Of a DNA stretch of 64,000 nucleotides, positions 1 to 64,000 are shown piece after piece. Positions within the stretch are counted from its first letter, which is position 1. Every line of letters begins with the position of its first letter. Position numbers and translations under genes: made by a program. Origin of the DNA: Butyrivibrio sp. (GTDB lineage Bacteria; Bacillota; Clostridia; Lachnospirales; Lachnospiraceae); the NCBI GenBank assembly GCA_016291375.1, contig JAEEXE010000008.1, positions 1 to 64,000 on the forward strand, read 5' to 3'. The notes below the pieces were generated by a model, which was not told the DNA's origin, searched no databases, and was given only the letters and a program-made list of their open reading frames with translations.

Positions 1-4
1 TAGT

Positions 5-33
5 AGGTGGATTTTAGATCCGCCTGTTTGTTA
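5..33 (+). terminator. Possible terminator of a gene left of the window
   Basis: An 8-bp stem (positions 5-12 with 18-25, one G-T pair) with a 5-base loop is followed by a T-rich stretch (gtttgtt). It would end a rightward transcript entering from outside the window. The T tract is short and interrupted, so the call is tentative. Confidence 0.4.
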
Positions 34-34
34 T

Positions 35-86
35 GCCTAAAAAGGAAGAAACGGGAATGAAGGTTATCATCTTCATTCCCGTTTCT
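35..86 (-). terminator. Terminator of the ior-paaK-ACT operon
   Basis: Positions 47-62 and 71-86 form a perfect 16-bp stem with an 8-base loop. Read on the minus strand, the stem is followed by a T-rich tail (cctttttagg). It lies about 70 bases beyond the stop codon of the ACT gene and is well placed to end that leftward operon. Confidence 0.7.
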
Positions 87-155
87 CTCATCCAAAGCAT
101 TATCCCAATGTTAACTTAATGACATTGATCGAAAGATTCACTGCCTTAATTAGTT

Positions 156-590
156 TTAGATCTGTGCAAGATCTTCCTGTGTGAGGATCTTGAGGTGTTT
201 TCCGGAAAGTTTTGCTTCTGCGTTCTTGGTGTCGCTGACACGGAAAATCATATAAGCGTGATCTTTGGAGCAACCACCGGAGAATGCATACATATATTCA
301 ATGTTTACACCGGCTTCATCAAATACTGTAAGAAGCTTATCAAGTCCGCCCATCTCATCCGGAATCTCAATCGCAAGAACCGGTGTGAGACTAGCTACAA
401 AATTATTTTCCTTAAGAGTGTTAACAGCAGAAAGAGCATCGTCTACAACAAGTCTGGCAATACCAAAGTCCTTGGTCTCTGCAAGAGAAGTAGCACGCAT
501 GTCGATGTTGTTGGCTGCAAGCACACTTGTCATTTTCTTCAAGGTACCGGGTTTATTCTCAAGAAATACTGAAATCTGCATAACGCTCAT
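156..590 (-). CDS. Tandem ACT domain protein
   Basis: A 144-residue protein made of two ACT domains (about residues 3-68 and 70-140) with no catalytic domain. The start MQISVFLENKPG is the usual first strand and turn of an ACT ligand-binding fold, which typically binds amino acids. It is the last gene of a leftward operon with paaK and the indolepyruvate oxidoreductase genes, so an aromatic amino acid or arylacetate sensor role is plausible but inferred. The ATG at 590 has a strong AAGGGGG ribosome site about 9 bases upstream. Stand-alone double-ACT proteins are a known companion of phenylacetate-CoA ligase in anaerobes; the ligand is not visible from sequence. Confidence 0.85.
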   Translation of the reverse strand: MSVMQISVFLENKPGTLKKMTSVLAANNIDMRATSLAETKDFGIARLVVDDALSAVNTLKENNFVASLTPVLAIEIPDEMGGLDKLLTVFDEAGVNIEYMYAFSGGCSKDHAYMIFRVSDTKNAEAKLSGKHLKILTQEDLAQI

Positions 591-615
591 AGCTGTATCC
601 CCCTTGTATATGTTT

Positions 616-645
616 TATATACTATTATTATATATGATTTTACAA
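616..645 (-). promoter_or_regulatory. Possible internal promoter for the ACT gene
   Basis: On the minus strand TTGTAA (640-645) and TATATA (616-621) are 18 bases apart in the AT-rich gap between paaK and the ACT gene. This could give the small protein extra transcription. AT-richness makes chance matches likely. Confidence 0.3.
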
Positions 646-671
646 TTAAAATCTTGGTTTATAGACTATCT

Positions 672-1973
672 TCAGATTTTTCTCTTATCAATAACTCTGA
701 CAGCCTTACCTTCTGATCTTGCAATTGATTTGGGAGCAAGGAGAGAAACCTTAGCCTTGATACCAAGCATTGACTTAAGACCTTCTACAAGCTTCTTCTG
801 ACGTTCCTCAATCTCACCTACGTTATCAGTGAACATCTCCGGAGTCATCTCAACCTGTACGTCAAGAGTATCGGTGTTGTTAACTCTGTCTACAACTATC
901 TGATAATTAGCAGCGTAGCCGTTGTTCATAAGAACAGTCTCAATCTGGCTGGGGAATACATTTACACCGCGGATGATAAGCATATCATCAGAGCGTCCCA
1001 TGGGCTTAGCCATACGTACATGGGTTCTTCCGCAAGAGCATTTTTCTCTTGTGAGCTTGCAGATGTCTCTTGTACGATATCTGATCATAGGGAATGCTTC
1101 TTTATCTACAGCAGTGAATACCAGCTCGCCCTGTGAACCTTCCGGAAGAACTTCTTCAGTGTCGGGATCGATGATCTCTGCGATAAAGTGATCCTCATTG
1201 ATGTGCATACCGTTCTGGGCAGAACACTCGAAAGCAACGCCGGGACCTGAGAGCTCTGTAAGTCCGTATATATCATAAGCCTTGATTCCAAGAGTCTTCT
1301 CGATATCGGCACGCATTTCTTCACTCCATGCCTCAGCGCCGAAGATACCGGCTTTAAGAGGAATATCATCGGGGCCGTATCCCATTTCCTTAAATCTCTC
1401 AGCAAGATATGCAGCATAGCTGGGTGTGCAGCAAAGGATAGTAGCAGAGAGATCGTTAATGAACATAATCTGTCTGTCTGTGTTACCTGAACTGATGGGA
1501 ACAGTAAGAGATCCGACTTTGTGTGAACCTCCGTGAAGTCCTGCACCACCTGTGAAGAGACCGTAGCCGTAAGCTACATGAACAACGTCCTCGTTGCTGC
1601 CACCAGCAGCAGTGATAGCACGTGCACAGCAATCTTCCCAAAGGTCAATATCGTGCTGCGTATAATATGCAACGACTCTTTTGCCTGTAGTTCCGGAAGT
1701 TGAGTGGATTCTTACGCATTCGCTTAAGGGCTTTCCAAGAAGTCCGTAAGGATATGCATCTCTTAAATCTTTTTTGGATAAGAAAGGAAGCTTATGGAGG
1801 TCATCAACTGATTTGATATCATCAGGAGTTACACCTTTTTCTTCCATCTTTTTGCGGTAGTAGGGGACATTGTCCCATACATGCTTAACCTGTTTAACTA
1901 GCTTTTCTGATTGGATCTTGCGAATTTCCTCGTAAGGGGCGCATTCGATGTCCTGTTGATAATAACGCTCCAT
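672..1973 (-). CDS. paaK: Phenylacetate-CoA ligase (AMP-forming)
   Basis: A 433-residue member of the adenylate-forming superfamily, normal length for PaaK. It would activate phenylacetate or another arylacetate with ATP and CoA in the cytoplasm, or run in reverse to recover ATP. The phosphate-binding motif TSGTTGKR lies at residues 92-99 and the adenine-binding motif YGLTELSGPG near 237-246. The C-terminal part, with GRSDDMLIIRGVNVFPSQIE, matches the PaaK lid domain. It follows iorB by about 54 bases in the same direction, which supports a pathway from arylpyruvate through arylacetyl-CoA to arylacetate. The ATG at 1973 is preceded by GGAGGG. Substrate (phenylacetate or indoleacetate) is not settled by sequence. 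Confidence 0.93.
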   Translation of the reverse strand: MERYYQQDIECAPYEEIRKIQSEKLVKQVKHVWDNVPYYRKKMEEKGVTPDDIKSVDDLHKLPFLSKKDLRDAYPYGLLGKPLSECVRIHSTSGTTGKRVVAYYTQHDIDLWEDCCARAITAAGGSNEDVVHVAYGYGLFTGGAGLHGGSHKVGSLTVPISSGNTDRQIMFINDLSATILCCTPSYAAYLAERFKEMGYGPDDIPLKAGIFGAEAWSEEMRADIEKTLGIKAYDIYGLTELSGPGVAFECSAQNGMHINEDHFIAEIIDPDTEEVLPEGSQGELVFTAVDKEAFPMIRYRTRDICKLTREKCSCGRTHVRMAKPMGRSDDMLIIRGVNVFPSQIETVLMNNGYAANYQIVVDRVNNTDTLDVQVEMTPEMFTDNVGEIEERQKKLVEGLKSMLGIKAKVSLLAPKSIARSEGKAVRVIDKRKI

Positions 1974-2027
1974 TTTTCCCTCCCTGTAATCGTGTATAGA
2001 GTACCAATATTTTTAATTCTTACTTAA

Positions 2028-2600
2028 TTAGTTGTTCTTTCCAAGCTCGAAAGCTTTTTTGTTCATCTCAAGGAACTTGGCGGGTACATTGGCTTCAAGA
2101 GACTTCATCCATGCTTCCTCAGGAAGATCGAAGTAGTGAGAGAGCCTTCCGAGAAGTACGATATTAACAGCCTTAGAAGATCCTGCCTGCTCAGCAAGTG
2201 AGAGACAATCAAGTGCATCTACTTTAGCACCTGTCCCCTTCAACTTATTTACAAGGTCCTCAGGATATTCTGCAGCACCGGTAATTACGGGCATGGGATC
2301 TATCTGCTGAGTGTTTGTAACGATCTGACCGTCTTTTTTGAGGAAAGGAAGCCATCTTGCGGCTTCAAGAATCTCGAAAGATACGATGTAATCAGCTTCA
2401 CCCTTGTCGATAACAGGAGAGTAAACCTTATCGCCGTATCTAACATAAGTAACAACGCTACCGCCTCTCTGAGACATTCCGTGTACTTCTGAAACCTTTA
2501 CATCATAGCCCTGTGACATAAGGAGATGTCCCAATAATTTGCTGGCAAGAAGCGAACCCTGTCCGCCTACGCCTACGATCATAATATTCTTAGTTTCCAT
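2028..2600 (-). CDS. iorB: Indolepyruvate:ferredoxin oxidoreductase, beta subunit
   Basis: A 190-residue gamma-type 2-oxoacid oxidoreductase subunit. With IorA it oxidatively decarboxylates aryl pyruvates (from Trp, Phe, Tyr transamination) to arylacetyl-CoA, passing electrons to ferredoxin. The N-terminal GVGGQGSLLASKLLG is the family signature; HGMSQRGGSV near residues 40-50 is also characteristic. It starts only five bases after iorA stops, with AAGGAGG 10 bases before the ATG, so the two subunits are co-translated. Length and motifs are typical. Confidence 0.94.
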   Translation of the reverse strand: METKNIMIVGVGGQGSLLASKLLGHLLMSQGYDVKVSEVHGMSQRGGSVVTYVRYGDKVYSPVIDKGEADYIVSFEILEAARWLPFLKKDGQIVTNTQQIDPMPVITGAAEYPEDLVNKLKGTGAKVDALDCLSLAEQAGSSKAVNIVLLGRLSHYFDLPEEAWMKSLEANVPAKFLEMNKKAFELGKNN

Positions 2601-2605
2601 TATTA

Positions 2606-4366
2606 TCAGGCCTCCTTTTCTGCAGCAGTAGACTCAAATGCACCAACAGGGCACATCTGCGAGCATACATTGCAGCCTACACACAAAGTGTTATCTATAG
2701 TAGCCTTGCCGTTCTTGATAGAAATAGCAGGGCATCCGATCTTCATACATGATTTACAGCCAACGCACTTTTCTGAATTAACCTTAAGAGGAGCGTTGTG
2801 CTTAACGTATTTAAGAAGAGCACAAGGTCTTCTTGAGATGATAACTGAAGGAGCTTCTACAGAAAGTTCCTCCTTGAGTACTTCATCACACTGTTTTAAG
2901 TTATAGGGATCAACAACTCTGACACGCTCAAAGCCCATTGCCTTGCAAAGTGCCTCAAGATCTATCTTACCTGCAGGGTCACCCTTGATATTGTAACCTG
3001 TAGTGGGGTTCTGCTGATGACCTGTCATTCCTGTAATTGAGTTATCTACAATAACAATAGTGGAATTGGACTGGTTATAAGCAACATTGGCAAGTCCCGT
3101 CATACCTGAGTGCATGAATGTGGAATCACCGATAACTGCAACAGTCTTTTTCTCACTCTCTGCTCCGCGAACCTTGTTAAATCCGTGAAGAGCACCGATT
3201 GATGCACCCATGCAAAGAGTCATCTCAATTGCTCCAAGAGGAGGAACGGCGCCAAGTGTATAGCATCCGATATCACCAAGAACGGTGCAATTGTTTTTCT
3301 TAAGAGTATAGAAAAGTCCTCTGTGAGGGCAGCCTGCACACATAACAGGAGGTCTCGCAGGGATCTGATCCTCAATAGCAAAGCTGTCACTTATCTTTTT
3401 ACCAAATGACTTCGCAAGAAGGTTCTGTGAGAACTCATCACAAATAGGAAGAAGTTCTTTACCTGTGACTTCAATGCCAAGTGACTTTACGTGATTCTCA
3501 ATGATAGGATCAAGCTCCTCAACTACAAAGAGCTTATCAACCTTAGTTGCGAAGTTCTTGATAAGATCGCAGGGAAGGGGATTGGTCATACCAAGTTTGA
3601 GAACGCTTACAGAATCTCCAAATACTTCTTTTACATATTGATATGAAGTGGAGCAGGTGATGATACCGATCTCTGTGCCGCCCATCTCGACTCTGTTAAT
3701 AGGGTTCTCCTCAGCAAACTTAATAAGATCCCTGGTGCGCTGCTCAACGATGGGGTGACGCTTCTTGGCGTTACCCGGCATCATAACGTACTTTGCAATG
3801 TTCTTCTCGTAAGGCTTATCGGGAACAACGCGCTCGCCGGTCTTAACAATAGACTGAGAATGAGCAACTCTTGTGCACATCTTAAGAAGAACGGGAGTAT
3901 CAAATTTCTCTGATATCTCGTAAGCAAGCTTGGTGTATTCAAGTGCTTCTGTTGAATCTGAAGGCTCGATCATGGGAACCTTAGCTGCGATAGCGTGATG
4001 GCGGGAATCTTGCTCGTTCTGAGAAGAGTGCATTCCGGCATCGTCAGCAACGACTATAACAAGACCGGCATTAACGCCTGTGTAAGACATTGTATAAAGA
4101 GGGTCTGCGGCAACGTTAAGTCCAACGTGCTTCTGTGCACAAAATGCTCTGCGACCTGCAAGTGATGCACCAAAGGCTGATTCCATAGCGACTTTCTCGT
4201 TTGGAGCCCACTCGCAATATATTTCATCATATTTGGCAGCTTCTTCAGTAACCTCGGTACTGGGGGTGCCGGGATAGCTGGAAATAAAGCAGACTCCGGC
4301 CTCGTAAAGACCGCGTGCAACTGCCTTGTTGCCCAGCATGAGCTGCCCGTTCTTTGTTTGATCCAT
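2606..4366 (-). CDS. iorA: Indolepyruvate:ferredoxin oxidoreductase, alpha subunit
   Basis: A 586-residue thiamine-diphosphate enzyme, the catalytic subunit of Ior. The N-terminal pyrimidine-binding half contains SSYPGTPSTEVTEEAA; the TPP-binding half carries CAGCPHRGLFY and GDIGCYTLG followed by GDSTFMHSG. Two [4Fe-4S] ferredoxin motifs sit at the C-terminus, CVGCKSCMKIGCP (about 534-546) and CVGCNVCSQMCP (about 562-573), for electron transfer to ferredoxin. It is the first gene of the operon iorA-iorB-paaK-ACT and diverges from the acyl-CoA synthetase. AGGAGG precedes the ATG. Full length with all expected cysteines; the enzyme is oxygen sensitive in known cases, which fits an anaerobe. Confidence 0.95.
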   Translation of the reverse strand: MDQTKNGQLMLGNKAVARGLYEAGVCFISSYPGTPSTEVTEEAAKYDEIYCEWAPNEKVAMESAFGASLAGRRAFCAQKHVGLNVAADPLYTMSYTGVNAGLVIVVADDAGMHSSQNEQDSRHHAIAAKVPMIEPSDSTEALEYTKLAYEISEKFDTPVLLKMCTRVAHSQSIVKTGERVVPDKPYEKNIAKYVMMPGNAKKRHPIVEQRTRDLIKFAEENPINRVEMGGTEIGIITCSTSYQYVKEVFGDSVSVLKLGMTNPLPCDLIKNFATKVDKLFVVEELDPIIENHVKSLGIEVTGKELLPICDEFSQNLLAKSFGKKISDSFAIEDQIPARPPVMCAGCPHRGLFYTLKKNNCTVLGDIGCYTLGAVPPLGAIEMTLCMGASIGALHGFNKVRGAESEKKTVAVIGDSTFMHSGMTGLANVAYNQSNSTIVIVDNSITGMTGHQQNPTTGYNIKGDPAGKIDLEALCKAMGFERVRVVDPYNLKQCDEVLKEELSVEAPSVIISRRPCALLKYVKHNAPLKVNSEKCVGCKSCMKIGCPAISIKNGKATIDNTLCVGCNVCSQMCPVGAFESTAAEKEA

Positions 4367-4390
4367 GGTAAAAAAACCTCCTACAGAATA

Positions 4391-4419
4391 AATATACCAA
4401 TTTAACGCGATAAAGCTAA
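4391..4419 (-). promoter_or_regulatory. Possible iorA promoter
   Basis: Minus-strand TTAGCT (4414-4419) and TATATT (4391-4396) are separated by 17 bases, 25 bases upstream of the iorA start codon. The -10 is good, the -35 weak. Confidence 0.3.
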
Positions 4420-4429
4420 TATATCATAT

Positions 4430-4458
4430 TTGACCTTTAAATAAAACACGTTTATACT
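4430..4458 (+). promoter_or_regulatory. Promoter of the acyl-CoA synthetase gene
   Basis: TTGACC (4430-4435) and TATACT (4453-4458) are 17 bases apart, a near-consensus vegetative promoter. Transcription would start near 4465, about 29 bases before the start codon. Confidence 0.8.
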
Positions 4459-4463
4459 TAACT

Positions 4464-4479
4464 TTAGCACTTTAAAGTG
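4464..4479 (+). promoter_or_regulatory. Palindrome at the transcription start, possible operator
   Basis: CACTTTAAAGTG (4468-4479) is a perfect 12-base palindrome at the expected start of the transcript and abuts the GGAGG ribosome site. Extended leftward it reads TTAGCAC-N6-GTG, the same half-site and spacing as a palindrome in the hisZ leader at 58410-58429. A repressor site is possible; no regulator is identified. Confidence 0.35.
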
Positions 4480-4493
4480 GAGGATTTCTTTTT

Positions 4494-6128
4494 ATGCCAA
4501 TAACAGATTTACTAGAACGCAACAGCAAGTTGTATGGGGATGAAGTTGCTCTTGTTGAGATCAATCCTGAGATCAGGGAAGAGCAGAGGGTTACCTGGAA
4601 GGAGTATGAGCTTATTCAGCCTACTTCCACAGCATATTACAGAAGACAGATCACATGGTCTGTATTTGATGAAAAGGCAAACAGAGTTGCCAATATGCTT
4701 ATTGAGAGAGGAATCAAAAAAGGCCAGAAATGCGCGATTCTTCTTATGAATTGTCTTGAATGGCTTCCTATTTACTTTGGAATACTTAAGTCAGGTGCCA
4801 TTGCGGTACCTCTTAATTTCAGATTTGACGCCGAAGAGATAGATTATTGTCTTAATGCATCTGATTCAGATGTTCTTTTCTACGGACCTGAATTTATCGG
4901 TCGTATCGAGGATATTGCTCAGAAGATCAAGAAAGAGACTCTTCTTTTCTTTGTAGGAGATCAGTGTCCGTCATATGCAGATGACTATTACAGACAGGTT
5001 TCCAATTCATCATCTGTAGCTCCCAGGATCCTTATAGAGGACAAGGATGATGCGGCAATTTATTTTTCATCAGGAACAACAGGCTTTCCTAAGGCTATTT
5101 TACATATTCACACTGCTCTTATGCAGTCTGCCAAGATGGAGGCTATACATCACGAAACTACGCATGAGGATAATTTCCTTTGCATCCCGCCTCTTTATCA
5201 TACAGGAGCCAAAATGCACTGGTTTGGTTCTCTTTACACAGGTAGCAGAGCGGTTCTTTTGAAAGGTAATTCACCAGAATCAATATTCAGAGCTGTTTCT
5301 GAGGAGAGATGTACTATAGTCTGGCTTCTAGTACCGTGGGCGCAGGATATTCTTGCAGCTCTTGATTCAGGTAAGCTCAAGATAGAAGATTATCATCTTA
5401 AGCAGTGGAGACTTATGCATATAGGTGCCCAGCCTATTCCGCCGAGTCTTATTAAGAGATGGCTTCAGTACTTCCCGCATCACAAGTATGATACCAACTA
5501 CGGCCTTTCAGAATCCACAGGCCCCGGCTGCGTACATCTTGGACTTGAAAATGTCCATAAGGTCGGTGCTATCGGCATTCCCGGATACGGATGGAAGACC
5601 AAGATAGTTGATGAAGAAGGAAAGACTGTTAAGCAGGGCGAGATTGGAGAGCTTTGCGTTAAGGGTCCCGGCGTAATGGTTGAATATTATAAAAACCCTG
5701 AGGCTACTGCTGAGATATTAAAGGACGGCTGGCTCTTTACCGGTGATATGGCTCGTCAGGATGAGGATGGCTTTATCTTCCTTGTAGACAGAAAGAAGGA
5801 CGTTATCATCTCGGGTGGTGAGAATCTCTATCCCGTTCAGATTGAGAGCTTCCTAATGAAAAATGACAAGATTCACGACGCTGCAGTTATCGGTCTTCAG
5901 GATGAAAGACTTGGAGAGATCGCAGCTGCTATTATACAGGTTAAAGAGGGTATGACTCTTACTGAGGATGAAGTTGATAAGTTCTGTGTTGACCTTCCAA
6001 GGTACAAGAGACCCAGAAAGATTATCTTTGCACAGGTTCTTCGTAATCCTACAGGTAAGATCGATAAGCCTAAGCTTCGCGAGATATACTGCGGTGCACA
6101 CCTTGTTGAACGTCAGAACCAGTCTTAA
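4494..6128 (+). CDS. AMP-binding acyl-CoA synthetase
   Basis: A 544-residue adenylate-forming enzyme that would convert a carboxylic acid, ATP and CoA to an acyl-CoA. Motifs in order: phosphate loop SSGTTGFPK (about 192-200), YGLSESTGPG (about 340), GDMARQDEDGF and the hinge DRKKDVIISGGENLYP, and the C-terminal lysine motif NPTGKIDKPKL. The closest general resemblance is to long- or medium-chain fatty acid and cyclohexanecarboxylate-type ligases; the true substrate cannot be read from sequence. It has its own strong promoter, diverges from iorA, and is followed after 15 bases by the dUTPase gene. Start ATG at 4494 has GGAGG upstream. Confidence 0.88.
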   Translation: MPITDLLERNSKLYGDEVALVEINPEIREEQRVTWKEYELIQPTSTAYYRRQITWSVFDEKANRVANMLIERGIKKGQKCAILLMNCLEWLPIYFGILKSGAIAVPLNFRFDAEEIDYCLNASDSDVLFYGPEFIGRIEDIAQKIKKETLLFFVGDQCPSYADDYYRQVSNSSSVAPRILIEDKDDAAIYFSSGTTGFPKAILHIHTALMQSAKMEAIHHETTHEDNFLCIPPLYHTGAKMHWFGSLYTGSRAVLLKGNSPESIFRAVSEERCTIVWLLVPWAQDILAALDSGKLKIEDYHLKQWRLMHIGAQPIPPSLIKRWLQYFPHHKYDTNYGLSESTGPGCVHLGLENVHKVGAIGIPGYGWKTKIVDEEGKTVKQGEIGELCVKGPGVMVEYYKNPEATAEILKDGWLFTGDMARQDEDGFIFLVDRKKDVIISGGENLYPVQIESFLMKNDKIHDAAVIGLQDERLGEIAAAIIQVKEGMTLTEDEVDKFCVDLPRYKRPRKIIFAQVLRNPTGKIDKPKLREIYCGAHLVERQNQS

Positions 6129-6143
6129 TAAAGGAGAATTATT

Positions 6144-6581
6144 TTGGAAAAGAAGATTAAGATCAAATACTTTAACGATAAGCTTGAAAAGCTTACTTAT
6201 ATTGATGGGAAGTCTGATTGGATCGACCTTCGAAGCGCTGAAGATGTAGACCTTAAGCAGGGAGAGTTTCATCTCGTTCCTCTTGGAATTGCTATGGAGA
6301 TTCCGGAAGGTTATGAAGCACACATCGTTCCAAGAAGCTCTACTTACAAGAATTTTGGCGTTATTCAGGCTAATCACATGGGAGTAGTTGATCATTCCTA
6401 TTGCGGTGATAACGATCAGTGGTTTATGCCTGTTATCGCTATGAGAGATACTCATATAAGCTTCAATGACAGGATATGTCAATTCAGGATCATGGAGAAT
6501 CAGCCGGCAATAGTATTTGACGAATGCGATCACCTTGAGGGTGCTGACAGAGGCGGTTTTGGATCTACCGGCAAGCAGTGA
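6144..6581 (+). CDS. dut: dUTP diphosphatase
   Basis: A 145-residue trimeric-type dUTPase that hydrolyses dUTP to dUMP, keeping uracil out of DNA and feeding dTMP synthesis. The five family motifs are present: WIDLRSAED (motif 1, variant of the usual AGxDL), [10 protein letters not shown] (2), [12 protein letters not shown] (3, with the catalytic Asp), NDRICQF (4) and RGGFGSTG near the C-terminus (5). The start is TTG at 6144, chosen because AAGGAG ends 7 bases before it. It is likely co-transcribed with the preceding acyl-CoA synthetase gene, with no evident functional link. Confidence 0.9.
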
Positions 6582-6611
6582 TCTCTTTTGGTGCATAGCC
6601 TTTTTGCACTC

Positions 6612-6639
6612 TTGAAAAAATGGTTTTGTGTGCTACAAT
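6612..6639 (+). promoter_or_regulatory. Promoter of gltX
   Basis: TTGAAA (6612-6617) and TACAAT (6634-6639) are 16 bases apart, about 90 bases before the gltX start codon. No T-box or other leader structure is evident in the remaining leader. Confidence 0.7.
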
Positions 6640-6730
6640 AACTTACGTTTGTTTATGATATAATGCTGCTTGGATCACTACGGATGTTGTTGGAAAAGAA
6701 GCGTTAAAATATTATTTATGAGGTTAAAAA

Positions 6731-8209
6731 ATGGCTAAGATTCGTACCAGATACGCACCAAGCCCGACAGGAAGAATGCATGTCGGCAACTTAAGAACAG
6801 CTCTTTATGCTTATCTTATTACCAAGCACGAGGGCGGCGATTACATTCTCAGAATAGAAGATACAGATCAGGAGCGTTATGTTGAAGGCGCTACTGAGAT
6901 CATTTACAGAACGCTTAAGGATACAGGACTTATTCATGATGAAGGTCCCGATGTAGGCGGTGATGTTGGACCTTATGTCCAGAGTGAGAGACAGAAGGCC
7001 GGCATATATATGACTTACGCTAAAGAGCTTGTTGAGAAAGGCGAAGCTTATTATTGCTTCTGTACTCAAGAAAGACTGTCATCTCTTGTTCAGGTTGTTG
7101 AAGGAAAAGAGATAAGTGTTTACGACAAGCATTGTCTTTCTCTTTCAAAAGAAGAGGTTGAGAAGAATCTTGCTGAGGGTAAGCCTTTTGTAATCAGACA
7201 GAATAACCCTACAGAAGGCACAACAACCTTCCATGATGAGCTTTACGGAGATGTTACTGTAGATAACAAAGAGCTTGATGACATGATCCTGATTAAGTCT
7301 GACGGCTATCCTACATATAATTTTGCCAACGTTGTTGATGATCACCTTATGGGAATCACACATGTTGTAAGAGGTAATGAGTACATTTCATCATCACCCA
7401 AGTACAACAGACTTTATGATGCGTTTGGCTGGGAGATACCTAAGTATATTCATTGTCCTCTTATTACAGATGAGGAGCATCATAAGCTCTCTAAGAGAAG
7501 CGGACATTCTTCTTTTGAGGATCTTATTGAGCAGGGCTTCCTTCCTGAGGCAGTTGTTAACTTTGTGGCACTTCTTGGATGGTCTCCCGATGATAATAAC
7601 GAGATCATGAGCCTTGATGAGCTTATTCAGAAGTTTGATTACAAGCGTATCAATAAATCACCTGCAGTTTTTGACTACACTAAGCTTAAGTGGATGAACG
7701 GCGAGTATCTCAAGAAGATGGATGAAGATAAATTCTTTGAGATGGCAAGACCTTATATTGTAGATGCGCTTAAAGCTGAAGGTGATACAGTTCTTGTAGC
7801 TGATGACAAGAAGCTTAAGCAGATTTCCAATATGGTTAAGACACGTATCGAGATCTGGCCTGATATTGCAGATATGGTTAAGTTCTTTGCTAAGCTCCCT
7901 GAGTATGATACAGCTATCTACTCACACAAGAAGATGAAGACCAATGAGGAGACATCTCTTCAGGTTCTTAAGGAAGTTCTTCCTCTTCTTGAAGTACATG
8001 ACGATTATACAAACGATGCTCTCTATGCACTTCTTTCTGATTACATTAAGAGCAAGGAGTACAAGAACGGATATGTTCTATGGCCGGTTAGAATCGCTGT
8101 TTCAGGAAAAGAGATGACTCCTTGCGGAGCTACTGAGCTTATGGAAATTATCGGCAAAGAAGAAACTATTAATAGAATCAAAAAAGGAATACAGTTACTT
8201 GAAAAATAA
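6731..8209 (+). CDS. gltX: Glutamyl-tRNA synthetase
   Basis: A 492-residue class I aminoacyl-tRNA synthetase that charges tRNA-Glu, and probably tRNA-Gln for the GatCAB amidation route usual in Gram-positives. The N-terminus has [14 protein letters not shown], holding the HIGH-type motif as HVGN; the second signature is KLSKR in [14 protein letters not shown] (about residue 255). Length is normal. The C-terminal anticodon-binding domain follows. Its own promoter lies at 6612-6639, and the helicase gene begins inside its last codons, indicating translational coupling. Confidence 0.96.
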
Positions 8210-10139
8210 AATCCTTAATTTTAAGGATGGCAGTATATGCACCAATGCCGCGCAATATGAGGCGATAACTCATAAGGACGGTCCCGCAATGATCCTTGCG
8301 GGGCCGGGAAGCGGCAAAACATTTGTGATAGTCCATAGGATCAAATTCTTAATAGAAATCTTAGGTGTTTCACCGTCATCCATTTTAGTAATCACATTTA
8401 CAAGATCTGCTGCCTATGAAATGCAGCAAAGATTTATGAAAATCACGGATAGTTCTTATCCGGAAGTCTCTTTTGGGACTTTCCACTCCATTTTTTATCA
8501 GATATTAAATACGATCAGAAAAGGTCCGGGGAAGAAGGCATCTATAGAAGTTGCATCTGAAAGCTTTAAGACTAAGATAATGACAGATGTGCTTTTTGAA
8601 ATAATAAAAGAAAATCCCGATAAATACAAAGACCTTCGTAGTAGCAGCGAAATCTATGACTTATCTAAAGATATCCTTTCAGAAATCTCAAGAGTTAAAA
8701 ATACCGGAAAAAAAGAAGAATATTCCCAAAACATTCCTTTTAAGGAGCACTTTGATGATATTTATAAGAGGTATCATCGCAGAATGAGGGAATTTGGTAA
8801 GCTTGATTTTGACGACATGATTCTTGAGTGTGTAAATGAATTATCTAAAGGAAATAATGCCTTTCGTGGTAAATACAAGCATATTCTGATAGATGAATAT
8901 CAGGATATAAACAAGATGCAAAAGAAAGCGGTTGATCTGATTAAATCCGATAATTGTAATCTCTTTATAGTAGGGGATGACGATCAGTCTATTTATGGCT
9001 TTAGAGGATCAGACCCTACGCTTATGAGGCTTTTTTATGAAGAAAACAAAGAAAATGGCATAAAGCTTATAAGACTGGAAGCCAATTACAGATCCGGTGC
9101 GGGAATAATAAATGCCTCAATGAGAGTTATCGGTGACAATAAAATGCGTTTTAAAAAGAATTCTTTTGCTGCTAATGACAATATCAAAGATAAGGTGATC
9201 GCAAGAAGATATATATCAAGGAAACAGCAAGACATAGCCATCATTTCTTTTATCCAAAAATATAAAGGCAGTCTTTCAGACATAGCCATAATCTTTAGGA
9301 CTAATTCTGAGTGCTTTAATATGGCACAGGTTCTTAATGGATACGGCATTCCCAATAATCTTGAGGATATGAAGTATAAAAATCAGAATAATGAAGCAGT
9401 AGAGCTGTGCATAGCTTATTTGGAGTTTGCGTATCTTGGGATGAAGAGAAGCGATTTTTATAAGATCATGAATAAACCTCTTAGGTACATCTCTAGGGAA
9501 GCGGTAAAGGATGAGTATGTAAGCGAAGGTAGGCTTCTTCGTTATTATGAGGGTAATAGAGAGCGGTGCAGGGAGATAAAAAGCTTATTTGGCCATATTA
9601 GAATGTTATCGCATTTAAGGTCTTCTCTTTGCATAAGATATCTAAGGAAACAGGTAGGAATAGATAAGCTTTATCCTAAGGATGCGGACAGTCTTGAAAG
9701 GCTGTATGAAGATGCCTGTAAATGTCCTTATACAAGGGATTTTATTAAGGAGTACAGATTAAAAAACAATAGCGATACCGGTAAGGAAAAACCTAAGATA
9801 AAATCCGGAAGTGATAGAATTAAGATCTATACAATGCACGGCTCCAAAGGCCTTGAATTTAGATATGTGTGGCTTCCAAGTTTGAATGAAGGCGTGATAC
9901 CTTCAAGGAGCGTTGTTTCTGATATGGAGACAGAAGAAGAGCGCCGCATGCTCTATGTCGGAATGACACGTGCAAAAGAGGCGCTCATAATGTCTTATGT
10001 AACGGGAGATGATAATAATCAGATGCTCCCTTCAAGGTTCTTAAAACCCATTAAAGATCTGTGGAAGATTGATCATAAAGATTCTGACTCTTCCTCCGGA
10101 AGATCGATCAGTTCATCAAACTCAACATCGTCAAGATAG
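8199..10139 (+). CDS. UvrD/PcrA-like superfamily I DNA helicase
   Basis: A 646-residue ATP-dependent 3'-5' DNA helicase of the UvrD/Rep/PcrA family, acting in repair or replication restart. Walker A GPGSGKT is at residues 34-40, motif [11 protein letters not shown] near 230, [15 protein letters not shown] near 260, motif [17 protein letters not shown] and motif [20 protein letters not shown] near the C-terminus. It is shorter than PcrA (about 720-750), with a reduced C-terminal tail rich in Ser. The TTG start at 8199 overlaps gltX by 11 bases. Its 3' end runs 67 bases into the oppositely oriented DUF1292 gene. I avoid the name pcrA because a second, longer PcrA may exist elsewhere. Confidence 0.9.
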
Positions 10140-10432
10140 AGGTTAAAAGCTTCTGCAACAGCTTCATATTCAGCATCATCACTGATGTAACCAAGCTCGG
10201 GTTCCTCTTTTTCTCCCTTGTATATGAATTCATAGAACCAGACGTTTCCGTCGTTGTTCTGTCCGTTTTTATCAAGAGGCAGAAGAACGATATAATCCTT
10301 TGCATTGACTGTAAGAACGATGATAATGGCGCAAGTTACAATTTTGCCGTCATCAAGTTCGATATCCACTGTCATCTGCTCGTCGTTTTCTATTTTGGTA
10401 TTCATGTCTGTGGCAATCTTGGAAAATTCCAT
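10073..10432 (-). CDS. DUF1292 family protein
   Basis: A 119-residue acidic cytoplasmic protein matching the DUF1292 (YrzB-like) family, whose function is unknown. The core TVDIELDDGKIVTCAIIIVL and the segment YIVLLPLDKN are typical, followed by an Asp/Glu-rich C-terminus (EEESESL). The start ATG at 10432 is chosen because AGGAGG is seven bases upstream; TTG at 10435 is an alternative. Its 3' end overlaps the end of the convergent helicase gene by 67 bases, so the two mRNAs are antisense to one another there. Confidence 0.85.
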   Translation of the reverse strand: MEFSKIATDMNTKIENDEQMTVDIELDDGKIVTCAIIIVLTVNAKDYIVLLPLDKNGQNNDGNVWFYEFIYKGEKEEPELGYISDDAEYEAVAEAFNLYLDDVEFDELIDLPEEESESL

Positions 10433-10473
10433 CAAAGTTCCTCCTGAAATAATTTTTCATCGTCTATATCAAG

Positions 10474-10482
10474 ATTATAGCA
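10474..10482 (-). promoter_or_regulatory. Extended -10 promoter of the DUF1292 gene
   Basis: Minus strand reads TG-c-TATAAT, a perfect -10 with the TGn extension, about 40 bases before the start codon. No convincing -35 is present, which is common with extended -10 promoters. Confidence 0.55.
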
Positions 10483-10547
10483 TACTTCGAGTGCATATAA
10501 AGTCATTATGTGATAAAATATTATGGCTTATGTTTATGTGATATTTA

Positions 10548-10581
10548 TTCATAAAAGCCCATGAAAAGCGGTTTTTATGAA
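10548..10581 (+). repeat. Inverted repeat upstream of the GH13 gene
   Basis: TTCATAAAA (10548-10556) and TTTTATGAA (10573-10581) form a perfect 9-bp inverted repeat with a 16-base spacer. It ends just before an extended -10 element and covers its -35 region, so it could be an operator, or a hairpin in a longer transcript. It is AT-rich, so chance is not excluded. Confidence 0.45.
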
Positions 10582-10582
10582 A

Positions 10583-10591
10583 TGCTATGAT
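10583..10591 (+). promoter_or_regulatory. Possible extended -10 promoter of the GH13 gene
   Basis: TG-c-TATGAT resembles an extended -10 element 34 bases before the start codon; there is no recognisable -35. The adjacent inverted repeat would lie over the RNA polymerase site. Confidence 0.4.
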
Positions 10592-10624
10592 ACTAAACCA
10601 TACTAATCTTGAAAGGAAGACTCT

Positions 10625-12598
10625 ATGTCTTTAAATTATGTGATACATAAAGAAAAGCCATACCCACTCGGATGCTATATCGATTATGACAAGAGTCTCG
10701 TTGTCAGGGCTGTTTTTGAAGGAGCAAGGAGCTGCGGAATTGTGTTGTTTTCAGACAGTTCAGGCAAAAAAGCCGGTAAGAGCCTTAAGATACAGCTTCA
10801 GGAATCAGTTAAAAGAGGTAATATCTATTCTGCAAGGATTACAGGGATAGATAATATCGATGACTACACCTCCTATAATTTCTTTATGGATGAGGAAAAT
10901 TTCTGCGACCCTTACGCTGAGCATATTTTGGGGCTGGAGGGCTTTGGTAAAGACGTTAAAGACAGTGATATCAGAGCGGTTCTTCGTAATAAATCTCTAA
11001 ACGGCAATTCTTATAACTGCTATGACTGGGGAGATGATGCTCCGCTTGATATTCCTTACAATGATAGTTTTGTTTATCTTATGCATGTAAGAGGTTTTAC
11101 AAAGAGTTCCTCAAGCGGCGTTCCGGCTTCGGCAAGAGGTACATTTACAGGTATTCTTGATAAGCTTGATCATATTAAGTCACTTGGAGTAACTGCAATC
11201 GAGCTTATGCCCTGTTATGAGATGGATGAACTTGATAAGCCCAAAAGATCCAAGGGACGCGGCAGCGACAGCGCTGTTCCCGGTAATGCCAAAGAGCTTG
11301 TTTTTTCCAAAGACGGCACTATAGTCGGTAAGAACATGATAAAGCACAGACTTAACTTCTGGGGCTACAAAAAGGGCTATTATTTTGCTCCAAGGTCTTC
11401 TTACTGCATGGATCCTTCCAACGCAGAAAACGAAGTTAAAGATTTCATCAAGACTCTTCATAAAAATGGCATCGAAGTTATAATGCAGTTTTACTTTGAA
11501 GAGGACGAGAGCGAGAGTCTGATCCTTGACGCACTTAGATTTTGGAGATGTTCATATCATGTGGACGGTTTTCACTTAAAGGGTGCCCGTATTCCCAAGA
11601 GGCTTATCTTTAAGGACCCTCTTTTTACAGATGTCAAAATATGGTATGACTGGTTTGAATACGAGGATTATCACAATGATAATCCAGATCATGCCAAGTA
11701 CCTTGCAAGCTATAATACAGCTTTTTTATATGCTTCCAGACGTTTTCTTAAGGGCGATGACAATAGCTGCGGTGATTTCCTGCAGGCTATGGTCCTTAAC
11801 AATCCTGAATACGGTAATATCAATTATGTTTGTGATTACGAGGGCTTTAGGTTAGCAGATCTCGTTTCCTACGAGCACAAACACAATGAGGAGAACGGCG
11901 AGAACAACAAAGACGGCAGTGATAATAATCTTTCCTGGAACTGCGGTATAGAGGGTAGGACCAAGAAAAGAGGAATCCTTGAGCTTAGAAAGAGACAGAT
12001 GAAGAATATTCTGACGATGCTCTTTATGTCTCAGGGAACGCCTATGATATTTGGCGGCGATGAATTTGCTAATTCACAAAACGGCAATAACAACCCATAT
12101 TGCCAAGATAACGAGATTGGCTGGGTTGACTGGAAGGCTCTTGACAAAAACAGAGATTTATTTGAATATGTTAATTTCCTGATTGCTTTAAGGAAAAAAT
12201 ATAATATTCTTCATGAAAAGAATGCCTTTAAGCTGATGGACTATATATCTTGCGGATATCCTGATCTTTCTTATCACGGAAGAGAGGCCTGGAGACCGGA
12301 TTTATCCGGACATTCTCATATTCTTGGAATGCTTTACTGCGGACTATATGAGAAAGCTAATAAGGAACCTTTTATCTACGTATGCTACAACATGCACTGG
12401 AGTGAGGCTGAGCTTGCACTTCCAAAGCTTCCTGACGGGTACGTTTGGAAACTTCTTTCGGATACGGCTACTGATACAAAAGTGCAGTCAATGGATGCTG
12501 TTATGCATACACTTGCTTCTCGTTCAGTCAGGATCTATATAAGCGAGATAGATACAAATGCCAAAAAGAAAGGTAAAAAGAAGGCAAAAAAGAAATGA
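10625..12598 (+). CDS. GH13 debranching-enzyme homologue lacking catalytic residues
   Basis: A 657-residue protein with the architecture of GlgX/TreX-type glycogen debranching enzymes: an N-terminal beta-sandwich (about 1-100), a GH13 barrel and a C-terminal sheet domain. Scaffold motifs are well kept, for example LDHIKSLGVTAIELMP, NFWGYKKGYYFAP, DLVSYEHKHNEENGENN and IFGGDEFANSQNGNNN. All four classical GH13 active-site regions are altered: region I EVIMQFYFEE (residues 284-293) lacks the usual Asp, Asn and His; the nucleophile position is Lys319 (VDGFHLKG); the acid/base position is Asp342 (KIWYDWFE); the transition-state Asp is Glu406 (DYEGF). I infer a non-catalytic glycan-binding or regulatory protein. 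A Lys-rich tail ends it. pepT overlaps it by four bases. Confidence 0.85.
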   Translation: MSLNYVIHKEKPYPLGCYIDYDKSLVVRAVFEGARSCGIVLFSDSSGKKAGKSLKIQLQESVKRGNIYSARITGIDNIDDYTSYNFFMDEENFCDPYAEHILGLEGFGKDVKDSDIRAVLRNKSLNGNSYNCYDWGDDAPLDIPYNDSFVYLMHVRGFTKSSSSGVPASARGTFTGILDKLDHIKSLGVTAIELMPCYEMDELDKPKRSKGRGSDSAVPGNAKELVFSKDGTIVGKNMIKHRLNFWGYKKGYYFAPRSSYCMDPSNAENEVKDFIKTLHKNGIEVIMQFYFEEDESESLILDALRFWRCSYHVDGFHLKGARIPKRLIFKDPLFTDVKIWYDWFEYEDYHNDNPDHAKYLASYNTAFLYASRRFLKGDDNSCGDFLQAMVLNNPEYGNINYVCDYEGFRLADLVSYEHKHNEENGENNKDGSDNNLSWNCGIEGRTKKRGILELRKRQMKNILTMLFMSQGTPMIFGGDEFANSQNGNNNPYCQDNEIGWVDWKALDKNRDLFEYVNFLIALRKKYNILHEKNAFKLMDYISCGYPDLSYHGREAWRPDLSGHSHILGMLYCGLYEKANKEPFIYVCYNMHWSEAELALPKLPDGYVWKLLSDTATDTKVQSMDAVMHTLASRSVRIYISEIDTNAKKKGKKKAKKK

Positions 12599-13839
12599 AT
12601 AAACCGGATGTTATTGAGAAATTTTTGAGATATGTAAAGGTTGATACTCAGTCCGATCCCGAATCAGGAACATCACCTTCTACTATGAAACAGCACGATC
12701 TTGCAAAGCTCCTTTCCAAAGAGCTTGAAGATATAGGTGCAAGTGATGTTTACTATGATACCGAGCACTGCTATGTCTATGCCAAGATTCCGTCTAATAT
12801 TGATGACGGCAAGGACAGACCTGTGATAGGCTTTGTTGCTCACATGGACACATCTGATGAAGTAAGCGGCAAAGATGTCAAGCCTCGAATTGTTGATGGC
12901 TACGAGGGTACTGATATATCCCTTGATAAGGATGGAAAGGTAGTACTTTCTCCCAAGGATTTTCCTGAGCTTTTAAATCATATCGGAGAAGACCTTATTG
13001 TTACGGACGGAACTACGCTTCTTGGAGCCGACGATAAGGCAGGCGTTTCCGAGATTATGACTATGGCGGAATATCTTTTGTCCAATACTGAAATAAAGCA
13101 TGGTGAGTTAAGGATTGCTTTTACTCCTGATGAGGAGATCGGAGAAGGAACCGCTTTCTTTGATATCGACAGATTTGGTGCTGATTATGCCTACACTGTA
13201 GACGGCGGCAAGCTTGGAGAGCTTGAATATGAGAATTTCAATGCTGCTGAAGGTGTTATAAAGGTTAACGGAAGAAGTGTGCATCCGGGAGATGCCAAGA
13301 ACAAGATGGTGAATGCTTCACTTATCTGTTTTGAGTTTCATTCTCTTTTACCTGAGTTTCAGAATCCTATGTATACAGAAAAAAGAGAAGGCTTTTTCCA
13401 CTTAATTGGAATTGAGGGAAGTACTGAGAGTGCTACATCGACTTATATTATCAGAGACCACGATGAGCATCTTTTTAAAGAGAAAAAAGATCTCTTTGAG
13501 GCGGCTGCTGCATTTCTTAATAAGAAATACGGAGAGGGCACTGTGGAAGTAACTGTAAAAGATCAGTACTACAACATGATAGAGAAGATCAAACCTCATA
13601 TGCACCTTGTTGAGAACGCTAAGCGTGTAATGGAGAATCTTGATATTATTCCTATCGATTCTCCTATAAGAGGCGGAACAGACGGAGCGGCTCTTTCATA
13701 TAAGGGTCTTCCTTGTCCCAACCTTTGTACCGGTGGTTACAATTATCATGGCAAATATGAATATGCATCTGTTCAGGAGATGAGAAAGGTGGTTGACATC
13801 CTTCTTGGCATAGTGGATGCATACGGAAAAGAGTTTTAA
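12595..13839 (+). CDS. pepT: Peptidase T (tripeptide aminopeptidase)
   Basis: A 414-residue M20 family zinc aminopeptidase that removes the N-terminal residue of tripeptides in the cytoplasm. Metal and catalytic motifs are visible: HMDTSDE (about 82-88), LLGADDKAG (about 141-149) and PDEEIGEG (about 177-184), plus a late His in NYHGKYEY near 385. Length is normal for PepT. The ATG overlaps the TGA of the preceding gene (ATGA), indicating translational coupling. Confidence 0.94.
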   Translation: MNKPDVIEKFLRYVKVDTQSDPESGTSPSTMKQHDLAKLLSKELEDIGASDVYYDTEHCYVYAKIPSNIDDGKDRPVIGFVAHMDTSDEVSGKDVKPRIVDGYEGTDISLDKDGKVVLSPKDFPELLNHIGEDLIVTDGTTLLGADDKAGVSEIMTMAEYLLSNTEIKHGELRIAFTPDEEIGEGTAFFDIDRFGADYAYTVDGGKLGELEYENFNAAEGVIKVNGRSVHPGDAKNKMVNASLICFEFHSLLPEFQNPMYTEKREGFFHLIGIEGSTESATSTYIIRDHDEHLFKEKKDLFEAAAAFLNKKYGEGTVEVTVKDQYYNMIEKIKPHMHLVENAKRVMENLDIIPIDSPIRGGTDGAALSYKGLPCPNLCTGGYNYHGKYEYASVQEMRKVVDILLGIVDAYGKEF

Positions 13840-13841
13840 TA

Positions 13842-15314
13842 ATGGCAATTGAAAATAAAGAAAAGAACAAGATTAATATTTTAAATTCTTGCAGGGAAGA
13901 GATTACAGACGAAGAAAGTCTAAGACAGCTTGATTATATTAACAAGGCAAGAAGCATTGTATCCAAGTATGAAAAAGAACTTGGAAGAAAGCCAAGGGCC
14001 TGTGTTGTGACATTTGGATGTCAGATGAACGCAAGAGATTCCGAAAAGCTTCTTGCGGCGCTTAAGCTTATAGGTTATGAAGAGACTGAATCTGAGGATG
14101 CAGAGTTTGTTATTTACAACACCTGTACAGTCAGAGACAACGCTGATCAAAGAGTTCTCGGAAGACTTGGTCAGTGCAGCAATTTTAAGAAAAAGAATCC
14201 TTATATGAAGATCGCTATATGCGGTTGTATGATGCAGGAGCCCGGTGCTGTTGAGAAGATCAAGAAGAGCTATAGATTTGTTGATCTTATTTTTGGAACG
14301 CATAATATCTATAAATTTGCGGAGCTTTTATATACCACACTTTGCTCGGATAAGATGATCATTGATATCTGGGAGAAGACTGATAAGATTGTTGAAGATC
14401 TTCCCGTTGTTCGTAAGTATGCTTATAAATCCGGCGTAAATATTATGTTTGGATGCGATAAATTCTGTACTTATTGTATCGTGCCTTATGTAAGAGGACG
14501 TGAGCGAAGCAGAAATCCCAAAGATATTATTAGGGAGTGCGAAAAGCTCGCAGCGGATGGCGTTAAAGAGATAATGCTACTTGGACAGAATGTTAATTCC
14601 TACGCCAACGATCTCAAAAAACAGGATAAAGACGCTATGTCTTTTGCTCAGCTTCTTGAAGAAGTTGCTAAGGTTGAAGGTATCGAAAGGGTTAGGTTTA
14701 TGACGCCTCATCCTAGGGACTTTAAGGATGACGTTATCGATGCAATCGCTAATAATCCCAAGATTGCCCGCCATATTCATCTTCCTCTTCAGTCGGGAAG
14801 CACGGCTATACTTAAGAAGATGAATAGAAATTATACCAAGGAAGAGTTCCTTACTCTTGCAAACAAGATAAGGGAGCGTATTCCTGATGTTGCCATCACC
14901 ACTGATATTATCGTAGGCTTCCCTGGAGAGACCGCGGCTGATGTTGATGATACCATCGATGTAATTAACAAAGTTAAATTTGATAATGCTTTTACATTTA
15001 TATATTCAAAGAGAGCAGGCACTCCTGCAGCTAAGTTTGAGGATCAGGTACCCGAAAGCGAAGTTAAGGAGAATTTTGACAGGCTACTTAAGGTTGTTCA
15101 GGAAACCGCCAAAGAGCAGGCTTCAAAGCTTGTCGGAAGATGCGAAGATGTTCTTGTTGAAGGAGTGAATGAACATGATTCTTCACTTATGACCGGAAGA
15201 ATGTCCAATAACACATTGGTCCACTTCCCGGGAGGAGAGGAACTTATCGGACAGTTCGCTAAGGTTAAGCTTACCGAATGTCACGGGTTCTACTATTTTG
15301 GCGAAAAAATCTAA
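13842..15314 (+). CDS. miaB: tRNA 2-methylthio-N6-isopentenyladenosine synthase
   Basis: A 490-residue radical SAM methylthiotransferase that converts i6A37 of tRNA to ms2i6A37. The N-terminal UPF0004 domain supplies three cluster cysteines (TFGCQMNARDSE, NTCTVRD, CGCMMQ); the radical SAM motif is CDKFCTYCIVPYVRGRERSR; a TRAM domain closes the protein. An N-terminal extension of about 50 residues precedes the first domain, a feature of many Gram-positive MiaB proteins. It begins two bases after pepT. miaA, which makes its substrate, is in the same run of genes at 20018. Confidence 0.95.
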   Translation: MAIENKEKNKINILNSCREEITDEESLRQLDYINKARSIVSKYEKELGRKPRACVVTFGCQMNARDSEKLLAALKLIGYEETESEDAEFVIYNTCTVRDNADQRVLGRLGQCSNFKKKNPYMKIAICGCMMQEPGAVEKIKKSYRFVDLIFGTHNIYKFAELLYTTLCSDKMIIDIWEKTDKIVEDLPVVRKYAYKSGVNIMFGCDKFCTYCIVPYVRGRERSRNPKDIIRECEKLAADGVKEIMLLGQNVNSYANDLKKQDKDAMSFAQLLEEVAKVEGIERVRFMTPHPRDFKDDVIDAIANNPKIARHIHLPLQSGSTAILKKMNRNYTKEEFLTLANKIRERIPDVAITTDIIVGFPGETAADVDDTIDVINKVKFDNAFTFIYSKRAGTPAAKFEDQVPESEVKENFDRLLKVVQETAKEQASKLVGRCEDVLVEGVNEHDSSLMTGRMSNNTLVHFPGGEELIGQFAKVKLTECHGFYYFGEKI

Positions 15315-15335
15315 TGCAGTAAGGGGAACTACGCC

Positions 15336-18029
15336 GTGGAAAATACCACGAACTATGAAAATATCGATATAGAAAAAGTGTCGCCTATGATGCAGCACTA
15401 TCTTAGAACCAAGATGGAGAATAAGGACTGCATTTTGTTCTATAGATTGGGCGATTTTTATGAACTGTTTTTTGACGATGCTATTGTTACGTCCAAGGAA
15501 CTTGAACTTACTCTTACAGGAAAGGCGTGCGGCCTTGAAGAGAGAGCGCCTATGTGTGGTGTTCCTTTTCATGCTGTTGACACTTATCTGACCAAGCTTG
15601 TTTCAAAGGGATATAAAGTCGCCATCTGTGAACAGACTGAAGATCCCAAGCTTGCTAAGGGCATAGTTAAAAGAGAGGTCACCAGGATTGTCACGCCCGG
15701 AACCAATCTTAATATGCAGTCTCTTGAGGAAACCAAGAACAATTATATAATGAGTATCTTTTACTCATCAGATGTTACCGGTATTTCTATTGCAGACGTT
15801 ACAACAGGAGATTATTTACTGACAGAAGTTGATTCCCTTAGGGGAGTTATGGATGAGATCGGTAAATATATGCCAACTGAGATTATCTGCAATGATGCTT
15901 TGAATTTTAGCGGAATTGACATGGACGAGATAAGAAACAGGATGAATGTCTTTGTTAATTCTCTTGAATCCAGATATTATGACGATGATTCTGCCAAGAG
16001 ATTACTCTTAAAGCACTTTAAGGTGTCGTCACTTATAAGTCTTGGCATAGATGATTTCCCTTGCGGTGTTATTGCTGCGGGAGCTCTTCTTCAGTATCTT
16101 ACGGATATGCAGAAGGCTGAGATCAGCAATATCACGCACATTTATCCTTATCTTACAAGTAAGTACATGCTTCTTGATGGCTTTACAAGAAGGAATCTGG
16201 AGCTGGTTGAGACGCTTCGTGACAAGCAAAAGAGAGGAACGCTTCTTTGGGTACTTGATAAGACCAAGACGGCCATGGGAGCCAGAACCTTGAGAGGCTT
16301 TATTGAGCAGCCGCTTATTGATAAAGCAGAAATAGTTAAAAGACAGGGAGCTGTCGAAACCTTAGTGAAAAATGTTGTCACCAGGGAAGAAATAAGAGAG
16401 TACCTCGGTCCTGTATACGATCTTGAAAGACTTATGTCCAAGATTATTTTTAAGACAGCTAACCCAAGAGATCTTCTTGCTTTTAGAAATTCTATCGCTA
16501 TGATACCTGCGATACTTACATCTTTACTTGATGTTCAGGGAGATAGTGAGATTAAGGAACTTACTGAAAGACTCGATCCTCTTAAAGATATTCATGATCT
16601 TATAGACAGCGCCATTGTTGAAGAACCGCCCCTTACAATAAAAGAGAGCGGTATCATCAAGGAAGGTTTTGATAAGGATATCGACCACTTCCGAGAGGCT
16701 GGATCAAGTGGCAAGAGCTGGCTTGCTCAGCTTGAGGAAGAGGAAAAAGAAAATACGGGTATTAAGAATCTTAGGATAAAGTACAGTAACGTATTTGGAT
16801 ATTCTTTTGAAGTAACCAATTCCTTTAAGGATAAGGTTCCTGATTACTTTATCAGAAAGCAGACTCTTACTAATTGTGAGAGATACACAACTCCTAAGCT
16901 TAAAGAACTTGAAGATACCATACTCAATGCTCAGGATAAGCTTAATAATCTTGAGTACGAGATGTTTTGCAAGATAAGAGATTCCATATCTCTTGAAATA
17001 GACAGGATTCAGAAAACAGCTAAGGCTTTGGCACTTCTTGATGTTTATGCATCTCTTGCCTATGTTGCTGAAAAGAACCACTATGTGAAGCCTTCAATTA
17101 ATGAGAAGGGTATTATTAACATTAAGAACGGCAGACACCCTGTTGTAGAGATGATGCTTGATGCATCTGATATGTTCATATCCAATGACACATATCTTGA
17201 TAACAAAAAGCATTGTATATCCATTATTACCGGCCCCAATATGGCAGGTAAGTCTACATATATGAGGCAGACAGCACTTATTACGCTTATGGCACAGATA
17301 GGTAGCTTTGTTCCTGCTGAGAAAGCTGATATGTGTGTTGTAGACAGGATATTTACAAGAGTAGGCGCTTCGGATGACCTTGGCAGCGGTCAGTCCACAT
17401 TCATGGTAGAGATGAACGAAGTTGCCAATATTCTTAGAAATGCTACGCCCAATTCACTTCTTATTCTCGATGAGATAGGAAGGGGTACATCAACTTACGA
17501 TGGTCTTGCAATTGCGTGGGCAGTTACTGAGCACATCAGTAATCGTAAGATACTTGGTGCCAAGACTTTGTTTGCTACGCATTATCACGAGCTTACAGAG
17601 CTTGAAGGCAAGATGGATAATGTCAATAACTATTGTATAGCCGTTAAAGAAAACGGTGATGACATTGTCTTTTTACGTAAGATAATAAAAGGCGGAGCTG
17701 ACAAGAGCTATGGTATTCAGGTTGCCAAGCTTGCAGGTGTCCCTGACATGGTTATTGACAGGGCGAAGGAGATTGTTGCAGAACTTACTGACAACGACAT
17801 TACAGGCAAGGTTCAGTCCATTGCCAAGGAAAACAAGAATGATAAAAAAGTCAAAGTAACGCATTATGACGATGTCGATATTGATCAGATGTCACTTTTT
17901 GATACTGTAACTGATGAGGACGTGCTTAAGAGGCTTCAGGAAATCGACATAACGACTCTTACGCCGATGGACGCTCTAAATACGCTGTATAAGCTTCAGA
18001 GCGATTTGAAAAACAGGTGGAAAAACTAA
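15336..18029 (+). CDS. mutS: DNA mismatch repair protein MutS
   Basis: An 897-residue mismatch-recognition ATPase. The N-terminal mismatch-binding domain begins with SPMMQHYLRTK and contains FYRLGDFYELFFDDA, with the Phe-x-Glu reading motif (FYEL). The C-terminal ATPase has Walker A GPNMAGKSTYMRQ, LLILDEIGRGTSTYDGLAIAWA and FATHYHELTELE. The start is GTG at 15336, selected because AAGGGG lies 9 bases upstream. mutL starts immediately after the stop codon, so the two repair partners are co-expressed. Confidence 0.96.
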   Translation: MENTTNYENIDIEKVSPMMQHYLRTKMENKDCILFYRLGDFYELFFDDAIVTSKELELTLTGKACGLEERAPMCGVPFHAVDTYLTKLVSKGYKVAICEQTEDPKLAKGIVKREVTRIVTPGTNLNMQSLEETKNNYIMSIFYSSDVTGISIADVTTGDYLLTEVDSLRGVMDEIGKYMPTEIICNDALNFSGIDMDEIRNRMNVFVNSLESRYYDDDSAKRLLLKHFKVSSLISLGIDDFPCGVIAAGALLQYLTDMQKAEISNITHIYPYLTSKYMLLDGFTRRNLELVETLRDKQKRGTLLWVLDKTKTAMGARTLRGFIEQPLIDKAEIVKRQGAVETLVKNVVTREEIREYLGPVYDLERLMSKIIFKTANPRDLLAFRNSIAMIPAILTSLLDVQGDSEIKELTERLDPLKDIHDLIDSAIVEEPPLTIKESGIIKEGFDKDIDHFREAGSSGKSWLAQLEEEEKENTGIKNLRIKYSNVFGYSFEVTNSFKDKVPDYFIRKQTLTNCERYTTPKLKELEDTILNAQDKLNNLEYEMFCKIRDSISLEIDRIQKTAKALALLDVYASLAYVAEKNHYVKPSINEKGIINIKNGRHPVVEMMLDASDMFISNDTYLDNKKHCISIITGPNMAGKSTYMRQTALITLMAQIGSFVPAEKADMCVVDRIFTRVGASDDLGSGQSTFMVEMNEVANILRNATPNSLLILDEIGRGTSTYDGLAIAWAVTEHISNRKILGAKTLFATHYHELTELEGKMDNVNNYCIAVKENGDDIVFLRKIIKGGADKSYGIQVAKLAGVPDMVIDRAKEIVAELTDNDITGKVQSIAKENKNDKKVKVTHYDDVDIDQMSLFDTVTDEDVLKRLQEIDITTLTPMDALNTLYKLQSDLKNRWKN

Positions 18030-20021
18030 ATGGCTTTCATAAATGAACTGGACAAAAAGACTATCGATCAGATCGCTGCAGGTGAAGTCGTAGAAAGACC
18101 TGCAAGTGTGGTAAAAGAGCTTGTGGAAAATGCCATAGACTCAGGTGCCACAGCTGTTACTGTAGAGATAAAGGGCGGCGGGATCGACATGATCCGAGTT
18201 ACGGACAATGGCTCCGGAATCGAGAAAAGCGAGATAAGAAAAGCATTTAAGAGGCATGCTACCAGTAAGCTTAAGACTATAGACGATCTTTATACCATTC
18301 ATTCACTTGGTTTTAGAGGAGAGGCACTATCAAGTATTTCCTCAGTGGCTCAGGTTGACATGATTACCAAGACTAAGGATTCGCTTGAGGGTATAAGGTA
18401 TTGTATCAACGGTGGAGAGGAAGCTGCTTTTGAAGAAATAGGAGCACCCGACGGAACAACTCTTATTGTTCGAAATCTCTTTTACAATACTCCTGCCAGA
18501 AAGAAATTCTTAAAGACGCCGCAGACTGAAGGAAGCTATATCGGTGATGTTATGGAGCATCTTGCTCTTGATAATCCCACTGTTTCTTTTCATTATATCA
18601 ACAACAAGGATGATAAGTTTAATACATCCGGAAACGGTGATCTTAAGGAGATTATTTATAGGATCTACGGAAGAGATATTTCTGTAAGTCTGGTGCCTAT
18701 AAATGTGACGGAAAACGGCATCACCATGGAAGGTTATCTTGGACAGCCCTCGATTAACAGATCTAATCGTAATTTTGAGATATTCTTTGTAAACGGCAGA
18801 TATGTAAAGGATAAGGTTATCTCCAAAGCACTTGAAGAGGGATATAAGCAGTATCTTATGATGCATAAGTTTCCCTTTGCCATTCTTCATATAAGGCTTG
18901 ATCCGTCTCTTGTTGATGTTAATGTTCATCCTGCCAAGCTGGAAGTAAGGTTCAACAATCAGACTGCGCTTTATGAATTTATCAGAAGAAATGTTGAAGA
19001 TACACTTAGAAACCACGAGATGATTCCGGATGCACTACTTGGAGATGATCTTAAGGATGCCAAGAAGGAAACGAAGTCAGAGGGGTCTTTAGCAGATGCT
19101 TCAAGCGAAGGCGTTCCTGATAATAGCTCTTCACCTGAAGCAGAAGAACCCAAGAAAGCTACGGCTCCGGAACCTTTTGAAAAGCTTCGTTTTGAAGAAA
19201 ATAAGGTTAATGAAGATGCTCCTGTGTATGCTAAGGGAGTTAAGGAAGAGCCTATCAGAATTCAGGATAGCAATAAGTCGGCTGTCTGGACCAGAATTTT
19301 TGGTGATTCTGATGGAACAAATGCAGAAAAAAATGAAAGGCCTTCACCTATAATCAAATCTGATGAGGCAATTATAGTTGAGAAGCCTGTTCAGTTAGAT
19401 CTATTTGAAGAAAAGGTTCTTACCAAAGAAAATGTCAAGGAATATGAGATTCTCGGACAGATATTTGGAACTTATTGGATTATAGGATTTAAAGATAAGA
19501 TGTTTCTTGTTGATCAGCATGCAGCTCATGAGAAGGTTAATTATGAGCGTATGATCGCAAGGTTTAAGTCAGGAGATATGCTTTCCCAGATGGTGAATCC
19601 TCCTGTAATAGTGACACTTTCTTCTGCAGAGGAAGATATTTTCTTGTCCTACAGAGAGTATTTTGAGAGACTTGGATTTAATATCGAGAACTTCGGCGGA
19701 CACGAATATGCAATGAGGGCTATTCCCATTGATCTGTTCGGATGTTCCGATGAGAAGGAGATGTTTACTCAGATTCTCGATGAACTTTCTCATGAAACTA
19801 ATTTGGACAGGACTCCTGATGTTATAAATTATAAGATAGCAAGTATGGCTTGTAAGGCTTCTGTAAAGGGCAATACTACAATGACCAAAGAGGAGATGGA
19901 AGCTCTTTTGGATGAGCTTCTTACTCTTGATAATCCATACAACTGTCCTCACGGAAGACCTACTATCGTATCAATGACCAAGTATGAGATTGATAAGAAG
20001 TTTAAACGAGTGGTGGAATGA
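18030..20021 (+). CDS. mutL: DNA mismatch repair protein MutL
   Basis: A 663-residue GHKL ATPase that couples MutS recognition to strand incision. N-terminal motifs: IAAGEVVERPASVVKELVENAIDSGA (shown here in part as VKELVENAID), DNGSGI, and GFRGEALSSI. A low-complexity acidic linker spans about 345-455. The C-terminal dimerisation domain has DQHAAHEKVNYERM, which contains the DQHAxxE(x)4E endonuclease motif of nicking MutL proteins, and CPHGRP near the end, another metal-site motif. It therefore looks like an active endonuclease, as expected where MutH is absent. It overlaps miaA by four bases. Confidence 0.95.
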   Translation: MAFINELDKKTIDQIAAGEVVERPASVVKELVENAIDSGATAVTVEIKGGGIDMIRVTDNGSGIEKSEIRKAFKRHATSKLKTIDDLYTIHSLGFRGEALSSISSVAQVDMITKTKDSLEGIRYCINGGEEAAFEEIGAPDGTTLIVRNLFYNTPARKKFLKTPQTEGSYIGDVMEHLALDNPTVSFHYINNKDDKFNTSGNGDLKEIIYRIYGRDISVSLVPINVTENGITMEGYLGQPSINRSNRNFEIFFVNGRYVKDKVISKALEEGYKQYLMMHKFPFAILHIRLDPSLVDVNVHPAKLEVRFNNQTALYEFIRRNVEDTLRNHEMIPDALLGDDLKDAKKETKSEGSLADASSEGVPDNSSSPEAEEPKKATAPEPFEKLRFEENKVNEDAPVYAKGVKEEPIRIQDSNKSAVWTRIFGDSDGTNAEKNERPSPIIKSDEAIIVEKPVQLDLFEEKVLTKENVKEYEILGQIFGTYWIIGFKDKMFLVDQHAAHEKVNYERMIARFKSGDMLSQMVNPPVIVTLSSAEEDIFLSYREYFERLGFNIENFGGHEYAMRAIPIDLFGCSDEKEMFTQILDELSHETNLDRTPDVINYKIASMACKASVKGNTTMTKEEMEALLDELLTLDNPYNCPHGRPTIVSMTKYEIDKKFKRVVE

Positions 20022-20956
20022 ATAAACAAAAACTTGTTGTATTAACAGGCCCGACTGCTGTGGGCAAATCAAAACTATCAATAGAGCTTGCAAAGAGAAT
20101 AGGCGGAGAGATCATCTCCGCTGATTCTATGCAGGTCTATAAATACATGGATATAGGAACTGATAAGATATCACCGGAAAAGATGGAGGGTGTTCCCCAT
20201 CATCTTATAGATATCCTGGAGCCTAGCGAACCTTTTAATGTCTTTTTATTTCAAAAGCTTGTTAAAGAGGCTATAAAGGATATCGCATCCAGAGGAAAAA
20301 TCCCGATCATAGTCGGCGGAACCGGCTTTTATATTCAGGCAGTGCTCTATGATATTGATTTTACCGAGACTGATGAAGATATGACTATAAGAGAAGAGCT
20401 TGAAAATAAGGCTGCGCAGGGCAAAGCTCTTGAGCTTTATGATGAATTAAAGAAAGTTGATCCAAGGTCTGCTGAAATAATTCATGCTAATAATATAAAG
20501 AGAGTGATTCGTGCTCTTGAATATTATAAAAAGACAGGTAAACCTATTTCCGAACATAATGATGAGCAGCACCGCAGAACTTCTCCTTATGATTTCAAGT
20601 ATTTTGTTCTGACGGATGACAGAGAAGTGTTGTATTCTCGTATAGATAAGAGAGTTGATCTTATGATATCATCAGGGCTTGAAAAGGAGGTTCGAAGGCT
20701 TCTTGATATGAATATAGACAGAAGCACCACTTCTATGCAGGGGCTTGGCTACAGGGAGATGATCGGTTATCTTGACGGTGAATATGATCTTGATCGTGCT
20801 GTTTATCTGATTAAAAGAAATACAAGGCATTTTGCCAAGCGCCAGCTTACATGGTTTAGAAGAGAAAAGGATGTTTGCTGGATAGATAAAAAAGCATTTG
20901 GCCGCGATGATAACAGAATTTTAGATGAGATTATAAGGATTTATAAAGATGAATAA
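20018..20956 (+). CDS. miaA: tRNA dimethylallyltransferase
   Basis: A 312-residue enzyme that transfers the dimethylallyl group to A37 of tRNAs reading UNN codons, making the substrate of MiaB. The P-loop GPTAVGKSKLSIELA is at about residues 10-24, followed by ISADSMQVYKYMDIGT and the conserved GGTGFYIQA. RNTRHFAKRQLTWFR near residues 270-285 is the usual C-terminal signature. Its ATG overlaps the mutL stop and its end overlaps the next gene by eight bases. Confidence 0.96.
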   Translation: MNKQKLVVLTGPTAVGKSKLSIELAKRIGGEIISADSMQVYKYMDIGTDKISPEKMEGVPHHLIDILEPSEPFNVFLFQKLVKEAIKDIASRGKIPIIVGGTGFYIQAVLYDIDFTETDEDMTIREELENKAAQGKALELYDELKKVDPRSAEIIHANNIKRVIRALEYYKKTGKPISEHNDEQHRRTSPYDFKYFVLTDDREVLYSRIDKRVDLMISSGLEKEVRRLLDMNIDRSTTSMQGLGYREMIGYLDGEYDLDRAVYLIKRNTRHFAKRQLTWFRREKDVCWIDKKAFGRDDNRILDEIIRIYKDE

Positions 20957-22244
20957 TGTTGAGAACAAAAATATTTACAATGCACTTGGAATTTCCGACA
21001 AGGTTTATGAGTTTGGAGAGAATATCTTAAAGGATCTGGAAGATAGATTTAAGAAGATTGATGAGACTGCAGAGTATAACCAGCTTAAAGTTCTTAAAGC
21101 AATGCAGGATAACAAGGTCAGTGAAGCCTGTCTTCTTGGAACCACAGGCTATGGTTACAATGATATCGGAAGAGAGAAGCTTGAAGCTGTATATGCTTCT
21201 GTATTTCATACAGAGGATGCTCTTGTAAGACCTCAGATTACCTGCGGAACCCATGCGCTTGCTCTTGCGCTTATGAGTAACTTAAGGCCAGGGGACAGGC
21301 TCTTTTCACCTGTAGGAAAGCCCTATGATACGCTGGAAGAAGTTATCGGGATAAGACCTTCCAAAGGTTCACTTAAGGAGTATGGAGTAAACTACAGTCA
21401 GGTGGACCTTCTTCCTGACGGAAGCTTTGATTTTGAAAATATAAAAAAGACTTTGAATGAATATGATGATATTAAGCTTGTTACCATTCAGAGATCTAAA
21501 GGTTATCAGACAAGACCCACTCTTTCTGTTGAGAGGATAGGAGAGCTTATTTCTTTTATCAAAGGAATCAGAAAAGATGTTATCTGCATGGTTGATAACT
21601 GCTACGGCGAATTTGTTCAGCGTATTGAGCCAACCGATCTTGGCGCCGATATGGTTGTGGGTTCTCTTATTAAGAATCCCGGAGGCGGCCTTGCTCCGAT
21701 AGGCGGTTATATTGCAGGAACAAAAGAGTGTGTTGAAAATGCCGCATACAGGCTTACTTCACCGGGGCTTGGTAAAGAAGTTGGTGCTTCTCTTGGAATA
21801 TTACCTCAGTTTTATCAGGGATTTTTCCTTGCACCTACAGTTACGGCTTCTGCGCTTAAAGGAGCGATATTTGCCGCAAATATTTATGAGAAGCTTGGCT
21901 TTGACGTTGTTCCTAATGCCACAGAAGACAGATTTGATATTATCCAGGCTGTTACTTTCGGAAAGCCCGAGGGGGTAATAGCTTTTTGTCAGGGAATACA
22001 GGCTGCAGCTCCCGTTGATTCATTTGTTTCTCCTAAGCCATGGGATATGCCGGGATATGATGCGCAGGTTATTATGGCTGCAGGTGCTTTTGTATCAGGC
22101 TCTTCAATTGAACTTTCTGCTGACGGACCAATTAAAGAACCTTATTCTGTTTTCTTCCAGGGAGGCCTTACTTGGCCCCATGCAAAGCTTGGTATATTAA
22201 AGACTTTGCAAAATCTTGTGGATAGTGGCGTTGTGATGTGTTAA
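20949..22244 (+). CDS. PLP-dependent COG4100 protein (methionine gamma-lyase-like)
   Basis: A 431-residue fold-type I PLP enzyme of the family once labelled aluminium resistance protein or methionine gamma-lyase family (YnbB in Bacillus). The likely PLP lysine lies in VGSLIKNPGGGLAPIGGY (about residue 242). It groups with Cys/Met metabolism enzymes, but the reaction is not established for this branch and I would not assign gamma-lyase activity. Location directly after miaA, translationally overlapped, is a conserved arrangement in clostridia and bacilli. Confidence 0.88.
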   Translation: MNNVENKNIYNALGISDKVYEFGENILKDLEDRFKKIDETAEYNQLKVLKAMQDNKVSEACLLGTTGYGYNDIGREKLEAVYASVFHTEDALVRPQITCGTHALALALMSNLRPGDRLFSPVGKPYDTLEEVIGIRPSKGSLKEYGVNYSQVDLLPDGSFDFENIKKTLNEYDDIKLVTIQRSKGYQTRPTLSVERIGELISFIKGIRKDVICMVDNCYGEFVQRIEPTDLGADMVVGSLIKNPGGGLAPIGGYIAGTKECVENAAYRLTSPGLGKEVGASLGILPQFYQGFFLAPTVTASALKGAIFAANIYEKLGFDVVPNATEDRFDIIQAVTFGKPEGVIAFCQGIQAAAPVDSFVSPKPWDMPGYDAQVIMAAGAFVSGSSIELSADGPIKEPYSVFFQGGLTWPHAKLGILKTLQNLVDSGVVMC

Positions 22245-22338
22245 ACTATAATCTGTATGAGTTTGGTTGTATATGGTAACAACCTTGTAAGAATTCCTTT
22301 CTGTCGCCCGGAAGCGATATATCTTTTGGAGGGTTCTT

Positions 22339-23052
22339 ATGAAAACACATACAATTAAATATAAAGATGCAGTCATGCCATGTGATATGCTTCCTTATGA
22401 ACGCTTTATGCATTTTGGACCGGAGTCTCTTACTGATGCAGAGCTTCTTGCGATCATAATACGAACCGGAAGCAGTTCCTGTTCACCTATTGAGATAGCA
22501 AGAAATGTTCTTGCACTTGGATACGGCAAGGAGAAAGGGCTTAATTGCTTATACAGAGCTTCTGTTGATGAACTCAAAGGTATCAATGGCATTGGGGAAG
22601 TTAAGGCTGTCAGACTTAAGTGCATCGCTGAGATCGCGATGCGTATGTCCATGAAGAGTGCTTCTTATTCACTTGATTGTTGCAAGCCTTCCGATGTGGC
22701 TCTTTGCTACATGGAAAAGCTTAGGCATGAAGAGCGTGAGAAGGTCATTCTTTTGTGTCTTAATAATAAACTAAGGCTTATAGAAGAGATTCTTTTGTCT
22801 ATAGGTACGGTCAACTCGGCATCTTTATCACCCAGAGATGTGTATATGCACGCTCTTAAATCAGGTGCTGCGGGGATTATCCTTATTCATAATCACCCGG
22901 GCGGCGATCCGTCACCAAGCAGGGCGGATGTTGCGATCACCAACAAGATCCGCGAATCGGGCATTATGCTTGATATCGCTCTTAGAGATCACATAATAAT
23001 AGGAGATAAGTCATATTACAGCTTTGAAGAGAAAGGGCTGTTATGGCAATAA
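22339..23052 (+). CDS. radC: RadC family JAMM-domain protein
   Basis: A 237-residue UPF0758 protein. An N-terminal helix-hairpin-helix (LKGINGIGEVKAVRLK, about 75-92) precedes a JAB1/MPN metalloprotease-like domain with HNHPGGDPSPSRAD (about 184-197), giving the HxHx7Sx2D zinc motif. Its function is uncertain; an old link to DNA repair has not held. GGAGGG is close before the ATG. A perfect -10 TATAAT occurs at 22247-22252 but without a good -35, so promoter placement is unclear. It precedes mreB as in Bacillus subtilis. Confidence 0.93.
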   Translation: MKTHTIKYKDAVMPCDMLPYERFMHFGPESLTDAELLAIIIRTGSSSCSPIEIARNVLALGYGKEKGLNCLYRASVDELKGINGIGEVKAVRLKCIAEIAMRMSMKSASYSLDCCKPSDVALCYMEKLRHEEREKVILLCLNNKLRLIEEILLSIGTVNSASLSPRDVYMHALKSGAAGIILIHNHPGGDPSPSRADVAITNKIRESGIMLDIALRDHIIIGDKSYYSFEEKGLLWQ

Positions 23053-23062
23053 GGAGGAAGTT

Positions 23063-24067
23063 TTGAGTAATATTTTTGGAATCGACCTTGGAACCAGTAA
23101 CATCAAGATTTACAACAGAGATGCGGATGGTCTGACAGTTGAAAAGAATATGATCGCTATCGAGAACAAGACTAATATTTTCGCATACGGTAATTCGGCC
23201 TATGAGATGTATGAGAAGGCTCCCGATAAGATCAATATTTCATATCCTTTGAACAGCGGAGTTATAGCTGATATCGAGCATATGGAGACTTTGGTAAAGC
23301 TCTTTATAACAGATCAGATGAAGGGTTCTGTTAAGCCTTGCGAAGTTTATATAGCTGTTCCCAAGGATGTTACTGAAGTTGAGAGACGTGCGTTCCACGA
23401 TCTTATCAATGATGCCGGCATCAAGGCCAAGAAAATCATGATGGTTAAGAAGCCCCTTGCTGATGGTCTTGGAATGAACATCGATGTCATGAACTCTCAG
23501 GGTGTTCTTGTAGTTAACGTTGGATATGATACAACTGAAATCTCTATTCTTTCACTTAGAGGTATCGTTGTAAGTAAGCTTATTAAGGTTGGTGGCAAGA
23601 AGTTTGATGAGTCCATCAGAAATATCGTTCGTAAAGAGTATGGTCTTCTTATTGGTGAGAAGACTTCCGAGAGCGTTAAGATGTCACTTAAGGACCTTGA
23701 AAAAGAAGGTAAGAATGCTCTTGTATACGGTAGAGATATTGTCACAGGTCTTCCTGTTGAGAGAGAGATTCCTACTGAGCTTATTAACAATGCACTTATA
23801 GAGAACTTTAATCAGATCCTTGATAACGTAAAGGCTGCTCTTGAGAAGACTCCTCCGGAGCTTGCTGCTGATATCTTTAAGCATGGTCTTTACCTTACAG
23901 GTGGTGCTTCTCAGGTATGCCACCTTGCTCAGAGACTTTCAAACGGTGTTGGACTTAATGTCAATATCGCTGAAAATCCTGTTGGATCTGTTGCACTTGG
24001 TCTTGCCAAGATTATCAAGGAAGATCAGTACAAAGTTCTTGCTTACGGAATCGAAGAGGATAAATAA
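23063..24067 (+). CDS. mreB: Rod-shape actin homologue MreB
   Basis: A 334-residue bacterial actin that forms membrane-associated filaments guiding wall elongation. The phosphate-1 motif IFGIDLGTSNIKIY is at residues 3-16, the phosphate-2 region VVNVGYDTTEIS near 150-160 and the adenosine motif LTGGASQV near 280. The in-frame reading could extend upstream to 23024, but TTG at 23063 is the credible start: AAGGAGG (23051-23057) lies five bases before it, and the N-terminus then matches MreB. It leads the block mreB-mreC-mreD-PBP2-rodA. Confidence 0.93.
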   Translation: MSNIFGIDLGTSNIKIYNRDADGLTVEKNMIAIENKTNIFAYGNSAYEMYEKAPDKINISYPLNSGVIADIEHMETLVKLFITDQMKGSVKPCEVYIAVPKDVTEVERRAFHDLINDAGIKAKKIMMVKKPLADGLGMNIDVMNSQGVLVVNVGYDTTEISILSLRGIVVSKLIKVGGKKFDESIRNIVRKEYGLLIGEKTSESVKMSLKDLEKEGKNALVYGRDIVTGLPVEREIPTELINNALIENFNQILDNVKAALEKTPPELAADIFKHGLYLTGGASQVCHLAQRLSNGVGLNVNIAENPVGSVALGLAKIIKEDQYKVLAYGIEEDK

Positions 24068-24070
24068 AGA

Positions 24071-24937
24071 ATGAGTCCCATAATTAAAAGAAGAGGAGAA
24101 GAATTTACTCTTCCGAGTAAATATCTCCTCTTTATTTTAACAGTGCTGTGTACCGCACTTATATTGATCACTTTTAAGACAAACCTGTTTGCCGGACCTT
24201 TGAATTCGTTTTCAGGTATTTTTGTTGTGCCTTTTCAGAAGGGTATTACAAAGGTCGGAACACATATTAAAGATACAACGGACAGGCTGGCATCTATTTC
24301 CAAGCTTTTAGATGAGAATGAGAAGCTTAAAGAAGAAATAGCTGAGCTTACTGAGAAGAATGCTTACCTTGAGCAGGATAAATATAAGCTTACAGAGCTT
24401 CAGAAGTTATACGAGATTGATTCCGAATATGATAACTATCATAAAGTGGGAGCCAATATCATTGCCAAGGATGCCGGAAACTGGTATTACTGTTTTGTTA
24501 TAGATAAGGGATCTGATGATGGATTAATGGTTGATATGAATGTTATTGCAGGTGGTGGTCTTGTCGGCATAATTACTGATGTTGGTCCAGACTGGGCTAA
24601 GGTTGAGTCAATCATTGCCGATAATGAGGCTGTCAGCGCAATGGTACTTTCATCCTCGGATAATATGATGGTAACCGGTGATCTTGAGAAGTACAAAACA
24701 GGTCTTATCAGTTTTTCCAAGCTTGTTGATGATGCTGATAAGGTAAGAGTCGGTGATAAGGTTGTTACTTCCAATATCAGTAATAAGTATGTTCCCGGAA
24801 TTCTTATAGGTTATATCAATGAGATAGCTGATGATTCCAATAACCTTACCAAATCCGGAACAATTACTCCAAAGGTTGATTTTGCGCACATGAATCAAGT
24901 GCTTGTAATTACTGAACTTAAACAGAAAGCGAAATGA
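24071..24937 (+). CDS. mreC: Rod-shape-determining protein MreC
   Basis: A 288-residue bitopic membrane protein of the elongasome. One transmembrane segment (about 17-38, rich in Leu, Ile and Thr) is followed by a coiled coil (about 70-115, with LLDENEKLKEEIAELTEKN) and the double beta-barrel MreC domain with VGANIIAKD and GGGLVGIITDVG. It starts three bases after mreB and links the cytoplasmic MreB filament to periplasmic-side PBP2. Full length and typical. Confidence 0.93.
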   Translation: MSPIIKRRGEEFTLPSKYLLFILTVLCTALILITFKTNLFAGPLNSFSGIFVVPFQKGITKVGTHIKDTTDRLASISKLLDENEKLKEEIAELTEKNAYLEQDKYKLTELQKLYEIDSEYDNYHKVGANIIAKDAGNWYYCFVIDKGSDDGLMVDMNVIAGGGLVGIITDVGPDWAKVESIIADNEAVSAMVLSSSDNMMVTGDLEKYKTGLISFSKLVDDADKVRVGDKVVTSNISNKYVPGILIGYINEIADDSNNLTKSGTITPKVDFAHMNQVLVITELKQKAK

Positions 24938-24946
24938 TCTGAACAT

Positions 24947-25471
24947 ATGAATATCAGGCGTGTTATTATAAACTTCATATTCATTGTGGCGTCCTTTGTT
25001 TTGCAGACGACAGTTTTCAGAGCTCTGGATTTTGGCGGCGTTGCTCCTAATCTGCTTATGATCTTTACCGCATCATTTGGATTTATAAAAGGAGACAAGG
25101 CCGGACTTTTATCCGGCTTTTTTTGCGGGCTTTTGATCGATATATTTTTTGGTTCCTTTTTGGGACTTTATGCCCTTATATACATGTATTTGGGATTTCT
25201 TATCGGCAAGCTCCATGATATCTTTTATTCGCAAAACGTAGCGATTCCCATTTGTTTTATAACAATCGGTGATTTTGTTTATGGTTTTATTTGCTATGTA
25301 ATTCTGTTTTTGTTTAGGAACAGATTTAATATAAGTTTTTATATGATGAAAGTCATTATTCCAGAAGTGGTATATACCGCGCTTGTGGCTATTTTTTATT
25401 ATCCGATCATCTTGTATGTAAACAACAAGATTGATGATCGAGAACAGAGGAGCGCAAAGAAGTTTGTTTGA
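24947..25471 (+). CDS. mreD: Rod-shape-determining protein MreD
   Basis: A 174-residue integral membrane protein with about five hydrophobic segments and the GLLSGFFCGLLIDIFFG signature typical of MreD. It partners MreC and RodA-PBP2 in lateral wall synthesis. The ribosome site before the ATG is weak, so coupling to mreC translation is likely. The end overlaps the start of PBP2. Confidence 0.88.
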   Translation: MNIRRVIINFIFIVASFVLQTTVFRALDFGGVAPNLLMIFTASFGFIKGDKAGLLSGFFCGLLIDIFFGSFLGLYALIYMYLGFLIGKLHDIFYSQNVAIPICFITIGDFVYGFICYVILFLFRNRFNISFYMMKVIIPEVVYTALVAIFYYPIILYVNNKIDDREQRSAKKFV

Positions 25472-28322
25472 GAATATTAAGGATTGGTTTGTAAAGTTCA
25501 TAACGTCCAGAGCTGTTATTATTTGCTGCATGTTTGTCTGTCTTGCCTGTATTATGATCTACAGGCTTTTTACCTTGCAGATAGTTAAAGGTGAATATTA
25601 TCTTGACTCTTTTAAACTCAAGATCAAGAAGGAGAAGACGATTCCTGCCACCAGAGGTAATATCTATGATAGAAACGGCAATCTGCTTGCATATAATGAG
25701 CTTGCCAACTCAGTTACCATTGAGGACGTATATAAGTCCGGTAAAGGCAAGAATAAGGCTATAAACGAGACCATTAATTCCGTTATTGATATTATTGAGA
25801 GTGACGGTGATACTGTGGATCAGGATTTTGGTATCATCCTAAACGAAAACAGGGAATTTGAGTTTATTTATACTCAGGATTCTTCCAAGGATCGTTTCCT
25901 TGCTAATGTTTATGGTCATGCTTCCATTAAGGATCTTAAATATGAGGAAAAGACCAAGACTGCGGAAGAGGTCATTGATTTTCTGTGTAAGGATTTCGGA
26001 ATCGGAGAAGAGGAGTCCAATGGATTAACTTCAACTTTTGTCCCCAGGAAAGGTTATACGGATGACAGGGCTCTTAAGCTTGTAATTGTCAGATACAAGA
26101 TGAAAGCCAACAGTTACCAGAAATATATTGATACAACTATTGCTTCCAATGTCAGTTATCAGACTATGGCAGATGTAATGGAAAATGCCAATCATCTGGA
26201 TGGTGTTGCCATCGAGTCAAGTACTGCAAGAAAGTATGCTGATTCTGAGTATTTTTCACATCTTCTTGGTTATACGGGAAAGATTTCAGAAGTTGAGCTT
26301 GCTAAACTTCAGCAGGAAAATCCTGATTATGATCAGAATGATATTGTAGGTAAAGCCGGTATCGAACAGTCCATGGAGAGTGTTCTTCAGGGAACAAAGG
26401 GCAGTGAGACAGTATACGTTGATAATACCGGTAAAGTTATTGAGACAAGCAATTATGTTGATTCTATTGCCGGTAATGATGTATATCTGTCTATTGATAA
26501 GGATCTTACAGAAGCTTGCTACAATATTTTGGAGCAGTCTCTTGCAGGTATTCTTGTTAAAAAGATACGTAATGTTAAGACTTATACTTTTACTGAGACT
26601 TCCAGTTCCAGCAATATTGTTATACCTATATATGATGTTTACTTTTCCGTATTTAACAACTATATCGTTGATATAAATCATTTTGCCAAGGAAGATGCAA
26701 AAGAGACAGAAAAAGCTATTTATCAGGTTTTCCTTTCCAAAAAGGAAGAGTCTATAAATGGTATCGTTTCTGAACTTAATGAAAAGCAGACTCCCTATGG
26801 TGACCTTTCCAAGGAATATCAGTGGTATATCTGGCATATTTACGAAACGCTTAAGAGCGACGGAATACTGGATGAGAGCAAGATTGATCAGGAAGATGCT
26901 ACTTTTAAAGCATGGAAAGCAGAAACAATATCTCTTTCCGAGTTTATGAAGTATGCTATTTCAAAGCATTGGGTTAATGTATCAAAACTCAATCTTGATA
27001 ACCAATATGCTTCCAAAAAAGAAATTTTTGCCCAGATAGTTGATGGTATAAAAGATAAGCTATCTACCGATTTTGAATTTGAATCAAGGCTATATAAATA
27101 TCTTTTGCTTGAAGATCGTATAAGCGGAACTCAGGTCTGCAACGTGCTTCTTGAACAGGAAGTCATATCTTTGGATGACGATGAGAGAGGTTTGTGGCAA
27201 AGAGGCGGAGAATCCGCGTACAGCTTTATGATCAAGAGAATAGAGAAGCTTGATATTACACCTGCGCAGCTTGCACTTGACCCTTGTTCAGCTTCTATTG
27301 TTATTACTGATGTCAATAGCGGTGATGTTCTTGCACTGGTTACATATCCGGGTTATGACAATAATAAGATGGCTAACTCAGTTGATCCTGTATATTACGA
27401 AAAGCTTCGTCATGATAAGTCTAATCCGCTTATGAATTTTGCTACTATGCAGAAGACGGCGCCCGGTTCAACTTTCAAGATGGTATCTGCTACAGCCGGA
27501 CTTATGGAAGGCGCGATAACAACAGGTTCTACCATACAATGTACCGGTATATTTACAAAGCTTGAGGATCGTCCGCCTACGTGTTGGAATCGTTCCGGAC
27601 ATGGTTCGCTTAACGTTACCGGAGCTATTAAAAATTCATGTAACGTCTTCTTTTATGAAGTTGGTTATAGACTTGGTACTGTTGGTAATTCCTATGATTC
27701 TGATATTGGTCTTCAGAAGCTTGGAAAATACGCCGGATTATATGGATTAAATGAGACAACCGGTGTTGAGATTTCCGAGTCTGACCCCAAAATATCTGAT
27801 AATGACTCTGTTCGTTCTGCTATTGGACAGGGTACTGCCAACTATACTACTGTTGGTCTTGCAAGATATGTAACTGCCGTAGCAAACAGCGGAACATGTT
27901 ATAACCTTACTCTTATTGATAAGACGACTGACTCTAACGGTAATCTGCTTGAAGAATATAGTGCCAGCGTCCGCAACAATATAGAGATGCCTCAGGCTTA
28001 TTGGGATGCAATCCATCTTGGAATGAGACAGGTTGTACAGTCCAAGACTTATTATGATAACTTAGGCGTTAATGTTGCAGGTAAGACCGGTACTGCACAG
28101 GAGAGTAAGAGTAGACCAAACCATTCACTGTTTGTATGCTATGCACCTTATGAGAATCCTGATATTGCCATAGCTACACGTATTGCCTATGGTTATACTT
28201 CAAGTTACGCAGCGGAGATAACCAAGGACGTTCTTGAGTATTACTATGATCTTAGAGATCGTGATGAGATTCTTTCAGGTACTGCTCAGACACTTCAAGA
28301 AGGCGCAACAATGGCTGATTAA
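25464..28322 (+). CDS. mrdA: Penicillin-binding protein 2 with a large insertion
   Basis: A 952-residue class B transpeptidase, partner of RodA in cell elongation. It has one N-terminal transmembrane segment (about 13-35), a PBP dimerisation domain and a transpeptidase domain with SxxK as STFK (about 668-671), SCN (about 724) and KTGT (about 874). Compared with the usual 600-750 residues it is long: about 240 extra residues (roughly 365-600) separate LSIDKDLTEACYNILEQ from SASIVITDVNSGDVLAL, elements normally only about 25-30 residues apart. TTG at 25464 is chosen over earlier TTG/ATG codons because AGAGGAG sits 11 bases upstream and the protein then begins normally before its membrane segment. 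Confidence 0.9.
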   Translation: MFENIKDWFVKFITSRAVIICCMFVCLACIMIYRLFTLQIVKGEYYLDSFKLKIKKEKTIPATRGNIYDRNGNLLAYNELANSVTIEDVYKSGKGKNKAINETINSVIDIIESDGDTVDQDFGIILNENREFEFIYTQDSSKDRFLANVYGHASIKDLKYEEKTKTAEEVIDFLCKDFGIGEEESNGLTSTFVPRKGYTDDRALKLVIVRYKMKANSYQKYIDTTIASNVSYQTMADVMENANHLDGVAIESSTARKYADSEYFSHLLGYTGKISEVELAKLQQENPDYDQNDIVGKAGIEQSMESVLQGTKGSETVYVDNTGKVIETSNYVDSIAGNDVYLSIDKDLTEACYNILEQSLAGILVKKIRNVKTYTFTETSSSSNIVIPIYDVYFSVFNNYIVDINHFAKEDAKETEKAIYQVFLSKKEESINGIVSELNEKQTPYGDLSKEYQWYIWHIYETLKSDGILDESKIDQEDATFKAWKAETISLSEFMKYAISKHWVNVSKLNLDNQYASKKEIFAQIVDGIKDKLSTDFEFESRLYKYLLLEDRISGTQVCNVLLEQEVISLDDDERGLWQRGGESAYSFMIKRIEKLDITPAQLALDPCSASIVITDVNSGDVLALVTYPGYDNNKMANSVDPVYYEKLRHDKSNPLMNFATMQKTAPGSTFKMVSATAGLMEGAITTGSTIQCTGIFTKLEDRPPTCWNRSGHGSLNVTGAIKNSCNVFFYEVGYRLGTVGNSYDSDIGLQKLGKYAGLYGLNETTGVEISESDPKISDNDSVRSAIGQGTANYTTVGLARYVTAVANSGTCYNLTLIDKTTDSNGNLLEEYSASVRNNIEMPQAYWDAIHLGMRQVVQSKTYYDNLGVNVAGKTGTAQESKSRPNHSLFVCYAPYENPDIAIATRIAYGYTSSYAAEITKDVLEYYYDLRDRDEILSGTAQTLQEGATMAD

Positions 28323-28338
28323 ACGTAAGGAGAGCTTA

Positions 28339-29448
28339 ATGTTCAAAAAATATAAGATAAGTGAATACGATTTTTTCCTTGTCTTACTTGTTGTAGGACT
28401 TACGATTTTTGGATCTATGGCTGTTAGTAGCGCGGATCCGTCGTATATATCAAAACAGATCGGTGGACTTGTTTTTGGTATATTCCTTATGATCGCTATT
28501 TCACTTCTTGATTATTTGCTAATAATCAAACTTTACATGTTTTTTTACATAATAAATATCGTTTTACTTGCATTGGTTTTCTCACCTTTGGGAGCTATGA
28601 TCAATGGCTCCCATAGATGGATAGATATACTTGGTATCAGGTTCCAGCCTTCAGAAGCAGCGAAATTATTATTGATTTTATTTTTGGCGCAGTTTATCAT
28701 GAAATACAAGGATAAAGTTAAATCTTTAAGCTTTATCATGGTCTGTCTGGCTTTACTTATACCACCATTTATACTGATCTTAAAACAGCCCGATCTTTCC
28801 ACTTGTATCACGATAATGTTTATCTTTTGTACTATTATCTTTGTTGCGGGAATTAACTGGAAGATTGTTGCTACGGTTTTGGCTGTATCTATACCAACTG
28901 CGTTGTTTGTTATATATAATGCACTGCAGGAGAGCAGTAGATTTTTGAGGCCATATCAGCAAAGACGTATTCTTGCATGGCTTCATCCTGAAGAATTTAA
29001 GAGTGATGAGGCTTATCAGACTCTTAATTCTATGATGGCTATAGGTTCTGGTCAGTTATATGGTAAGGGCTATAATACCAATGAGATCAGTTCTGTTCTT
29101 AACGGAGGATTTATCTCTGAGTCGCAGACTGACTTTATCTTTACGGTTATAGGGGAAGAGTTTGGCTTTATTGGAGCATGTTTTGTTGTGGTTATCCTTT
29201 TACTGATTGCCATAAGATGTGTCAGTATTTCCATGAGAGCCAAAGATAAAGCGGGAGAGCTTATAGCAGCCGGTGTAGGAGGCTGGATAGGTTTCCAGGG
29301 TTTCCTTAATATCGGAGTTGCTACCGGCGTATTTCCAAATACCGGAATTCCGCTTCCGTTTGTCAGTTCAGGACTGACATCACTACTCGCAGCATATGCG
29401 GGAATAGGCTTCGTACTAAATGTACGATTACAAAGTAACAAGTATTAA
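28339..29448 (+). CDS. rodA: Peptidoglycan glycosyltransferase RodA (SEDS family)
   Basis: A 369-residue polytopic membrane protein with about ten transmembrane segments, the SEDS polymerase that makes glycan strands with PBP2. Typical segments include NGSHRWIDILGIRFQPSEAAKL, quoted here as RWIDILGIRFQPSE, GKGYNTNEISSV, ESQTDFIFTVIGEEFGF and the C-terminal TGIPLPFVSSGLTS. The ATG at 28339 is preceded by TAAGGAGAG; upstream in-frame codons lie inside the PBP2 gene. No minC or minD gene lies between PBP2 and rodA or elsewhere in this cluster. Confidence 0.94.
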   Translation: MFKKYKISEYDFFLVLLVVGLTIFGSMAVSSADPSYISKQIGGLVFGIFLMIAISLLDYLLIIKLYMFFYIINIVLLALVFSPLGAMINGSHRWIDILGIRFQPSEAAKLLLILFLAQFIMKYKDKVKSLSFIMVCLALLIPPFILILKQPDLSTCITIMFIFCTIIFVAGINWKIVATVLAVSIPTALFVIYNALQESSRFLRPYQQRRILAWLHPEEFKSDEAYQTLNSMMAIGSGQLYGKGYNTNEISSVLNGGFISESQTDFIFTVIGEEFGFIGACFVVVILLLIAIRCVSISMRAKDKAGELIAAGVGGWIGFQGFLNIGVATGVFPNTGIPLPFVSSGLTSLLAAYAGIGFVLNVRLQSNKY

Positions 29449-29467
29449 TTGGGGAGGGTGTTAATAC

Positions 29468-29863
29468 ATGAACATTGCACTTATTGCGCATGACGCAAAG
29501 AAAAAACTTATGCAGAATTTCTGCATTGCTTACAGAGGTATCCTTAGTAAGAATGATCTTTATGCCACCGGCACTACAGGAAGGCTTATTGAAGAGGTTA
29601 CCAATTTAAGTATTCATAAATATCTGGCAGGACATCTTGGGGGTGCTCAGCAGCTTGGAGCCGCTATCGAACATAACGAGATTGACCTTGTTATTTTCCT
29701 TAGAGATCCCCTTACTGTTAAGTCCCATGAACCGGATATCAATAATGTCATGACATTGTGTGATATGCATAATATCCCTGTGGCAACAAATCTTGCTTCA
29801 GCTGAACTTTTAATTAAATCGTTGGACAGAGGAGATCTTGAGTGGCGTGAAATGTACAAATAA
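29468..29863 (+). CDS. Methylglyoxal synthase-like protein lacking the catalytic Asp
   Basis: A 131-residue member of the MGS-like fold. The phosphate-binding motif [10 protein letters not shown] and [10 protein letters not shown] are as in methylglyoxal synthase, and the later FLRDPL and HEPD residues (equivalent to Asp91, His98 and Asp101 of E. coli MgsA) are kept. The GPLGGDQQ motif reads GHLGGAQQ: Ala60 replaces the catalytic base Asp71, and Pro is His56. Conversion of dihydroxyacetone phosphate to methylglyoxal is therefore doubtful; a phosphate-ligand sensor role is possible. It follows rodA by 19 bases with a strong GGGGAGGG ribosome site. Confidence 0.85.
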
Positions 29864-30818
29864 GCCTGTTTTGTGTTTTGTACTTGCTATTGTGATTCTC
29901 TTAATGAGTGGATGTAAAGCAGTTTCTTATCCGGCTAAATACTCAATGGATGAATCCACCTCCGAGATGAGAGATGATCTCTTTTATCCTACATTTGCTT
30001 CGGATCTTTGTGTTGCAAATGAAGATATTTCCTCGGAAGATTCAGATATGGAAATATCTGATAAAGCAAGTGCAGGCCTTTTTGACCTGACAAGAAAAGA
30101 AACTTTATATGCCAAGAATGTTAATCTGCGAGTTTACCCCGCCAGTCTTACTAAGGTTATGACTGCTTATGTTGCGCTTAAATACGGTAAACTTGACCAG
30201 GTTCTTACTGCTAAATCAGATGTTTATGTCAATGAGAGCGGCGCACAGAAGGTTAACCTCAAGGAAGGCGATAAGATGACGCTTGACCAGGCGCTTCACC
30301 TTCTTTTGATCTATTCAGCAAATGACGTTGCCAATCTTATTGCTTCCAATATAACCGGGCCTAACGGTGAGAGCTTTGTTGATCTTATGAATCAGGAAGC
30401 CGTTAACATAGGGGCGACCAATTCACATTTTGAAAATCCTCACGGCCTTAACAGTGAAGAGCATTACGTTACCGCCTACGATATGTATCTTATTTTCAAT
30501 GCTGCAATGCAGTATGATACATTCAGTGAGATCATCAATATGAAGGAGTATTCTACTACATATCAGGATGGAAAGGGCGGCACAAAGGAAATACCAGTTA
30601 AAAATACTAACGGATTTCTTTCCGGCTCTAAATCTGCGCCTTCAGGCGTTACAGTTATAGGTGGTAAGACAGGTACAACAACTGCCGCAGGTCATTGCCT
30701 TATTTTGCTTGCCAGAGACACTAATGGTGACCCTTATATTGCTGTAATCATGCGTGATGAGGATGCCGGTGTGCTTTATACGGATATGGCTCGTTTGCTT
30801 GAGGAAATAGTAGGCTAA
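29847..30818 (+). CDS. D-alanyl-D-alanine carboxypeptidase, predicted lipoprotein
   Basis: A 323-residue S11-family PBP5-like enzyme that trims the terminal D-Ala from stem peptides. Catalytic motifs: SLTK (in [12 protein letters not shown], about residue 100), SAN (YSANDVANL) and KTGTT (about 275). The N-terminus has a hydrophobic segment ending in LMSGC, a lipobox, so it is probably membrane-anchored by lipid. GTG at 29847 is chosen (AGGAG 12 bases upstream); TTG at 29838 is an alternative with only 3 bases spacing. It overlaps the end of the preceding gene and closes the rod-shape block. Confidence 0.9.
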
Positions 30819-30821
30819 AGG

Positions 30822-30850
30822 TTGTCTTTTAACAGGTAATATTTTATAAT
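30822..30850 (+). promoter_or_regulatory. Promoter of the small P-loop gene
   Basis: TTGTCT (30822-30827) and a perfect TATAAT (30845-30850) are 17 bases apart, starting four bases after the carboxypeptidase stop codon. The leader to the start codon is about 35 bases. Confidence 0.85.
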
Positions 30851-30891
30851 TAATGTATCTATAAAATTCTTACTTGCAGGAGGGTATGCCG

Positions 30892-31311
30892 ATGGTTCAG
30901 TTAATTGTTGGGAAAAAGGGTAAAGGAAAGACCAAATGCTTATTGGACAAGGTTAATACCGAGGTTAAGAATGTTCTCGGCTCAGTAGCCTTTCTAGATA
31001 AGAACACCAAGCACATGTATGAGCTTAATAACAAGATTCGCCTCATTGTAGTACCGGAATTTATGATCACTAATTCTGATGAATTTATTGGCTTCGTAAG
31101 TGGTATTATTTCTCAGGACCACGATCTCCAGCAAATGTATTTTGACAGCTTCCTCAAAATTTCCTGTTTAGAAGGACAAGATATCACTAAGACTATAGAT
31201 AAACTTGAAGCTCTCAGTGATAAGTTTAATATTGATTTTGTACTCAGCTTGTCAATGGATGAGTCTGAGCTTCCGGAAGGTGTTAAATCTAAAGTAGTTA
31301 TTTCACTTTAA
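30892..31311 (+). CDS. Small P-loop protein of unknown function
   Basis: A 139-residue soluble protein. Residues 7-14 (GKKGKGKT) fit the Walker A pattern GxxxxGKT, so it probably binds a nucleotide; no clear Walker B aspartate is visible, and the protein is far shorter than usual ATPases. The rest is mixed alpha/beta with LSMDESELPEG near the end. It stands alone between its own strong promoter and a strong terminator. ATG at 30892 is chosen because CAGGAGG is seven bases upstream. Neighbours are wall and division genes, which is only a hint of function. Confidence 0.75.
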   Translation: MVQLIVGKKGKGKTKCLLDKVNTEVKNVLGSVAFLDKNTKHMYELNNKIRLIVVPEFMITNSDEFIGFVSGIISQDHDLQQMYFDSFLKISCLEGQDITKTIDKLEALSDKFNIDFVLSLSMDESELPEGVKSKVVISL

Positions 31312-31322
31312 ATTAAAGTATG

Positions 31323-31364
31323 ATATATAAGCCGCGGAACACAGCCGCGGCTTATATATGTTTT
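31323..31364 (+). terminator. Strong terminator after the small P-loop gene
   Basis: A perfect 15-bp stem (31323-31337 with 31345-31359) with a GC-rich core and a 7-base loop is followed by GTTTT. It begins about a dozen bases after the stop codon. Confidence 0.85.
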
Positions 31365-31388
31365 GCATAACGGTTTTTATCGTTATGC
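31365..31388. repeat. Second hairpin directly after the terminator
   Basis: GCATAACG (31365-31372) and CGTTATGC (31381-31388) form a perfect 8-bp stem with an 8-base loop. It abuts the preceding terminator and lies upstream of the HlyD-like gene, for which I see no clear promoter. It may stabilise a read-through RNA or be an operator. Confidence 0.4.
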
Positions 31389-31418
31389 CCGATAATAAAT
31401 TGGTAAAGGTTGTGCACA

Positions 31419-33101
31419 ATGGCTGATAACGGTAGCCGAAAGATTACTAGGTATCCCAAAAATCTGAATAATATCAATATAGGAATGATATTTTTTGCCG
31501 TTATGGCAATCTATATCGTGATAAGTGTCATTACCTACATGAGAAAAGACCACATTGTGGGATATCAGGTTAATGAAGGCTCTTTGTCATCCAATAACAT
31601 TTATGAGGCTATAGCTCTTAGACAAGAGAAGATAGTTACAGCCGATACTGCAGGTTATGTTAATTATTTTGCTTCAGAAGGCGGCAGAGTTGCTGTGGGA
31701 AACCTGGTCTATACAGTAGATGAATCAGGTCAGCTCCTTGAATATCTCAAGTCTCAGGGCTCTGAAGAAGTTGCTTTGAGTGATGAAGATATGTCTGAGC
31801 TTCGTTCTCAGATAGTTAATTTCGATTCCTCTTTTGACGCACGTGACTTTTATACGGTATATGATTTCAAGATCAGTTTAGACGGTACTGTTCAGAAGGT
31901 TTCAAATACAAGTATTCTTCAGAATATTCAGTCTCTCAATGAGGGTAGCGGAACTCTTAAATCCATCAATTACAAAAATGCTCAGGATACCGGTATTGTT
32001 GTGTATTCTACTGATGGCTATGAAGATCTTACGCTTGATACCATGACTATTGATAAGTTTGATCAGACTGCTTATGAGAAGAAACAGCTTATAAACAACG
32101 AAGTTGTCAAGAGCGGCGATCCGGTATACAAGTTAGTTACTGACGAAGATTGGTCTGTTGTTATTCATGAAAAGGATCCTGAAAGAGTCAAGGAATTTGA
32201 AGCTCTTGATTATATAAAAGTAAGATTTATCAAGAATCAGGATGAATCCTGGGGTAAGGTATCGACATTTACAAACTCCGACGGAGATTCTTTTGTAATG
32301 CTCACCTTCACTAATTCCATGATTACTTTCTGCAGGGACAGATTCCTTAATATTGAGCTTATTACAGAAGAAGAGAAGGGACTTAAAATTCCTAATTCTT
32401 CTATTGTTACCAAGGATTTCTTTGTCATACCCAAGGATTATATTGTAAAGAACAACGATAATACCACCGGTGTTCTTAAGGATAAATATGATGAGCAGGG
32501 TAATGAGACCACAGAGCTCCTGGAAATGCCTATCTATAACGAGACAGATACGGATTATTACATTGATACAGAGGTACTTAGACCCGGAGATATACTTATA
32601 AAGCCGGATTCTAATGACAGATTCACAATAAGCAAGACAGATAGCCTTATTGGGGTATATAATATAAACAAAGGTTACGCTGACTTTAGACAGGTCAAGA
32701 TTCTCTATCAGAACGATGAGTATTCGATAGTTAGGTCTAATACAATGTACGGACTTAATACATATGATTATATTGTCCTTGATTCGACAACCGTTGATAA
32801 GGACGGTAAACCGGTCAAGAAACGCGGCACAGATGAATCAGATTCATCAGAAGATGCGTCTAGCGCAGGTAGCAATTCAGATGAAGGCAAGGAAGCTGAT
32901 AGTAGCACAGCTCTATCCTCTGCATCAGATGATAATGCCGATTCTGCTGATAGTAGCAGTACCTTGAGCAGTGATTCTGAAGAAAAAGAGACGGATGAAT
33001 CGTCTGCAGATGCGGGATCAACGGATTCGTCAAAAGAAACATCCAAAGATTCTTCTTCAAAGGGCGCTTCTAAGGCAGAAAATAAGGAAAAAACCGAATA
33101 A
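31419..33101 (+). CDS. HlyD-like bitopic membrane protein
   Basis: A 560-residue protein with one N-terminal membrane segment (about 24-43, MIFFAVMAIYIVISVITYM) and an outside domain beginning with a short lipoyl/hairpin-like segment (EAIALRQEKIVTADTAGYV), as in HlyD-type adaptor proteins. The last 95 residues (about 467-560) are a Ser/Asp/Glu-rich low-complexity tail that may span or contact the wall. Proteins of this type are commonly found just upstream of sepF in clostridia; their role is unknown, and there is no export ATPase here. ATG at 31419 is chosen with AAAGG nine bases upstream. Confidence 0.75.
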   Translation: MADNGSRKITRYPKNLNNINIGMIFFAVMAIYIVISVITYMRKDHIVGYQVNEGSLSSNNIYEAIALRQEKIVTADTAGYVNYFASEGGRVAVGNLVYTVDESGQLLEYLKSQGSEEVALSDEDMSELRSQIVNFDSSFDARDFYTVYDFKISLDGTVQKVSNTSILQNIQSLNEGSGTLKSINYKNAQDTGIVVYSTDGYEDLTLDTMTIDKFDQTAYEKKQLINNEVVKSGDPVYKLVTDEDWSVVIHEKDPERVKEFEALDYIKVRFIKNQDESWGKVSTFTNSDGDSFVMLTFTNSMITFCRDRFLNIELITEEEKGLKIPNSSIVTKDFFVIPKDYIVKNNDNTTGVLKDKYDEQGNETTELLEMPIYNETDTDYYIDTEVLRPGDILIKPDSNDRFTISKTDSLIGVYNINKGYADFRQVKILYQNDEYSIVRSNTMYGLNTYDYIVLDSTTVDKDGKPVKKRGTDESDSSEDASSAGSNSDEGKEADSSTALSSASDDNADSADSSSTLSSDSEEKETDESSADAGSTDSSKETSKDSSSKGASKAENKEKTE

Positions 33102-33106
33102 AGAAT

Positions 33107-33136
33107 TTGACAATTAATGTAAAAGTACGTTAATAT
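33107..33136 (+). promoter_or_regulatory. Promoter of sepF
   Basis: A consensus TTGACA (33107-33112) and TAATAT (33131-33136) are 18 bases apart, directly after the stop codon of the HlyD-like gene. The leader is about 40 bases. Confidence 0.7.
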
Positions 33137-33182
33137 TATAAAAGATTTTGTTGGGAAAAATAAGAGTTAGGAGTTTGATGTT

Positions 33183-33707
33183 ATGAGCGTAATGGATAAG
33201 TTTTTAAAAGCAATTCAGCTTACAGGCGATGATGAAAGCGGATATTACGATGCTGATGACGGATACTATGATAACAGTTCCAAAATTGAGTCATTCAGTA
33301 ATTCAGCTCCGATAGGCAAGGACGATCCAAGTATTGATGTTTCTGAAGAGAAGGTCAAAAAGCCTACTCCCAGAGTTGTTCCTTCCAAGAGAAAGAATCT
33401 TAGCGGCGCAGGAATGGAGGTTTGCGTTATTAAACCTACAACTGTTGAGGACGCAAGGGAGATTACAGAGACTCTTTTAGCAAACCGTACTGTTGTACTC
33501 AATCTTGAAGGTTTGGATGTTGATATCGCTCAGCGTATTATCGATTTCACTTCAGGTTCAACATTTGCAATTTCAGGAAACTTACAGAAGATTTCCAGAT
33601 ATATATTTATTATCACACCCGCATCCGTAGATATTTCCGGTGATTTTCAGAATCTGCTCAGCGGCTTCGGAGGCGGAATTTCAGAAGGACCACAGCAGAT
33701 TGATTAA
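33183..33707 (+). CDS. sepF: Cell division protein SepF
   Basis: A 174-residue FtsZ-binding protein that anchors and organises the Z ring in Gram-positives. The N-terminus (MSVMDKFLKAIQLT) is an amphipathic membrane-targeting helix; an acidic, Tyr-rich linker follows (about 15-75); the C-terminal SepF/DUF552 domain (about 80-165) includes VCVIKPTTVEDAREI and the dimer motif FTSGSTFAISGNLQKIS. It has its own promoter and terminator, so it is a single-gene unit. The usual ylmG, ylmH and divIVA neighbours are absent. Confidence 0.93.
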   Translation: MSVMDKFLKAIQLTGDDESGYYDADDGYYDNSSKIESFSNSAPIGKDDPSIDVSEEKVKKPTPRVVPSKRKNLSGAGMEVCVIKPTTVEDAREITETLLANRTVVLNLEGLDVDIAQRIIDFTSGSTFAISGNLQKISRYIFIITPASVDISGDFQNLLSGFGGGISEGPQQID

Positions 33708-33718
33708 GATCGGATAAG

Positions 33719-33753
33719 GCTGTTGACGGATGATTTCGGTCAACAGCTTTTTT
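33719..33753 (+). terminator. Terminator after sepF
   Basis: GCTGTTGAC (33719-33727) pairs with GTCAACAGC (33739-33747), followed by six T. It separates sepF from aroB; no clear promoter for aroB is visible in the 30 bases that follow, so aroB may depend on read-through. Confidence 0.85.
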
Positions 33754-33782
33754 CTATATAAATAAAAGGAGTTTTAGGCATC

Positions 33783-34886
33783 ATGGAGAAGTCTCTAACA
33801 GTCAATTATCAGGAGAAACCCTGCTATGATATTATTTTTGATCAGAGCTTTGACGGGTTAAAAGAAGCTTTGATTAATCTTGGCTTTGAAAACAGGAAGA
33901 TTGCAATTGTAACGGATTCAAACGTTGATAAGCTTTATTCACAGGAAATAACAGATCTTGTATCAGGTATTTCTTCCAAGGTTATTAAATGTGTTATTCC
34001 TGCAGGTGAGAGTAATAAGAACCTGTCTGAGATTGAGAAGATTTATGAAGAGCTTATAATAAATCATTTTGACAGGCACGATCTTATAATCGCTCTTGGC
34101 GGCGGTGTTGTAGGTGACATGGCCGGATTTACGGCTTCAACCTTTTTAAGAGGTATAGCATTTATACAAGTTCCTACGACTCTTCTTGCACAGACTGACA
34201 GTAGTATCGGAGGTAAAACAGGAGTTGATTTTAAGGGTTATAAGAACATGATAGGCGCATTCTATATGCCTAAGCTTGTATATATGAATCTTAGCACTCT
34301 TAAGAGCCTCGATGATCGTCAGTATATCTCAGGTTTTGCTGAGGTTATGAAGCATGGTCTTATTAAGGATTCTGATTTTTATATGTGGCTTATAGATAAT
34401 CTTTATGAGATTTGCGAAAGAGATATTGATGTTCTTATTGAGATGGTTCAAAAGAGCTGCGATATCAAGAGGAGAGTAGTAGAAAAGGATCCTAAAGAAA
34501 AAGGCGACAGAGCTCTTCTTAATTTTGGTCACACTTTAGGCCATGCCATTGAAAAGTATAAGAATTTCGAGCTTATGCACGGAGAATGTGTAGCACTTGG
34601 GTGTGTAGCGGCTGCTTTCATCTCCTGGAAAAAAGATATGCTCTCTATGGAAGAGTACTACGAGATAAGGGATATGTTTGTCCCCTTTGGTTTACCTATA
34701 TCTGTTGAAGATATTGATGTAGACGAGGTTATCAAGCTTACTAAGTCCGACAAAAAGGCTGATTCAGACAAAATAAGATTTATTCTTCTTAAAAAAGTCG
34801 GAAAGGCCGTAATAGATACATCTGTCACAGATGACGAGATGAGAGAAGCTCTTAACGAGATTCTCTACGTAGAAAATAATGATTAA
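33783..34886 (+). CDS. aroB: 3-dehydroquinate synthase
   Basis: A 367-residue NAD- and metal-dependent enzyme that cyclises DAHP to 3-dehydroquinate, step two of the shikimate pathway. Visible motifs: GGGVVGDMAGFTASTFLRGI (NAD-binding, about 101-120), PTTLLAQTDSSIGGKTG, and the metal-binding FGHTLGHAIEK (about 248-258). Normal length. It is isolated from other aro genes and sits between sepF and lspA. AAAGGAG precedes the ATG. Confidence 0.96.
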   Translation: MEKSLTVNYQEKPCYDIIFDQSFDGLKEALINLGFENRKIAIVTDSNVDKLYSQEITDLVSGISSKVIKCVIPAGESNKNLSEIEKIYEELIINHFDRHDLIIALGGGVVGDMAGFTASTFLRGIAFIQVPTTLLAQTDSSIGGKTGVDFKGYKNMIGAFYMPKLVYMNLSTLKSLDDRQYISGFAEVMKHGLIKDSDFYMWLIDNLYEICERDIDVLIEMVQKSCDIKRRVVEKDPKEKGDRALLNFGHTLGHAIEKYKNFELMHGECVALGCVAAAFISWKKDMLSMEEYYEIRDMFVPFGLPISVEDIDVDEVIKLTKSDKKADSDKIRFILLKKVGKAVIDTSVTDDEMREALNEILYVENND

Positions 34887-34900
34887 TGAGGTTTTATATT

Positions 34901-35443
34901 ATGAACACTAAAATGTCCAAGAAGAAAAAGATTTTTCTTTTAGCAGATTTTTTGATGATAGTATTCTTTGTTTTCCTTGATCAGTTCACCAAATATCTTG
35001 CTGTGATTCATCTTCAGGATAAGCCTTCTATAAAGATTATTGAAGGTGTTTTTGAGCTCAATTTTTTGAAAAACAGCGGAGCTGCATTTGGAGTACTTCA
35101 GAATCAGAAAGTATTCTTTATTCTGATAGCTCTTTTGATCCTTATCATTATTCCTTATGTTCTTTTCAGAATGCCTGATGATAAGAAGTACAATATTATG
35201 CATATTTTACTGGTTCTTATTGCCAGTGGCGCCGCAGGAAATATGATAGACAGATTCAGATATGATTATGTTGTGGATTTTTTCTATTTTGTACTTATCA
35301 ATTTCCCTATATTTAATGTAGCTGATATTTATGTTACTGTTTCGACCATTTTGTTTGTTATTCTTCTCTTGTTCTATTACAAGGAGAATGATTTCAGCTT
35401 TTTGAGCTTTAACCAGCAAAAGAAGTTTAAGGAATTCAAATAA
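34901..35443 (+). CDS. lspA: Lipoprotein signal peptidase (signal peptidase II)
   Basis: A 180-residue membrane aspartyl protease that cleaves prolipoprotein signal peptides, needed for lipoproteins such as the predicted carboxypeptidase at 29847. It has four transmembrane segments and the family motifs DQFTKYL, NSGAAFG, GNMIDRFRYDYVVDF and FNVADIYVT, the last two holding the catalytic aspartates. ATG at 34901 is preferred because TGAGG lies nine bases upstream; an ATG at 34886 overlapping the aroB stop is the alternative. rluD follows with a one-base overlap, as in many Firmicutes. Confidence 0.94.
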   Translation: MNTKMSKKKKIFLLADFLMIVFFVFLDQFTKYLAVIHLQDKPSIKIIEGVFELNFLKNSGAAFGVLQNQKVFFILIALLILIIIPYVLFRMPDDKKYNIMHILLVLIASGAAGNMIDRFRYDYVVDFFYFVLINFPIFNVADIYVTVSTILFVILLLFYYKENDFSFLSFNQQKKFKEFK

Positions 35444-36372
35444 TGGATGAAAACAATAGCTTTGAATATATAGTAACCGATGAATTTGAAGGCATGAGAG
35501 TCGATAAGCTTATCAGCGAGCTTATTGACTCCTTTTCGCGTTCATATATCAAGAAACTGATAGATGATGACAAGGTTCTTTGCAACAATAAGAAGGTCAA
35601 GGCCAGCTTTATTGTAAGTGAAGGTGATCACATCCTTATGGAGATACCGCCCATTGAGGTTCCGGATATTCTGCCTCAGGATATTCCTCTTGATATCTTG
35701 TATGAGGATGATGATGTCCTTGTTGTAAATAAGCCTAAGGGCATGGTTGTTCATCCTGCCGCCGGCCATTACAAGGATACGCTTGTTAATGCTGTTATGT
35801 TCCACTGTAAAGACAAACTTTCCGGCATCAACGGTGTAATGAGGCCCGGAATCGTGCATAGGATAGATAAGGATACAACAGGATCCGTGATAATCTGCAA
35901 GAATGACAATGCTCATCAGAAGATTGCTTCTCAGCTTAAAGAGCACTCGGTTAATCGTATTTATCATGCTATATGCTATGGCATAATCAAGGAAGATGAA
36001 GGAGATATCGAGACCCTTATAGGCAGGAGTGCCAATGATCGTAAGAAAATGGCTGTTGTATCTTCGGGTGGTAAAACTGCATCCACTCATTATCATGTTT
36101 TAAAGCGCTTTGAAGAGGATAATTACACTTATATAGAGTGTAAGCTTAAAACCGGCCGAACACATCAAATCAGGGTCCATATGGCTCATATCGGGCATCC
36201 TCTTCTTGGGGATGAGACTTATGCAGGAAATCGCAAGAGTAAATTTAAAACTCAGGGTCAGTGCTTACATGCAAAGATTCTTGGTTTCAAACATCCCGTA
36301 ACCGGCGAATATATTGAAACCGATGCACCGCTCCCTGAGTATTTCAGTCATTTGCTTGATGTTCTCAAATAA
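35443..36372 (+). CDS. rluD: RluA-family 23S rRNA pseudouridine synthase
   Basis: A 309-residue pseudouridine synthase. An N-terminal S4 RNA-binding domain (about 15-75, MRVDKLISELIDSFSRSYIKKLI) precedes the catalytic domain with HRIDKDTTGSVI (catalytic Asp, about 141) and KTGRTHQIRVHMAHIGHPLLGD. The lspA-rluD order is conserved in Firmicutes, where this gene (ylyB) is usually assigned to RluD-type large subunit modification; the exact uridines are inferred. Confidence 0.9.
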   Translation: MDENNSFEYIVTDEFEGMRVDKLISELIDSFSRSYIKKLIDDDKVLCNNKKVKASFIVSEGDHILMEIPPIEVPDILPQDIPLDILYEDDDVLVVNKPKGMVVHPAAGHYKDTLVNAVMFHCKDKLSGINGVMRPGIVHRIDKDTTGSVIICKNDNAHQKIASQLKEHSVNRIYHAICYGIIKEDEGDIETLIGRSANDRKKMAVVSSGGKTASTHYHVLKRFEEDNYTYIECKLKTGRTHQIRVHMAHIGHPLLGDETYAGNRKSKFKTQGQCLHAKILGFKHPVTGEYIETDAPLPEYFSHLLDVLK

Positions 36373-36425
36373 TGTAAAATAAAATCAGAAAAAAGCTTGT
36401 ATTATGAGGAAAAAGGGGTGAGCAT

Positions 36426-37064
36426 ATGAATACTATTATCACTATTGGAAGACAGTTTGGTTCAGGCGGAAGAGAAATAGGGGAGATGGTTGCTGACCAT
36501 TTTGGTATTAAGTGTTATGACAAGGAGCTTCTTTCAAGAGCTGCCAAAGAGAGCGGTTTTTGCGAGGAGATGATCAAGAATCATGATGAACGCCCTACTA
36601 ATTCATTTTTATATAATTTAGTAATGGACACATATTCTTTTGGCTATAATTCTTCAAGCTTTGTAGATATGCCCATTAGTCATAAAGTTTTCCTTGCACA
36701 GTTTGATACTATCAAAAAAATAGCTTCTGAAGGTCCTTGCGTTATTGTCGGAAGATGCGCAGACTACGCTTTAAGCGATTTTGATAATGTTCTCAATCTT
36801 TTTATTTACGGAGATGAAGATGCCAAGATCAGAAGAATCAAGGAGCGTTTCGATGATGTTAAATCAGACGACAAGGCAAGAGATATGATGAACAAGAAGG
36901 ATAAGCAGCGTCAGAGTTATTACAACTATTATTCCTCCAAGAAGTGGGGAAGAGCTGACAGCTATGATCTTTGCATCAATTCAAGTAAGCTTGGAATTGA
37001 AGGTACCGTTAAGTTTATTATTCAGTACATTGAAGATTTTGAGGCTGTAAAAGCTGCTAAGTAA
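36426..37064 (+). CDS. Cytidylate kinase-like family protein
   Basis: A 212-residue P-loop kinase of the Cmk-like family. The N-terminus ITIGRQFGSGGREIGEMVA holds a P-loop (GRQFGSGGRE) in which the usual GKT/GKS is replaced, characteristic of this family. CVIVGRCADYAL and RRIKERF are also typical. The nucleotide substrate is unproven; true Cmk proteins have GPAGAGKS and this branch is often separate. GGGGTGAGC precedes the ATG, and a strong terminator follows the gene. Confidence 0.88.
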   Translation: MNTIITIGRQFGSGGREIGEMVADHFGIKCYDKELLSRAAKESGFCEEMIKNHDERPTNSFLYNLVMDTYSFGYNSSSFVDMPISHKVFLAQFDTIKKIASEGPCVIVGRCADYALSDFDNVLNLFIYGDEDAKIRRIKERFDDVKSDDKARDMMNKKDKQRQSYYNYYSSKKWGRADSYDLCINSSKLGIEGTVKFIIQYIEDFEAVKAAK

Positions 37065-37102
37065 TTTACTTTCATTTATGGTTATTTATACATGTATTAT
37101 AG

Positions 37103-37146
37103 GTCATGGTATTATTTCATTTGCGGATAATATCATGACTTTTTTA
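37103..37146 (+). terminator. Terminator after the cytidylate kinase-like gene
   Basis: A 13-bp stem (37103-37115 with 37127-37139, one G-T pair) with an 11-base loop is followed by six T. It ends the rightward unit that includes lspA, rluD and the kinase-like gene. Confidence 0.85.
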
Positions 37147-37330
37147 TAATCGGATGTTCTCGCTTATAAAAGAAGGTGTTATTTCTTTTTTGCACGAAGA
37201 AGGATTATGTGGCTTATTATACAAAAACAGGATTTTCTTAGCTTCTTGGTCCTTATATCTTTAAGTTTTTTTATGGTTGTGCTTTAATATTCATGGATTT
37301 TTTTTGTGAAAAATAAGGAGTATTGTGGAC
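37147..37330 (+). other. AT-rich leader region of the MFS gene
   Basis: This gap contains no gene. A possible promoter is TTGCAC (37190-37195) with TATTAT (37215-37220), but the 19-base spacing is long. Several T runs and a weak AT-only hairpin occur; I recognise no riboswitch. Confidence 0.35.
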
Positions 37331-38590
37331 ATGGATTTATTTGGGGATAAGATTAAGAAGAAGCAGTTTCTTTTGACATATGCTGTATTTTTTGCAAACG
37401 GTTTACTGGCCCTTTCTATAGGCTCTTTACTTCCGTTTATCAGAGAAGCAAGGAATATTGATTATGCTTTTGGCGGACTTATGGTAAGCCTTCATTCTGT
37501 TGGTAATCTGATTGCCGGTTTTGCTGCGGGAGCACTTCCTATGCTGATAGGAAAGAAGAGGAGTATACTCTTATTCGAGATATTTTTCCCTATTTCTTTC
37601 TTGATAATATTACTTGCAAACAGCAATTTCCTATTTGCTTTTGCGTTCTTTGCTACAGGTCTAGCTCGTGGCGCCTGCAGTAATTATTGTAATTCCAAGA
37701 TCAATTCAATTGCCACAGGTAAGGCGTGGGCTCTTAATGCACTTCATGCGATGTTTGCTATCGGGGCATTTCTTTTTCCTTTAATTTTGATGGTAATAAC
37801 AAGGGAAGATAAAAGCAGATGGCTTATAGCCTGCGTATTTATGGTAATCCTTGGCTGTATAACTTGGGTGCTGTATTTGCTTAATCCTGAGGTGGATCCG
37901 GATAATACAGATGCCGTTAATGATAATACTAATATAAAAAATACTGATGTTGATAATACCGAGAAAATAGGTGGGCTTGAAGATACCAAGGTTTCAGCAA
38001 TAGCAGAAGAGAAGAAGTTACTGGGATTTCTTCATGAACCTCTTTTTTATCTTTGTACTCTAACTCTTTTCTTTTATCTGTGTGCTGAACAGGGTGTTAT
38101 TGGTTGGATGATCTCTTATTTCAAGGATACAGGTCTTTTGAATGCCGGATTATCCCAGATAACGGCAAGTGTCTTATGGGTGATGATACTTTGTGGAAGA
38201 CTTACTACAGCTTTTTTCTCTACTAAAGTGAAAAAGGAGAATCTCTTACCTGCAATGGGTGTGGGAATTGTAATATTCTTTATAATTCTTCTTTTTAGCA
38301 GGTCTACAACGCTTATTATGCTGGGAATCATGGGATTTGGCTTTTCTATGGCAGGGATATATGCAACAACAGTTTCTTTTGCCGGAAAACTGATCAAAGA
38401 ATATTCACTTGCATGGAGCTTTATCCTTACTACAGCAAGCTTTGGTTCAATCCTGATGCCTTCAATCATAGGATTTATCGCAGAACATGCAGGAATAGCA
38501 ACAGGTATGGCATCTGTGGCTATTGCTCTTGTGATAGATATGATCTGCATTATGAGTCTTGTAAGATATGTAAAAAGAAATAATATTTGA
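37331..38590 (+). CDS. Major facilitator superfamily transporter
   Basis: A 419-residue polytopic membrane protein with about twelve hydrophobic segments in two halves, split by a central cytoplasmic loop unusually rich in Asp and Asn (about 195-220). The best general match is the sugar/fucose-permease-like MFS group; substrate is unknown. A proton-coupled mechanism is assumed from the family. TAAGGAG lies 10 bases before ATG 37331 and four before GTG 37325; either may be used. It stands alone, with no catabolic partners. Confidence 0.85.
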   Translation: MDLFGDKIKKKQFLLTYAVFFANGLLALSIGSLLPFIREARNIDYAFGGLMVSLHSVGNLIAGFAAGALPMLIGKKRSILLFEIFFPISFLIILLANSNFLFAFAFFATGLARGACSNYCNSKINSIATGKAWALNALHAMFAIGAFLFPLILMVITREDKSRWLIACVFMVILGCITWVLYLLNPEVDPDNTDAVNDNTNIKNTDVDNTEKIGGLEDTKVSAIAEEKKLLGFLHEPLFYLCTLTLFFYLCAEQGVIGWMISYFKDTGLLNAGLSQITASVLWVMILCGRLTTAFFSTKVKKENLLPAMGVGIVIFFIILLFSRSTTLIMLGIMGFGFSMAGIYATTVSFAGKLIKEYSLAWSFILTTASFGSILMPSIIGFIAEHAGIATGMASVAIALVIDMICIMSLVRYVKRNNI

Positions 38591-38600
38591 GAAAAAAGTA

Positions 38601-38628
38601 TAAAATCTGTTTAGTTATTTACCGATAA
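38601..38628 (+). promoter_or_regulatory. Sigma28-like (flagellar) promoter
   Basis: TAAA (38601-38604) and ACCGATAA (38621-38628) are 16 bases apart, close to the sigma28/SigD pattern TAAA-N15-GCCGATAA. Transcription would start near 38635, about 85 bases before the orphan gene at 38720. Confidence 0.5.
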
Positions 38629-38647
38629 ATACTATAGCAAGGGAAAT

Positions 38648-38698
38648 GCGTGCCTATTTCAAAGGATTGTATCCAATTTGGAAAAGGTGCGCTTTTTT
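38648..38698 (+). terminator. Terminator-like hairpin between MFS gene and orphan gene
   Basis: GCGTGCCT (38648-38655) pairs with AGGTGCGC (38685-38692) and encloses a smaller hairpin (GGAT/ATCC, 38664-38674); six T follow. It can end the MFS transcript, but it also lies inside the leader of a transcript from the sigma28-like promoter, where it would act as an attenuator. Confidence 0.6.
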
Positions 38699-38719
38699 AT
38701 GTGGAGGATGGTTACTAAA

Positions 38720-39331
38720 ATGAATGTATCTTTTAATGCCGGTTACAGCTATAATATGGTAAATCCTGTGTTTAACAGTAAAGGTTCAAATGCTTTAAGT
38801 CCAAAGGAAGCATTTGCAGATAAAGAAATTGGTGATTATTCATATAGTTTCCAAGGGTATTCAGAGTTTCACCCGGCATATGAATGTGAACCGGGAGAAC
38901 TGTATACAGGGTATGCAACAGCAGGAGCAGTAGGGGATGATACGTTCCTTCCTGCAAACTTTTACTATCCGTCAGATTATAATGAAGATGACCCTGTAAT
39001 AATAGCAAGATTATATCCTTGGGATGGAAGCGACGCAGCTGTTAAAGAGATTCATTTAAAAGATGTAGATCTTAGCAGTGCGGACTATTATGAAACTTTT
39101 GCATATGGAATATATCTTGAGAAAAAAGGGGTTCATAACGGTCTTGACGATATGCTTGCCGCCTATGATCTTGCATCTGACAGAACTATTGGCGGCACAT
39201 CTTTTGAAACTGTCGATGTAATTGGTTCTATAATAAATCTTATGAATGAAGGCTATAACAATGGGCGTATTGAACAGTATCTAAGCTATAAAAAACTGAT
39301 GGATATCATTGATAATCTGTTCAAGGACTAA
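38720..39331 (+). CDS. Orphan protein, possibly in the flagellar regulon
   Basis: A 203-residue acidic protein that I do not recognise. It has no signal peptide or membrane segment. The N-terminal part is rich in Tyr, Ser and Asn (NAGYSYNMVNPVFNSK), the middle has a Pro/Tyr-rich stretch, and the C-terminal part (about 120-203) looks helical (LINLMNEGYNNGRIEQYLS and following). ATG at 38720 is chosen because GGAGG lies 12 bases upstream, though the same frame is open from 38678. A sigma28-like promoter upstream suggests co-regulation with motility genes; this is inference only. Confidence 0.7.
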   Translation: MNVSFNAGYSYNMVNPVFNSKGSNALSPKEAFADKEIGDYSYSFQGYSEFHPAYECEPGELYTGYATAGAVGDDTFLPANFYYPSDYNEDDPVIIARLYPWDGSDAAVKEIHLKDVDLSSADYYETFAYGIYLEKKGVHNGLDDMLAAYDLASDRTIGGTSFETVDVIGSIINLMNEGYNNGRIEQYLSYKKLMDIIDNLFKD

Positions 39332-39397
39332 ATTCTTTTAGGATTTTTGTATAGAAGGGCTTTATTAAGGTTAATATACTTTTTCGCAAAATTCTAG

Positions 39398-39426
39398 TTT
39401 TACGAAATCGAAATACATGATATAAT
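39398..39426 (+). promoter_or_regulatory. Possible promoter of the recombinase gene
   Basis: A perfect TATAAT (39421-39426) is preceded at 17 bases by TTTTAC, a weak -35. The transcript would start near 39433, about 65 bases before the GTG start codon. Confidence 0.45.
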
Positions 39427-39483
39427 AAGATTATGGAATAAATGCCTTATATTTGTATATGGCGTCCATAATCTTTTGTTTTA
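39427..39483 (+). terminator. Long hairpin before the recombinase gene
   Basis: AAGATTATGG (39427-39436) and CCATAATCTT (39466-39475) are perfect complements and the inner ATGCC/GGCGT extends the stem; TTGTTTT follows. It could end the orphan gene's transcript. It overlaps the start site of the recombinase promoter, so only part of it would be in that mRNA. Confidence 0.5.
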
Positions 39484-39497
39484 TATGGAGGTTTAAT

Positions 39498-40514
39498 GTG
39501 CCTGCTTCTAAGATGAATTATTCCGATAAGATAAATGAATTGCTTTCACAGCTGCCTGATTTTGTCTCTGACTTTATATATAACTTTGGCCGCGTTGAAA
39601 ATTATGCCACCAAACTTGAATATTGTCGTGACATCAAAACGTACCTTGAATTTATCGTGAATTTTCTCCCAAAATACTGCGATAAAAACATCAAAGAAAT
39701 CACCCTAAAAGATCTTGGTGATATTGAGGTACTTGATATCAATAGATTTCTTACAACGCTTGCCGGTAATCACAAAGAAACCACTGTTAAAAGAAAACGT
39801 GCTTCGCTTTCAAGTATGTATGGATTCTTCGTAGCTACAGGCAAATTATCTAGAAATCCTATTGCAGCTACTAAGACTATTCGCGTTCCTGAAAAGGATG
39901 TTATTTATTTAACAAATGATGAGCAGAGGATTCTTTTGGATACTGTCCGCCATGGAACTCATTTGCATGATTCTGTGGCGAAGGTTCATTATATTTACGC
40001 GGACCGAGATTCTGCGATGTTCATTTTACTTCTTGATACGGGACTTCGAGTTTCTGAGATGCTTGATACGGATATTATTGATTATAATCTCGACGATTGT
40101 AGCGTTGTTGTTACAAGAAAAGGTGGTGATACCCAGGTTATTTACTATTCTGATGAATGCAGAGATTATCTTGATATCTACTTCTCTTCTCAGAAAGCCA
40201 AATATAATCTTGGAAACTCCTCTCTCAAATTTCCCGCCTTTACTACTACTTCCGGCAACAGATTGGGAGTAAGAGCTGTAGAGATATTGGTAAAAAAGTA
40301 TGTTTCAGTATGTTTACCTGAGAAGGCAAGGATAATTTCTCCTCATAAGCTAAGATCCAGTTTTGCTATGAGTTTTTATGCTGCGAGCGATAATAACATA
40401 TTACTTCTTAAAAAGAAAATGAATCATAAGAGTATCCAGACAACAAATATCTATGCGAAGGCCTCGGATACAGCTATGAAGGATTCGAGATCTCTTTTGC
40501 AAGGATTAAGATAA
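39498..40514 (+). CDS. Solitary tyrosine recombinase, XerC/XerD-like
   Basis: A 338-residue site-specific recombinase. A SAM-like N-terminal core-binding domain (about 10-105) precedes the catalytic domain with the Arg in LLDTGLRVSEM (about 183), Lys in TRKGGD (about 210), HxxR as HKLR (about 282), a His in MNHKSIQTT (about 305) and the nucleophile Tyr in NIYAK (about 314). All catalytic residues are present. GTG at 39498 is selected by GGAGG six bases upstream. No phage or transposon genes surround it, so a chromosomal role such as dimer resolution is likelier than mobility. Confidence 0.88.
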   Translation: MPASKMNYSDKINELLSQLPDFVSDFIYNFGRVENYATKLEYCRDIKTYLEFIVNFLPKYCDKNIKEITLKDLGDIEVLDINRFLTTLAGNHKETTVKRKRASLSSMYGFFVATGKLSRNPIAATKTIRVPEKDVIYLTNDEQRILLDTVRHGTHLHDSVAKVHYIYADRDSAMFILLLDTGLRVSEMLDTDIIDYNLDDCSVVVTRKGGDTQVIYYSDECRDYLDIYFSSQKAKYNLGNSSLKFPAFTTTSGNRLGVRAVEILVKKYVSVCLPEKARIISPHKLRSSFAMSFYAASDNNILLLKKKMNHKSIQTTNIYAKASDTAMKDSRSLLQGLR

Positions 40515-40540
40515 TATTGTATTTGAAGTACAAAGTATAT

Positions 40541-40585
40541 AAAAAATCCGCTTTGATATTGGTTCAAAGCGGATTATCATTTTTT
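40541..40585. terminator. Bidirectional terminator between recombinase and carboxypeptidase genes
   Basis: A perfect 12-bp stem (40545-40556 with 40564-40575) with a 7-base loop has A runs on its left and T runs on its right, so it can end both converging transcripts. Its right arm contains the last codons of the carboxypeptidase gene. Confidence 0.85.
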
Positions 40586-41745
40586 ACTTCAGCTTTTTTG
40601 ACTTCAGTTGTATAGGCTGTATATAACCTTACGTGATCTTCAATACATTTCCATACACTGAATGCATCAGCTGTGACACATATATAATGGTGACCTTCAT
40701 TTGAAATCATATAACTTGCGCTACAGCATCCGGATTGATTAACAAATCCGGTCTTGGCACCTGTTACTTCTCCATTGGTATCCTTATCTTCTATCCTTCT
40801 AAGGAACCAGTTTGATATAGTAATACCTTCGGGATGTTCGCTTGTTGGAGAAGTGACATAGGATCTGGCGTTTAAGACCTCGTGACAAAGCTCATTCTCT
40901 TCTGCTGCTTTCAAGATCATAGCCATATCCATAAGAGTACAATAATGATCATCATCATAAATTCCAATACAATTCGTAAAGTGAGCTGTATCGGAAAGTC
41001 CTAGTTCATCAAGCTTTTGATTCATCAGCTTTACAAATTCTTCCTGTGATCCTGCAACATACTGAGCTAGACACATTGCGGCATCCGCGCCGGAAGGAAG
41101 AATTGTTCCGTAAAGAAGATCCTTTATTGTCTGCTTATCGCCGACTTTTAAACCAACACACATACAATCGTTACTGTATACGTAGTTTCCGATTTCCTGT
41201 GTCATTTCAAAGGTATCATCCAAATTATCAATATGCTCTACAGCTACCAAAAGAGTCAGAATTTTGGTCATGGATGCTGGATTGATCTTCTTGTTGCCAT
41301 CTTTAGAAGCTATAACTTTACCGTTATCAACATCAACTAAAAGCGCATAACTGCTTACCATATCCTCGCTTACAATTGAGGCGGTATTATCTTCTAATTT
41401 AATGTCATAACCTTCAAAAAAAGCTGACGCGTCATCCGATTTCTTTAAAAGCGGATTTTTCTCTTCTTCCGCTTCTTCTTTTTCTTTTTCTGTTATTGTA
41501 CCTATGATTGTTAATTCCTGATTAGGAGTATCTGTTGGATCAGCTTTTTTATCCCTGTTTTTGACCTTTTTTATAAGCGTTAATGTTCCAAATAAACAAA
41601 GTAGTAATGCTGCCAGTAGCAAAATAAAATGTAATGTTATTTCACGTTTTCTTTTTGATTTATATTCAGAAGCGGATAATCTTTCTCCGTTTCGTTTTCG
41701 ATAATGTGCTTTTCTGTAATTTCCCACTATATTATTTCCACCCAT
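40564..41745 (-). CDS. D-alanyl-D-alanine carboxypeptidase family protein
   Basis: A 393-residue S11-family serine hydrolase with an N-terminal basic segment, one membrane anchor (about 39-60) and a Lys/Glu-rich linker. Catalytic motifs: SMTK (NPASMTKILTLLVAV), SGA in LPSGADAAM at the SxN position, so the usual Asn is replaced, and KTG (TGAKTGFVNQSG). It would act on wall stem peptides outside the membrane. Start is uncertain: ATG 41745 lacks a ribosome site, while GTG 41727 has GGTGG ten bases upstream. It has its own promoter with a flanking inverted repeat. Confidence 0.85.
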   Translation of the reverse strand: MGGNNIVGNYRKAHYRKRNGERLSASEYKSKRKREITLHFILLLAALLLCLFGTLTLIKKVKNRDKKADPTDTPNQELTIIGTITEKEKEEAEEEKNPLLKKSDDASAFFEGYDIKLEDNTASIVSEDMVSSYALLVDVDNGKVIASKDGNKKINPASMTKILTLLVAVEHIDNLDDTFEMTQEIGNYVYSNDCMCVGLKVGDKQTIKDLLYGTILPSGADAAMCLAQYVAGSQEEFVKLMNQKLDELGLSDTAHFTNCIGIYDDDHYCTLMDMAMILKAAEENELCHEVLNARSYVTSPTSEHPEGITISNWFLRRIEDKDTNGEVTGAKTGFVNQSGCCSASYMISNEGHHYICVTADAFSVWKCIEDHVRLYTAYTTEVKKAEVKNDNPL

Positions 41746-41753
41746 TAATAAAG

Positions 41754-41794
41754 AATACAACGGTACAATATTATCATCTATTGCCCGTTGTATT
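41754..41794 (-). repeat. Inverted repeat flanking the carboxypeptidase promoter
   Basis: AATACAACGG (41754-41763) and CCGTTGTATT (41785-41794) are perfect 10-bp complements. One arm covers the expected transcription start and the other the -35 element, as expected of an operator for a repressor. No regulator is encoded nearby. Confidence 0.5.
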
Positions 41795-41797
41795 CAA
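41768..41797 (-). promoter_or_regulatory. Promoter of the carboxypeptidase gene
   Basis: On the minus strand TTGAAT (41792-41797) and TAATAT (41768-41773) are 18 bases apart, giving a short leader. Confidence 0.7.
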
Positions 41798-41865
41798 TAT
41801 TAATAAGCTACAAAAAACTATATTGAAAATTCTATATGATAGCAAATGTTATTGGGTTGAAAAAA

Positions 41866-43662
41866 TTACAAGTTGGTGAAACGCTTTGTGCTATCATTAA
41901 GCTGCTCGGTAACTTTATTGTTTTCGCCCATTGCTTCACTGATTCCTTGAATCTGGCCAACAATTTCTGAAGAATTGGCTGCTGAAAGGTTGATAGCCTG
42001 AGTGCTTTCTTTAACAGAATCTGTGATAGAAACAACAGCTTCAGCCATTTTATCCATTATGTTGTTGAGGTTGTCAGCCTTCATATTGAACTTCTCAAGG
42101 ATATCATCCATAACAACGGCTGTATTCTCATATTTATCACTCGTCTCAACAAATGTATCATAGTCATTAAGAACATCATTATTGATGAACTCTATAACAT
42201 CCATAGCATTGGTTGAAAGTGAATTAACGGCCTCTGTAACTTCATTACTGATAACCTGAATATTGCCTGCTGTCTGTCTACTGTTCTCTGCAAGTGCGCT
42301 GATCTCTTCAGCAACAACCGCAAATCCTTTACCTGCTTCACCGGCACGTGCAGCCTCTATTGAAGCGTTAAGAGCAAGGAGGTTGGTCTGAGATGCAATA
42401 TCAAGGATAACTTTGGTAAGCTCATTAATCTGAGCAACCTTTTCGCTATCTTTAACTGATTTTTCAAGAACAGCACTAAGTTCTTCAACTTTAACTCCTG
42501 TGTTTTCTTTTTTCTTAAGTGCTTCACTCTTAATCTCGTCAGCTTCTCGTTTGATGCCCTCAGCAGTCTCTGCACCACCGGCTGCTTCCTGTCTGATCTC
42601 ATCGGTAGCTGTCTTAACTTCATCAAGTCTTCCGGAAATCTGATCGGCTGTAGTTGATACAGTATCCATACTTGCTGATAGCTCTTCCAAAGCAGCTGAT
42701 GTATTGGTAATATTATCACTTGCCTTTTCAATCTTAAGAGTCATTGAGTCAGCGGAATTATTGAGGACATTGGATCCATCCTTAACTTCCTTAATGATAC
42801 CCTGCAATGTCTCAATGAAGTTGTTGATACCGCCTACAATATAACCAAGCTCCGTAGAAGTCTTAGTCTTAATACGAGCAGTAAGATCTCCTTCATTTTC
42901 ATTTATATTCTTAATAATCTTCTGGAGTTCAGATACAATACTTGTAATCTTCTTACTGATTCTGGTCTCGCTGAGGATAAGGCTGAGAATAATGAGAAGG
43001 ATAAATATAACAACAAGTATAATTGTCTTGGTAAATGCTTGTGAATAAAGCATATTAAGATAAAACTCAAGCTGAACGGCTAGTTCATCAATGGTTTCTT
43101 CTACGGAATCATATGCAGCATAGCAAGCACTCTGTCTTTCCATATAAAGACTAATATATTGATCCATTGCCTTGGCTGCATCATTGGCTCTTAAAGAGAC
43201 AACCATCTGATTGGTTGCATCCAGAAATTCATTGGTAGTCCGAAGGACTTCATCCATTTTGGCTTGTCCGTCTTTACCTTCTGTTACAAGAATACTTTCC
43301 TGCATAAAACTAATATGTTCAGGAATCGCAGCTTCTACAGCATCTATATTGGTGAAATATACTTCATAATTGGCGGGATCGTTGGTGCCCATAGAAACTG
43401 CACCAAGTAATGCGGATAAATTACCGTCAATTGTGATAATGCCCTCTCTAAGCTTAGCTTCATGGCTTAAAAGTTGTACCTCGCCCTGGCTTGCACTATT
43501 GGCAATATGGATAATATTTTTCATATTATTATCCATAATAGCGATCGCTATAATGAACATTATAAGCATCACTACGTTAACCGCTAAATTTTGAAATGCA
43601 ATCTTTTGGAAAAATTTTAATCCGTGTATTTTATTCTTATCGCCTTTTTTACTCACCCTCAT
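41866..43662 (-). CDS. Methyl-accepting chemotaxis protein
   Basis: A 598-residue chemoreceptor. Two transmembrane segments (about 28-47 and 213-231) frame an external four-helix-bundle-like sensor domain of about 165 residues. A HAMP-like segment follows, then the long signalling coiled coil with the conserved tip [20 protein letters not shown] (about 435-455). It would control a CheA kinase; none is encoded here. The ligand is unknown. There is no C-terminal CheR-docking pentapeptide. AGGAG precedes the ATG. Confidence 0.93.
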
Positions 43663-43703
43663 GCACTCCTTTCGATAATAAGAAAATCAATATCCATAAA
43701 TCA

Positions 43704-43731
43704 ATTATATCGTAAATTGAGCGCACAAAAA
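43704..43731 (-). promoter_or_regulatory. Possible chemoreceptor promoter
   Basis: A perfect minus-strand TATAAT (43704-43709) is preceded at 16 bases by TTTTTG (43726-43731). I looked for a sigma28-type promoter here and found none convincing. Confidence 0.4.
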
Positions 43732-43775
43732 CTCGTTATAGCGATAATTAATAAAAGTTTAAGAATCGACTTAAA

Positions 43776-44195
43776 TTATTTATAATCCTTTGAATAATAA
43801 GGAATTATCAATGTTTCACCGGAATAAAGTTTAGTGTCACTGTCGATTGAATTGATGCTACATATTTCAGATATATATGACTCAAGATTCTTGTAATGAT
43901 CTGAACTATATTCTTCGGATGCAAGATTCCACAATGTATCTCCGGAATGTATTGTCACTGTCTTATAGTATTTGTACTCAGGAACAAAAGTATCCGACTG
44001 TGCAGAAGACTTAAATGACATTAAATTAAATACAGTAAGGAACATGGCAACAAAGAGAACTACAGAAATGATCATGTACTGTCTTCTCACAATCTGTTGT
44101 CTGCGAATCTTGTTATTCCTAATGCGAATCTCACTGTTACTGTAATATCTGGGATTATTGTATAAACTTGCTGCTATTGCCATTGCTTCACTCAT
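43776..44195 (-). CDS. YneA-like SOS-induced LysM membrane protein
   Basis: A 139-residue bitopic protein: a short basic cytoplasmic part, one transmembrane segment (about 40-60, MIISVVLFVAMFLTVFNLM) and an external LysM domain (about 78-133, VTIHSGDTLWNLASEEY to SGETLIIPY). This matches the size and layout of Bacillus YneA, an SOS-induced inhibitor of division encoded divergently from lexA. The same divergence holds here, and its promoter contains SOS-box-like sites. ATG at 44195 has GAGGTG upstream. Orthology to YneA is inferred from layout, not from close sequence identity, which I cannot compute. Confidence 0.82.
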   Translation of the reverse strand: MSEAMAIAASLYNNPRYYSNSEIRIRNNKIRRQQIVRRQYMIISVVLFVAMFLTVFNLMSFKSSAQSDTFVPEYKYYKTVTIHSGDTLWNLASEEYSSDHYKNLESYISEICSINSIDSDTKLYSGETLIIPYYSKDYK

Positions 44196-44233
44196 ATCAC
44201 ACCTCACATATACATATATCCAAACATATGTTG

Positions 44234-44247
44234 CGAACAACTGTTCT
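44234..44247. promoter_or_regulatory. SOS box (LexA operator) 1
   Basis: CGAACAACTGTTCT matches the Gram-positive SOS box CGAAC-N4-GTTCG at 9 of 10 defined bases. It lies just downstream of the yneA-like promoter, within the early transcribed region. Confidence 0.85.
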
Positions 44248-44253
44248 GGATAT

Positions 44254-44282
44254 AATATACCGAACATATTTTCGTTTGTCAA
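44254..44282 (-). promoter_or_regulatory. Consensus promoter of the yneA-like gene
   Basis: Minus strand TTGACA (44277-44282) and TATATT (44254-44259) with 17-base spacing is an almost perfect vegetative promoter. An SOS-box-like site fills its spacer, so LexA binding would shut it off tightly. Confidence 0.88.
44261..44274. promoter_or_regulatory. SOS box-like site 2, within the promoter spacer
   Basis: CGAACATATTTTCG fits CGAAC-N4-GTTCG with one mismatch and sits between the -35 and -10 of the yneA-like promoter. Confidence 0.75.
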
Positions 44283-44290
44283 TACAAAAT

Positions 44291-44304
44291 CGAACAAATA
44301 TTCC
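44291..44304. promoter_or_regulatory. SOS box-like site 3
   Basis: CGAACAAATATTCC keeps the full left half and three of five right-half bases. It lies upstream of the lexA -35 and ends on the first base of site 4. Confidence 0.5.
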
Positions 44305-44317
44305 GAACAAATATTTG
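44304..44317. promoter_or_regulatory. SOS box-like site 4 overlapping the lexA -35
   Basis: CGAACAAATATTTG has the full left half and a degenerate right half. It overlaps the -35 of lexA, consistent with autoregulation. Confidence 0.5.
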
Positions 44318-44344
44318 CTTTTTGATATGTGAATGTGTTATACT
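44315..44344 (+). promoter_or_regulatory. Promoter of lexA
   Basis: TTGCTT (44315-44320) and TATACT (44339-44344) are 18 bases apart; the start codon follows 25 bases later with a strong ribosome site. Confidence 0.75.
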
Positions 44345-44368
44345 GTTGTAAAAGAAAAGGAGGATTAT

Positions 44369-44986
44369 ATGGAAAAAGGCAATATTTCTCGTAAGCAACA
44401 GGAGATTCTTGATTATATCAAGGAACAGACATTATCCAGGGGATTTCCTCCTTCAGTAAGGGACATTTGTGCAGCTGTTAATCTTAAATCTACTTCTTCT
44501 GTGCATGCACATCTTGAAACACTGGAGAAGAACGGATACATCAGACGTGATCCAACTAAGCCACGTGCTATCGAAATCTGTGATGACGGATTTAATATGG
44601 TCAGAACAGAGATTGTCAGCATTCCGGTTATTGGCCAGGTCGCAGCAGGTACTCCTATCCTTGCGGAAGAGAATATAGATTCTTATATACCTATTCCTGC
44701 AAGCATGTGTCCAAAAGGAGCTGATGCATTTATCCTTAATGTTAAAGGCGATTCAATGATAAATGCAGGTATTTTTAATGGAGATAAGCTTTTTGTTCAG
44801 GTTTGTAATACTGCCAAGAACGGCGATCAGGTAGTTGCACTCATTGATGACTCAGCTACTGTTAAGACCTTCTATAAAGAGAAAGAACACATTAGACTTC
44901 AACCTGAAAATGACAATATGGATCCCATCATTGTTGATGATTGTACTATTTTGGGTAAGGTTTTTGGTATTATGAGATTTTATTGA
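44369..44986 (+). CDS. lexA: SOS repressor LexA
   Basis: A 205-residue repressor-protease. The winged-helix DNA-binding domain (about 1-70) includes GFPPSVRDICAAVNLKSTSS; the cleavage site is Ala93-Gly94 in GQVAAGTP; the catalytic dyad is Ser129 (KGDSMINAG) and Lys166 (SATVKTFYK). RecA filaments trigger self-cleavage and release of SOS genes. ATG at 44369 is chosen because AAAGGAGG is five bases upstream. It diverges from the yneA-like gene across a 173-base region holding four SOS-box-like sites. Confidence 0.97.
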   Translation: MEKGNISRKQQEILDYIKEQTLSRGFPPSVRDICAAVNLKSTSSVHAHLETLEKNGYIRRDPTKPRAIEICDDGFNMVRTEIVSIPVIGQVAAGTPILAEENIDSYIPIPASMCPKGADAFILNVKGDSMINAGIFNGDKLFVQVCNTAKNGDQVVALIDDSATVKTFYKEKEHIRLQPENDNMDPIIVDDCTILGKVFGIMRFY

Positions 44987-45039
44987 TCAGTATTAGTAAT
45001 AGTTTGAAGATTATATATTTACTATGAGTGATCATATTA

Positions 45040-45083
45040 AAAGGGCAAGAAATCGTATGATTTCCTGCCCTTTATTCTTTTTC
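45040..45083. terminator. Bidirectional terminator between lexA and rsfS
   Basis: A 15-bp stem with one mismatch (45040-45054 with 45059-45073) and a 4-base loop is followed by ATTCTTTTT on the plus strand and by TTTTAATAT on the minus strand, so it can serve both converging genes. Confidence 0.85.
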
Positions 45084-45138
45084 TGAAATTATATATTTCA
45101 TTATAATGCTATAAATCTATTATTGTTTAAACCTTTGT

Positions 45139-45501
45139 TTAGGCCAGCTCGCTCTTTTCAATAAGCTTACCGTCTCTCCAGATTCTTTCAAGATCGTAGA
45201 AAAGTCGATTCTCTTTGTCGAATACATGAACAATAATATCGCCAAAATCAAGAAGAATCCAGTTTCCGGCATCATAACCTTCTACATTTTTGGTCATATA
45301 TCCTGCTCTTCCGAGCATCTCCTGCACATTATCAGCAAGAGCCTGAACTTGATTGATATTGGTTCCGCTAGCTATTACAAAGTAATCTGCAATTGTGGAA
45401 ATACTGCTAATATCAATGGTATGAACATCCTCTCCTTTTCTGTCTTCGAGAGCATCTATGGCAATAGCGGCCATTTTCTTAGAAATATCAATATCTGACA
45501 T
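45139..45501 (-). CDS. rsfS: Ribosomal silencing factor RsfS
   Basis: A 120-residue DUF143 protein that binds ribosomal protein L14 and blocks subunit joining in starved cells. Characteristic segments are ALEDRKGEDVHTIDIS, DYFVIASGTNINQVQALAD and EGYDAGNWILLDFGDIIVHVF. ATG at 45501 is chosen (GAGGTGACT upstream); the open frame extends to 45546. It is the last gene of the nadD-yqeK-rsfS run, a widely conserved trio. Confidence 0.95.
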   Translation of the reverse strand: MSDIDISKKMAAIAIDALEDRKGEDVHTIDISSISTIADYFVIASGTNINQVQALADNVQEMLGRAGYMTKNVEGYDAGNWILLDFGDIIVHVFDKENRLFYDLERIWRDGKLIEKSELA

Positions 45502-45511
45502 AGTCACCTCT

Positions 45512-46093
45512 TTATTTGTAGTACTTTTTATAAAAAAGATATGCATCCATAGTGGAATTATCTATCTCTTTTCCGATTGTCTGTAAGTATATCACCGAAT
45601 CATGAAGTATATGAGCAAGACATCTGTCTATATCAGTAAATGCTTCTTTTCTGATGATATCCATTCCTTCCAGAGGTTTTCTTCCGGGTTCAATAAAATC
45701 AGCTATATAGATAATCTTTTCAAGCATAGACATGTCTTCTTTGCCTGTTGTATGCCATCTTATAGCATTTAAAATTTCGGTATCATATACATCATATTGC
45801 GTTCTGGCCAGATACATTCCAACTTTGGCATGTAAAAGTGAATGATTCTTTTTTTCTGTATCAGAAAGAGCTATATCATTCTTTTTACATAGTTCAATCT
45901 GATCTTCATGAGACATACATTTGGCACAGTCATGTAGAAGTCCTGCTATAAGTGCTTTATCTACATCTTCATTAAAAGCCATGGCCATGCTGGTTGCTGT
46001 ATATGCAACTCCGAGCGTATGGGTAAATCTATCGGGCTTAAGTTCTTTTTCCAGTGTTTTGCGTATCTTCTGAACAGTTTCTAATGCTATCAT
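45512..46093 (-). CDS. yqeK: YqeK family HD-domain hydrolase (Ap4A hydrolase)
   Basis: A 193-residue HD-superfamily phosphohydrolase. The metal motif includes RFTHTLGV, LLHDCAKCM (the HD pair) and RWHTTGKEDMSMLEKIIYIADFIEPGR. Characterised YqeK proteins split diadenosine tetraphosphate symmetrically into two ADP. The ATG at 46093 overlaps the nadD stop codon (ATGA), with AAAGGGG nine bases upstream, so translation is coupled to nadD. Confidence 0.93.
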   Translation of the reverse strand: MIALETVQKIRKTLEKELKPDRFTHTLGVAYTATSMAMAFNEDVDKALIAGLLHDCAKCMSHEDQIELCKKNDIALSDTEKKNHSLLHAKVGMYLARTQYDVYDTEILNAIRWHTTGKEDMSMLEKIIYIADFIEPGRKPLEGMDIIRKEAFTDIDRCLAHILHDSVIYLQTIGKEIDNSTMDAYLFYKKYYK

Positions 46094-46698
46094 TTGTATA
46101 GCCCCTTTATGCATATGTATTCTATACACTCATCGGGAAGCATATACCTTATAGATCTTCCCATTCTGACCTTCTGGCGAATATCAGTTGCGGAAATATC
46201 TACTCTGTTAAATGCAAGAAGTCTAATATCGGCGCCATACACTTTGGCTAGTTCTCTTCTCTTTTTATCAAGCGCAGGAAGATCATCGTCTTCTCTGATT
46301 GCAGCAAGAATAATACAGGATTGTAAGAGCTCTTTGCACTTATACCATGATTCGATCCCAATTACTGAATCACCGCCAAGAATGAGATATAGCTCATCGC
46401 CGGGATACATGTTCTTTAGCTCTTCGATGGTATTGTATGTATATGTGCCACCTTCTTTATCAATCTCAATTCTGGAGCATGTAAAAAATGGATTATCTTC
46501 TATTGCCATCTGTACCATCTGATATCTTGTATCACCGTCAGAAATCTCGGTTCTGTTTTTGAGATGAGCAAGATTCCCGGGGATATAAATAACTCTGTCC
46601 AAAGAAAACTGCTCTCTTGCAGCCTCTCCCAACAATAGATGTCCGTTATGAATTGGATCGAATGTACCGCCTAATATACCAATTTTCCTGCATTCCAT
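46090..46698 (-). CDS. nadD: Nicotinate-nucleotide adenylyltransferase
   Basis: A 202-residue nucleotidyltransferase that makes deamido-NAD from NaMN and ATP. The HxGH motif is in GGTFDPIHNGHLLLGE (residues about 9-24) and the second signature in SATDIRQKVRMGRSIRYMLPD. Length is normal. Neighbours yhbY upstream and yqeK downstream are the usual clostridial order. Confidence 0.95.
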   Translation of the reverse strand: MECRKIGILGGTFDPIHNGHLLLGEAAREQFSLDRVIYIPGNLAHLKNRTEISDGDTRYQMVQMAIEDNPFFTCSRIEIDKEGGTYTYNTIEELKNMYPGDELYLILGGDSVIGIESWYKCKELLQSCIILAAIREDDDLPALDKKRRELAKVYGADIRLLAFNRVDISATDIRQKVRMGRSIRYMLPDECIEYICIKGLYK

Positions 46699-46734
46699 AA
46701 TTATGCCTCCTAATGGTATAGAAATAAGTATTTA

Positions 46735-47049
46735 TTACGCATTAACTTTCTTTGCTTTTGGAAGAACAATCTTAGGTTCATCTTTAAAAGGCTTGTAAAG
46801 AACAAATTTTCTTCCGATTACCTGAATGAGTTCAGAACGTGTTCTTTCGGAAACCATGATAGCTACATTGGTAACATCTTCTACGCAGTTCTTAAGAACA
46901 GTGATCTTAACCAGCTCATGAGTATTAAAAGTCTCAGCTATAGCGTCTGTGATCTCAGGTGTTACGGTAGCTTTACCTATCTGAAATACAGGTTCAAGCT
47001 CAGAAGCCAGGCTCTTAAGATAAGCGCGTTGTTTACTTGTAAGGTTCAT
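46735..47049 (-). CDS. yhbY: YhbY family ribosome assembly RNA-binding protein
   Basis: A 104-residue CRM-domain protein that associates with pre-50S particles. The family signature TSKQRAYLKSLASELEP opens it, and the GKA (in FQIGKATVT) and IGRKFVLYK segments fit the CRM fold. It starts one base after obg stops, with its ribosome site inside the end of obg, so expression is coupled to that other 50S assembly factor. Confidence 0.93.
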   Translation of the reverse strand: MNLTSKQRAYLKSLASELEPVFQIGKATVTPEITDAIAETFNTHELVKITVLKNCVEDVTNVAIMVSERTRSELIQVIGRKFVLYKPFKDEPKIVLPKAKKVNA

Positions 47050-48390
47050 TTATATATCTTCCTCTTCATCTTCTACCGGCTGTGTGTCGGCATTTCTATA
47101 ATATTCAAAGCTGTAACCGTACATTCTTACGGTATCGCCTTCGTTAATATGCAACTTTTCGAGTTCGTCCAAAATACCGTTATCTGCAAGGAATTTCTGG
47201 AAGAAAGCAAATCCTTTTTCTGATTCAAGGTTGGTATAACCGAGCATCTTCTCAATCTTAGGTCCTTCAATAACGTATTCTTGAGCGTCGGAATCATATT
47301 CAACAGTAAATGCTTCATCCTGTTCACGACTCATTTCTTCAGGGAAGAATTCCTGTTCAAATACGATTTTCTCTTTAGGCATCTCAGATATCGTCTTACT
47401 TACATAGTATAACAATTCTTTTATGCCTTTTCCAGTAAGGGTTGAGGTAGCAAAGACTTTAACGCCCATGGGCTCGTACTTTTCGCGTATCTTATTAATG
47501 ATATCAGCATTTTCACCATCAGGAAGCATATCGATCTTGTTGGCAGCAATAACCTGAGGTCTTTTGGAAATATCTGCATTGTATTTGGCAAGCTCAGAGT
47601 TAATGGCTTCTATATCCTCGATAGGGTCTCTTCCTTCAGTTGAAGCAGCATCAACAACATGAATCATCATGCGTGTACGCTCGATGTGACGTAAAAATTC
47701 GTGTCCAAGTCCAGCACCATCTGCAGCACCTTCTATAAGACCGGGGATATCAGCAACTACAAATCCTTTGGCATCACTAAGATCTACAACTCCAAGCATA
47801 GGAGAAAGAGTTGTAAAGTGATAGTTGGCAATCTTGGGCTTAGCATTTGAAACCTTGGATAAAAATGTTGACTTACCAACATTCGGGAAACCAACAAGTC
47901 CTACATCGGCTATGACCTTAAGCTCAAGAAGAACTTCAAGGGTAATTGAAGGCTGTCCGGGCTGAGCATATTTTGGTGCCTGCATTGTTGATGTGGCATA
48001 ATGCATATTGCCGTTTCCACCTCGACCACCCTTTAAGATGATCGCTTCCTTGTTATCGCCGCTCATATCAGCAATTACTTTTCCTGTAACTGCCTCTTTG
48101 ATAACTGTTCCCTCAGGAACTTTTATATAAAGATCCTCGCCATTTTTGCCATGGCAACGTCTCTTGTTTCCATCCTGACCGTTTTCTGCTTTATATTTTC
48201 CGCCGTAATGAAAATCAGCAAGTGTATTAAGGCCCTCGTCTACGACAAAGATTATATCTCCGCCTTTTCCACCGTCACCGCCGTCCGGGCCGCCGTTAGG
48301 TACATATTTCTCTCGTCTGAAAGAAACGTGTCCGTCGCCGCCTTTTCCGCTTTGTATAAAGATTTTGGCTTTATCTACGAATACAGGCAT
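47050..48390 (-). CDS. obgE: GTPase Obg
   Basis: A 446-residue essential GTPase in 50S assembly and stress signalling. The glycine-rich Obg domain (about 1-158) has SGKGGDGHVSFRREK and GGKGGDIIF; the G domain has GFPNVGKST (G1), DIPGLIEGA (G3) and NKID (G4); an OCT domain (about 350-430) and a short acidic tail follow. ATG at 48390 is preferred (MPVFVDKAKIF, the usual start); the open frame continues to 48429. It lies directly downstream of rpmA, as in most Firmicutes. Confidence 0.96.
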   Translation of the reverse strand: MPVFVDKAKIFIQSGKGGDGHVSFRREKYVPNGGPDGGDGGKGGDIIFVVDEGLNTLADFHYGGKYKAENGQDGNKRRCHGKNGEDLYIKVPEGTVIKEAVTGKVIADMSGDNKEAIILKGGRGGNGNMHYATSTMQAPKYAQPGQPSITLEVLLELKVIADVGLVGFPNVGKSTFLSKVSNAKPKIANYHFTTLSPMLGVVDLSDAKGFVVADIPGLIEGAADGAGLGHEFLRHIERTRMMIHVVDAASTEGRDPIEDIEAINSELAKYNADISKRPQVIAANKIDMLPDGENADIINKIREKYEPMGVKVFATSTLTGKGIKELLYYVSKTISEMPKEKIVFEQEFFPEEMSREQDEAFTVEYDSDAQEYVIEGPKIEKMLGYTNLESEKGFAFFQKFLADNGILDELEKLHINEGDTVRMYGYSFEYYRNADTQPVEDEEEDI

Positions 48391-48452
48391 CTTCTTACCT
48401 TTCTTTGTGAAAAAATGGGCTCCAAACATTAAGTTTGAAGCCCGTTTAATAA

Positions 48453-48740
48453 TTACTTATTCTCTACAGGATGAACGCTAGCCTGCTTTTTATCTCTGCC
48501 CTTGCGCTCAAATCTAAGAACACCATCAACAAGTGCAAACAATGTATCATCTTTACCGATTCCTACATTAACACCGGGATGAATGTGTGTTCCGCGCTGT
48601 CTGTATAAAATATTACCGGCCTTTACGAATTGTCCGTCAGCTCTTTTTGCTCCAAGTCTCTTGGATTCTGAATCTCTACCGTTCTTGGTTGATCCAACAC
48701 CCTTCTTATGAGCAAAAAATTGAAGGTTCATATTCAACAT
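48453..48740 (-). CDS. rpmA: Ribosomal protein L27 with cleavable N-terminus
   Basis: A 95-residue 50S protein whose N-terminal arm reaches the peptidyl transferase centre. It begins [14 protein letters not shown]: the first nine residues are the Firmicutes-type extension removed by Prp between Phe9 and Ala10, leaving the normal [15 protein letters not shown] start. The protease is encoded immediately upstream. GGAGGG inside the end of prp serves as its ribosome site. Confidence 0.97.
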
Positions 48741-48743
48741 GAC

Positions 48744-49073
48744 TTATTCCCTCCTAAATTTAATGTTCAAAAATTTCTTACCGTACTGCCTAGAAATGCT
48801 TTCTATTCCGAGTTCAAAAGACTTAACCAGTAAAGTCGCGTCAGAAGACGGAGAATTTACAAAAGTGAATCGTATAAGTCCTTTATCTTCATCCTGAACA
48901 AGAGTTATCTCATCATCTGTAAGCTCATCAATTGAATTGATGAGGTTAATGGTGAGAACCGATATCGCAGAACAAACAATATCATTGCCGTAATCAGCAA
49001 AACCTGCATGTCCCAAACACTCGATACTCTTATATGAATCTGTGGATGTCTTAGTAATCGTAATATTTGTCAT
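48744..49073 (-). CDS. prp: Ribosomal-processing cysteine protease Prp
   Basis: A 109-residue cysteine protease that removes the N-terminal extension of L27. The catalytic His22 (CLGHAGFAD) and Cys34 (NDIVCSAISVL) are present with the usual 11-residue spacing. The gene sits between rplU and rpmA, the standard rplU-prp-rpmA order of Firmicutes (ysxB in Bacillus). Confidence 0.95.
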   Translation of the reverse strand: MTNITITKTSTDSYKSIECLGHAGFADYGNDIVCSAISVLTINLINSIDELTDDEITLVQDEDKGLIRFTFVNSPSSDATLLVKSFELGIESISRQYGKKFLNIKFRRE

Positions 49074-49093
49074 TGCTTTGGCATGTAAATCAA

Positions 49094-49402
49094 TTACATT
49101 GTGATCTTATCAATCTTAACGAGAGTGAATGGCTGTCTGTGACCGTTCTTCTTGTGATAGCCAGTCTTTCTCTTGTACTTGTAAACAACAACCTTCTTAG
49201 CACGTCCCTGCTCAACAACAGTTGCGCTAACCTTAGCTCCGCTAACTTCGTCAGCAACCTTAAGTGCCTTGTCATCGTTTACTGCGATAACATTATCAAA
49301 TGTTACCTTTTTTCCGGGCTCAACTTCGAGCTTCTCAACTCTGATCTCATCGCCCTCGGAAACTTTGTACTGCTTTCCACCAGTTACAATAATTGCGTAC
49401 AT
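49094..49402 (-). CDS. rplU: Ribosomal protein L21
   Basis: A 102-residue 50S protein. [20 protein letters not shown] is the usual start, and the basic C-terminal [17 protein letters not shown] is the rRNA-binding loop of L21. It is the first gene of rplU-prp-rpmA-obg-yhbY-nadD-yqeK-rsfS and follows a promoter and a structured leader of about 75 bases. Confidence 0.97.
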
Positions 49403-49477
49403 AAGTTACCTCCTTCTTCAAAAAAACTCGCTAACTTTGGCGGGAATAATCCACTTAAGCCTAGTTATGCGGCATAC
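49403..49477 (-). promoter_or_regulatory. Putative L21 leader RNA
   Basis: This is the expected 5' leader of the rplU operon. It contains short paired segments and, before the ribosome site, a CGC/GCG hairpin followed by seven T (49422-49428), which resembles an attenuator. L21 operons of Firmicutes often have an autoregulatory leader in this position; I assign it from position and rough structure, not from a covariance match. Confidence 0.5.
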
Positions 49478-49483
49478 CAAGAT

Positions 49484-49512
49484 ATATTAACATTGATGTT
49501 TACTGTTGTCAA
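49484..49512 (-). promoter_or_regulatory. Promoter of the rplU operon inside the end of the RNase E/G gene
   Basis: Minus strand TTGACA (49507-49512) and TAATAT (49484-49489) are exactly 17 bases apart. The -35 lies in the last codons of the upstream gene (encoding Val-Asp-Asn). Confidence 0.85.
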
Positions 49513-50656
49513 CAGCTTTTTCTACATCCTTTAATATTTCTTTTAATGATTTATCGTTTTTATTTCTGATAAGTTCCATTATGCCAAGGCCCGTAATATC
49601 AATAAATGCGGTATGAATCGGATCTTTTTTACATAATTTCGTCATGAGAGCAATAAGTTCACTCTTCTGTTCTTCATCAGTTGTATTTATAAAGTCTATC
49701 AGGATCATACCTGTCAGGTTGCGCAGTCTTATCTGTCGCATGATCTCATAGGCCGCTTCTTTATTGACTTTAGAAGTTATGTCATTACCTTTTATTGCTT
49801 TTCCGGTGTTTACATCAATGGCATTAAAGCTTTCAAGTTGTTCGATAATAAGAAAACCACCGCTCTTTAGCCATACTTTATTTCTGGTTAGTTCTTCAAT
49901 TTTGGAAGTGATTCCGTAAATGCCGGAGTCCTCAATAATATTAGCATCAGAAATACCACGGCTTTTCAGAAAAGCATGAGCTTTTGAAATATGGCTTTCC
50001 ATATCATTGTTATTTACTGAATAAAGAAGCGAGTAGATGGTTCTTGTCCTGGCTTCTTTAAGGATATTGAATAGGATGCTTGCTGTTTCTTTGGCAGAAT
50101 TGAGTAATTCTTTTTCTATATCATTCTCTATTTCAGAAGCTTCAGTCCTGATAATCAGTCCTATATCAGATCCAAATAAATAATCCCTGTTATCATCAAC
50201 AAATGAATTGTAGCCATCTTTAATAAGCTCGGTCAATCGCTCTCTATCTTTGTCAGGGAGTTTTACAGATGAACCGATTCCGGTCTTTCCTAAAGTAATA
50301 ACTGCATATTTGCCGGGAATAGACAAATTTGTAGTAAGCTTGGTCCTCTTAGTCTTAACAGCTTCAGATTCGACCTGAACAAGAACAGTATCACCGTTAT
50401 GTAACTTATCTTCCTCATGAAACTCCTTATTAAGAACACAAGCATGTGTTATGTTTTTGAGAGGAAGGTATCCGACTTTATCTTCTGCATACTTAACAAA
50501 GGCAGCATCAAGATTTTTGACAATGTGATCCACACGGCCAACATATACATTATGAATCTCGCTGTCTCTGACAAAAGATATATACTCCATTTTATTGTCT
50601 ATAAAAGCTGTAACTACGGGAGTATTTTTATATTCAGATATAATAATCTCAGCCAT
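49487..50656 (-). CDS. Ribonuclease E/G family protein, short form
   Basis: A 389-residue endoribonuclease of the RNase E/G family that would cut single-stranded AU-rich RNA. An S1-like domain near the N-terminus (VYVGRVDHIVKNLDAAFVKY) precedes the catalytic core, with metal ligands in IDVNTGKAIKG (about 270) and MILIDFINT (about 315). The protein ends soon after and lacks the CxxC zinc-link motif that tetramerises RNase E and G, so it is shorter than typical RNase G (about 490). It overlaps the preceding gene by eight bases. Confidence 0.88.
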   Translation of the reverse strand: MAEIIISEYKNTPVVTAFIDNKMEYISFVRDSEIHNVYVGRVDHIVKNLDAAFVKYAEDKVGYLPLKNITHACVLNKEFHEEDKLHNGDTVLVQVESEAVKTKRTKLTTNLSIPGKYAVITLGKTGIGSSVKLPDKDRERLTELIKDGYNSFVDDNRDYLFGSDIGLIIRTEASEIENDIEKELLNSAKETASILFNILKEARTRTIYSLLYSVNNNDMESHISKAHAFLKSRGISDANIIEDSGIYGITSKIEELTRNKVWLKSGGFLIIEQLESFNAIDVNTGKAIKGNDITSKVNKEAAYEIMRQIRLRNLTGMILIDFINTTDEEQKSELIALMTKLCKKDPIHTAFIDITGLGIMELIRNKNDKSLKEILKDVEKAVDNSKHQC

Positions 50657-51377
50657 TTAATATGAACCTCGTATTGATATCATCTGTAATGAATGGCTCA
50701 ATATAGTGTACATCGCCTTCTTCACAATACTTATATATATCAATCCTGTGTACTTCCAATGCGTTAGTCTTAATTTCTTTTCCAAGTGATGAAAAGAAAG
50801 CACCAAATAAAAGCGCAGGCTTAAGTGTGGCAGCACTACTCATGCTAAGAAGAAGTTCGACGCTTTCCTCCTCTTTGTTTAGTGAATAATCAAATATAAG
50901 AGGTTTCATGTCGATTTCTTTTTCGCCACTCTTAGTCTTTTTCATGGCAGGAAGTTTATCTTTTGAAAGATACCTCTCAAATTCATCTATCCAATCAAAA
51001 TCAGGCTTTAAACGCTCTCTGAAACGAATTCTGTACTTGGCAGCATAAGCGGCAGTCATTGCCTTTTCTTCCCCTTCGGAAAGTTCTCTGATGGCCAGAA
51101 TTTCAATACCTTCATTCATAACAGTATTTAACCTATTCATAACATCAGATATGCTTATCATAGAGTTAACTGTCATATCCATATATTCGCCATCACTGGT
51201 AGCACCAACGGAAAGAGGTTGCGCAAAAGATATAACCTGATGAGGGCTATAGCCTTCAGAATATTTAATATCTATCTCCGCTCTTCTTATGGCTTTTTGG
51301 AAATAACGCATTACATCCAGATGTCCTATGAACTTAATGGGTCCGTGTTTTGAAAATTTCAGGCGTAATTTATTCAT
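50649..51377 (-). CDS. TIGR03936/DUF2344 radical SAM-associated protein
   Basis: A 242-residue protein of the family that accompanies, or is fused to, the TIGR03960 radical SAM protein. The N-terminus LRLKFSKHGPIKFIGHLDVMRYFQKAIRRA is the family hallmark (quoted in part: KFIGHLDVMRYFQKA), followed by YSEGYSPHQVISFA. The molecular function is unknown, with an RNA-modification link suspected because it is regularly next to RNase E/G and L21. Its start overlaps the upstream radical SAM gene by four bases. Confidence 0.9.
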   Translation of the reverse strand: MNKLRLKFSKHGPIKFIGHLDVMRYFQKAIRRAEIDIKYSEGYSPHQVISFAQPLSVGATSDGEYMDMTVNSMISISDVMNRLNTVMNEGIEILAIRELSEGEEKAMTAAYAAKYRIRFRERLKPDFDWIDEFERYLSKDKLPAMKKTKSGEKEIDMKPLIFDYSLNKEEESVELLLSMSSAATLKPALLFGAFFSSLGKEIKTNALEVHRIDIYKYCEEGDVHYIEPFITDDINTRFILNG

Positions 51378-53251
51378 GCTTTACGCTCCTTCATGCAAAT
51401 ACCAACACCGTAGGAAGCTGCGCCGCATCCAAGGCACTGTTGTCTGCAATTGCTGGATTTTTTACCGGAAAGAGCTGTCTTCCATTCACGTAAAAGAAAT
51501 GCTTTAGTGACACCGGGGCATAATATATCCCAAGGGAAGATTTCGTCTTCTTCTCGTATTCTGGTTGTATAAAAGAACGGATCAACACCGCATTCTTTGA
51601 ATGTATCCATCCATACATCAAATTTAAAATATTCTCCCCAGGCGTCAAAAATACAACCCTTTTTATATGCTTTAAGGATAACTTCATTGAGTCGTCTGTC
51701 ACCTCTTGCAAGCACACCTTCCATCATACTTGCATCAGCCTCATGCCAGTTATATTTGATATGTTTCTGGTTGAGCTGTGACATGATACCCTTACGGGTT
51801 TTATTGGCTTTTTCAAGGAACTCCTCTTTGGTATTCATGGGAGCCCACTGGAAAGGTGTGAAGGGCTTTGGCACAAAGAAAGAAGTGCTGGCAACTATAT
51901 CGATAGTCCTGCCGTTTCTCTTTTCTTTGGGAACAGTTTCAAAGTACTCAACTGCTACTTTATTGGCAATATCACCTATTCCGAGGATATCCTCATCGGT
52001 TTCAGTTGGAAGGCCAAGCATAAAGTATAGCTTAACTTTATTCCATCCGCCAAGAAACGCCTCATGAGAGCCGTGAAGTATATCTTCTTCAGTAAGACCT
52101 TTATTTATAACATCTCGCATTCTCTGAGTTCCGGCTTCAGGTGCAAAGGTAAGACTGCTCTTTTTTACGTCCTGAACCTTACTCATAACATCAAGAGAAA
52201 AAGCATCGATACGAAGTGAAGGTAGTGATATGTTAACCTTCTTTTCATTACAGCTTTTGATCAAAAAGTCAATGAGTTCAGGAAGAGCTGTATAGTCACT
52301 TGAGCTCAAGGAACTAAGGGAAATTTCTTCATATCCCGTGTTATTTAAAGCTTCAATAGCAAGCTCCTTAAGATGCTCAACATCTTTTTCACGAAGCGGC
52401 TTATAAAGCTGTCCTGCCTGGCAGAATCTGCAACCTCTTATACATCCTCGCATGATCTCAAGAACCACTCTGTCTTGAGTAATCTTGATATATGGAACAA
52501 CAGGCTTTGTAGGATAAAATGTCTTATTAAGATCAAGACACATCTCCTTATCAATAACCTTTGGTATATCATCGAATATGGGAAGCATTGAAAGAATCGT
52601 GCCGTCTTCCTTGTACTTTACCTCATAAAAAGCAGGAACATATATTCCTTGAAGCTTAGCGCATTCATGTAAGAAATCAATCCTGGACATGCCATTCTTT
52701 CGAGCTTTTTTATAAATATCAAAAATCTCTCTGTACTTTGTCTCGCCTTCGCCAATATAGAAAATATCAAAAAAGTCAGTAATGGGCTCCGGATTGTATG
52801 TACATGGACCACCACCGATAACGATAGGATCATCCCAGGTTCTGTCTTTAGATAAAAGAGCTATCTTAGAAAGATCAAGAATCTGCAAAATGTTCGTATA
52901 ACACATCTCATATTGGAGCGTGAAGCCAAGAAAATCAAAATCCTTCACAGGATCTTGAGATTCCAACGCAAAAAGAGGAATGTCCTCTTTCCTAAGGACT
53001 TGGTCCATGTCTATCCACGGAGAATAGACACGTTCACACCACACGTCCTCATAGGAATTGAACATTCCATAAAGTATTTGTATGCCCAGATGCGACATAC
53101 CAATCTCGTACACATCGGGGAAACACATTGCAAATCGAATATCTACAGCATTCTTATCTTTGGTAACGCTGTTTACCTCGTTTCCTATGTATCTCTCCGG
53201 CTTCTCTATACTAAGAAGTATGTCATCCGGTAATGCTAAATTGAAATTCAT
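51374..53251 (-). CDS. TIGR03960 B12-binding/radical SAM protein
   Basis: A 625-residue radical SAM enzyme. The N-terminal part resembles a B12-binding fold (MCFPDVYEIGMSHLGIQILY and following); the cluster motif is CIRGCRFCQAG (about residue 273), CxxxCxxC. The C-terminus has more cysteines (CRQQCLGCGAASYGVGIC) that may bind a second cluster. The substrate is unknown. It pairs with the DUF2344 gene and lies nine bases after hisIE, so it may be transcribed from the histidine promoter. Confidence 0.92.
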   Translation of the reverse strand: MNFNLALPDDILLSIEKPERYIGNEVNSVTKDKNAVDIRFAMCFPDVYEIGMSHLGIQILYGMFNSYEDVWCERVYSPWIDMDQVLRKEDIPLFALESQDPVKDFDFLGFTLQYEMCYTNILQILDLSKIALLSKDRTWDDPIVIGGGPCTYNPEPITDFFDIFYIGEGETKYREIFDIYKKARKNGMSRIDFLHECAKLQGIYVPAFYEVKYKEDGTILSMLPIFDDIPKVIDKEMCLDLNKTFYPTKPVVPYIKITQDRVVLEIMRGCIRGCRFCQAGQLYKPLREKDVEHLKELAIEALNNTGYEEISLSSLSSSDYTALPELIDFLIKSCNEKKVNISLPSLRIDAFSLDVMSKVQDVKKSSLTFAPEAGTQRMRDVINKGLTEEDILHGSHEAFLGGWNKVKLYFMLGLPTETDEDILGIGDIANKVAVEYFETVPKEKRNGRTIDIVASTSFFVPKPFTPFQWAPMNTKEEFLEKANKTRKGIMSQLNQKHIKYNWHEADASMMEGVLARGDRRLNEVILKAYKKGCIFDAWGEYFKFDVWMDTFKECGVDPFFYTTRIREEDEIFPWDILCPGVTKAFLLREWKTALSGKKSSNCRQQCLGCGAASYGVGICMKERKA

Positions 53252-53260
53252 ACTGTTTCC

Positions 53261-54550
53261 TTATCTTCTTGACAGTTCGTCTGTTACGTCCTCCCAATTG
53301 ACATTCTTCTCTGCCATGAGGACCATCATATGATACAGGAAATCAGATAATTCGTAAACAATTTCATTCTCATTTGGGTTCTTGGCGGCAATTACAATCT
53401 CTGTCGCCTCTTCACCTACTTTTTTGAGAATCTTATCTATTCCCTTATCAAAAAGATAATTGGTATAAGAGCCTTCTCTAGGATTAACCTTTCTGTCTTT
53501 TATAACATCAAAAACATTATCGAGAACCTTCTGAGGGTTCTTCTCACTGTAATCCTTGTGTGCTATCTCATTAAAGAAGCATGAATAGCGTCCTGTATGA
53601 CAAGCTGCTCCAACCTGTTTTACCTTTGCAAGAATTGTATCATAATCACAGTCTGCATACAAAGCCTTTACATACTGGAAGTGAGAACTGGTCTCACCCT
53701 TGATCCATAGACTCTGTCTGCTGCGACTATAATATGTCATCTTACCGGTCTGAAGCGTTGTGTTATAAGCTTCTTCATTCATATAAGCAAGCATAAGAAC
53801 CTGATCTGTTCTGTAATCCTGTACGATGACAGGAACCATTCCGTCAGAATTTTTCTTAAGATCAGCCCAAGAAAACTTAGCATCAAGCTTGCATATAGGA
53901 ATATTCTTGGAATTACATTCCGCTTTCCATTTATCAATATTTGCACAATTATCATTCATGCCGATTCCTGTAAGACCGGAAACATTATCGTTTTCAAAAA
54001 GACTTATCATCTCTTCTAACGAGGCGGATTTTTTCATTACGATAATAGGAAGATCGGTAAAAGTAACATTAGTAAGATCCTGATCTTCGATATTGATAAG
54101 CTCGGAAGCATACTCATTTACAAGCTCTTTGTTGTCATAAATCTGACCGTTATTGCTATAGCAAACACAGATCTTGTCTTTTCCGAACTTCTCAGAAACC
54201 TCTCTTATAATCTCAACATTTCCTTCTTTGGAAAAGTTAAGACAAGCCTTCTTGCATCCGGCATAAAGAAGCTTCTTGATGTCTTCCATGCGCTTAACGT
54301 TTCCGGCGCCGATGACATCTGTGTCAACTACCTTACAGATCTTCTTGATGATATCCAGCGCTTCATCGTGCTCCTTATCATTACCGGCTGTTGAAAGATC
54401 AAAAACTATGATCTCATCAGCTCCGGCATCAGAAAAACGGGATGCAAGCACAACAGGATCGTCATATAAAGCATTAGACTTATTAAAATCAAGATAAGCC
54501 TTGCCCTGATATAAGAAAATGCATGGAATAAATTTTTTGGAATAATTCAT
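53261..54550 (-). CDS. hisIE: HisIE with an extra N-terminal HisA/HisF-like domain
   Basis: A 429-residue three-domain protein, about twice the usual HisIE length. Residues 222-325 are phosphoribosyl-AMP cyclohydrolase (VQDYRTDQVLMLAYMNEEA, zinc cysteines in YADCDYD and GAACHTGRYSC). Residues 340-429 are phosphoribosyl-ATP diphosphatase (KKVGEEATEIVIAAK). Residues 1-215 resemble a HisA/HisF barrel but both catalytic Asp positions are lost (Phe12 in PCIFLYQG and Tyr131 in CVCYSNNG) and the second phosphate loop is degenerate. I infer a structural or channelling role for that domain. ATG at 54550 has AAGGAG ten bases upstream; TTG at 54556 is possible. It follows hisB. Confidence 0.9.
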   Translation of the reverse strand: MNYSKKFIPCIFLYQGKAYLDFNKSNALYDDPVVLASRFSDAGADEIIVFDLSTAGNDKEHDEALDIIKKICKVVDTDVIGAGNVKRMEDIKKLLYAGCKKACLNFSKEGNVEIIREVSEKFGKDKICVCYSNNGQIYDNKELVNEYASELINIEDQDLTNVTFTDLPIIVMKKSASLEEMISLFENDNVSGLTGIGMNDNCANIDKWKAECNSKNIPICKLDAKFSWADLKKNSDGMVPVIVQDYRTDQVLMLAYMNEEAYNTTLQTGKMTYYSRSRQSLWIKGETSSHFQYVKALYADCDYDTILAKVKQVGAACHTGRYSCFFNEIAHKDYSEKNPQKVLDNVFDVIKDRKVNPREGSYTNYLFDKGIDKILKKVGEEATEIVIAAKNPNENEIVYELSDFLYHMMVLMAEKNVNWEDVTDELSRR

Positions 54551-54552
54551 GA

Positions 54553-55143
54553 TCAAAGCGCTCCTTTTGTACTAAGAACATCAGTAATTCTGGGATCATA
54601 TGTTGTAGCTTCATCCAAAGCCTTTGAAAGAGCTTTGAACATAGCTTCAATCTTGTGGTGGTCATTATAACCGGTAATGACGCGAAGGTGCAGATTCATC
54701 ATAGCTGCATAAGAGAATGAATAAAAGAACTCTCTTACAAGCTGAGTATCAAAATCTCCAACCATAGGTGATTCAAATCCGGCATCCATAACAAAATATG
54801 GTCTTCCGCAAAGATCAACCGCACTCATCACAAGAGTTTCATCCATCGGAAGTATCATATTGCCGTATCTCTTTATACCCTTCTTATCTCCGATTGCTTT
54901 TAAAAAGGCCTGACCAAGTACTATTGCGGTATCTTCCACTGTGTGGTGTCCGTCAACATTAAGGTCTCCCTTTACCTTAACGGTAAGATCAAAAAGACCG
55001 TGCTTGGCAAATCCTTCAAGCATGTGATCAAAAAAACCGATCCCGGTAGAAATATCACTTGTTCCGTTTCCGTCAATATTGATGGTAACAGTGATTTCAG
55101 TCTCTTTGGTGTTTCGAGTAACACTTGCAATTCTGTTTTCCAT
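54553..55143 (-). CDS. hisB: Imidazoleglycerol-phosphate dehydratase
   Basis: A 196-residue monofunctional HisB dehydratase, step six of histidine synthesis. Metal-binding His/Glu motifs are present: DHMLEGFAKHG, DGHHTVEDTAIVLGQA (about 64-79) and TGYNDHHKIEAMFKALSKAL (about 160-180). ATG at 55143 is chosen with AAGGAG nine bases upstream. The phosphatase half found in enterobacterial HisB is absent, as usual in Firmicutes. Confidence 0.95.
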   Translation of the reverse strand: MENRIASVTRNTKETEITVTINIDGNGTSDISTGIGFFDHMLEGFAKHGLFDLTVKVKGDLNVDGHHTVEDTAIVLGQAFLKAIGDKKGIKRYGNMILPMDETLVMSAVDLCGRPYFVMDAGFESPMVGDFDTQLVREFFYSFSYAAMMNLHLRVITGYNDHHKIEAMFKALSKALDEATTYDPRITDVLSTKGAL

Positions 55144-55226
55144 AACTTGTGTCTCCTTATAAACGCCAACAATATATAGTGTTATTTTATATAAAAAATC
55201 TATAAAGATAGCATAAACTTGCATTT

Positions 55227-55255
55227 TATAGATAAACCGGAAAGTTTACTTGCAA
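55227..55255 (-). promoter_or_regulatory. Possible promoter of hisB-hisIE
   Basis: Minus strand TTGCAA (55250-55255) and TCTATA (55227-55232), 17 bases apart, lie in the 192-base AT-rich gap between hisD and hisB. The gap has no terminator, so read-through from hisD is also possible. Confidence 0.35.
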
Positions 55256-55335
55256 TTTTTGAACTATTTATGCAATTACAAATTACATTAATCGATAATA
55301 CAAATAACAAGGATTATAATAACATCTATATTTTA

Positions 55336-56625
55336 TCATTCAAACCTTACAGCTATTGAATTTGCGTGAGCAGTAAGTCCCTCTTCCTTGGCAAACAGTT
55401 CGATGTCATCATGTACCTTGGCAAGAGCATCTCTTGAATAAGCTATAATGCTAGTCTTCTTCATAAAGTCATCAACATTAAGAGGCGAGAAAAATCTTGA
55501 TGTTCTGTTTGTAGGTAAGATGTGGTTAGGACCGGCAAAATAATCTCCAAGAGGTTCTGATGAATACTCACCGAGGAAAATAGCACCTGCATTTTTGATC
55601 TTGGTCATAACTTCATAAGGATTCTTGGTAATAATCTCAAGGTGTTCTGAAGCAACTGCATTAGCAGCATCTATTGCATCATCCATGTTATCAGCCACAA
55701 ACATATAACCGTAATTATCAAGAGATTTCTTTATGATATCGGATCTTGAAAGCTCTTTTAAGAAGCCTTCAATCTCTTTTGATACGCCATCTGCAAGCTC
55801 CTGAGAAGTTGTGATCAAAATAGCACTTGCCATCTCGTCATGCTCAGCCTGAGATAAAAGATCTGCAGCAACATATCTGGGATTTGCTGTCTCATCAGCA
55901 AGAACAAGGATCTCACTGGGGCCTGCGATAGAATCAATTGATACATATCCAAAGCAAGCTTTCTTGGCAAGAGCTACGAATATGTTACCGGGTCCTGTTA
56001 TCTTATCAACCTTTGGAACACTCTCTGTTCCAAAAGCCATAGCTGCAATAGCCTGTGCTCCGCCAACTTTATATACCTCTGTTACACCTGCAATATCAGC
56101 CGCAACTAAAGTTCCGGGGTTAACGTTGCCGTCTTTGCCGGGAGGTGTACACATAACAATACGCTCTACACCTGCAACCTTTGCAGGAACTACATTCATA
56201 AGAACACTTGAAGGATATGCGGCTTTTCCGCCCGGAACATATACTCCGGAGATCTCTATGGGAAGAATTCTCTGACCAAGTATGCTTCCATCTTCCTTGG
56301 TATCAATCCATGTATTCCTCTTCTGTTTCTCGTGGAAAACTCTTATGTTCTCGGCACTCTTCTTCATAACCTCAACAAACTTGGGATCAAGAAGACTGTA
56401 TGCCTTTTGGATTTCTTCCTTAGTAACTCTTATAGAACCTGCATTGATATCGCACTTATCAAATTTAGATGTGTACTCAAAAAGGGCTTTGTCACCATTC
56501 TTTTTGACGTTTTCTATTATTTCATTAACTATGTTCTCGTATTCTGAGTAGCTTCCCGGATTTCTGTTTAGAAGGTTTCCAAGAAGTTGTTCTTTGGTTT
56601 CTGCTGTAAGCTTAAGGGTCTGCAT
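55336..56625 (-). CDS. hisD: Histidinol dehydrogenase
   Basis: A 429-residue zinc enzyme that oxidises histidinol to histidine in two NAD-dependent steps. Motifs: VPGGKAAYPSSVLMN, KITGPGNIFVALAKK, SIAGPSEILVLAD, LLSQAEHDEMASAILIT (catalytic His/zinc ligands) and GPNHILPTNRTSRFFSPL near the C-terminus. Full length. It overlaps the hisG stop by one base. Confidence 0.96.
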   Translation of the reverse strand: MQTLKLTAETKEQLLGNLLNRNPGSYSEYENIVNEIIENVKKNGDKALFEYTSKFDKCDINAGSIRVTKEEIQKAYSLLDPKFVEVMKKSAENIRVFHEKQKRNTWIDTKEDGSILGQRILPIEISGVYVPGGKAAYPSSVLMNVVPAKVAGVERIVMCTPPGKDGNVNPGTLVAADIAGVTEVYKVGGAQAIAAMAFGTESVPKVDKITGPGNIFVALAKKACFGYVSIDSIAGPSEILVLADETANPRYVAADLLSQAEHDEMASAILITTSQELADGVSKEIEGFLKELSRSDIIKKSLDNYGYMFVADNMDDAIDAANAVASEHLEIITKNPYEVMTKIKNAGAIFLGEYSSEPLGDYFAGPNHILPTNRTSRFFSPLNVDDFMKKTSIIAYSRDALAKVHDDIELFAKEEGLTAHANSIAVRFE

Positions 56626-57260
56626 TATAAATTCTCCTTCATGGCAGTGATCAGTTTTCTGATCCTCTCAGTTTCCATCTGCATGCTGACCTGATTAACG
56701 ATCATTCTTGCAGATAAAGGACAGATTTCTTCAAGAACTTCAAGTCCGTTTTCTTTGAGAGTTGAGCCTGTTTCTACTATATCAACTATAACATCTGAAA
56801 GATTAACTATGGGTCCAAGCTCGACTGAACCGTTGAGCTTGATAATATCTACGGTCTGATGTTTTTTATTAAAGAAATAATCCTTGGCAATATTGGGATA
56901 TTTGCTGGCAACTCTGATAAGTTCTCTATGCTCCAAAAGCTCCTTGGCATCATGTGGTCCGCAGACACACATTCTGCATTTACCAAAGCCAAGATCCAGA
57001 ACCTCGTAAACTCTTCTGTTTTCCTCCATGATAGTGTCAGCGCCAACGATACCAATATCCGCAGCGCCGTACTCTACGTAAGTTGGAACATCAGGGCCCT
57101 TAGCAAGGAAGAACTTAAGACCGAGCTCTTCATTGGTAAAGATCAGTTTACGTGTTTTTTTATCTAAAATTTCCTCACATTCAATCCCGCATTTATTAAG
57201 AAGTTCCATGCAGGAGTTGACGAGACGTCCTTTTCCAAGTGCAAAAGTAAGATATCTCAT
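56625..57260 (-). CDS. hisG: ATP phosphoribosyltransferase, short form
   Basis: A 211-residue short-form HisG, the first and feedback-controlled step of histidine synthesis. LTFALGKGRLVNSCMELL opens it; the PRPP-binding region DVIVDIVETGSTLKENGLEV lies near 150-170. The short form lacks the C-terminal regulatory domain and needs HisZ, which is encoded just upstream. ATG at 57260 has GGAGG five bases upstream. Confidence 0.95.
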   Translation of the reverse strand: MRYLTFALGKGRLVNSCMELLNKCGIECEEILDKKTRKLIFTNEELGLKFFLAKGPDVPTYVEYGAADIGIVGADTIMEENRRVYEVLDLGFGKCRMCVCGPHDAKELLEHRELIRVASKYPNIAKDYFFNKKHQTVDIIKLNGSVELGPIVNLSDVIVDIVETGSTLKENGLEVLEEICPLSARMIVNQVSMQMETERIRKLITAMKENL

Positions 57261-57271
57261 AAATCCTCCGA

Positions 57272-58381
57272 TCAATTTGCTTTTAAAACGACATGCGTGC
57301 CATTTTTACGAAGTTCTTTGGCTTTCTCAAGAGCTTCTTTAAAAGATTCAGGTGTATAATCTACGACAGTAATGTCGCTTTCGTGTTCCACATCGGCATT
57401 TTGTCTGTACAAAGCTGACATAAGGTCATCAATAACAATAGAGAAACCAATTGCAGGAGCTTTTTTGCCGTATTTTCCGGTAAGGTTGTCATATCTTCCG
57501 CCCTTAGCGATGGCATCACCAACGCCATAAGTATATGCGCTGAAGATAACTCCAGTATAATAATTGAATTTACTCAAATTACCAAGGTCAAAAGAAATGT
57601 ATTTCTCTACTCCGTAATATGTAAGAACCTTATAAAGTTCTTTGAGTCTCTTAACAGCATCCAAGGATCTCTTGTTGGTAACTTTACTCTGAGCCATATC
57701 AAGAGCATCATCAGATCCAATGAATTCAGCAACATTTACTATAAGCTTAGTGTGCTTTTCTGAAACACCGCTCTCACTAAGGATATTCTCTGCTGCATAA
57801 TAGTTTTTCTCAGTAATATATTCTCTTATCTTCTCTTCTGTATCAGCATCTATACCGGCTTCCTCACATATACCCTTATAGAAGTCCGCATCACCTATGC
57901 TGATCTGGAAATCATTAAGTCCTGTAGATTTAAGGGATTCAACCAAAAGAGCTATCATCTCCGCATCAGCATATACAGAAGAATCATTCATAAGTTCTAC
58001 GCCGATATTGGAGTTTTCCTTGAGCTTACCCTGGAGATTAGACGTATTAAGGAAGGTCTTTCCTTCATAACACACTCTTACAGGCTCGCCGTCTTCAAGC
58101 ATCACCTTAGATGCACATCTTGCAATGGAAGGTGTGAAGTCAGGGCGAAGTACCAGGGTATTGCCCTCTTTATCAAAGAACTTAAAGAGCTCTCTTGCAT
58201 CTGAAGCATTAATCTCTTCAGCGAATACATCAAAGAATTCAAATGTAGGCGTATCAATGTCAAGATAACCATAGCTCTTCATCACGTCATGAATCTTGCC
58301 GGCAAGGATAATTCTGTCACTGCATTCCGCGCCATATATATCCCTTACGCCATCCGGTGTATGTAATAAAACTTTGTTCAT
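57272..58381 (-). CDS. hisZ: ATP phosphoribosyltransferase regulatory subunit
   Basis: A 369-residue HisRS-like protein without aminoacylation function that forms an octamer with short HisG and confers histidine inhibition. Class II synthetase-like motifs are visible: LHTPDGVRDIYG at the N-terminus, TLVLRPDFTPSIARCAS (motif 2 region) and SKFNYYTGVIFSAYTYG; the tRNA-binding domain is reduced. ATG at 58381 follows GAGG. It is the first gene of hisZ-hisG-hisD. Confidence 0.93.
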   Translation of the reverse strand: MNKVLLHTPDGVRDIYGAECSDRIILAGKIHDVMKSYGYLDIDTPTFEFFDVFAEEINASDARELFKFFDKEGNTLVLRPDFTPSIARCASKVMLEDGEPVRVCYEGKTFLNTSNLQGKLKENSNIGVELMNDSSVYADAEMIALLVESLKSTGLNDFQISIGDADFYKGICEEAGIDADTEEKIREYITEKNYYAAENILSESGVSEKHTKLIVNVAEFIGSDDALDMAQSKVTNKRSLDAVKRLKELYKVLTYYGVEKYISFDLGNLSKFNYYTGVIFSAYTYGVGDAIAKGGRYDNLTGKYGKKAPAIGFSIVIDDLMSALYRQNADVEHESDITVVDYTPESFKEALEKAKELRKNGTHVVLKAN

Positions 58382-58409
58382 ATAAACCTCATTATTTTCT
58401 GTGGTCACT

Positions 58410-58429
58410 TTAGCACAATGCAGTGCTAA
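58410..58429 (-). promoter_or_regulatory. Palindrome in the hisZ leader
   Basis: TTAGCAC-N6-GTGCTAA (7-bp arms) lies about 30 bases before the hisZ start and downstream of its predicted promoter. It could be an operator or an RNA hairpin. The arms resemble those of the heat-shock CIRCE element, but CIRCE has 9-base arms and a 9-base spacer. A TrpR-like histidine repressor (HisR/YerC) site is one idea, unproven. Confidence 0.5.
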
Positions 58430-58456
58430 TCTGATAATTCGTTGCTATATTAGAGA

Positions 58457-58485
58457 GTTTAACATCCATTTAATTACCTTGTCAA
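58457..58485 (-). promoter_or_regulatory. Possible hisZ promoter
   Basis: A consensus minus-strand TTGACA (58480-58485) is followed after 17 bases by TTAAAC (58457-58462), a weak -10. A better-looking TAATAT at 58447-58452 is too far for this -35. Confidence 0.45.
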
Positions 58486-58509
58486 GCAAAAACAAGGCCT
58501 TTTATAACA

Positions 58510-59046
58510 TCATCTCAGTTCTAGATCTCTTTGTATGGAATCAAGAAAAGGAATAAGTATACCCTGCTCTCCGGGAGATGGAATTATAAATGAAAGATCA
58601 AGCTCATCGTGTCTAAAACTTTTTCTGCCGCCATTTTGTGCTCTATCCCAGAATTCCTTTAATTTCCGGTAAGGAAGATAATAAAACTCATTCCTTGATG
58701 TGTAATAGATTAAAAAGAAAGCAAGTCCGTCCTGTTTTTCAAAGTTATCCATAAAGGCAACCTGATGAGGATGGATATTTTCAAGAGTAAATGTGTCATA
58801 AGCGCACTCTTTTGCATCAAAACATACAGGAATACCCTGAACCACTCCAATGTAATCCACGGTACTCTTCTGATCAAAATAAGCAAGAGTAATATGTCTT
58901 GTCTCTTTATCAATATTTATAGGGGTTATTGGCGTGGGAATCTTTTGAATAAGTGCTAGTCCAAGCTCTGTATATCTTTCATTGGAACGATTGATAAGTT
59001 CCTCTAAGGTAGATCCCCTCAGTCCTCTTGTTTTCCAAGTAGGCAT
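58510..59046 (-). CDS. recU: Holliday junction resolvase RecU
   Basis: A 178-residue restriction-endonuclease-like resolvase that cuts four-way junctions and helps RecA in Gram-positives. The family start RGLRGSTLEELINRSNERY, the active-site run STVDYIGVVQGIPVCFDAKE (Asp, Glu, Lys) and HPHQVAFMDNFEKQDGLAFFLI are present. ATG at 59046 is supported by GGAGGAG five bases upstream. It overlaps the end of the preceding pseudouridine synthase gene by 28 bases. In Bacillus recU pairs with a PBP1 gene instead. Confidence 0.94.
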   Translation of the reverse strand: MPTWKTRGLRGSTLEELINRSNERYTELGLALIQKIPTPITPINIDKETRHITLAYFDQKSTVDYIGVVQGIPVCFDAKECAYDTFTLENIHPHQVAFMDNFEKQDGLAFFLIYYTSRNEFYYLPYRKLKEFWDRAQNGGRKSFRHDELDLSFIIPSPGEQGILIPFLDSIQRDLELR

Positions 59047-60032
59047 AAATCTCCTCCGCTACAATATCGGGAAAATTCAACAGGTAAAGGAGCAATAAAC
59101 TCTTTTCCTTCAATAGTACTGAATTCAGAGGGCATGTTCTTTGGGAAAACCAGCTTATAGCTATGAAGAAGCTGCCTGTTAATGCCCTTTGCTTTCTTAC
59201 CTCCGTATTTATTGTCACCGATTATAGGATGACCTGTTCCTGATAAATGAGCTCTAATCTGGTGAGGCTTACCTGTAATAAGCTTGACCAAAAGAACTGT
59301 CGTATCAGTATCATTATTATAAAGAACCGGCTCAAAAGAAGTCTCAATATACGAATAGGCATCGTCGCCCGGATCACTTTCAAGTATCTTTACTTTATTA
59401 AGACCAGCATCCTTATGTAGAAAACCTTTTAAGTGAGACTTAGATGCTATCTTACCGGAAACCACTGCAATATAGTACTTATCAAGTGTTCTGTCAGAGA
59501 GCATCTCATTCATTTTGCGTGCTCCTGCAAGGGATTTGGCACAAATAACAATACCGCTTGTATTGCGGTCAAGCCTGTTACATATTGAAGGCTTATAAGT
59601 ATCAAGACTTTCAAGAGATATCTTTTTATTCACCAAAAGATAATCAATAAGCCAATCGTTAATGCTGATATCGCTCTTCTCAGATTTCTGAGACAAAAGA
59701 CCCGCAGGCTTTGACGCAAATAAAACATTATCATCTTCATAAATAACAAATACATCGCCGTATTTGGAAAGATCTATGTTTGAAACATTTGTAATTCCCA
59801 AGGAAGACGAACTTCCCCTGAATTTATCAAGCGTTTCATCAGAAAAGAAAATCTTTATGGAATCCGAATCACGTAACTTTTCAAGGCCATCAGCTTTTCT
59901 GTCGTTGAGCGTGATATTCTTTTTCCTTAGCATCTTATAAATAAAGCCTTTTGAAGCATTAGGAAGATAAGACTTTAAAAAGCCGTCCAATCTCTTCCCT
60001 TCTTCATTTTTGCCGATAATAATCTCTTTCAT
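59019..60032 (-). CDS. RluA-family pseudouridine synthase (RluC-like)
   Basis: A 337-residue pseudouridine synthase with an N-terminal S4 domain (about 10-75, EGKRLDGFLKSYLPNASKG) and a catalytic domain with NRLDRNTSGIVI (catalytic Asp about 163) and the closing LITGKPHQIRAHLSGTGHPIIGDNKYG. It resembles RluC/RluD types; target sites are not predictable. ATG at 60032 has AAGGA upstream. It is the second RluA-family member here besides 35443. Confidence 0.9.
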   Translation of the reverse strand: MKEIIIGKNEEGKRLDGFLKSYLPNASKGFIYKMLRKKNITLNDRKADGLEKLRDSDSIKIFFSDETLDKFRGSSSSLGITNVSNIDLSKYGDVFVIYEDDNVLFASKPAGLLSQKSEKSDISINDWLIDYLLVNKKISLESLDTYKPSICNRLDRNTSGIVICAKSLAGARKMNEMLSDRTLDKYYIAVVSGKIASKSHLKGFLHKDAGLNKVKILESDPGDDAYSYIETSFEPVLYNNDTDTTVLLVKLITGKPHQIRAHLSGTGHPIIGDNKYGGKKAKGINRQLLHSYKLVFPKNMPSEFSTIEGKEFIAPLPVEFSRYCSGGDLCLLGKQED

Positions 60033-60040
60033 ATATTTCC

Positions 60041-60652
60041 TTAAAGTGAAATTGATAAAAGAATAGATGCAGGTGTCTGGACAGTTCCGGGAATCCAAGC
60101 ATCCTCAATGGCCTGCGGATCAATATTTTTATCTGACCTTAATTTTTCAAGTTGAACAAGTCTGTCGCAGAATTTATCAATATCTGTGAATATCTTAATG
60201 CTATAGTTTGAGTAACCGTTTGAAGCCATCATTTTCTTAATGTGCTTCTCGCAGTCGGATACATCAAGATCGTCGTCCCATGTATAGCAGCATATATTTT
60301 TATCAAGAACAGTAGATGCTGATAAATAGTAATTCTTTTCATATGAAGTGATCACATGGTCATAATGAATAAGAAGATTACCGCGACATGTTTCTATTTT
60401 TCTATGGTCTTCTTCTCTGCATGCCTTTGCTTTTAAAAACATAACAAGATTGACGCCGCTCCAACCTGTAGGCAGGCATCCAAGGGCAGCAAAAATACTA
60501 AATGCGGATTTGGGACTACGATACATAACAAAGCCTGTCAGATAGATTCCGATAGTAATCACAAGACAAAAAGCTGTCCTTAACATCGCAATTTTCTTTC
60601 TGTAAGGTATATAACCGTAATCACCTTTATTTATCTTATTAAAACTAAACAT
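60041..60652 (-). CDS. Small membrane protein of unknown function
   Basis: A 203-residue protein I do not recognise. Two hydrophobic segments near the N-terminus (about 27-45 and 50-72) form a membrane hairpin, followed by a soluble domain of about 130 residues with several cysteines (CREEDHRKIETC, CCYTWDDDLDVSDC). ATG at 60652 has GAGG seven bases upstream. It lies between two pseudouridine synthase genes in the same direction and probably shares their transcript. Confidence 0.75.
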   Translation of the reverse strand: MFSFNKINKGDYGYIPYRKKIAMLRTAFCLVITIGIYLTGFVMYRSPKSAFSIFAALGCLPTGWSGVNLVMFLKAKACREEDHRKIETCRGNLLIHYDHVITSYEKNYYLSASTVLDKNICCYTWDDDLDVSDCEKHIKKMMASNGYSNYSIKIFTDIDKFCDRLVQLEKLRSDKNIDPQAIEDAWIPGTVQTPASILLSISL

Positions 60653-60684
60653 CAAAAGCCTCGTTAATTCATATATTATATGAT

Positions 60685-61419
60685 TTATTTTATATTAAGA
60701 GCATTCATCTCTTCTTCATTAAGTTCCCGGTATTCTCCGGGCGTAAGACTATCATCAAGCTGTAGCGGACCCATAGATAATCGCTTTAAAAACAATACCT
60801 CATTTCCGACAGCTTCCAGCATACGTTTAACCTGATGAAATCTGCCTTCGTGTATTGTTAAAAGAATAATTGGATTGCCGTTTTCATCGCCATCCGAATA
60901 AATACTCACCTTAGATGGCAGCGTCAGCTTTATTGAGCCATCGTCGTTCTTATCGCCGATATCAACACCTTCTTCAAGGAGGGCTTTATCCTTTTCAGAA
61001 AGCTTTGATCGAATGTGAACCTCATAAGTCTTGTCAACGTGCTTTTTGGGAGACAATAATCTGTGAATAAGCTCGCCGTCATCAGTCAAAAGAAGCAACC
61101 CTTCCGTATCAATATCAAGTCTTCCGCAAGGACTTAAGCCTCTTACATTTTCTTCCTTTAAAAGCTCAATAACGGTACTTGCCTTTTTGTCTGTGGTTGA
61201 AGATACTACACCGACAGGCTTATTTAGCATGTAATAATGGAATTTACTGTAGGTAAGCTCTTTTCCGTCAAAAGAGATCTCGTCTTTATTCTCATCAATA
61301 TGTACATCCGGTTTGGATGCAACAATGCCATTCACCTTACATCTGCCGTTTTTAATATATTCTTTTATCTGCTTTCTTGTTCCGATATTGTGATCTGCAA
61401 GAAATTTATCAAGCCTCAA
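60685..61419 (-). CDS. RsuA/RluB-family pseudouridine synthase
   Basis: A 244-residue rRNA pseudouridine synthase with an N-terminal S4 domain (MRLDKFLADHNIGTRKQIKEYI start) and the RsuA-type catalytic motif CGRLDIDTEGLLLLTDDGEL (Asp about 103), followed by EGRFHQVKRMLEAVGNEV. The length and form best fit 16S RsuA-like enzymes, but RluB/E/F activity cannot be excluded. Confidence 0.9.
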   Translation of the reverse strand: MRLDKFLADHNIGTRKQIKEYIKNGRCKVNGIVASKPDVHIDENKDEISFDGKELTYSKFHYYMLNKPVGVVSSTTDKKASTVIELLKEENVRGLSPCGRLDIDTEGLLLLTDDGELIHRLLSPKKHVDKTYEVHIRSKLSEKDKALLEEGVDIGDKNDDGSIKLTLPSKVSIYSDGDENGNPIILLTIHEGRFHQVKRMLEAVGNEVLFLKRLSMGPLQLDDSLTPGEYRELNEEEMNALNIK

Positions 61420-61447
61420 TATGCTTCACCTTGTTTCACTAAAAATA

Positions 61448-62500
61448 TTACTGGAAATCAGTTACTGCAACTGCATTACTTTCCTTAAAAAGCTCATAAT
61501 TGTTATAAGCTCTGCATACGATAACGGGATTTTTGCACGTCTTTGGTACAGCTACGTTAAATGACTGTGTCTGCTTGCTTCTATCCCACATCTGAAGATA
61601 ACTGTATGTCTTACCGCCATCATAGCTGTAAGAGAAATAAATAATAGGACTGTTGCTGTCATTAGCGGTCATCTCAACAAGGACATTACCGCTTGCCTTA
61701 TCGGTAGCAAGAACATTCACCTGACAGGTCTCGGGATCTGAAAGGTCAGCTCCGAGAACTACAGAAGGTTTTGCAACTGTAGCCTTTTTATAATTAGAAT
61801 AATCAACGCCCAGTGTAGCTGACTTAAGTCCAAAATACTTGGCAACTGATGTAGCATCGGTAACGCCAAGAGTATTAGTAAAGGATGCGTCTTTAACCTT
61901 AGGAACATCGTAGCCGTGATCGATATAAGCATGCTCAATTATTACGCATGGAATATCTCTTGCAACACTTGCTCTGATGATTCCGTAGTAATCCTTGCCG
62001 GAAGAACCAAGCTTTGTCTTAACGCCCTTCTGATAAAGTCCAAGTGCTCCAAGTGCCTCCGACTCAATATTTCCAAATTCTGCACCTGCTTTGTAGTATT
62101 TATCAAATCCTGAAGTCCAGATCTCCGATCCATAGAAAAGATGCTCTGAAGAAGCGTTAAAATGAATGCTGTAAACAAAATCAGCATTTACGCTCTTGGC
62201 AAAAGCCGCCCTATCTTCAAGAGAAATGTATCTGTCATCTGTTCTTGTAAGATAAACGGTTACATTATCATATTTTTCAAGTTCTGCTTTCATGGCATTA
62301 GCAACTTGTAATGTTAAAGCCTTCTCGGATAAGCCGTTGTACTGTGCCCCGAGATTCCTATCACCAAAGCCACCGTGCCCGGGGTCTATTACAATAACAG
62401 GATTCTTCTCAGCAGCTACGGCAGTAATATTTGTAACAGGGGTAGGCGCTGTAAAAGTCAAAAGAGCTACCAATGTAGCGATAAATAGTTTTTTTATCAT
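61448..62500 (-). CDS. Secreted N-acetylmuramoyl-L-alanine amidase
   Basis: A 350-residue amidase_3 zinc enzyme that cuts the bond between MurNAc and L-Ala. A signal peptide (about 1-30, ending near TAVAAEKNP) precedes the catalytic domain with DPGHGGFGDRNLG (first His), VNADFVYSIHFNAS (second His) and CVIIEHAYIDHGYDV (catalytic Glu). The last 130 residues form a beta-rich domain of unknown type that may bind the wall. GAGGAG precedes the ATG. Confidence 0.92.
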   Translation of the reverse strand: MIKKLFIATLVALLTFTAPTPVTNITAVAAEKNPVIVIDPGHGGFGDRNLGAQYNGLSEKALTLQVANAMKAELEKYDNVTVYLTRTDDRYISLEDRAAFAKSVNADFVYSIHFNASSEHLFYGSEIWTSGFDKYYKAGAEFGNIESEALGALGLYQKGVKTKLGSSGKDYYGIIRASVARDIPCVIIEHAYIDHGYDVPKVKDASFTNTLGVTDATSVAKYFGLKSATLGVDYSNYKKATVAKPSVVLGADLSDPETCQVNVLATDKASGNVLVEMTANDSNSPIIYFSYSYDGGKTYSYLQMWDRSKQTQSFNVAVPKTCKNPVIVCRAYNNYELFKESNAVAVTDFQ

Positions 62501-62521
62501 AATACTATGTCTCCTCTAAGC

Positions 62522-62552
62522 AAGAAAAAGCTGTCGCTACAGCGGCAGCTTT
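62522..62552 (-). terminator. Terminator after the coiled-coil gene
   Basis: A 12-bp stem with one G-T pair (62527-62538 with 62541-62552) and a very short loop is followed on the minus strand by TTTTTCTTG. It separates the coiled-coil gene from the amidase gene. Confidence 0.8.
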
Positions 62553-62566
62553 ATTGTCGGGTATTA

Positions 62567-63259
62567 TCAGATCATATCAAGATTTATAGCTTCCTGCTGC
62601 GTTAATCCGCCATCTGTTACGGGTGCCTGATCAGGAACCACTACAGGATTTACCTCCGGAGGTCTTAAATCCGCTCTGTTTGATTTGATCACTTCGCTAT
62701 ACTGAGCAAAGGCTGAAAGAACACTGTCTGTACTTGCAGTGATATCTTTAACCATATTAACGCTACTTTGCTTAATGCTCTCGATTATCTCATCATTACT
62801 CTTGGTTGTTGCGTCAATTGACTGAGTAATGATATCTTCAACTCCTGCAAGAAGCTGGTCTGTATACTGAACAGCAGCTGCTTTCATATTATTGGCTTCA
62901 AGAGTAGCATTATCAAGTATCTCTTTAGCCTGCATAGCAGCCTGTGAAACAACTTCATTGGCCTGAGCGTAAGCCTGCTGCATGATCTCATGTTCATTGA
63001 TAAGCTCATGAGTTTTGATAGTAGCCTGGTTTACGATATCTTCAGCTTTCTTTCTGGCATCATTAAGAATAGCCTCTTTATTGCTGATAATCTTCTGGTA
63101 TTTTTTGATCTCCTCGGGAGTCTTGGATCTAAGTTCCCTAAGAAGCTCATCGATCTCTTCTTTGTTGACAACAATCTTGGTCTGAGAAAGTGGTTGAGGC
63201 TTACAATTATCAATATAAGTCTCAATCTCATCAATCAACTGTTCAATTCTGCTGGTCAT
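62567..63259 (-). CDS. Coiled-coil protein, DivIVA/H-subunit-like
   Basis: A 230-residue soluble protein, almost wholly helical. About residues 50-130 form a long Ala/Glu/Lys-rich coiled coil (KKAEDIVNQATIKTHELINE, ANEVVSQAAMQAKEILDN), similar in style to V-type ATPase H subunits and to the C-terminal parts of DivIVA-like proteins. The C-terminal 40 residues are Pro/Val-rich and probably flexible. It is encoded right after coaD, where clostridia often have such a gene. A scaffold role is possible; function is unknown. Confidence 0.75.
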   Translation of the reverse strand: MTSRIEQLIDEIETYIDNCKPQPLSQTKIVVNKEEIDELLRELRSKTPEEIKKYQKIISNKEAILNDARKKAEDIVNQATIKTHELINEHEIMQQAYAQANEVVSQAAMQAKEILDNATLEANNMKAAAVQYTDQLLAGVEDIITQSIDATTKSNDEIIESIKQSSVNMVKDITASTDSVLSAFAQYSEVIKSNRADLRPPEVNPVVVPDQAPVTDGGLTQQEAINLDMI

Positions 63260-63277
63260 TGTAGGATCCCCCTAACT

Positions 63278-63763
63278 TTATCTATTTCCATATTTATCAA
63301 TGAGAGCTTTTTCAACATGAGCAGGAACACAGGGAGAAACATCTCCTCCGTAACTTGCGACTTCTCTTACTACCGAACTGCTAAGATAAGAATATTTGAG
63401 ATTGGTGGTCAAAAAGACTGTATCAACCTCGTTATGTGACAGTTCCTTGTTAGTCTGAGCAATCTGAAGTTCGTACTCAAAATCCGTGATAGCTCTAAGT
63501 CCTCTGATAACAATATGGATGTCTTCTTTTTTGCAATAATCTATAAGAAGGCCGCCAAAAGACTCAATAACGACATTATTAACGTCATTTAACGACTCCC
63601 TTAACATTCTAACACGTTCCTCAAGTGTAAACAATGGCGTTTTGGCAGAATTACACATTACTGCCACAATTACCTTATCAAACATCGTAGAAGCACGCTT
63701 TATAATATCCAAATGTCCGTAAGTTACAGGATCAAAACTTCCGGGATATACCGCTACCTTCAT
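63278..63763 (-). CDS. coaD: Phosphopantetheine adenylyltransferase
   Basis: A 161-residue enzyme for the penultimate step of CoA synthesis, 4'-phosphopantetheine plus ATP to dephospho-CoA. The TxGH-type motif is in YPGSFDPVTYGHLDII (about 5-20), followed by VIRGLRAITDFEYELQIAQTN and the second ATP motif SYLSSSVVREVASYGG. Its ATG overlaps the rsmD stop codon (ATGA), the conserved rsmD-coaD pair. Confidence 0.96.
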   Translation of the reverse strand: MKVAVYPGSFDPVTYGHLDIIKRASTMFDKVIVAVMCNSAKTPLFTLEERVRMLRESLNDVNNVVIESFGGLLIDYCKKEDIHIVIRGLRAITDFEYELQIAQTNKELSHNEVDTVFLTTNLKYSYLSSSVVREVASYGGDVSPCVPAHVEKALIDKYGNR

Positions 63764-64000
63764 GCATTGTCCTTTCTGTAAAGAAATACATGTTTATTGT
63801 TCTTGTATTCCTTCTCTCTTCTGACCTCGAAACCATAATCTTCCGCAAAAGAAAAATCCATATCCCTGGGGCCTTCTGCAATGATCATGGTATTCTCTGT
63901 CACATAAGGCATAGCTTCAAGCTGTGCCAAAGTTCTCTCATAGAGATCTCCATGATAAGGAGGATCCATAAAGATTATATCAGCTTCTTTTTCGTGGATA
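63760..64000 (-). CDS. rsmD: 16S rRNA guanine-966 N2-methyltransferase, C-terminal part
   Basis: The open frame continues beyond the right edge of the window; about the last 80 residues are present. ADIIFMDPPYHGDLYERTL contains the DPPY motif of N2-guanine methyltransferases, and coupling to coaD supports RsmD. The protein would methylate G966 of 16S rRNA. The methionine at 63969 is internal, not the start. Confidence 0.9.
   Translation of the reverse strand, partial: IHEKEADIIFMDPPYHGDLYERTLAQLEAMPYVTENTMIIAEGPRDMDFSFAEDYGFEVRREKEYKNNKHVFLYRKDNA

Follow-up and report, generated by a model that had tools for sequence, protein, structure and literature searches.

The window analysed here is a stretch of 64,000 nucleotides of a Butyrivibrio sp. 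genome and carries on its forward strand an open reading frame (10625-12598) that starts with ATG and encodes an isoamylase/GlgX-type GH13 protein of 657 aa, hereafter referred to as pseudo-GlgX (Table 1). Its 3' end overlaps by 4 bases the next frame (start 12595), which by eye we take to be pepT, followed by what are presumably miaB, mutS and mutL; the upstream frames were likewise read as gltX and uvrD. A convergent DUF1292 frame (10073-10435, reverse strand) lies upstream of pseudo-GlgX and shares 67 bases with the 3' end of the uvrD-like frame (8199-10139, forward strand). An earlier note made from the sequence had placed the gene in an operon, for which the same-strand genes downstream and the 4-base overlap are the sole basis; a glycogen operon it is not. 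Rfam models at gathering thresholds gave 0 matches over the window, the scan for promoters and terminators remained near chance level and the tandem repeats in the window consist of a single entry (44291-44315).

Table 1. Coordinates of the pseudo-GlgX gene and its features in the window
Feature	Coordinates	Strand	Basis or remark
pseudo-GlgX gene	10625..12598	+	657 aa; stop inside coordinates
N-terminal region, residues 1-130, where GlgX has CBM48	10625..11014	+	Pfam sees no CBM48
Former region I: D to Q288, N to E292, H to E293	11459..11503	+	alignment with intact GlgX
Junction, ~residues 295-299, where some 45 active-site loop residues of intact GlgX are missing	11507..11521	+	alignment, loop lengths
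Former region II, DGFRFD to DGFHLK: Arg to His317, nucleophile Asp to Lys319	11564..11581	+	alignment
Former acid/base Glu, now Asp342	11648..11650	+	alignment
Border-lobe Arg372, in the column taken for maize ISA1 R504	11738..11740	+	Arg in 95/96
Former region IV His-Asp, now Tyr405-Glu406	11837..11842	+	alignment
Border-lobe stretch, residues 412-444 (DLVSYEHKHNEENGENNKDG..SWNCGIEG); N421 and W438 correspond to maize N561 and W578	11858..11956	+	N421 96/96, W438 90/96
GDEFANSQNGNNNPYCQD, residues 478-495; N488 at the place of maize N628	12056..12109	+	N488 96/96
C-terminal stretch, residues 539-556, DYISCGYPDLSYHGREAW	12239..12292	+	more conserved in degenerate clade than in intact GlgX

The GH13 alpha-amylase fold is recognised in the window protein by profile (PF00128, 45.8 bits against a cut-off of 22) and in 46 of 48 pseudo-GlgX members at E 0.001. 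The nearest solved structures by sequence are isoamylase 1 chains, followed by GlgX/TreX and isoamylase 2. The protein is homologous over its whole length to the GlgX/TreX family (TIGR02100), with which it shares the border lobe discussed below and a GDE...GNNN...QDN stretch, but its score against that model (306.6 bits, E 2.7e-91) is less than half the equivalog cut-off of 640.9, and it lacks the nucleophile, most catalytic residues and about 60 loop residues. The N-terminal CBM48 of GlgX is not recognised in the window protein by Pfam; CBM_48 was matched in 3 of 48 pseudo-GlgX proteins, the window protein not among them, versus all 25 intact GlgX proteins.

The intact GlgX of the same genome served as the reference for the substitutions. 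This genome (G000; an assembly of 3.0 Mb on 83 contigs, 88% complete) has one such protein of 726 aa (L047, on contig C43), and the separate active-type debranching enzyme that the earlier note had proposed looking for is thus present. Relative to it, the window protein carries replacements in region I (D300 to Q288, N304 to E292 and H305 to E293), region II (R373 to H317 and the nucleophile D375 to K319), at the acid/base position (E412 to D342) and in region IV (H484 to Y405 and D485 to E406), so that the residues by which a GlgX is recognised, namely the Asp nucleophile, the Glu acid/base and the region IV Asp, have become K319, D342 and E406. Every substitution named in the earlier note was confirmed by this alignment. 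Two active-site loops are also shortened: the one joining regions I and II by ~45 residues, the one after region II by some 14.

To place the protein among its relatives, 130 sequences were aligned, comprising the window protein, 48 orthologues drawn from other genomes of the same family, Lachnospiraceae, the genome's own GlgX and the best 80 of a larger number of relatives from named genomes. Orthologues with like substitutions, which had been suggested as a check, were found: 96 of the 130 proteins are degenerate and 34 intact. The best 80 named-genome relatives, which represent the range among named genomes only in part, divide into 47 degenerate proteins and 33 with intact catalytic residues. 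The degenerate ones listed carry the labels Butyrivibrio, Pseudobutyrivibrio, Lachnospiraceae, Roseburia, Acetatifactor, Dorea, Oribacterium, Velocimicrobium, Eubacterium and Clostridium, together with the broader labels Clostridia, Bacillota and 'bacterium'; the intact ones listed belong to Lachnospiraceae, cyanobacteria, Bacteroidota and further groups. Among the matches listed, the nearest record with a name is a Butyrivibrio protein with 64% identity.

The nucleophile Asp is kept in 0/96 degenerate proteins. The acid/base Glu is kept in 22, never together with the nucleophile, and the region IV Asp and the region I Asp in 14 each. Counted over eight canonical residues, 35 of the 96 proteins retain none, 37 one, 21 two and 3 three. 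Regions I and II are separated by 19-20 residues in all 96 degenerate proteins versus 64-66 in the 34 intact ones, and the nucleophile and acid/base columns are 21-22 residues apart versus 36. Misalignment hiding the catalytic residues was considered and rejected, because the loop lengths are uniform in the 96 proteins. The missing nucleophile and the loops shortened throughout argue strongly that the window protein is a GH13 pseudoenzyme devoid of catalytic machinery, as the earlier note had proposed from the substitutions.

In the FastTree phylogeny a single split (support 1.0) parts all 34 intact from all 96 degenerate proteins; the tree was used as an unrooted split only, the midpoint root, which fell inside the degenerate set, being discarded. 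The split stays when the columns of the catalytic regions are removed, with re-rooted labels of 1.0 on the active side and 0.67 on the other. No pair among the 96 degenerate proteins exceeds 90% identity. Rates of substitution were compared in 21 pairs formed by the window protein and six Butyrivibrio-type orthologues. The sole unsaturated pair, the same-genus orthologues L151 and L152, gave a dN/dS of 0.058 at dS 0.51; two further pairs gave 0.12 at dS near 1.9, the window protein and L152 gave 0.10 at dS 2.9, and the remaining 17 were saturated.

It could be argued that the gene is decaying, or that an active debranching enzyme has been mis-scored by the alignment. In such a case one might point to L156, a protein outside the 96 with Asp in the nucleophile column, and to L022 and L042, which among the first 30 loci were flagged with one stop each inside the matched stretch. 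L156, however, lacks the acid/base and region I residues, and the frames at the two flagged loci are long, that of L022 (710 aa) covering query residues 1-641 and that of L042 (650 aa) residues 7-651. All 96 frames are long, although this openness is partly a matter of selection since they were picked as long open frames; the loop deletions are uniform and the dN/dS of 0.058 led to the rejection of a decaying pseudogene. This alternative is thus considered extremely improbable, and the view of the earlier note that the gene is not decaying is upheld by conservation across genera together with the low dN/dS of the one pair L151/L152. The evidence supports a degenerate clade that is kept by purifying selection and is not a local accident.

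A shorter form of pseudo-GlgX, of about 560-600 aa, was also observed (L156, L157, L158, L159, L099, L101, L103 and L124). It occurs in four further genomes outside the 96, where the proteins measure 573-594 aa and are degenerate too, L156 being one of those four. In L099, L101, L103 and L124 a gene of cluster c28 lies directly upstream of the shorter form, and the copy in L103 matches Pfam Peripla_BP_4, a sugar-binding-protein domain.

The distribution of the two forms was surveyed in 298 Lachnospiraceae genomes, one per species and at least 90% complete, with the window's own genome added at 88%, using 25 intact GlgX and 49 degenerate proteins as profile sources; the genome classes were tallied by hand, as a rule from the three or four best candidates of each genome, and the list of genomes with an intact GlgX was gone over a second time. 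By profile score, pseudo-GlgX is present in 223 of the 298 genomes. An intact GlgX was detected in 104 (G042 and G048 with fragments only), pseudo-GlgX with no detectable intact GlgX in 141, and neither in 53, six of which have weak matches to intact GlgX (about 1e-36 to 1e-51). Eleven of the 141 have a weaker pseudo-GlgX score (E about 1e-101 to 1e-125), and the two of these that were read (G005 and G038) are degenerate. The pseudo form is likewise indicated by score in at least 82 of these 104 genomes, and 22 are undecided by score; both of those read (G032 and G035) have it, which leaves at most 20 GlgX-only genomes. Beyond the family, the degenerate profile found no full-length pseudo-GlgX match in 103 genomes of the order and 114 of the class, and the best match within the order (G438) is an intact GlgX.

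A search at the DNA level for AEAWDA, a signature motif of intact GlgX, hit 10/10 genomes with GlgX and 1/50 of those called degenerate-only (drawn from the 141), and around this lone match no GlgX-like frame of more than 300 aa was seen. Type I pullulanase exceeds its curated cut-off in 9/30 degenerate-only genomes, 2/10 genomes with GlgX and 0/10 with neither and is, at 9/30, no general replacement. Glycogen synthase (GlgA) exceeds its cut-off in 294/298 family genomes, so that the ligand is likely made; being near-universal (51 of the 53 genomes with neither form have it), it discriminates nothing between genomes.

These counts bear on the possibility that pseudo-GlgX is a bacterial counterpart of plant ISA2, that is, a subunit with no catalysis of its own that assembles with active GlgX into a heteromer and modulates it. 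The intact GlgX in the window's genome and the co-occurrence in at least 82 of the 104 genomes with GlgX accord with this model, for which ISA2, reported to raise ISA1 activity in the available text of PMC12510319 and PMC12892837, offers a precedent. Against it stand the 141 genomes of 298 that have the pseudo form but in which an intact GlgX is not detectable, the near-absence of the AEAWDA signature from the degenerate-only genomes sampled, and the retention in pseudo-GlgX of a site-2 sequence that ISA2 is reported, in the part of PMC12510319 available, to lack. An obligate partnership with GlgX was rejected on the 141 genomes. Since pseudo-GlgX is frequently the sole GlgX-like protein detected, the model cannot be a general rule; it is possible where GlgX is present, and on the whole it is considered unlikely. 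The suggestion of a 'subunit' in the earlier note, taken as a partner of active GlgX, is weakened by the same 141 genomes and by the type I pullulanase of nine of the 30 checked.

The neighbourhood of the gene was examined in 47 loci in addition to the window, several of which end near the gene. The recurrent neighbours are DUF5662 (24), uvrD (20), DUF1292 (20) and gltX (17). DUF1292, DUF5662 and TraX were named by Pfam from one example each, and the other neighbours were named by eye from their sequences. The DUF5662 gene, found near pseudo-GlgX in 24 of the 47 loci, often follows it directly in other genera (e.g. L069:7113-7745); in the window and in L067 pepT follows with no DUF5662, and in L068 both follow. 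No glycogen genes were recognised by eye among the recurrent neighbours of the 47 loci and the window. The intact GlgX of the same genome (contig C43, L047:6795-8975) follows frames that we take by eye to be of the sodium-pump decarboxylase/carboxyltransferase type, and no glycogen operon was seen by eye at that locus either. A role unrelated to alpha-glucans could be read from such company (gltX, uvrD/pcrA, DUF1292 and DUF5662, or pepT-miaB-mutS-mutL), and the recurrence of these neighbours would favour it; however, they are mostly housekeeping genes that belong to no common pathway and differ between clades, and the surface retained in the protein corresponds to the glucan-contacting lobe of ISA1. 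Such a role is considered fairly unlikely.

Conservation along the protein was compared as the mean frequency of the top residue. In the degenerate set it amounts to 0.43 over the N-terminal 130 residues, 0.54 over residues 240-345, 0.74 over 400-446 and 0.69 over 447-498; the corresponding values in intact GlgX are 0.62, 0.75, 0.81 and 0.70. The degenerate proteins have therefore loosened N-terminally and at the catalytic region, and little in residues 400-446 and 447-498. In plant ISA1 the best-kept stretch has its counterpart in the 'border lobe', which forms one side of surface glucan site 2 and whose W578 contacts glucan, as described in the available text of PMC12510319. The maize missense sites R504, N561, W578 and N628 given there were placed by spacing on two aligned ISA1 chains, the R504 position being one residue off on one chain, and they land on R372, N421, W438 and N488 of the window protein, all of which are kept in nearly all or all of the 96 degenerate proteins (counts in Table 1). 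The same positions are as well kept in intact GlgX, as is the GDE...GNNN...QDN stretch, and the retention of the lobe may therefore be structural. On the other hand, ISA2 is reported to keep site 1 and to have no site 2 sequence, a statement for which PMC12510319, in its available part, is the source, since ISA2 chains align with the C-terminal part of the window protein only from residue 432 or 434 and are uninformative on W438. As site 2 could be lost from ISA2, it is probably not required for the fold, and the retention of this lobe in pseudo-GlgX hints at its use.

A second stretch, residues 539-556, behaves differently. Its pattern DYxSxGxPDxSxHGxxAW is almost invariant among the degenerate proteins but more variable in intact GlgX, as seen for D539 (92/96 versus 9/34), D547 (88/96 versus 11/34) and W556 (95/96 versus 22/34), and it may form a second, remodelled and clade-specific surface for a ligand or a partner. 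These residues, along with the conservation of the protein over a whole bacterial family, might also be taken to indicate an enzyme whose active site has arisen anew or moved elsewhere and which acts on another glycan or bond. However, most conserved acidic residues of the barrel are conserved in intact GlgX as well, with E426 (96/96 versus 21/34) and D378 (91/96 versus 25/34) as partial exceptions, and no new pair of conserved acidic residues was noticed where the catalytic ones had been. A new activity of this kind is thus judged quite improbable.

Among known systems, plant ISA2, a non-catalytic GH13_11 paralogue of ISA1, is the nearest precedent. As in ISA2, described in the accessible portion of PMC12510319, the nucleophile and most catalytic residues were lost in the ancestor of a large clade that has been kept by selection, and by sequence pseudo-GlgX is a non-catalytic isoamylase with a substituted nucleophile in the sense used there; ISA2 chains are also detectable by sequence from the window protein. 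The likeness is one in kind and not in detail. ISA2 partners ISA1 and is reported to keep site 1 and to be without site 2 (PMC12510319, same portion), whereas pseudo-GlgX keeps the site-2 lobe with R372, N421, W438 and N488, its loops are shortened, and 141 of the genomes that carry it have no detectable intact GlgX; the two proteins thus differ in the glucan site they retain, and pseudo-GlgX does not depend on a GlgX partner. As far as the accessible text of PMC12892837 goes, ISA2 binds glucose in its C-terminal segment only and raises ISA1 activity, and that of PMC12510319 reports ISA1 variants that have no detectable activity and still alter polymer structure. The taxonomic restriction of pseudo-GlgX suggests an origin separate from that of plant ISA2.

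Inactive GH13 proteins have been noted in prokaryotes before: in a review (PMC11046441), the note to a table of archaeal glycogen genes credits some archaea with 'one inactive isoform' of GH13. No report of a bacterial GlgX/isoamylase pseudoenzyme was recognisable from the title or the start of the abstract in one open-access library. In the available text of PMC5716241, Butyrivibrio hungatei MB2003 is described with a glgX1 product of 726 aa with CBM48 and a glgX2 product of 648 aa, a GH13 protein without CBM48, both printed as debranching enzymes. By this description glgX1 fits the intact GlgX, and the length and missing CBM48 of glgX2 fit pseudo-GlgX, from which we infer that glgX2 belongs to the degenerate clade. 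A glgX2 gene, under another locus tag, is among the CAZyme genes raised in pectin monoculture (log2 3.27) in the portion of PMC6344614 available.

Taken with the distribution, the retained lobe points to pseudo-GlgX as a non-catalytic alpha-glucan-binding protein that is no obligate subunit of GlgX, a reading judged moderately likely on sequence grounds. A GlgX-type debranching enzyme would have diverged early in the Lachnospiraceae and then lost its active site and the surrounding loops, and the dead protein would have been kept by purifying selection for its binding of alpha-glucans. It would most likely bind chains on the glycogen particle through the ISA1-type border lobe or surface site 2 around W438, with perhaps a second contact through the remodelled C-terminal site at residues 539-556. 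As a structural or recruiting factor it may affect the structure of glycogen, or which enzymes reach it, and an active GlgX would not be needed. Glucan binding, glycogen as the ligand and the scaffold or regulatory effect are each put forward conditionally, and some points speak against binding: 6/96 proteins have no Trp at position 438, CBM48 is unrecognised in 45/48 and the recurrent neighbours show, by eye, no glycogen gene. The proposal of a 'glycogen-binding or regulatory subunit' in the earlier note remains plausible, and the ISA1-type border lobe, although also present in intact GlgX, lends some support to its glycogen-binding half.

In roughly half of the family genomes (141/298) the dead protein would be the sole GlgX-family member, and we tentatively suggest, with rather less than even confidence, that glycogen is handled there without isoamylase-type debranching and with a free-standing pseudo-isoamylase that organises it through the surface site that plant ISA2 lost. 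This would have consequences for the reading of genomes. In a survey of gut bacteria (PMC10395257, in its available part), predicted glycogen enzymes, glgX among them, are scored as present or absent, and if such proteins are counted as glgX, metabolic models may credit many of these bacteria with a debranching step of which pseudo-GlgX is incapable. The annotation 'glycogen debranching enzyme' of the glgX2 type, seen in the accessible text of PMC5716241, would name a step that this protein cannot perform, if it is a member of the clade. A gene annotated like a glycogen-cutting enzyme thus probably holds glycogen rather than cuts it.
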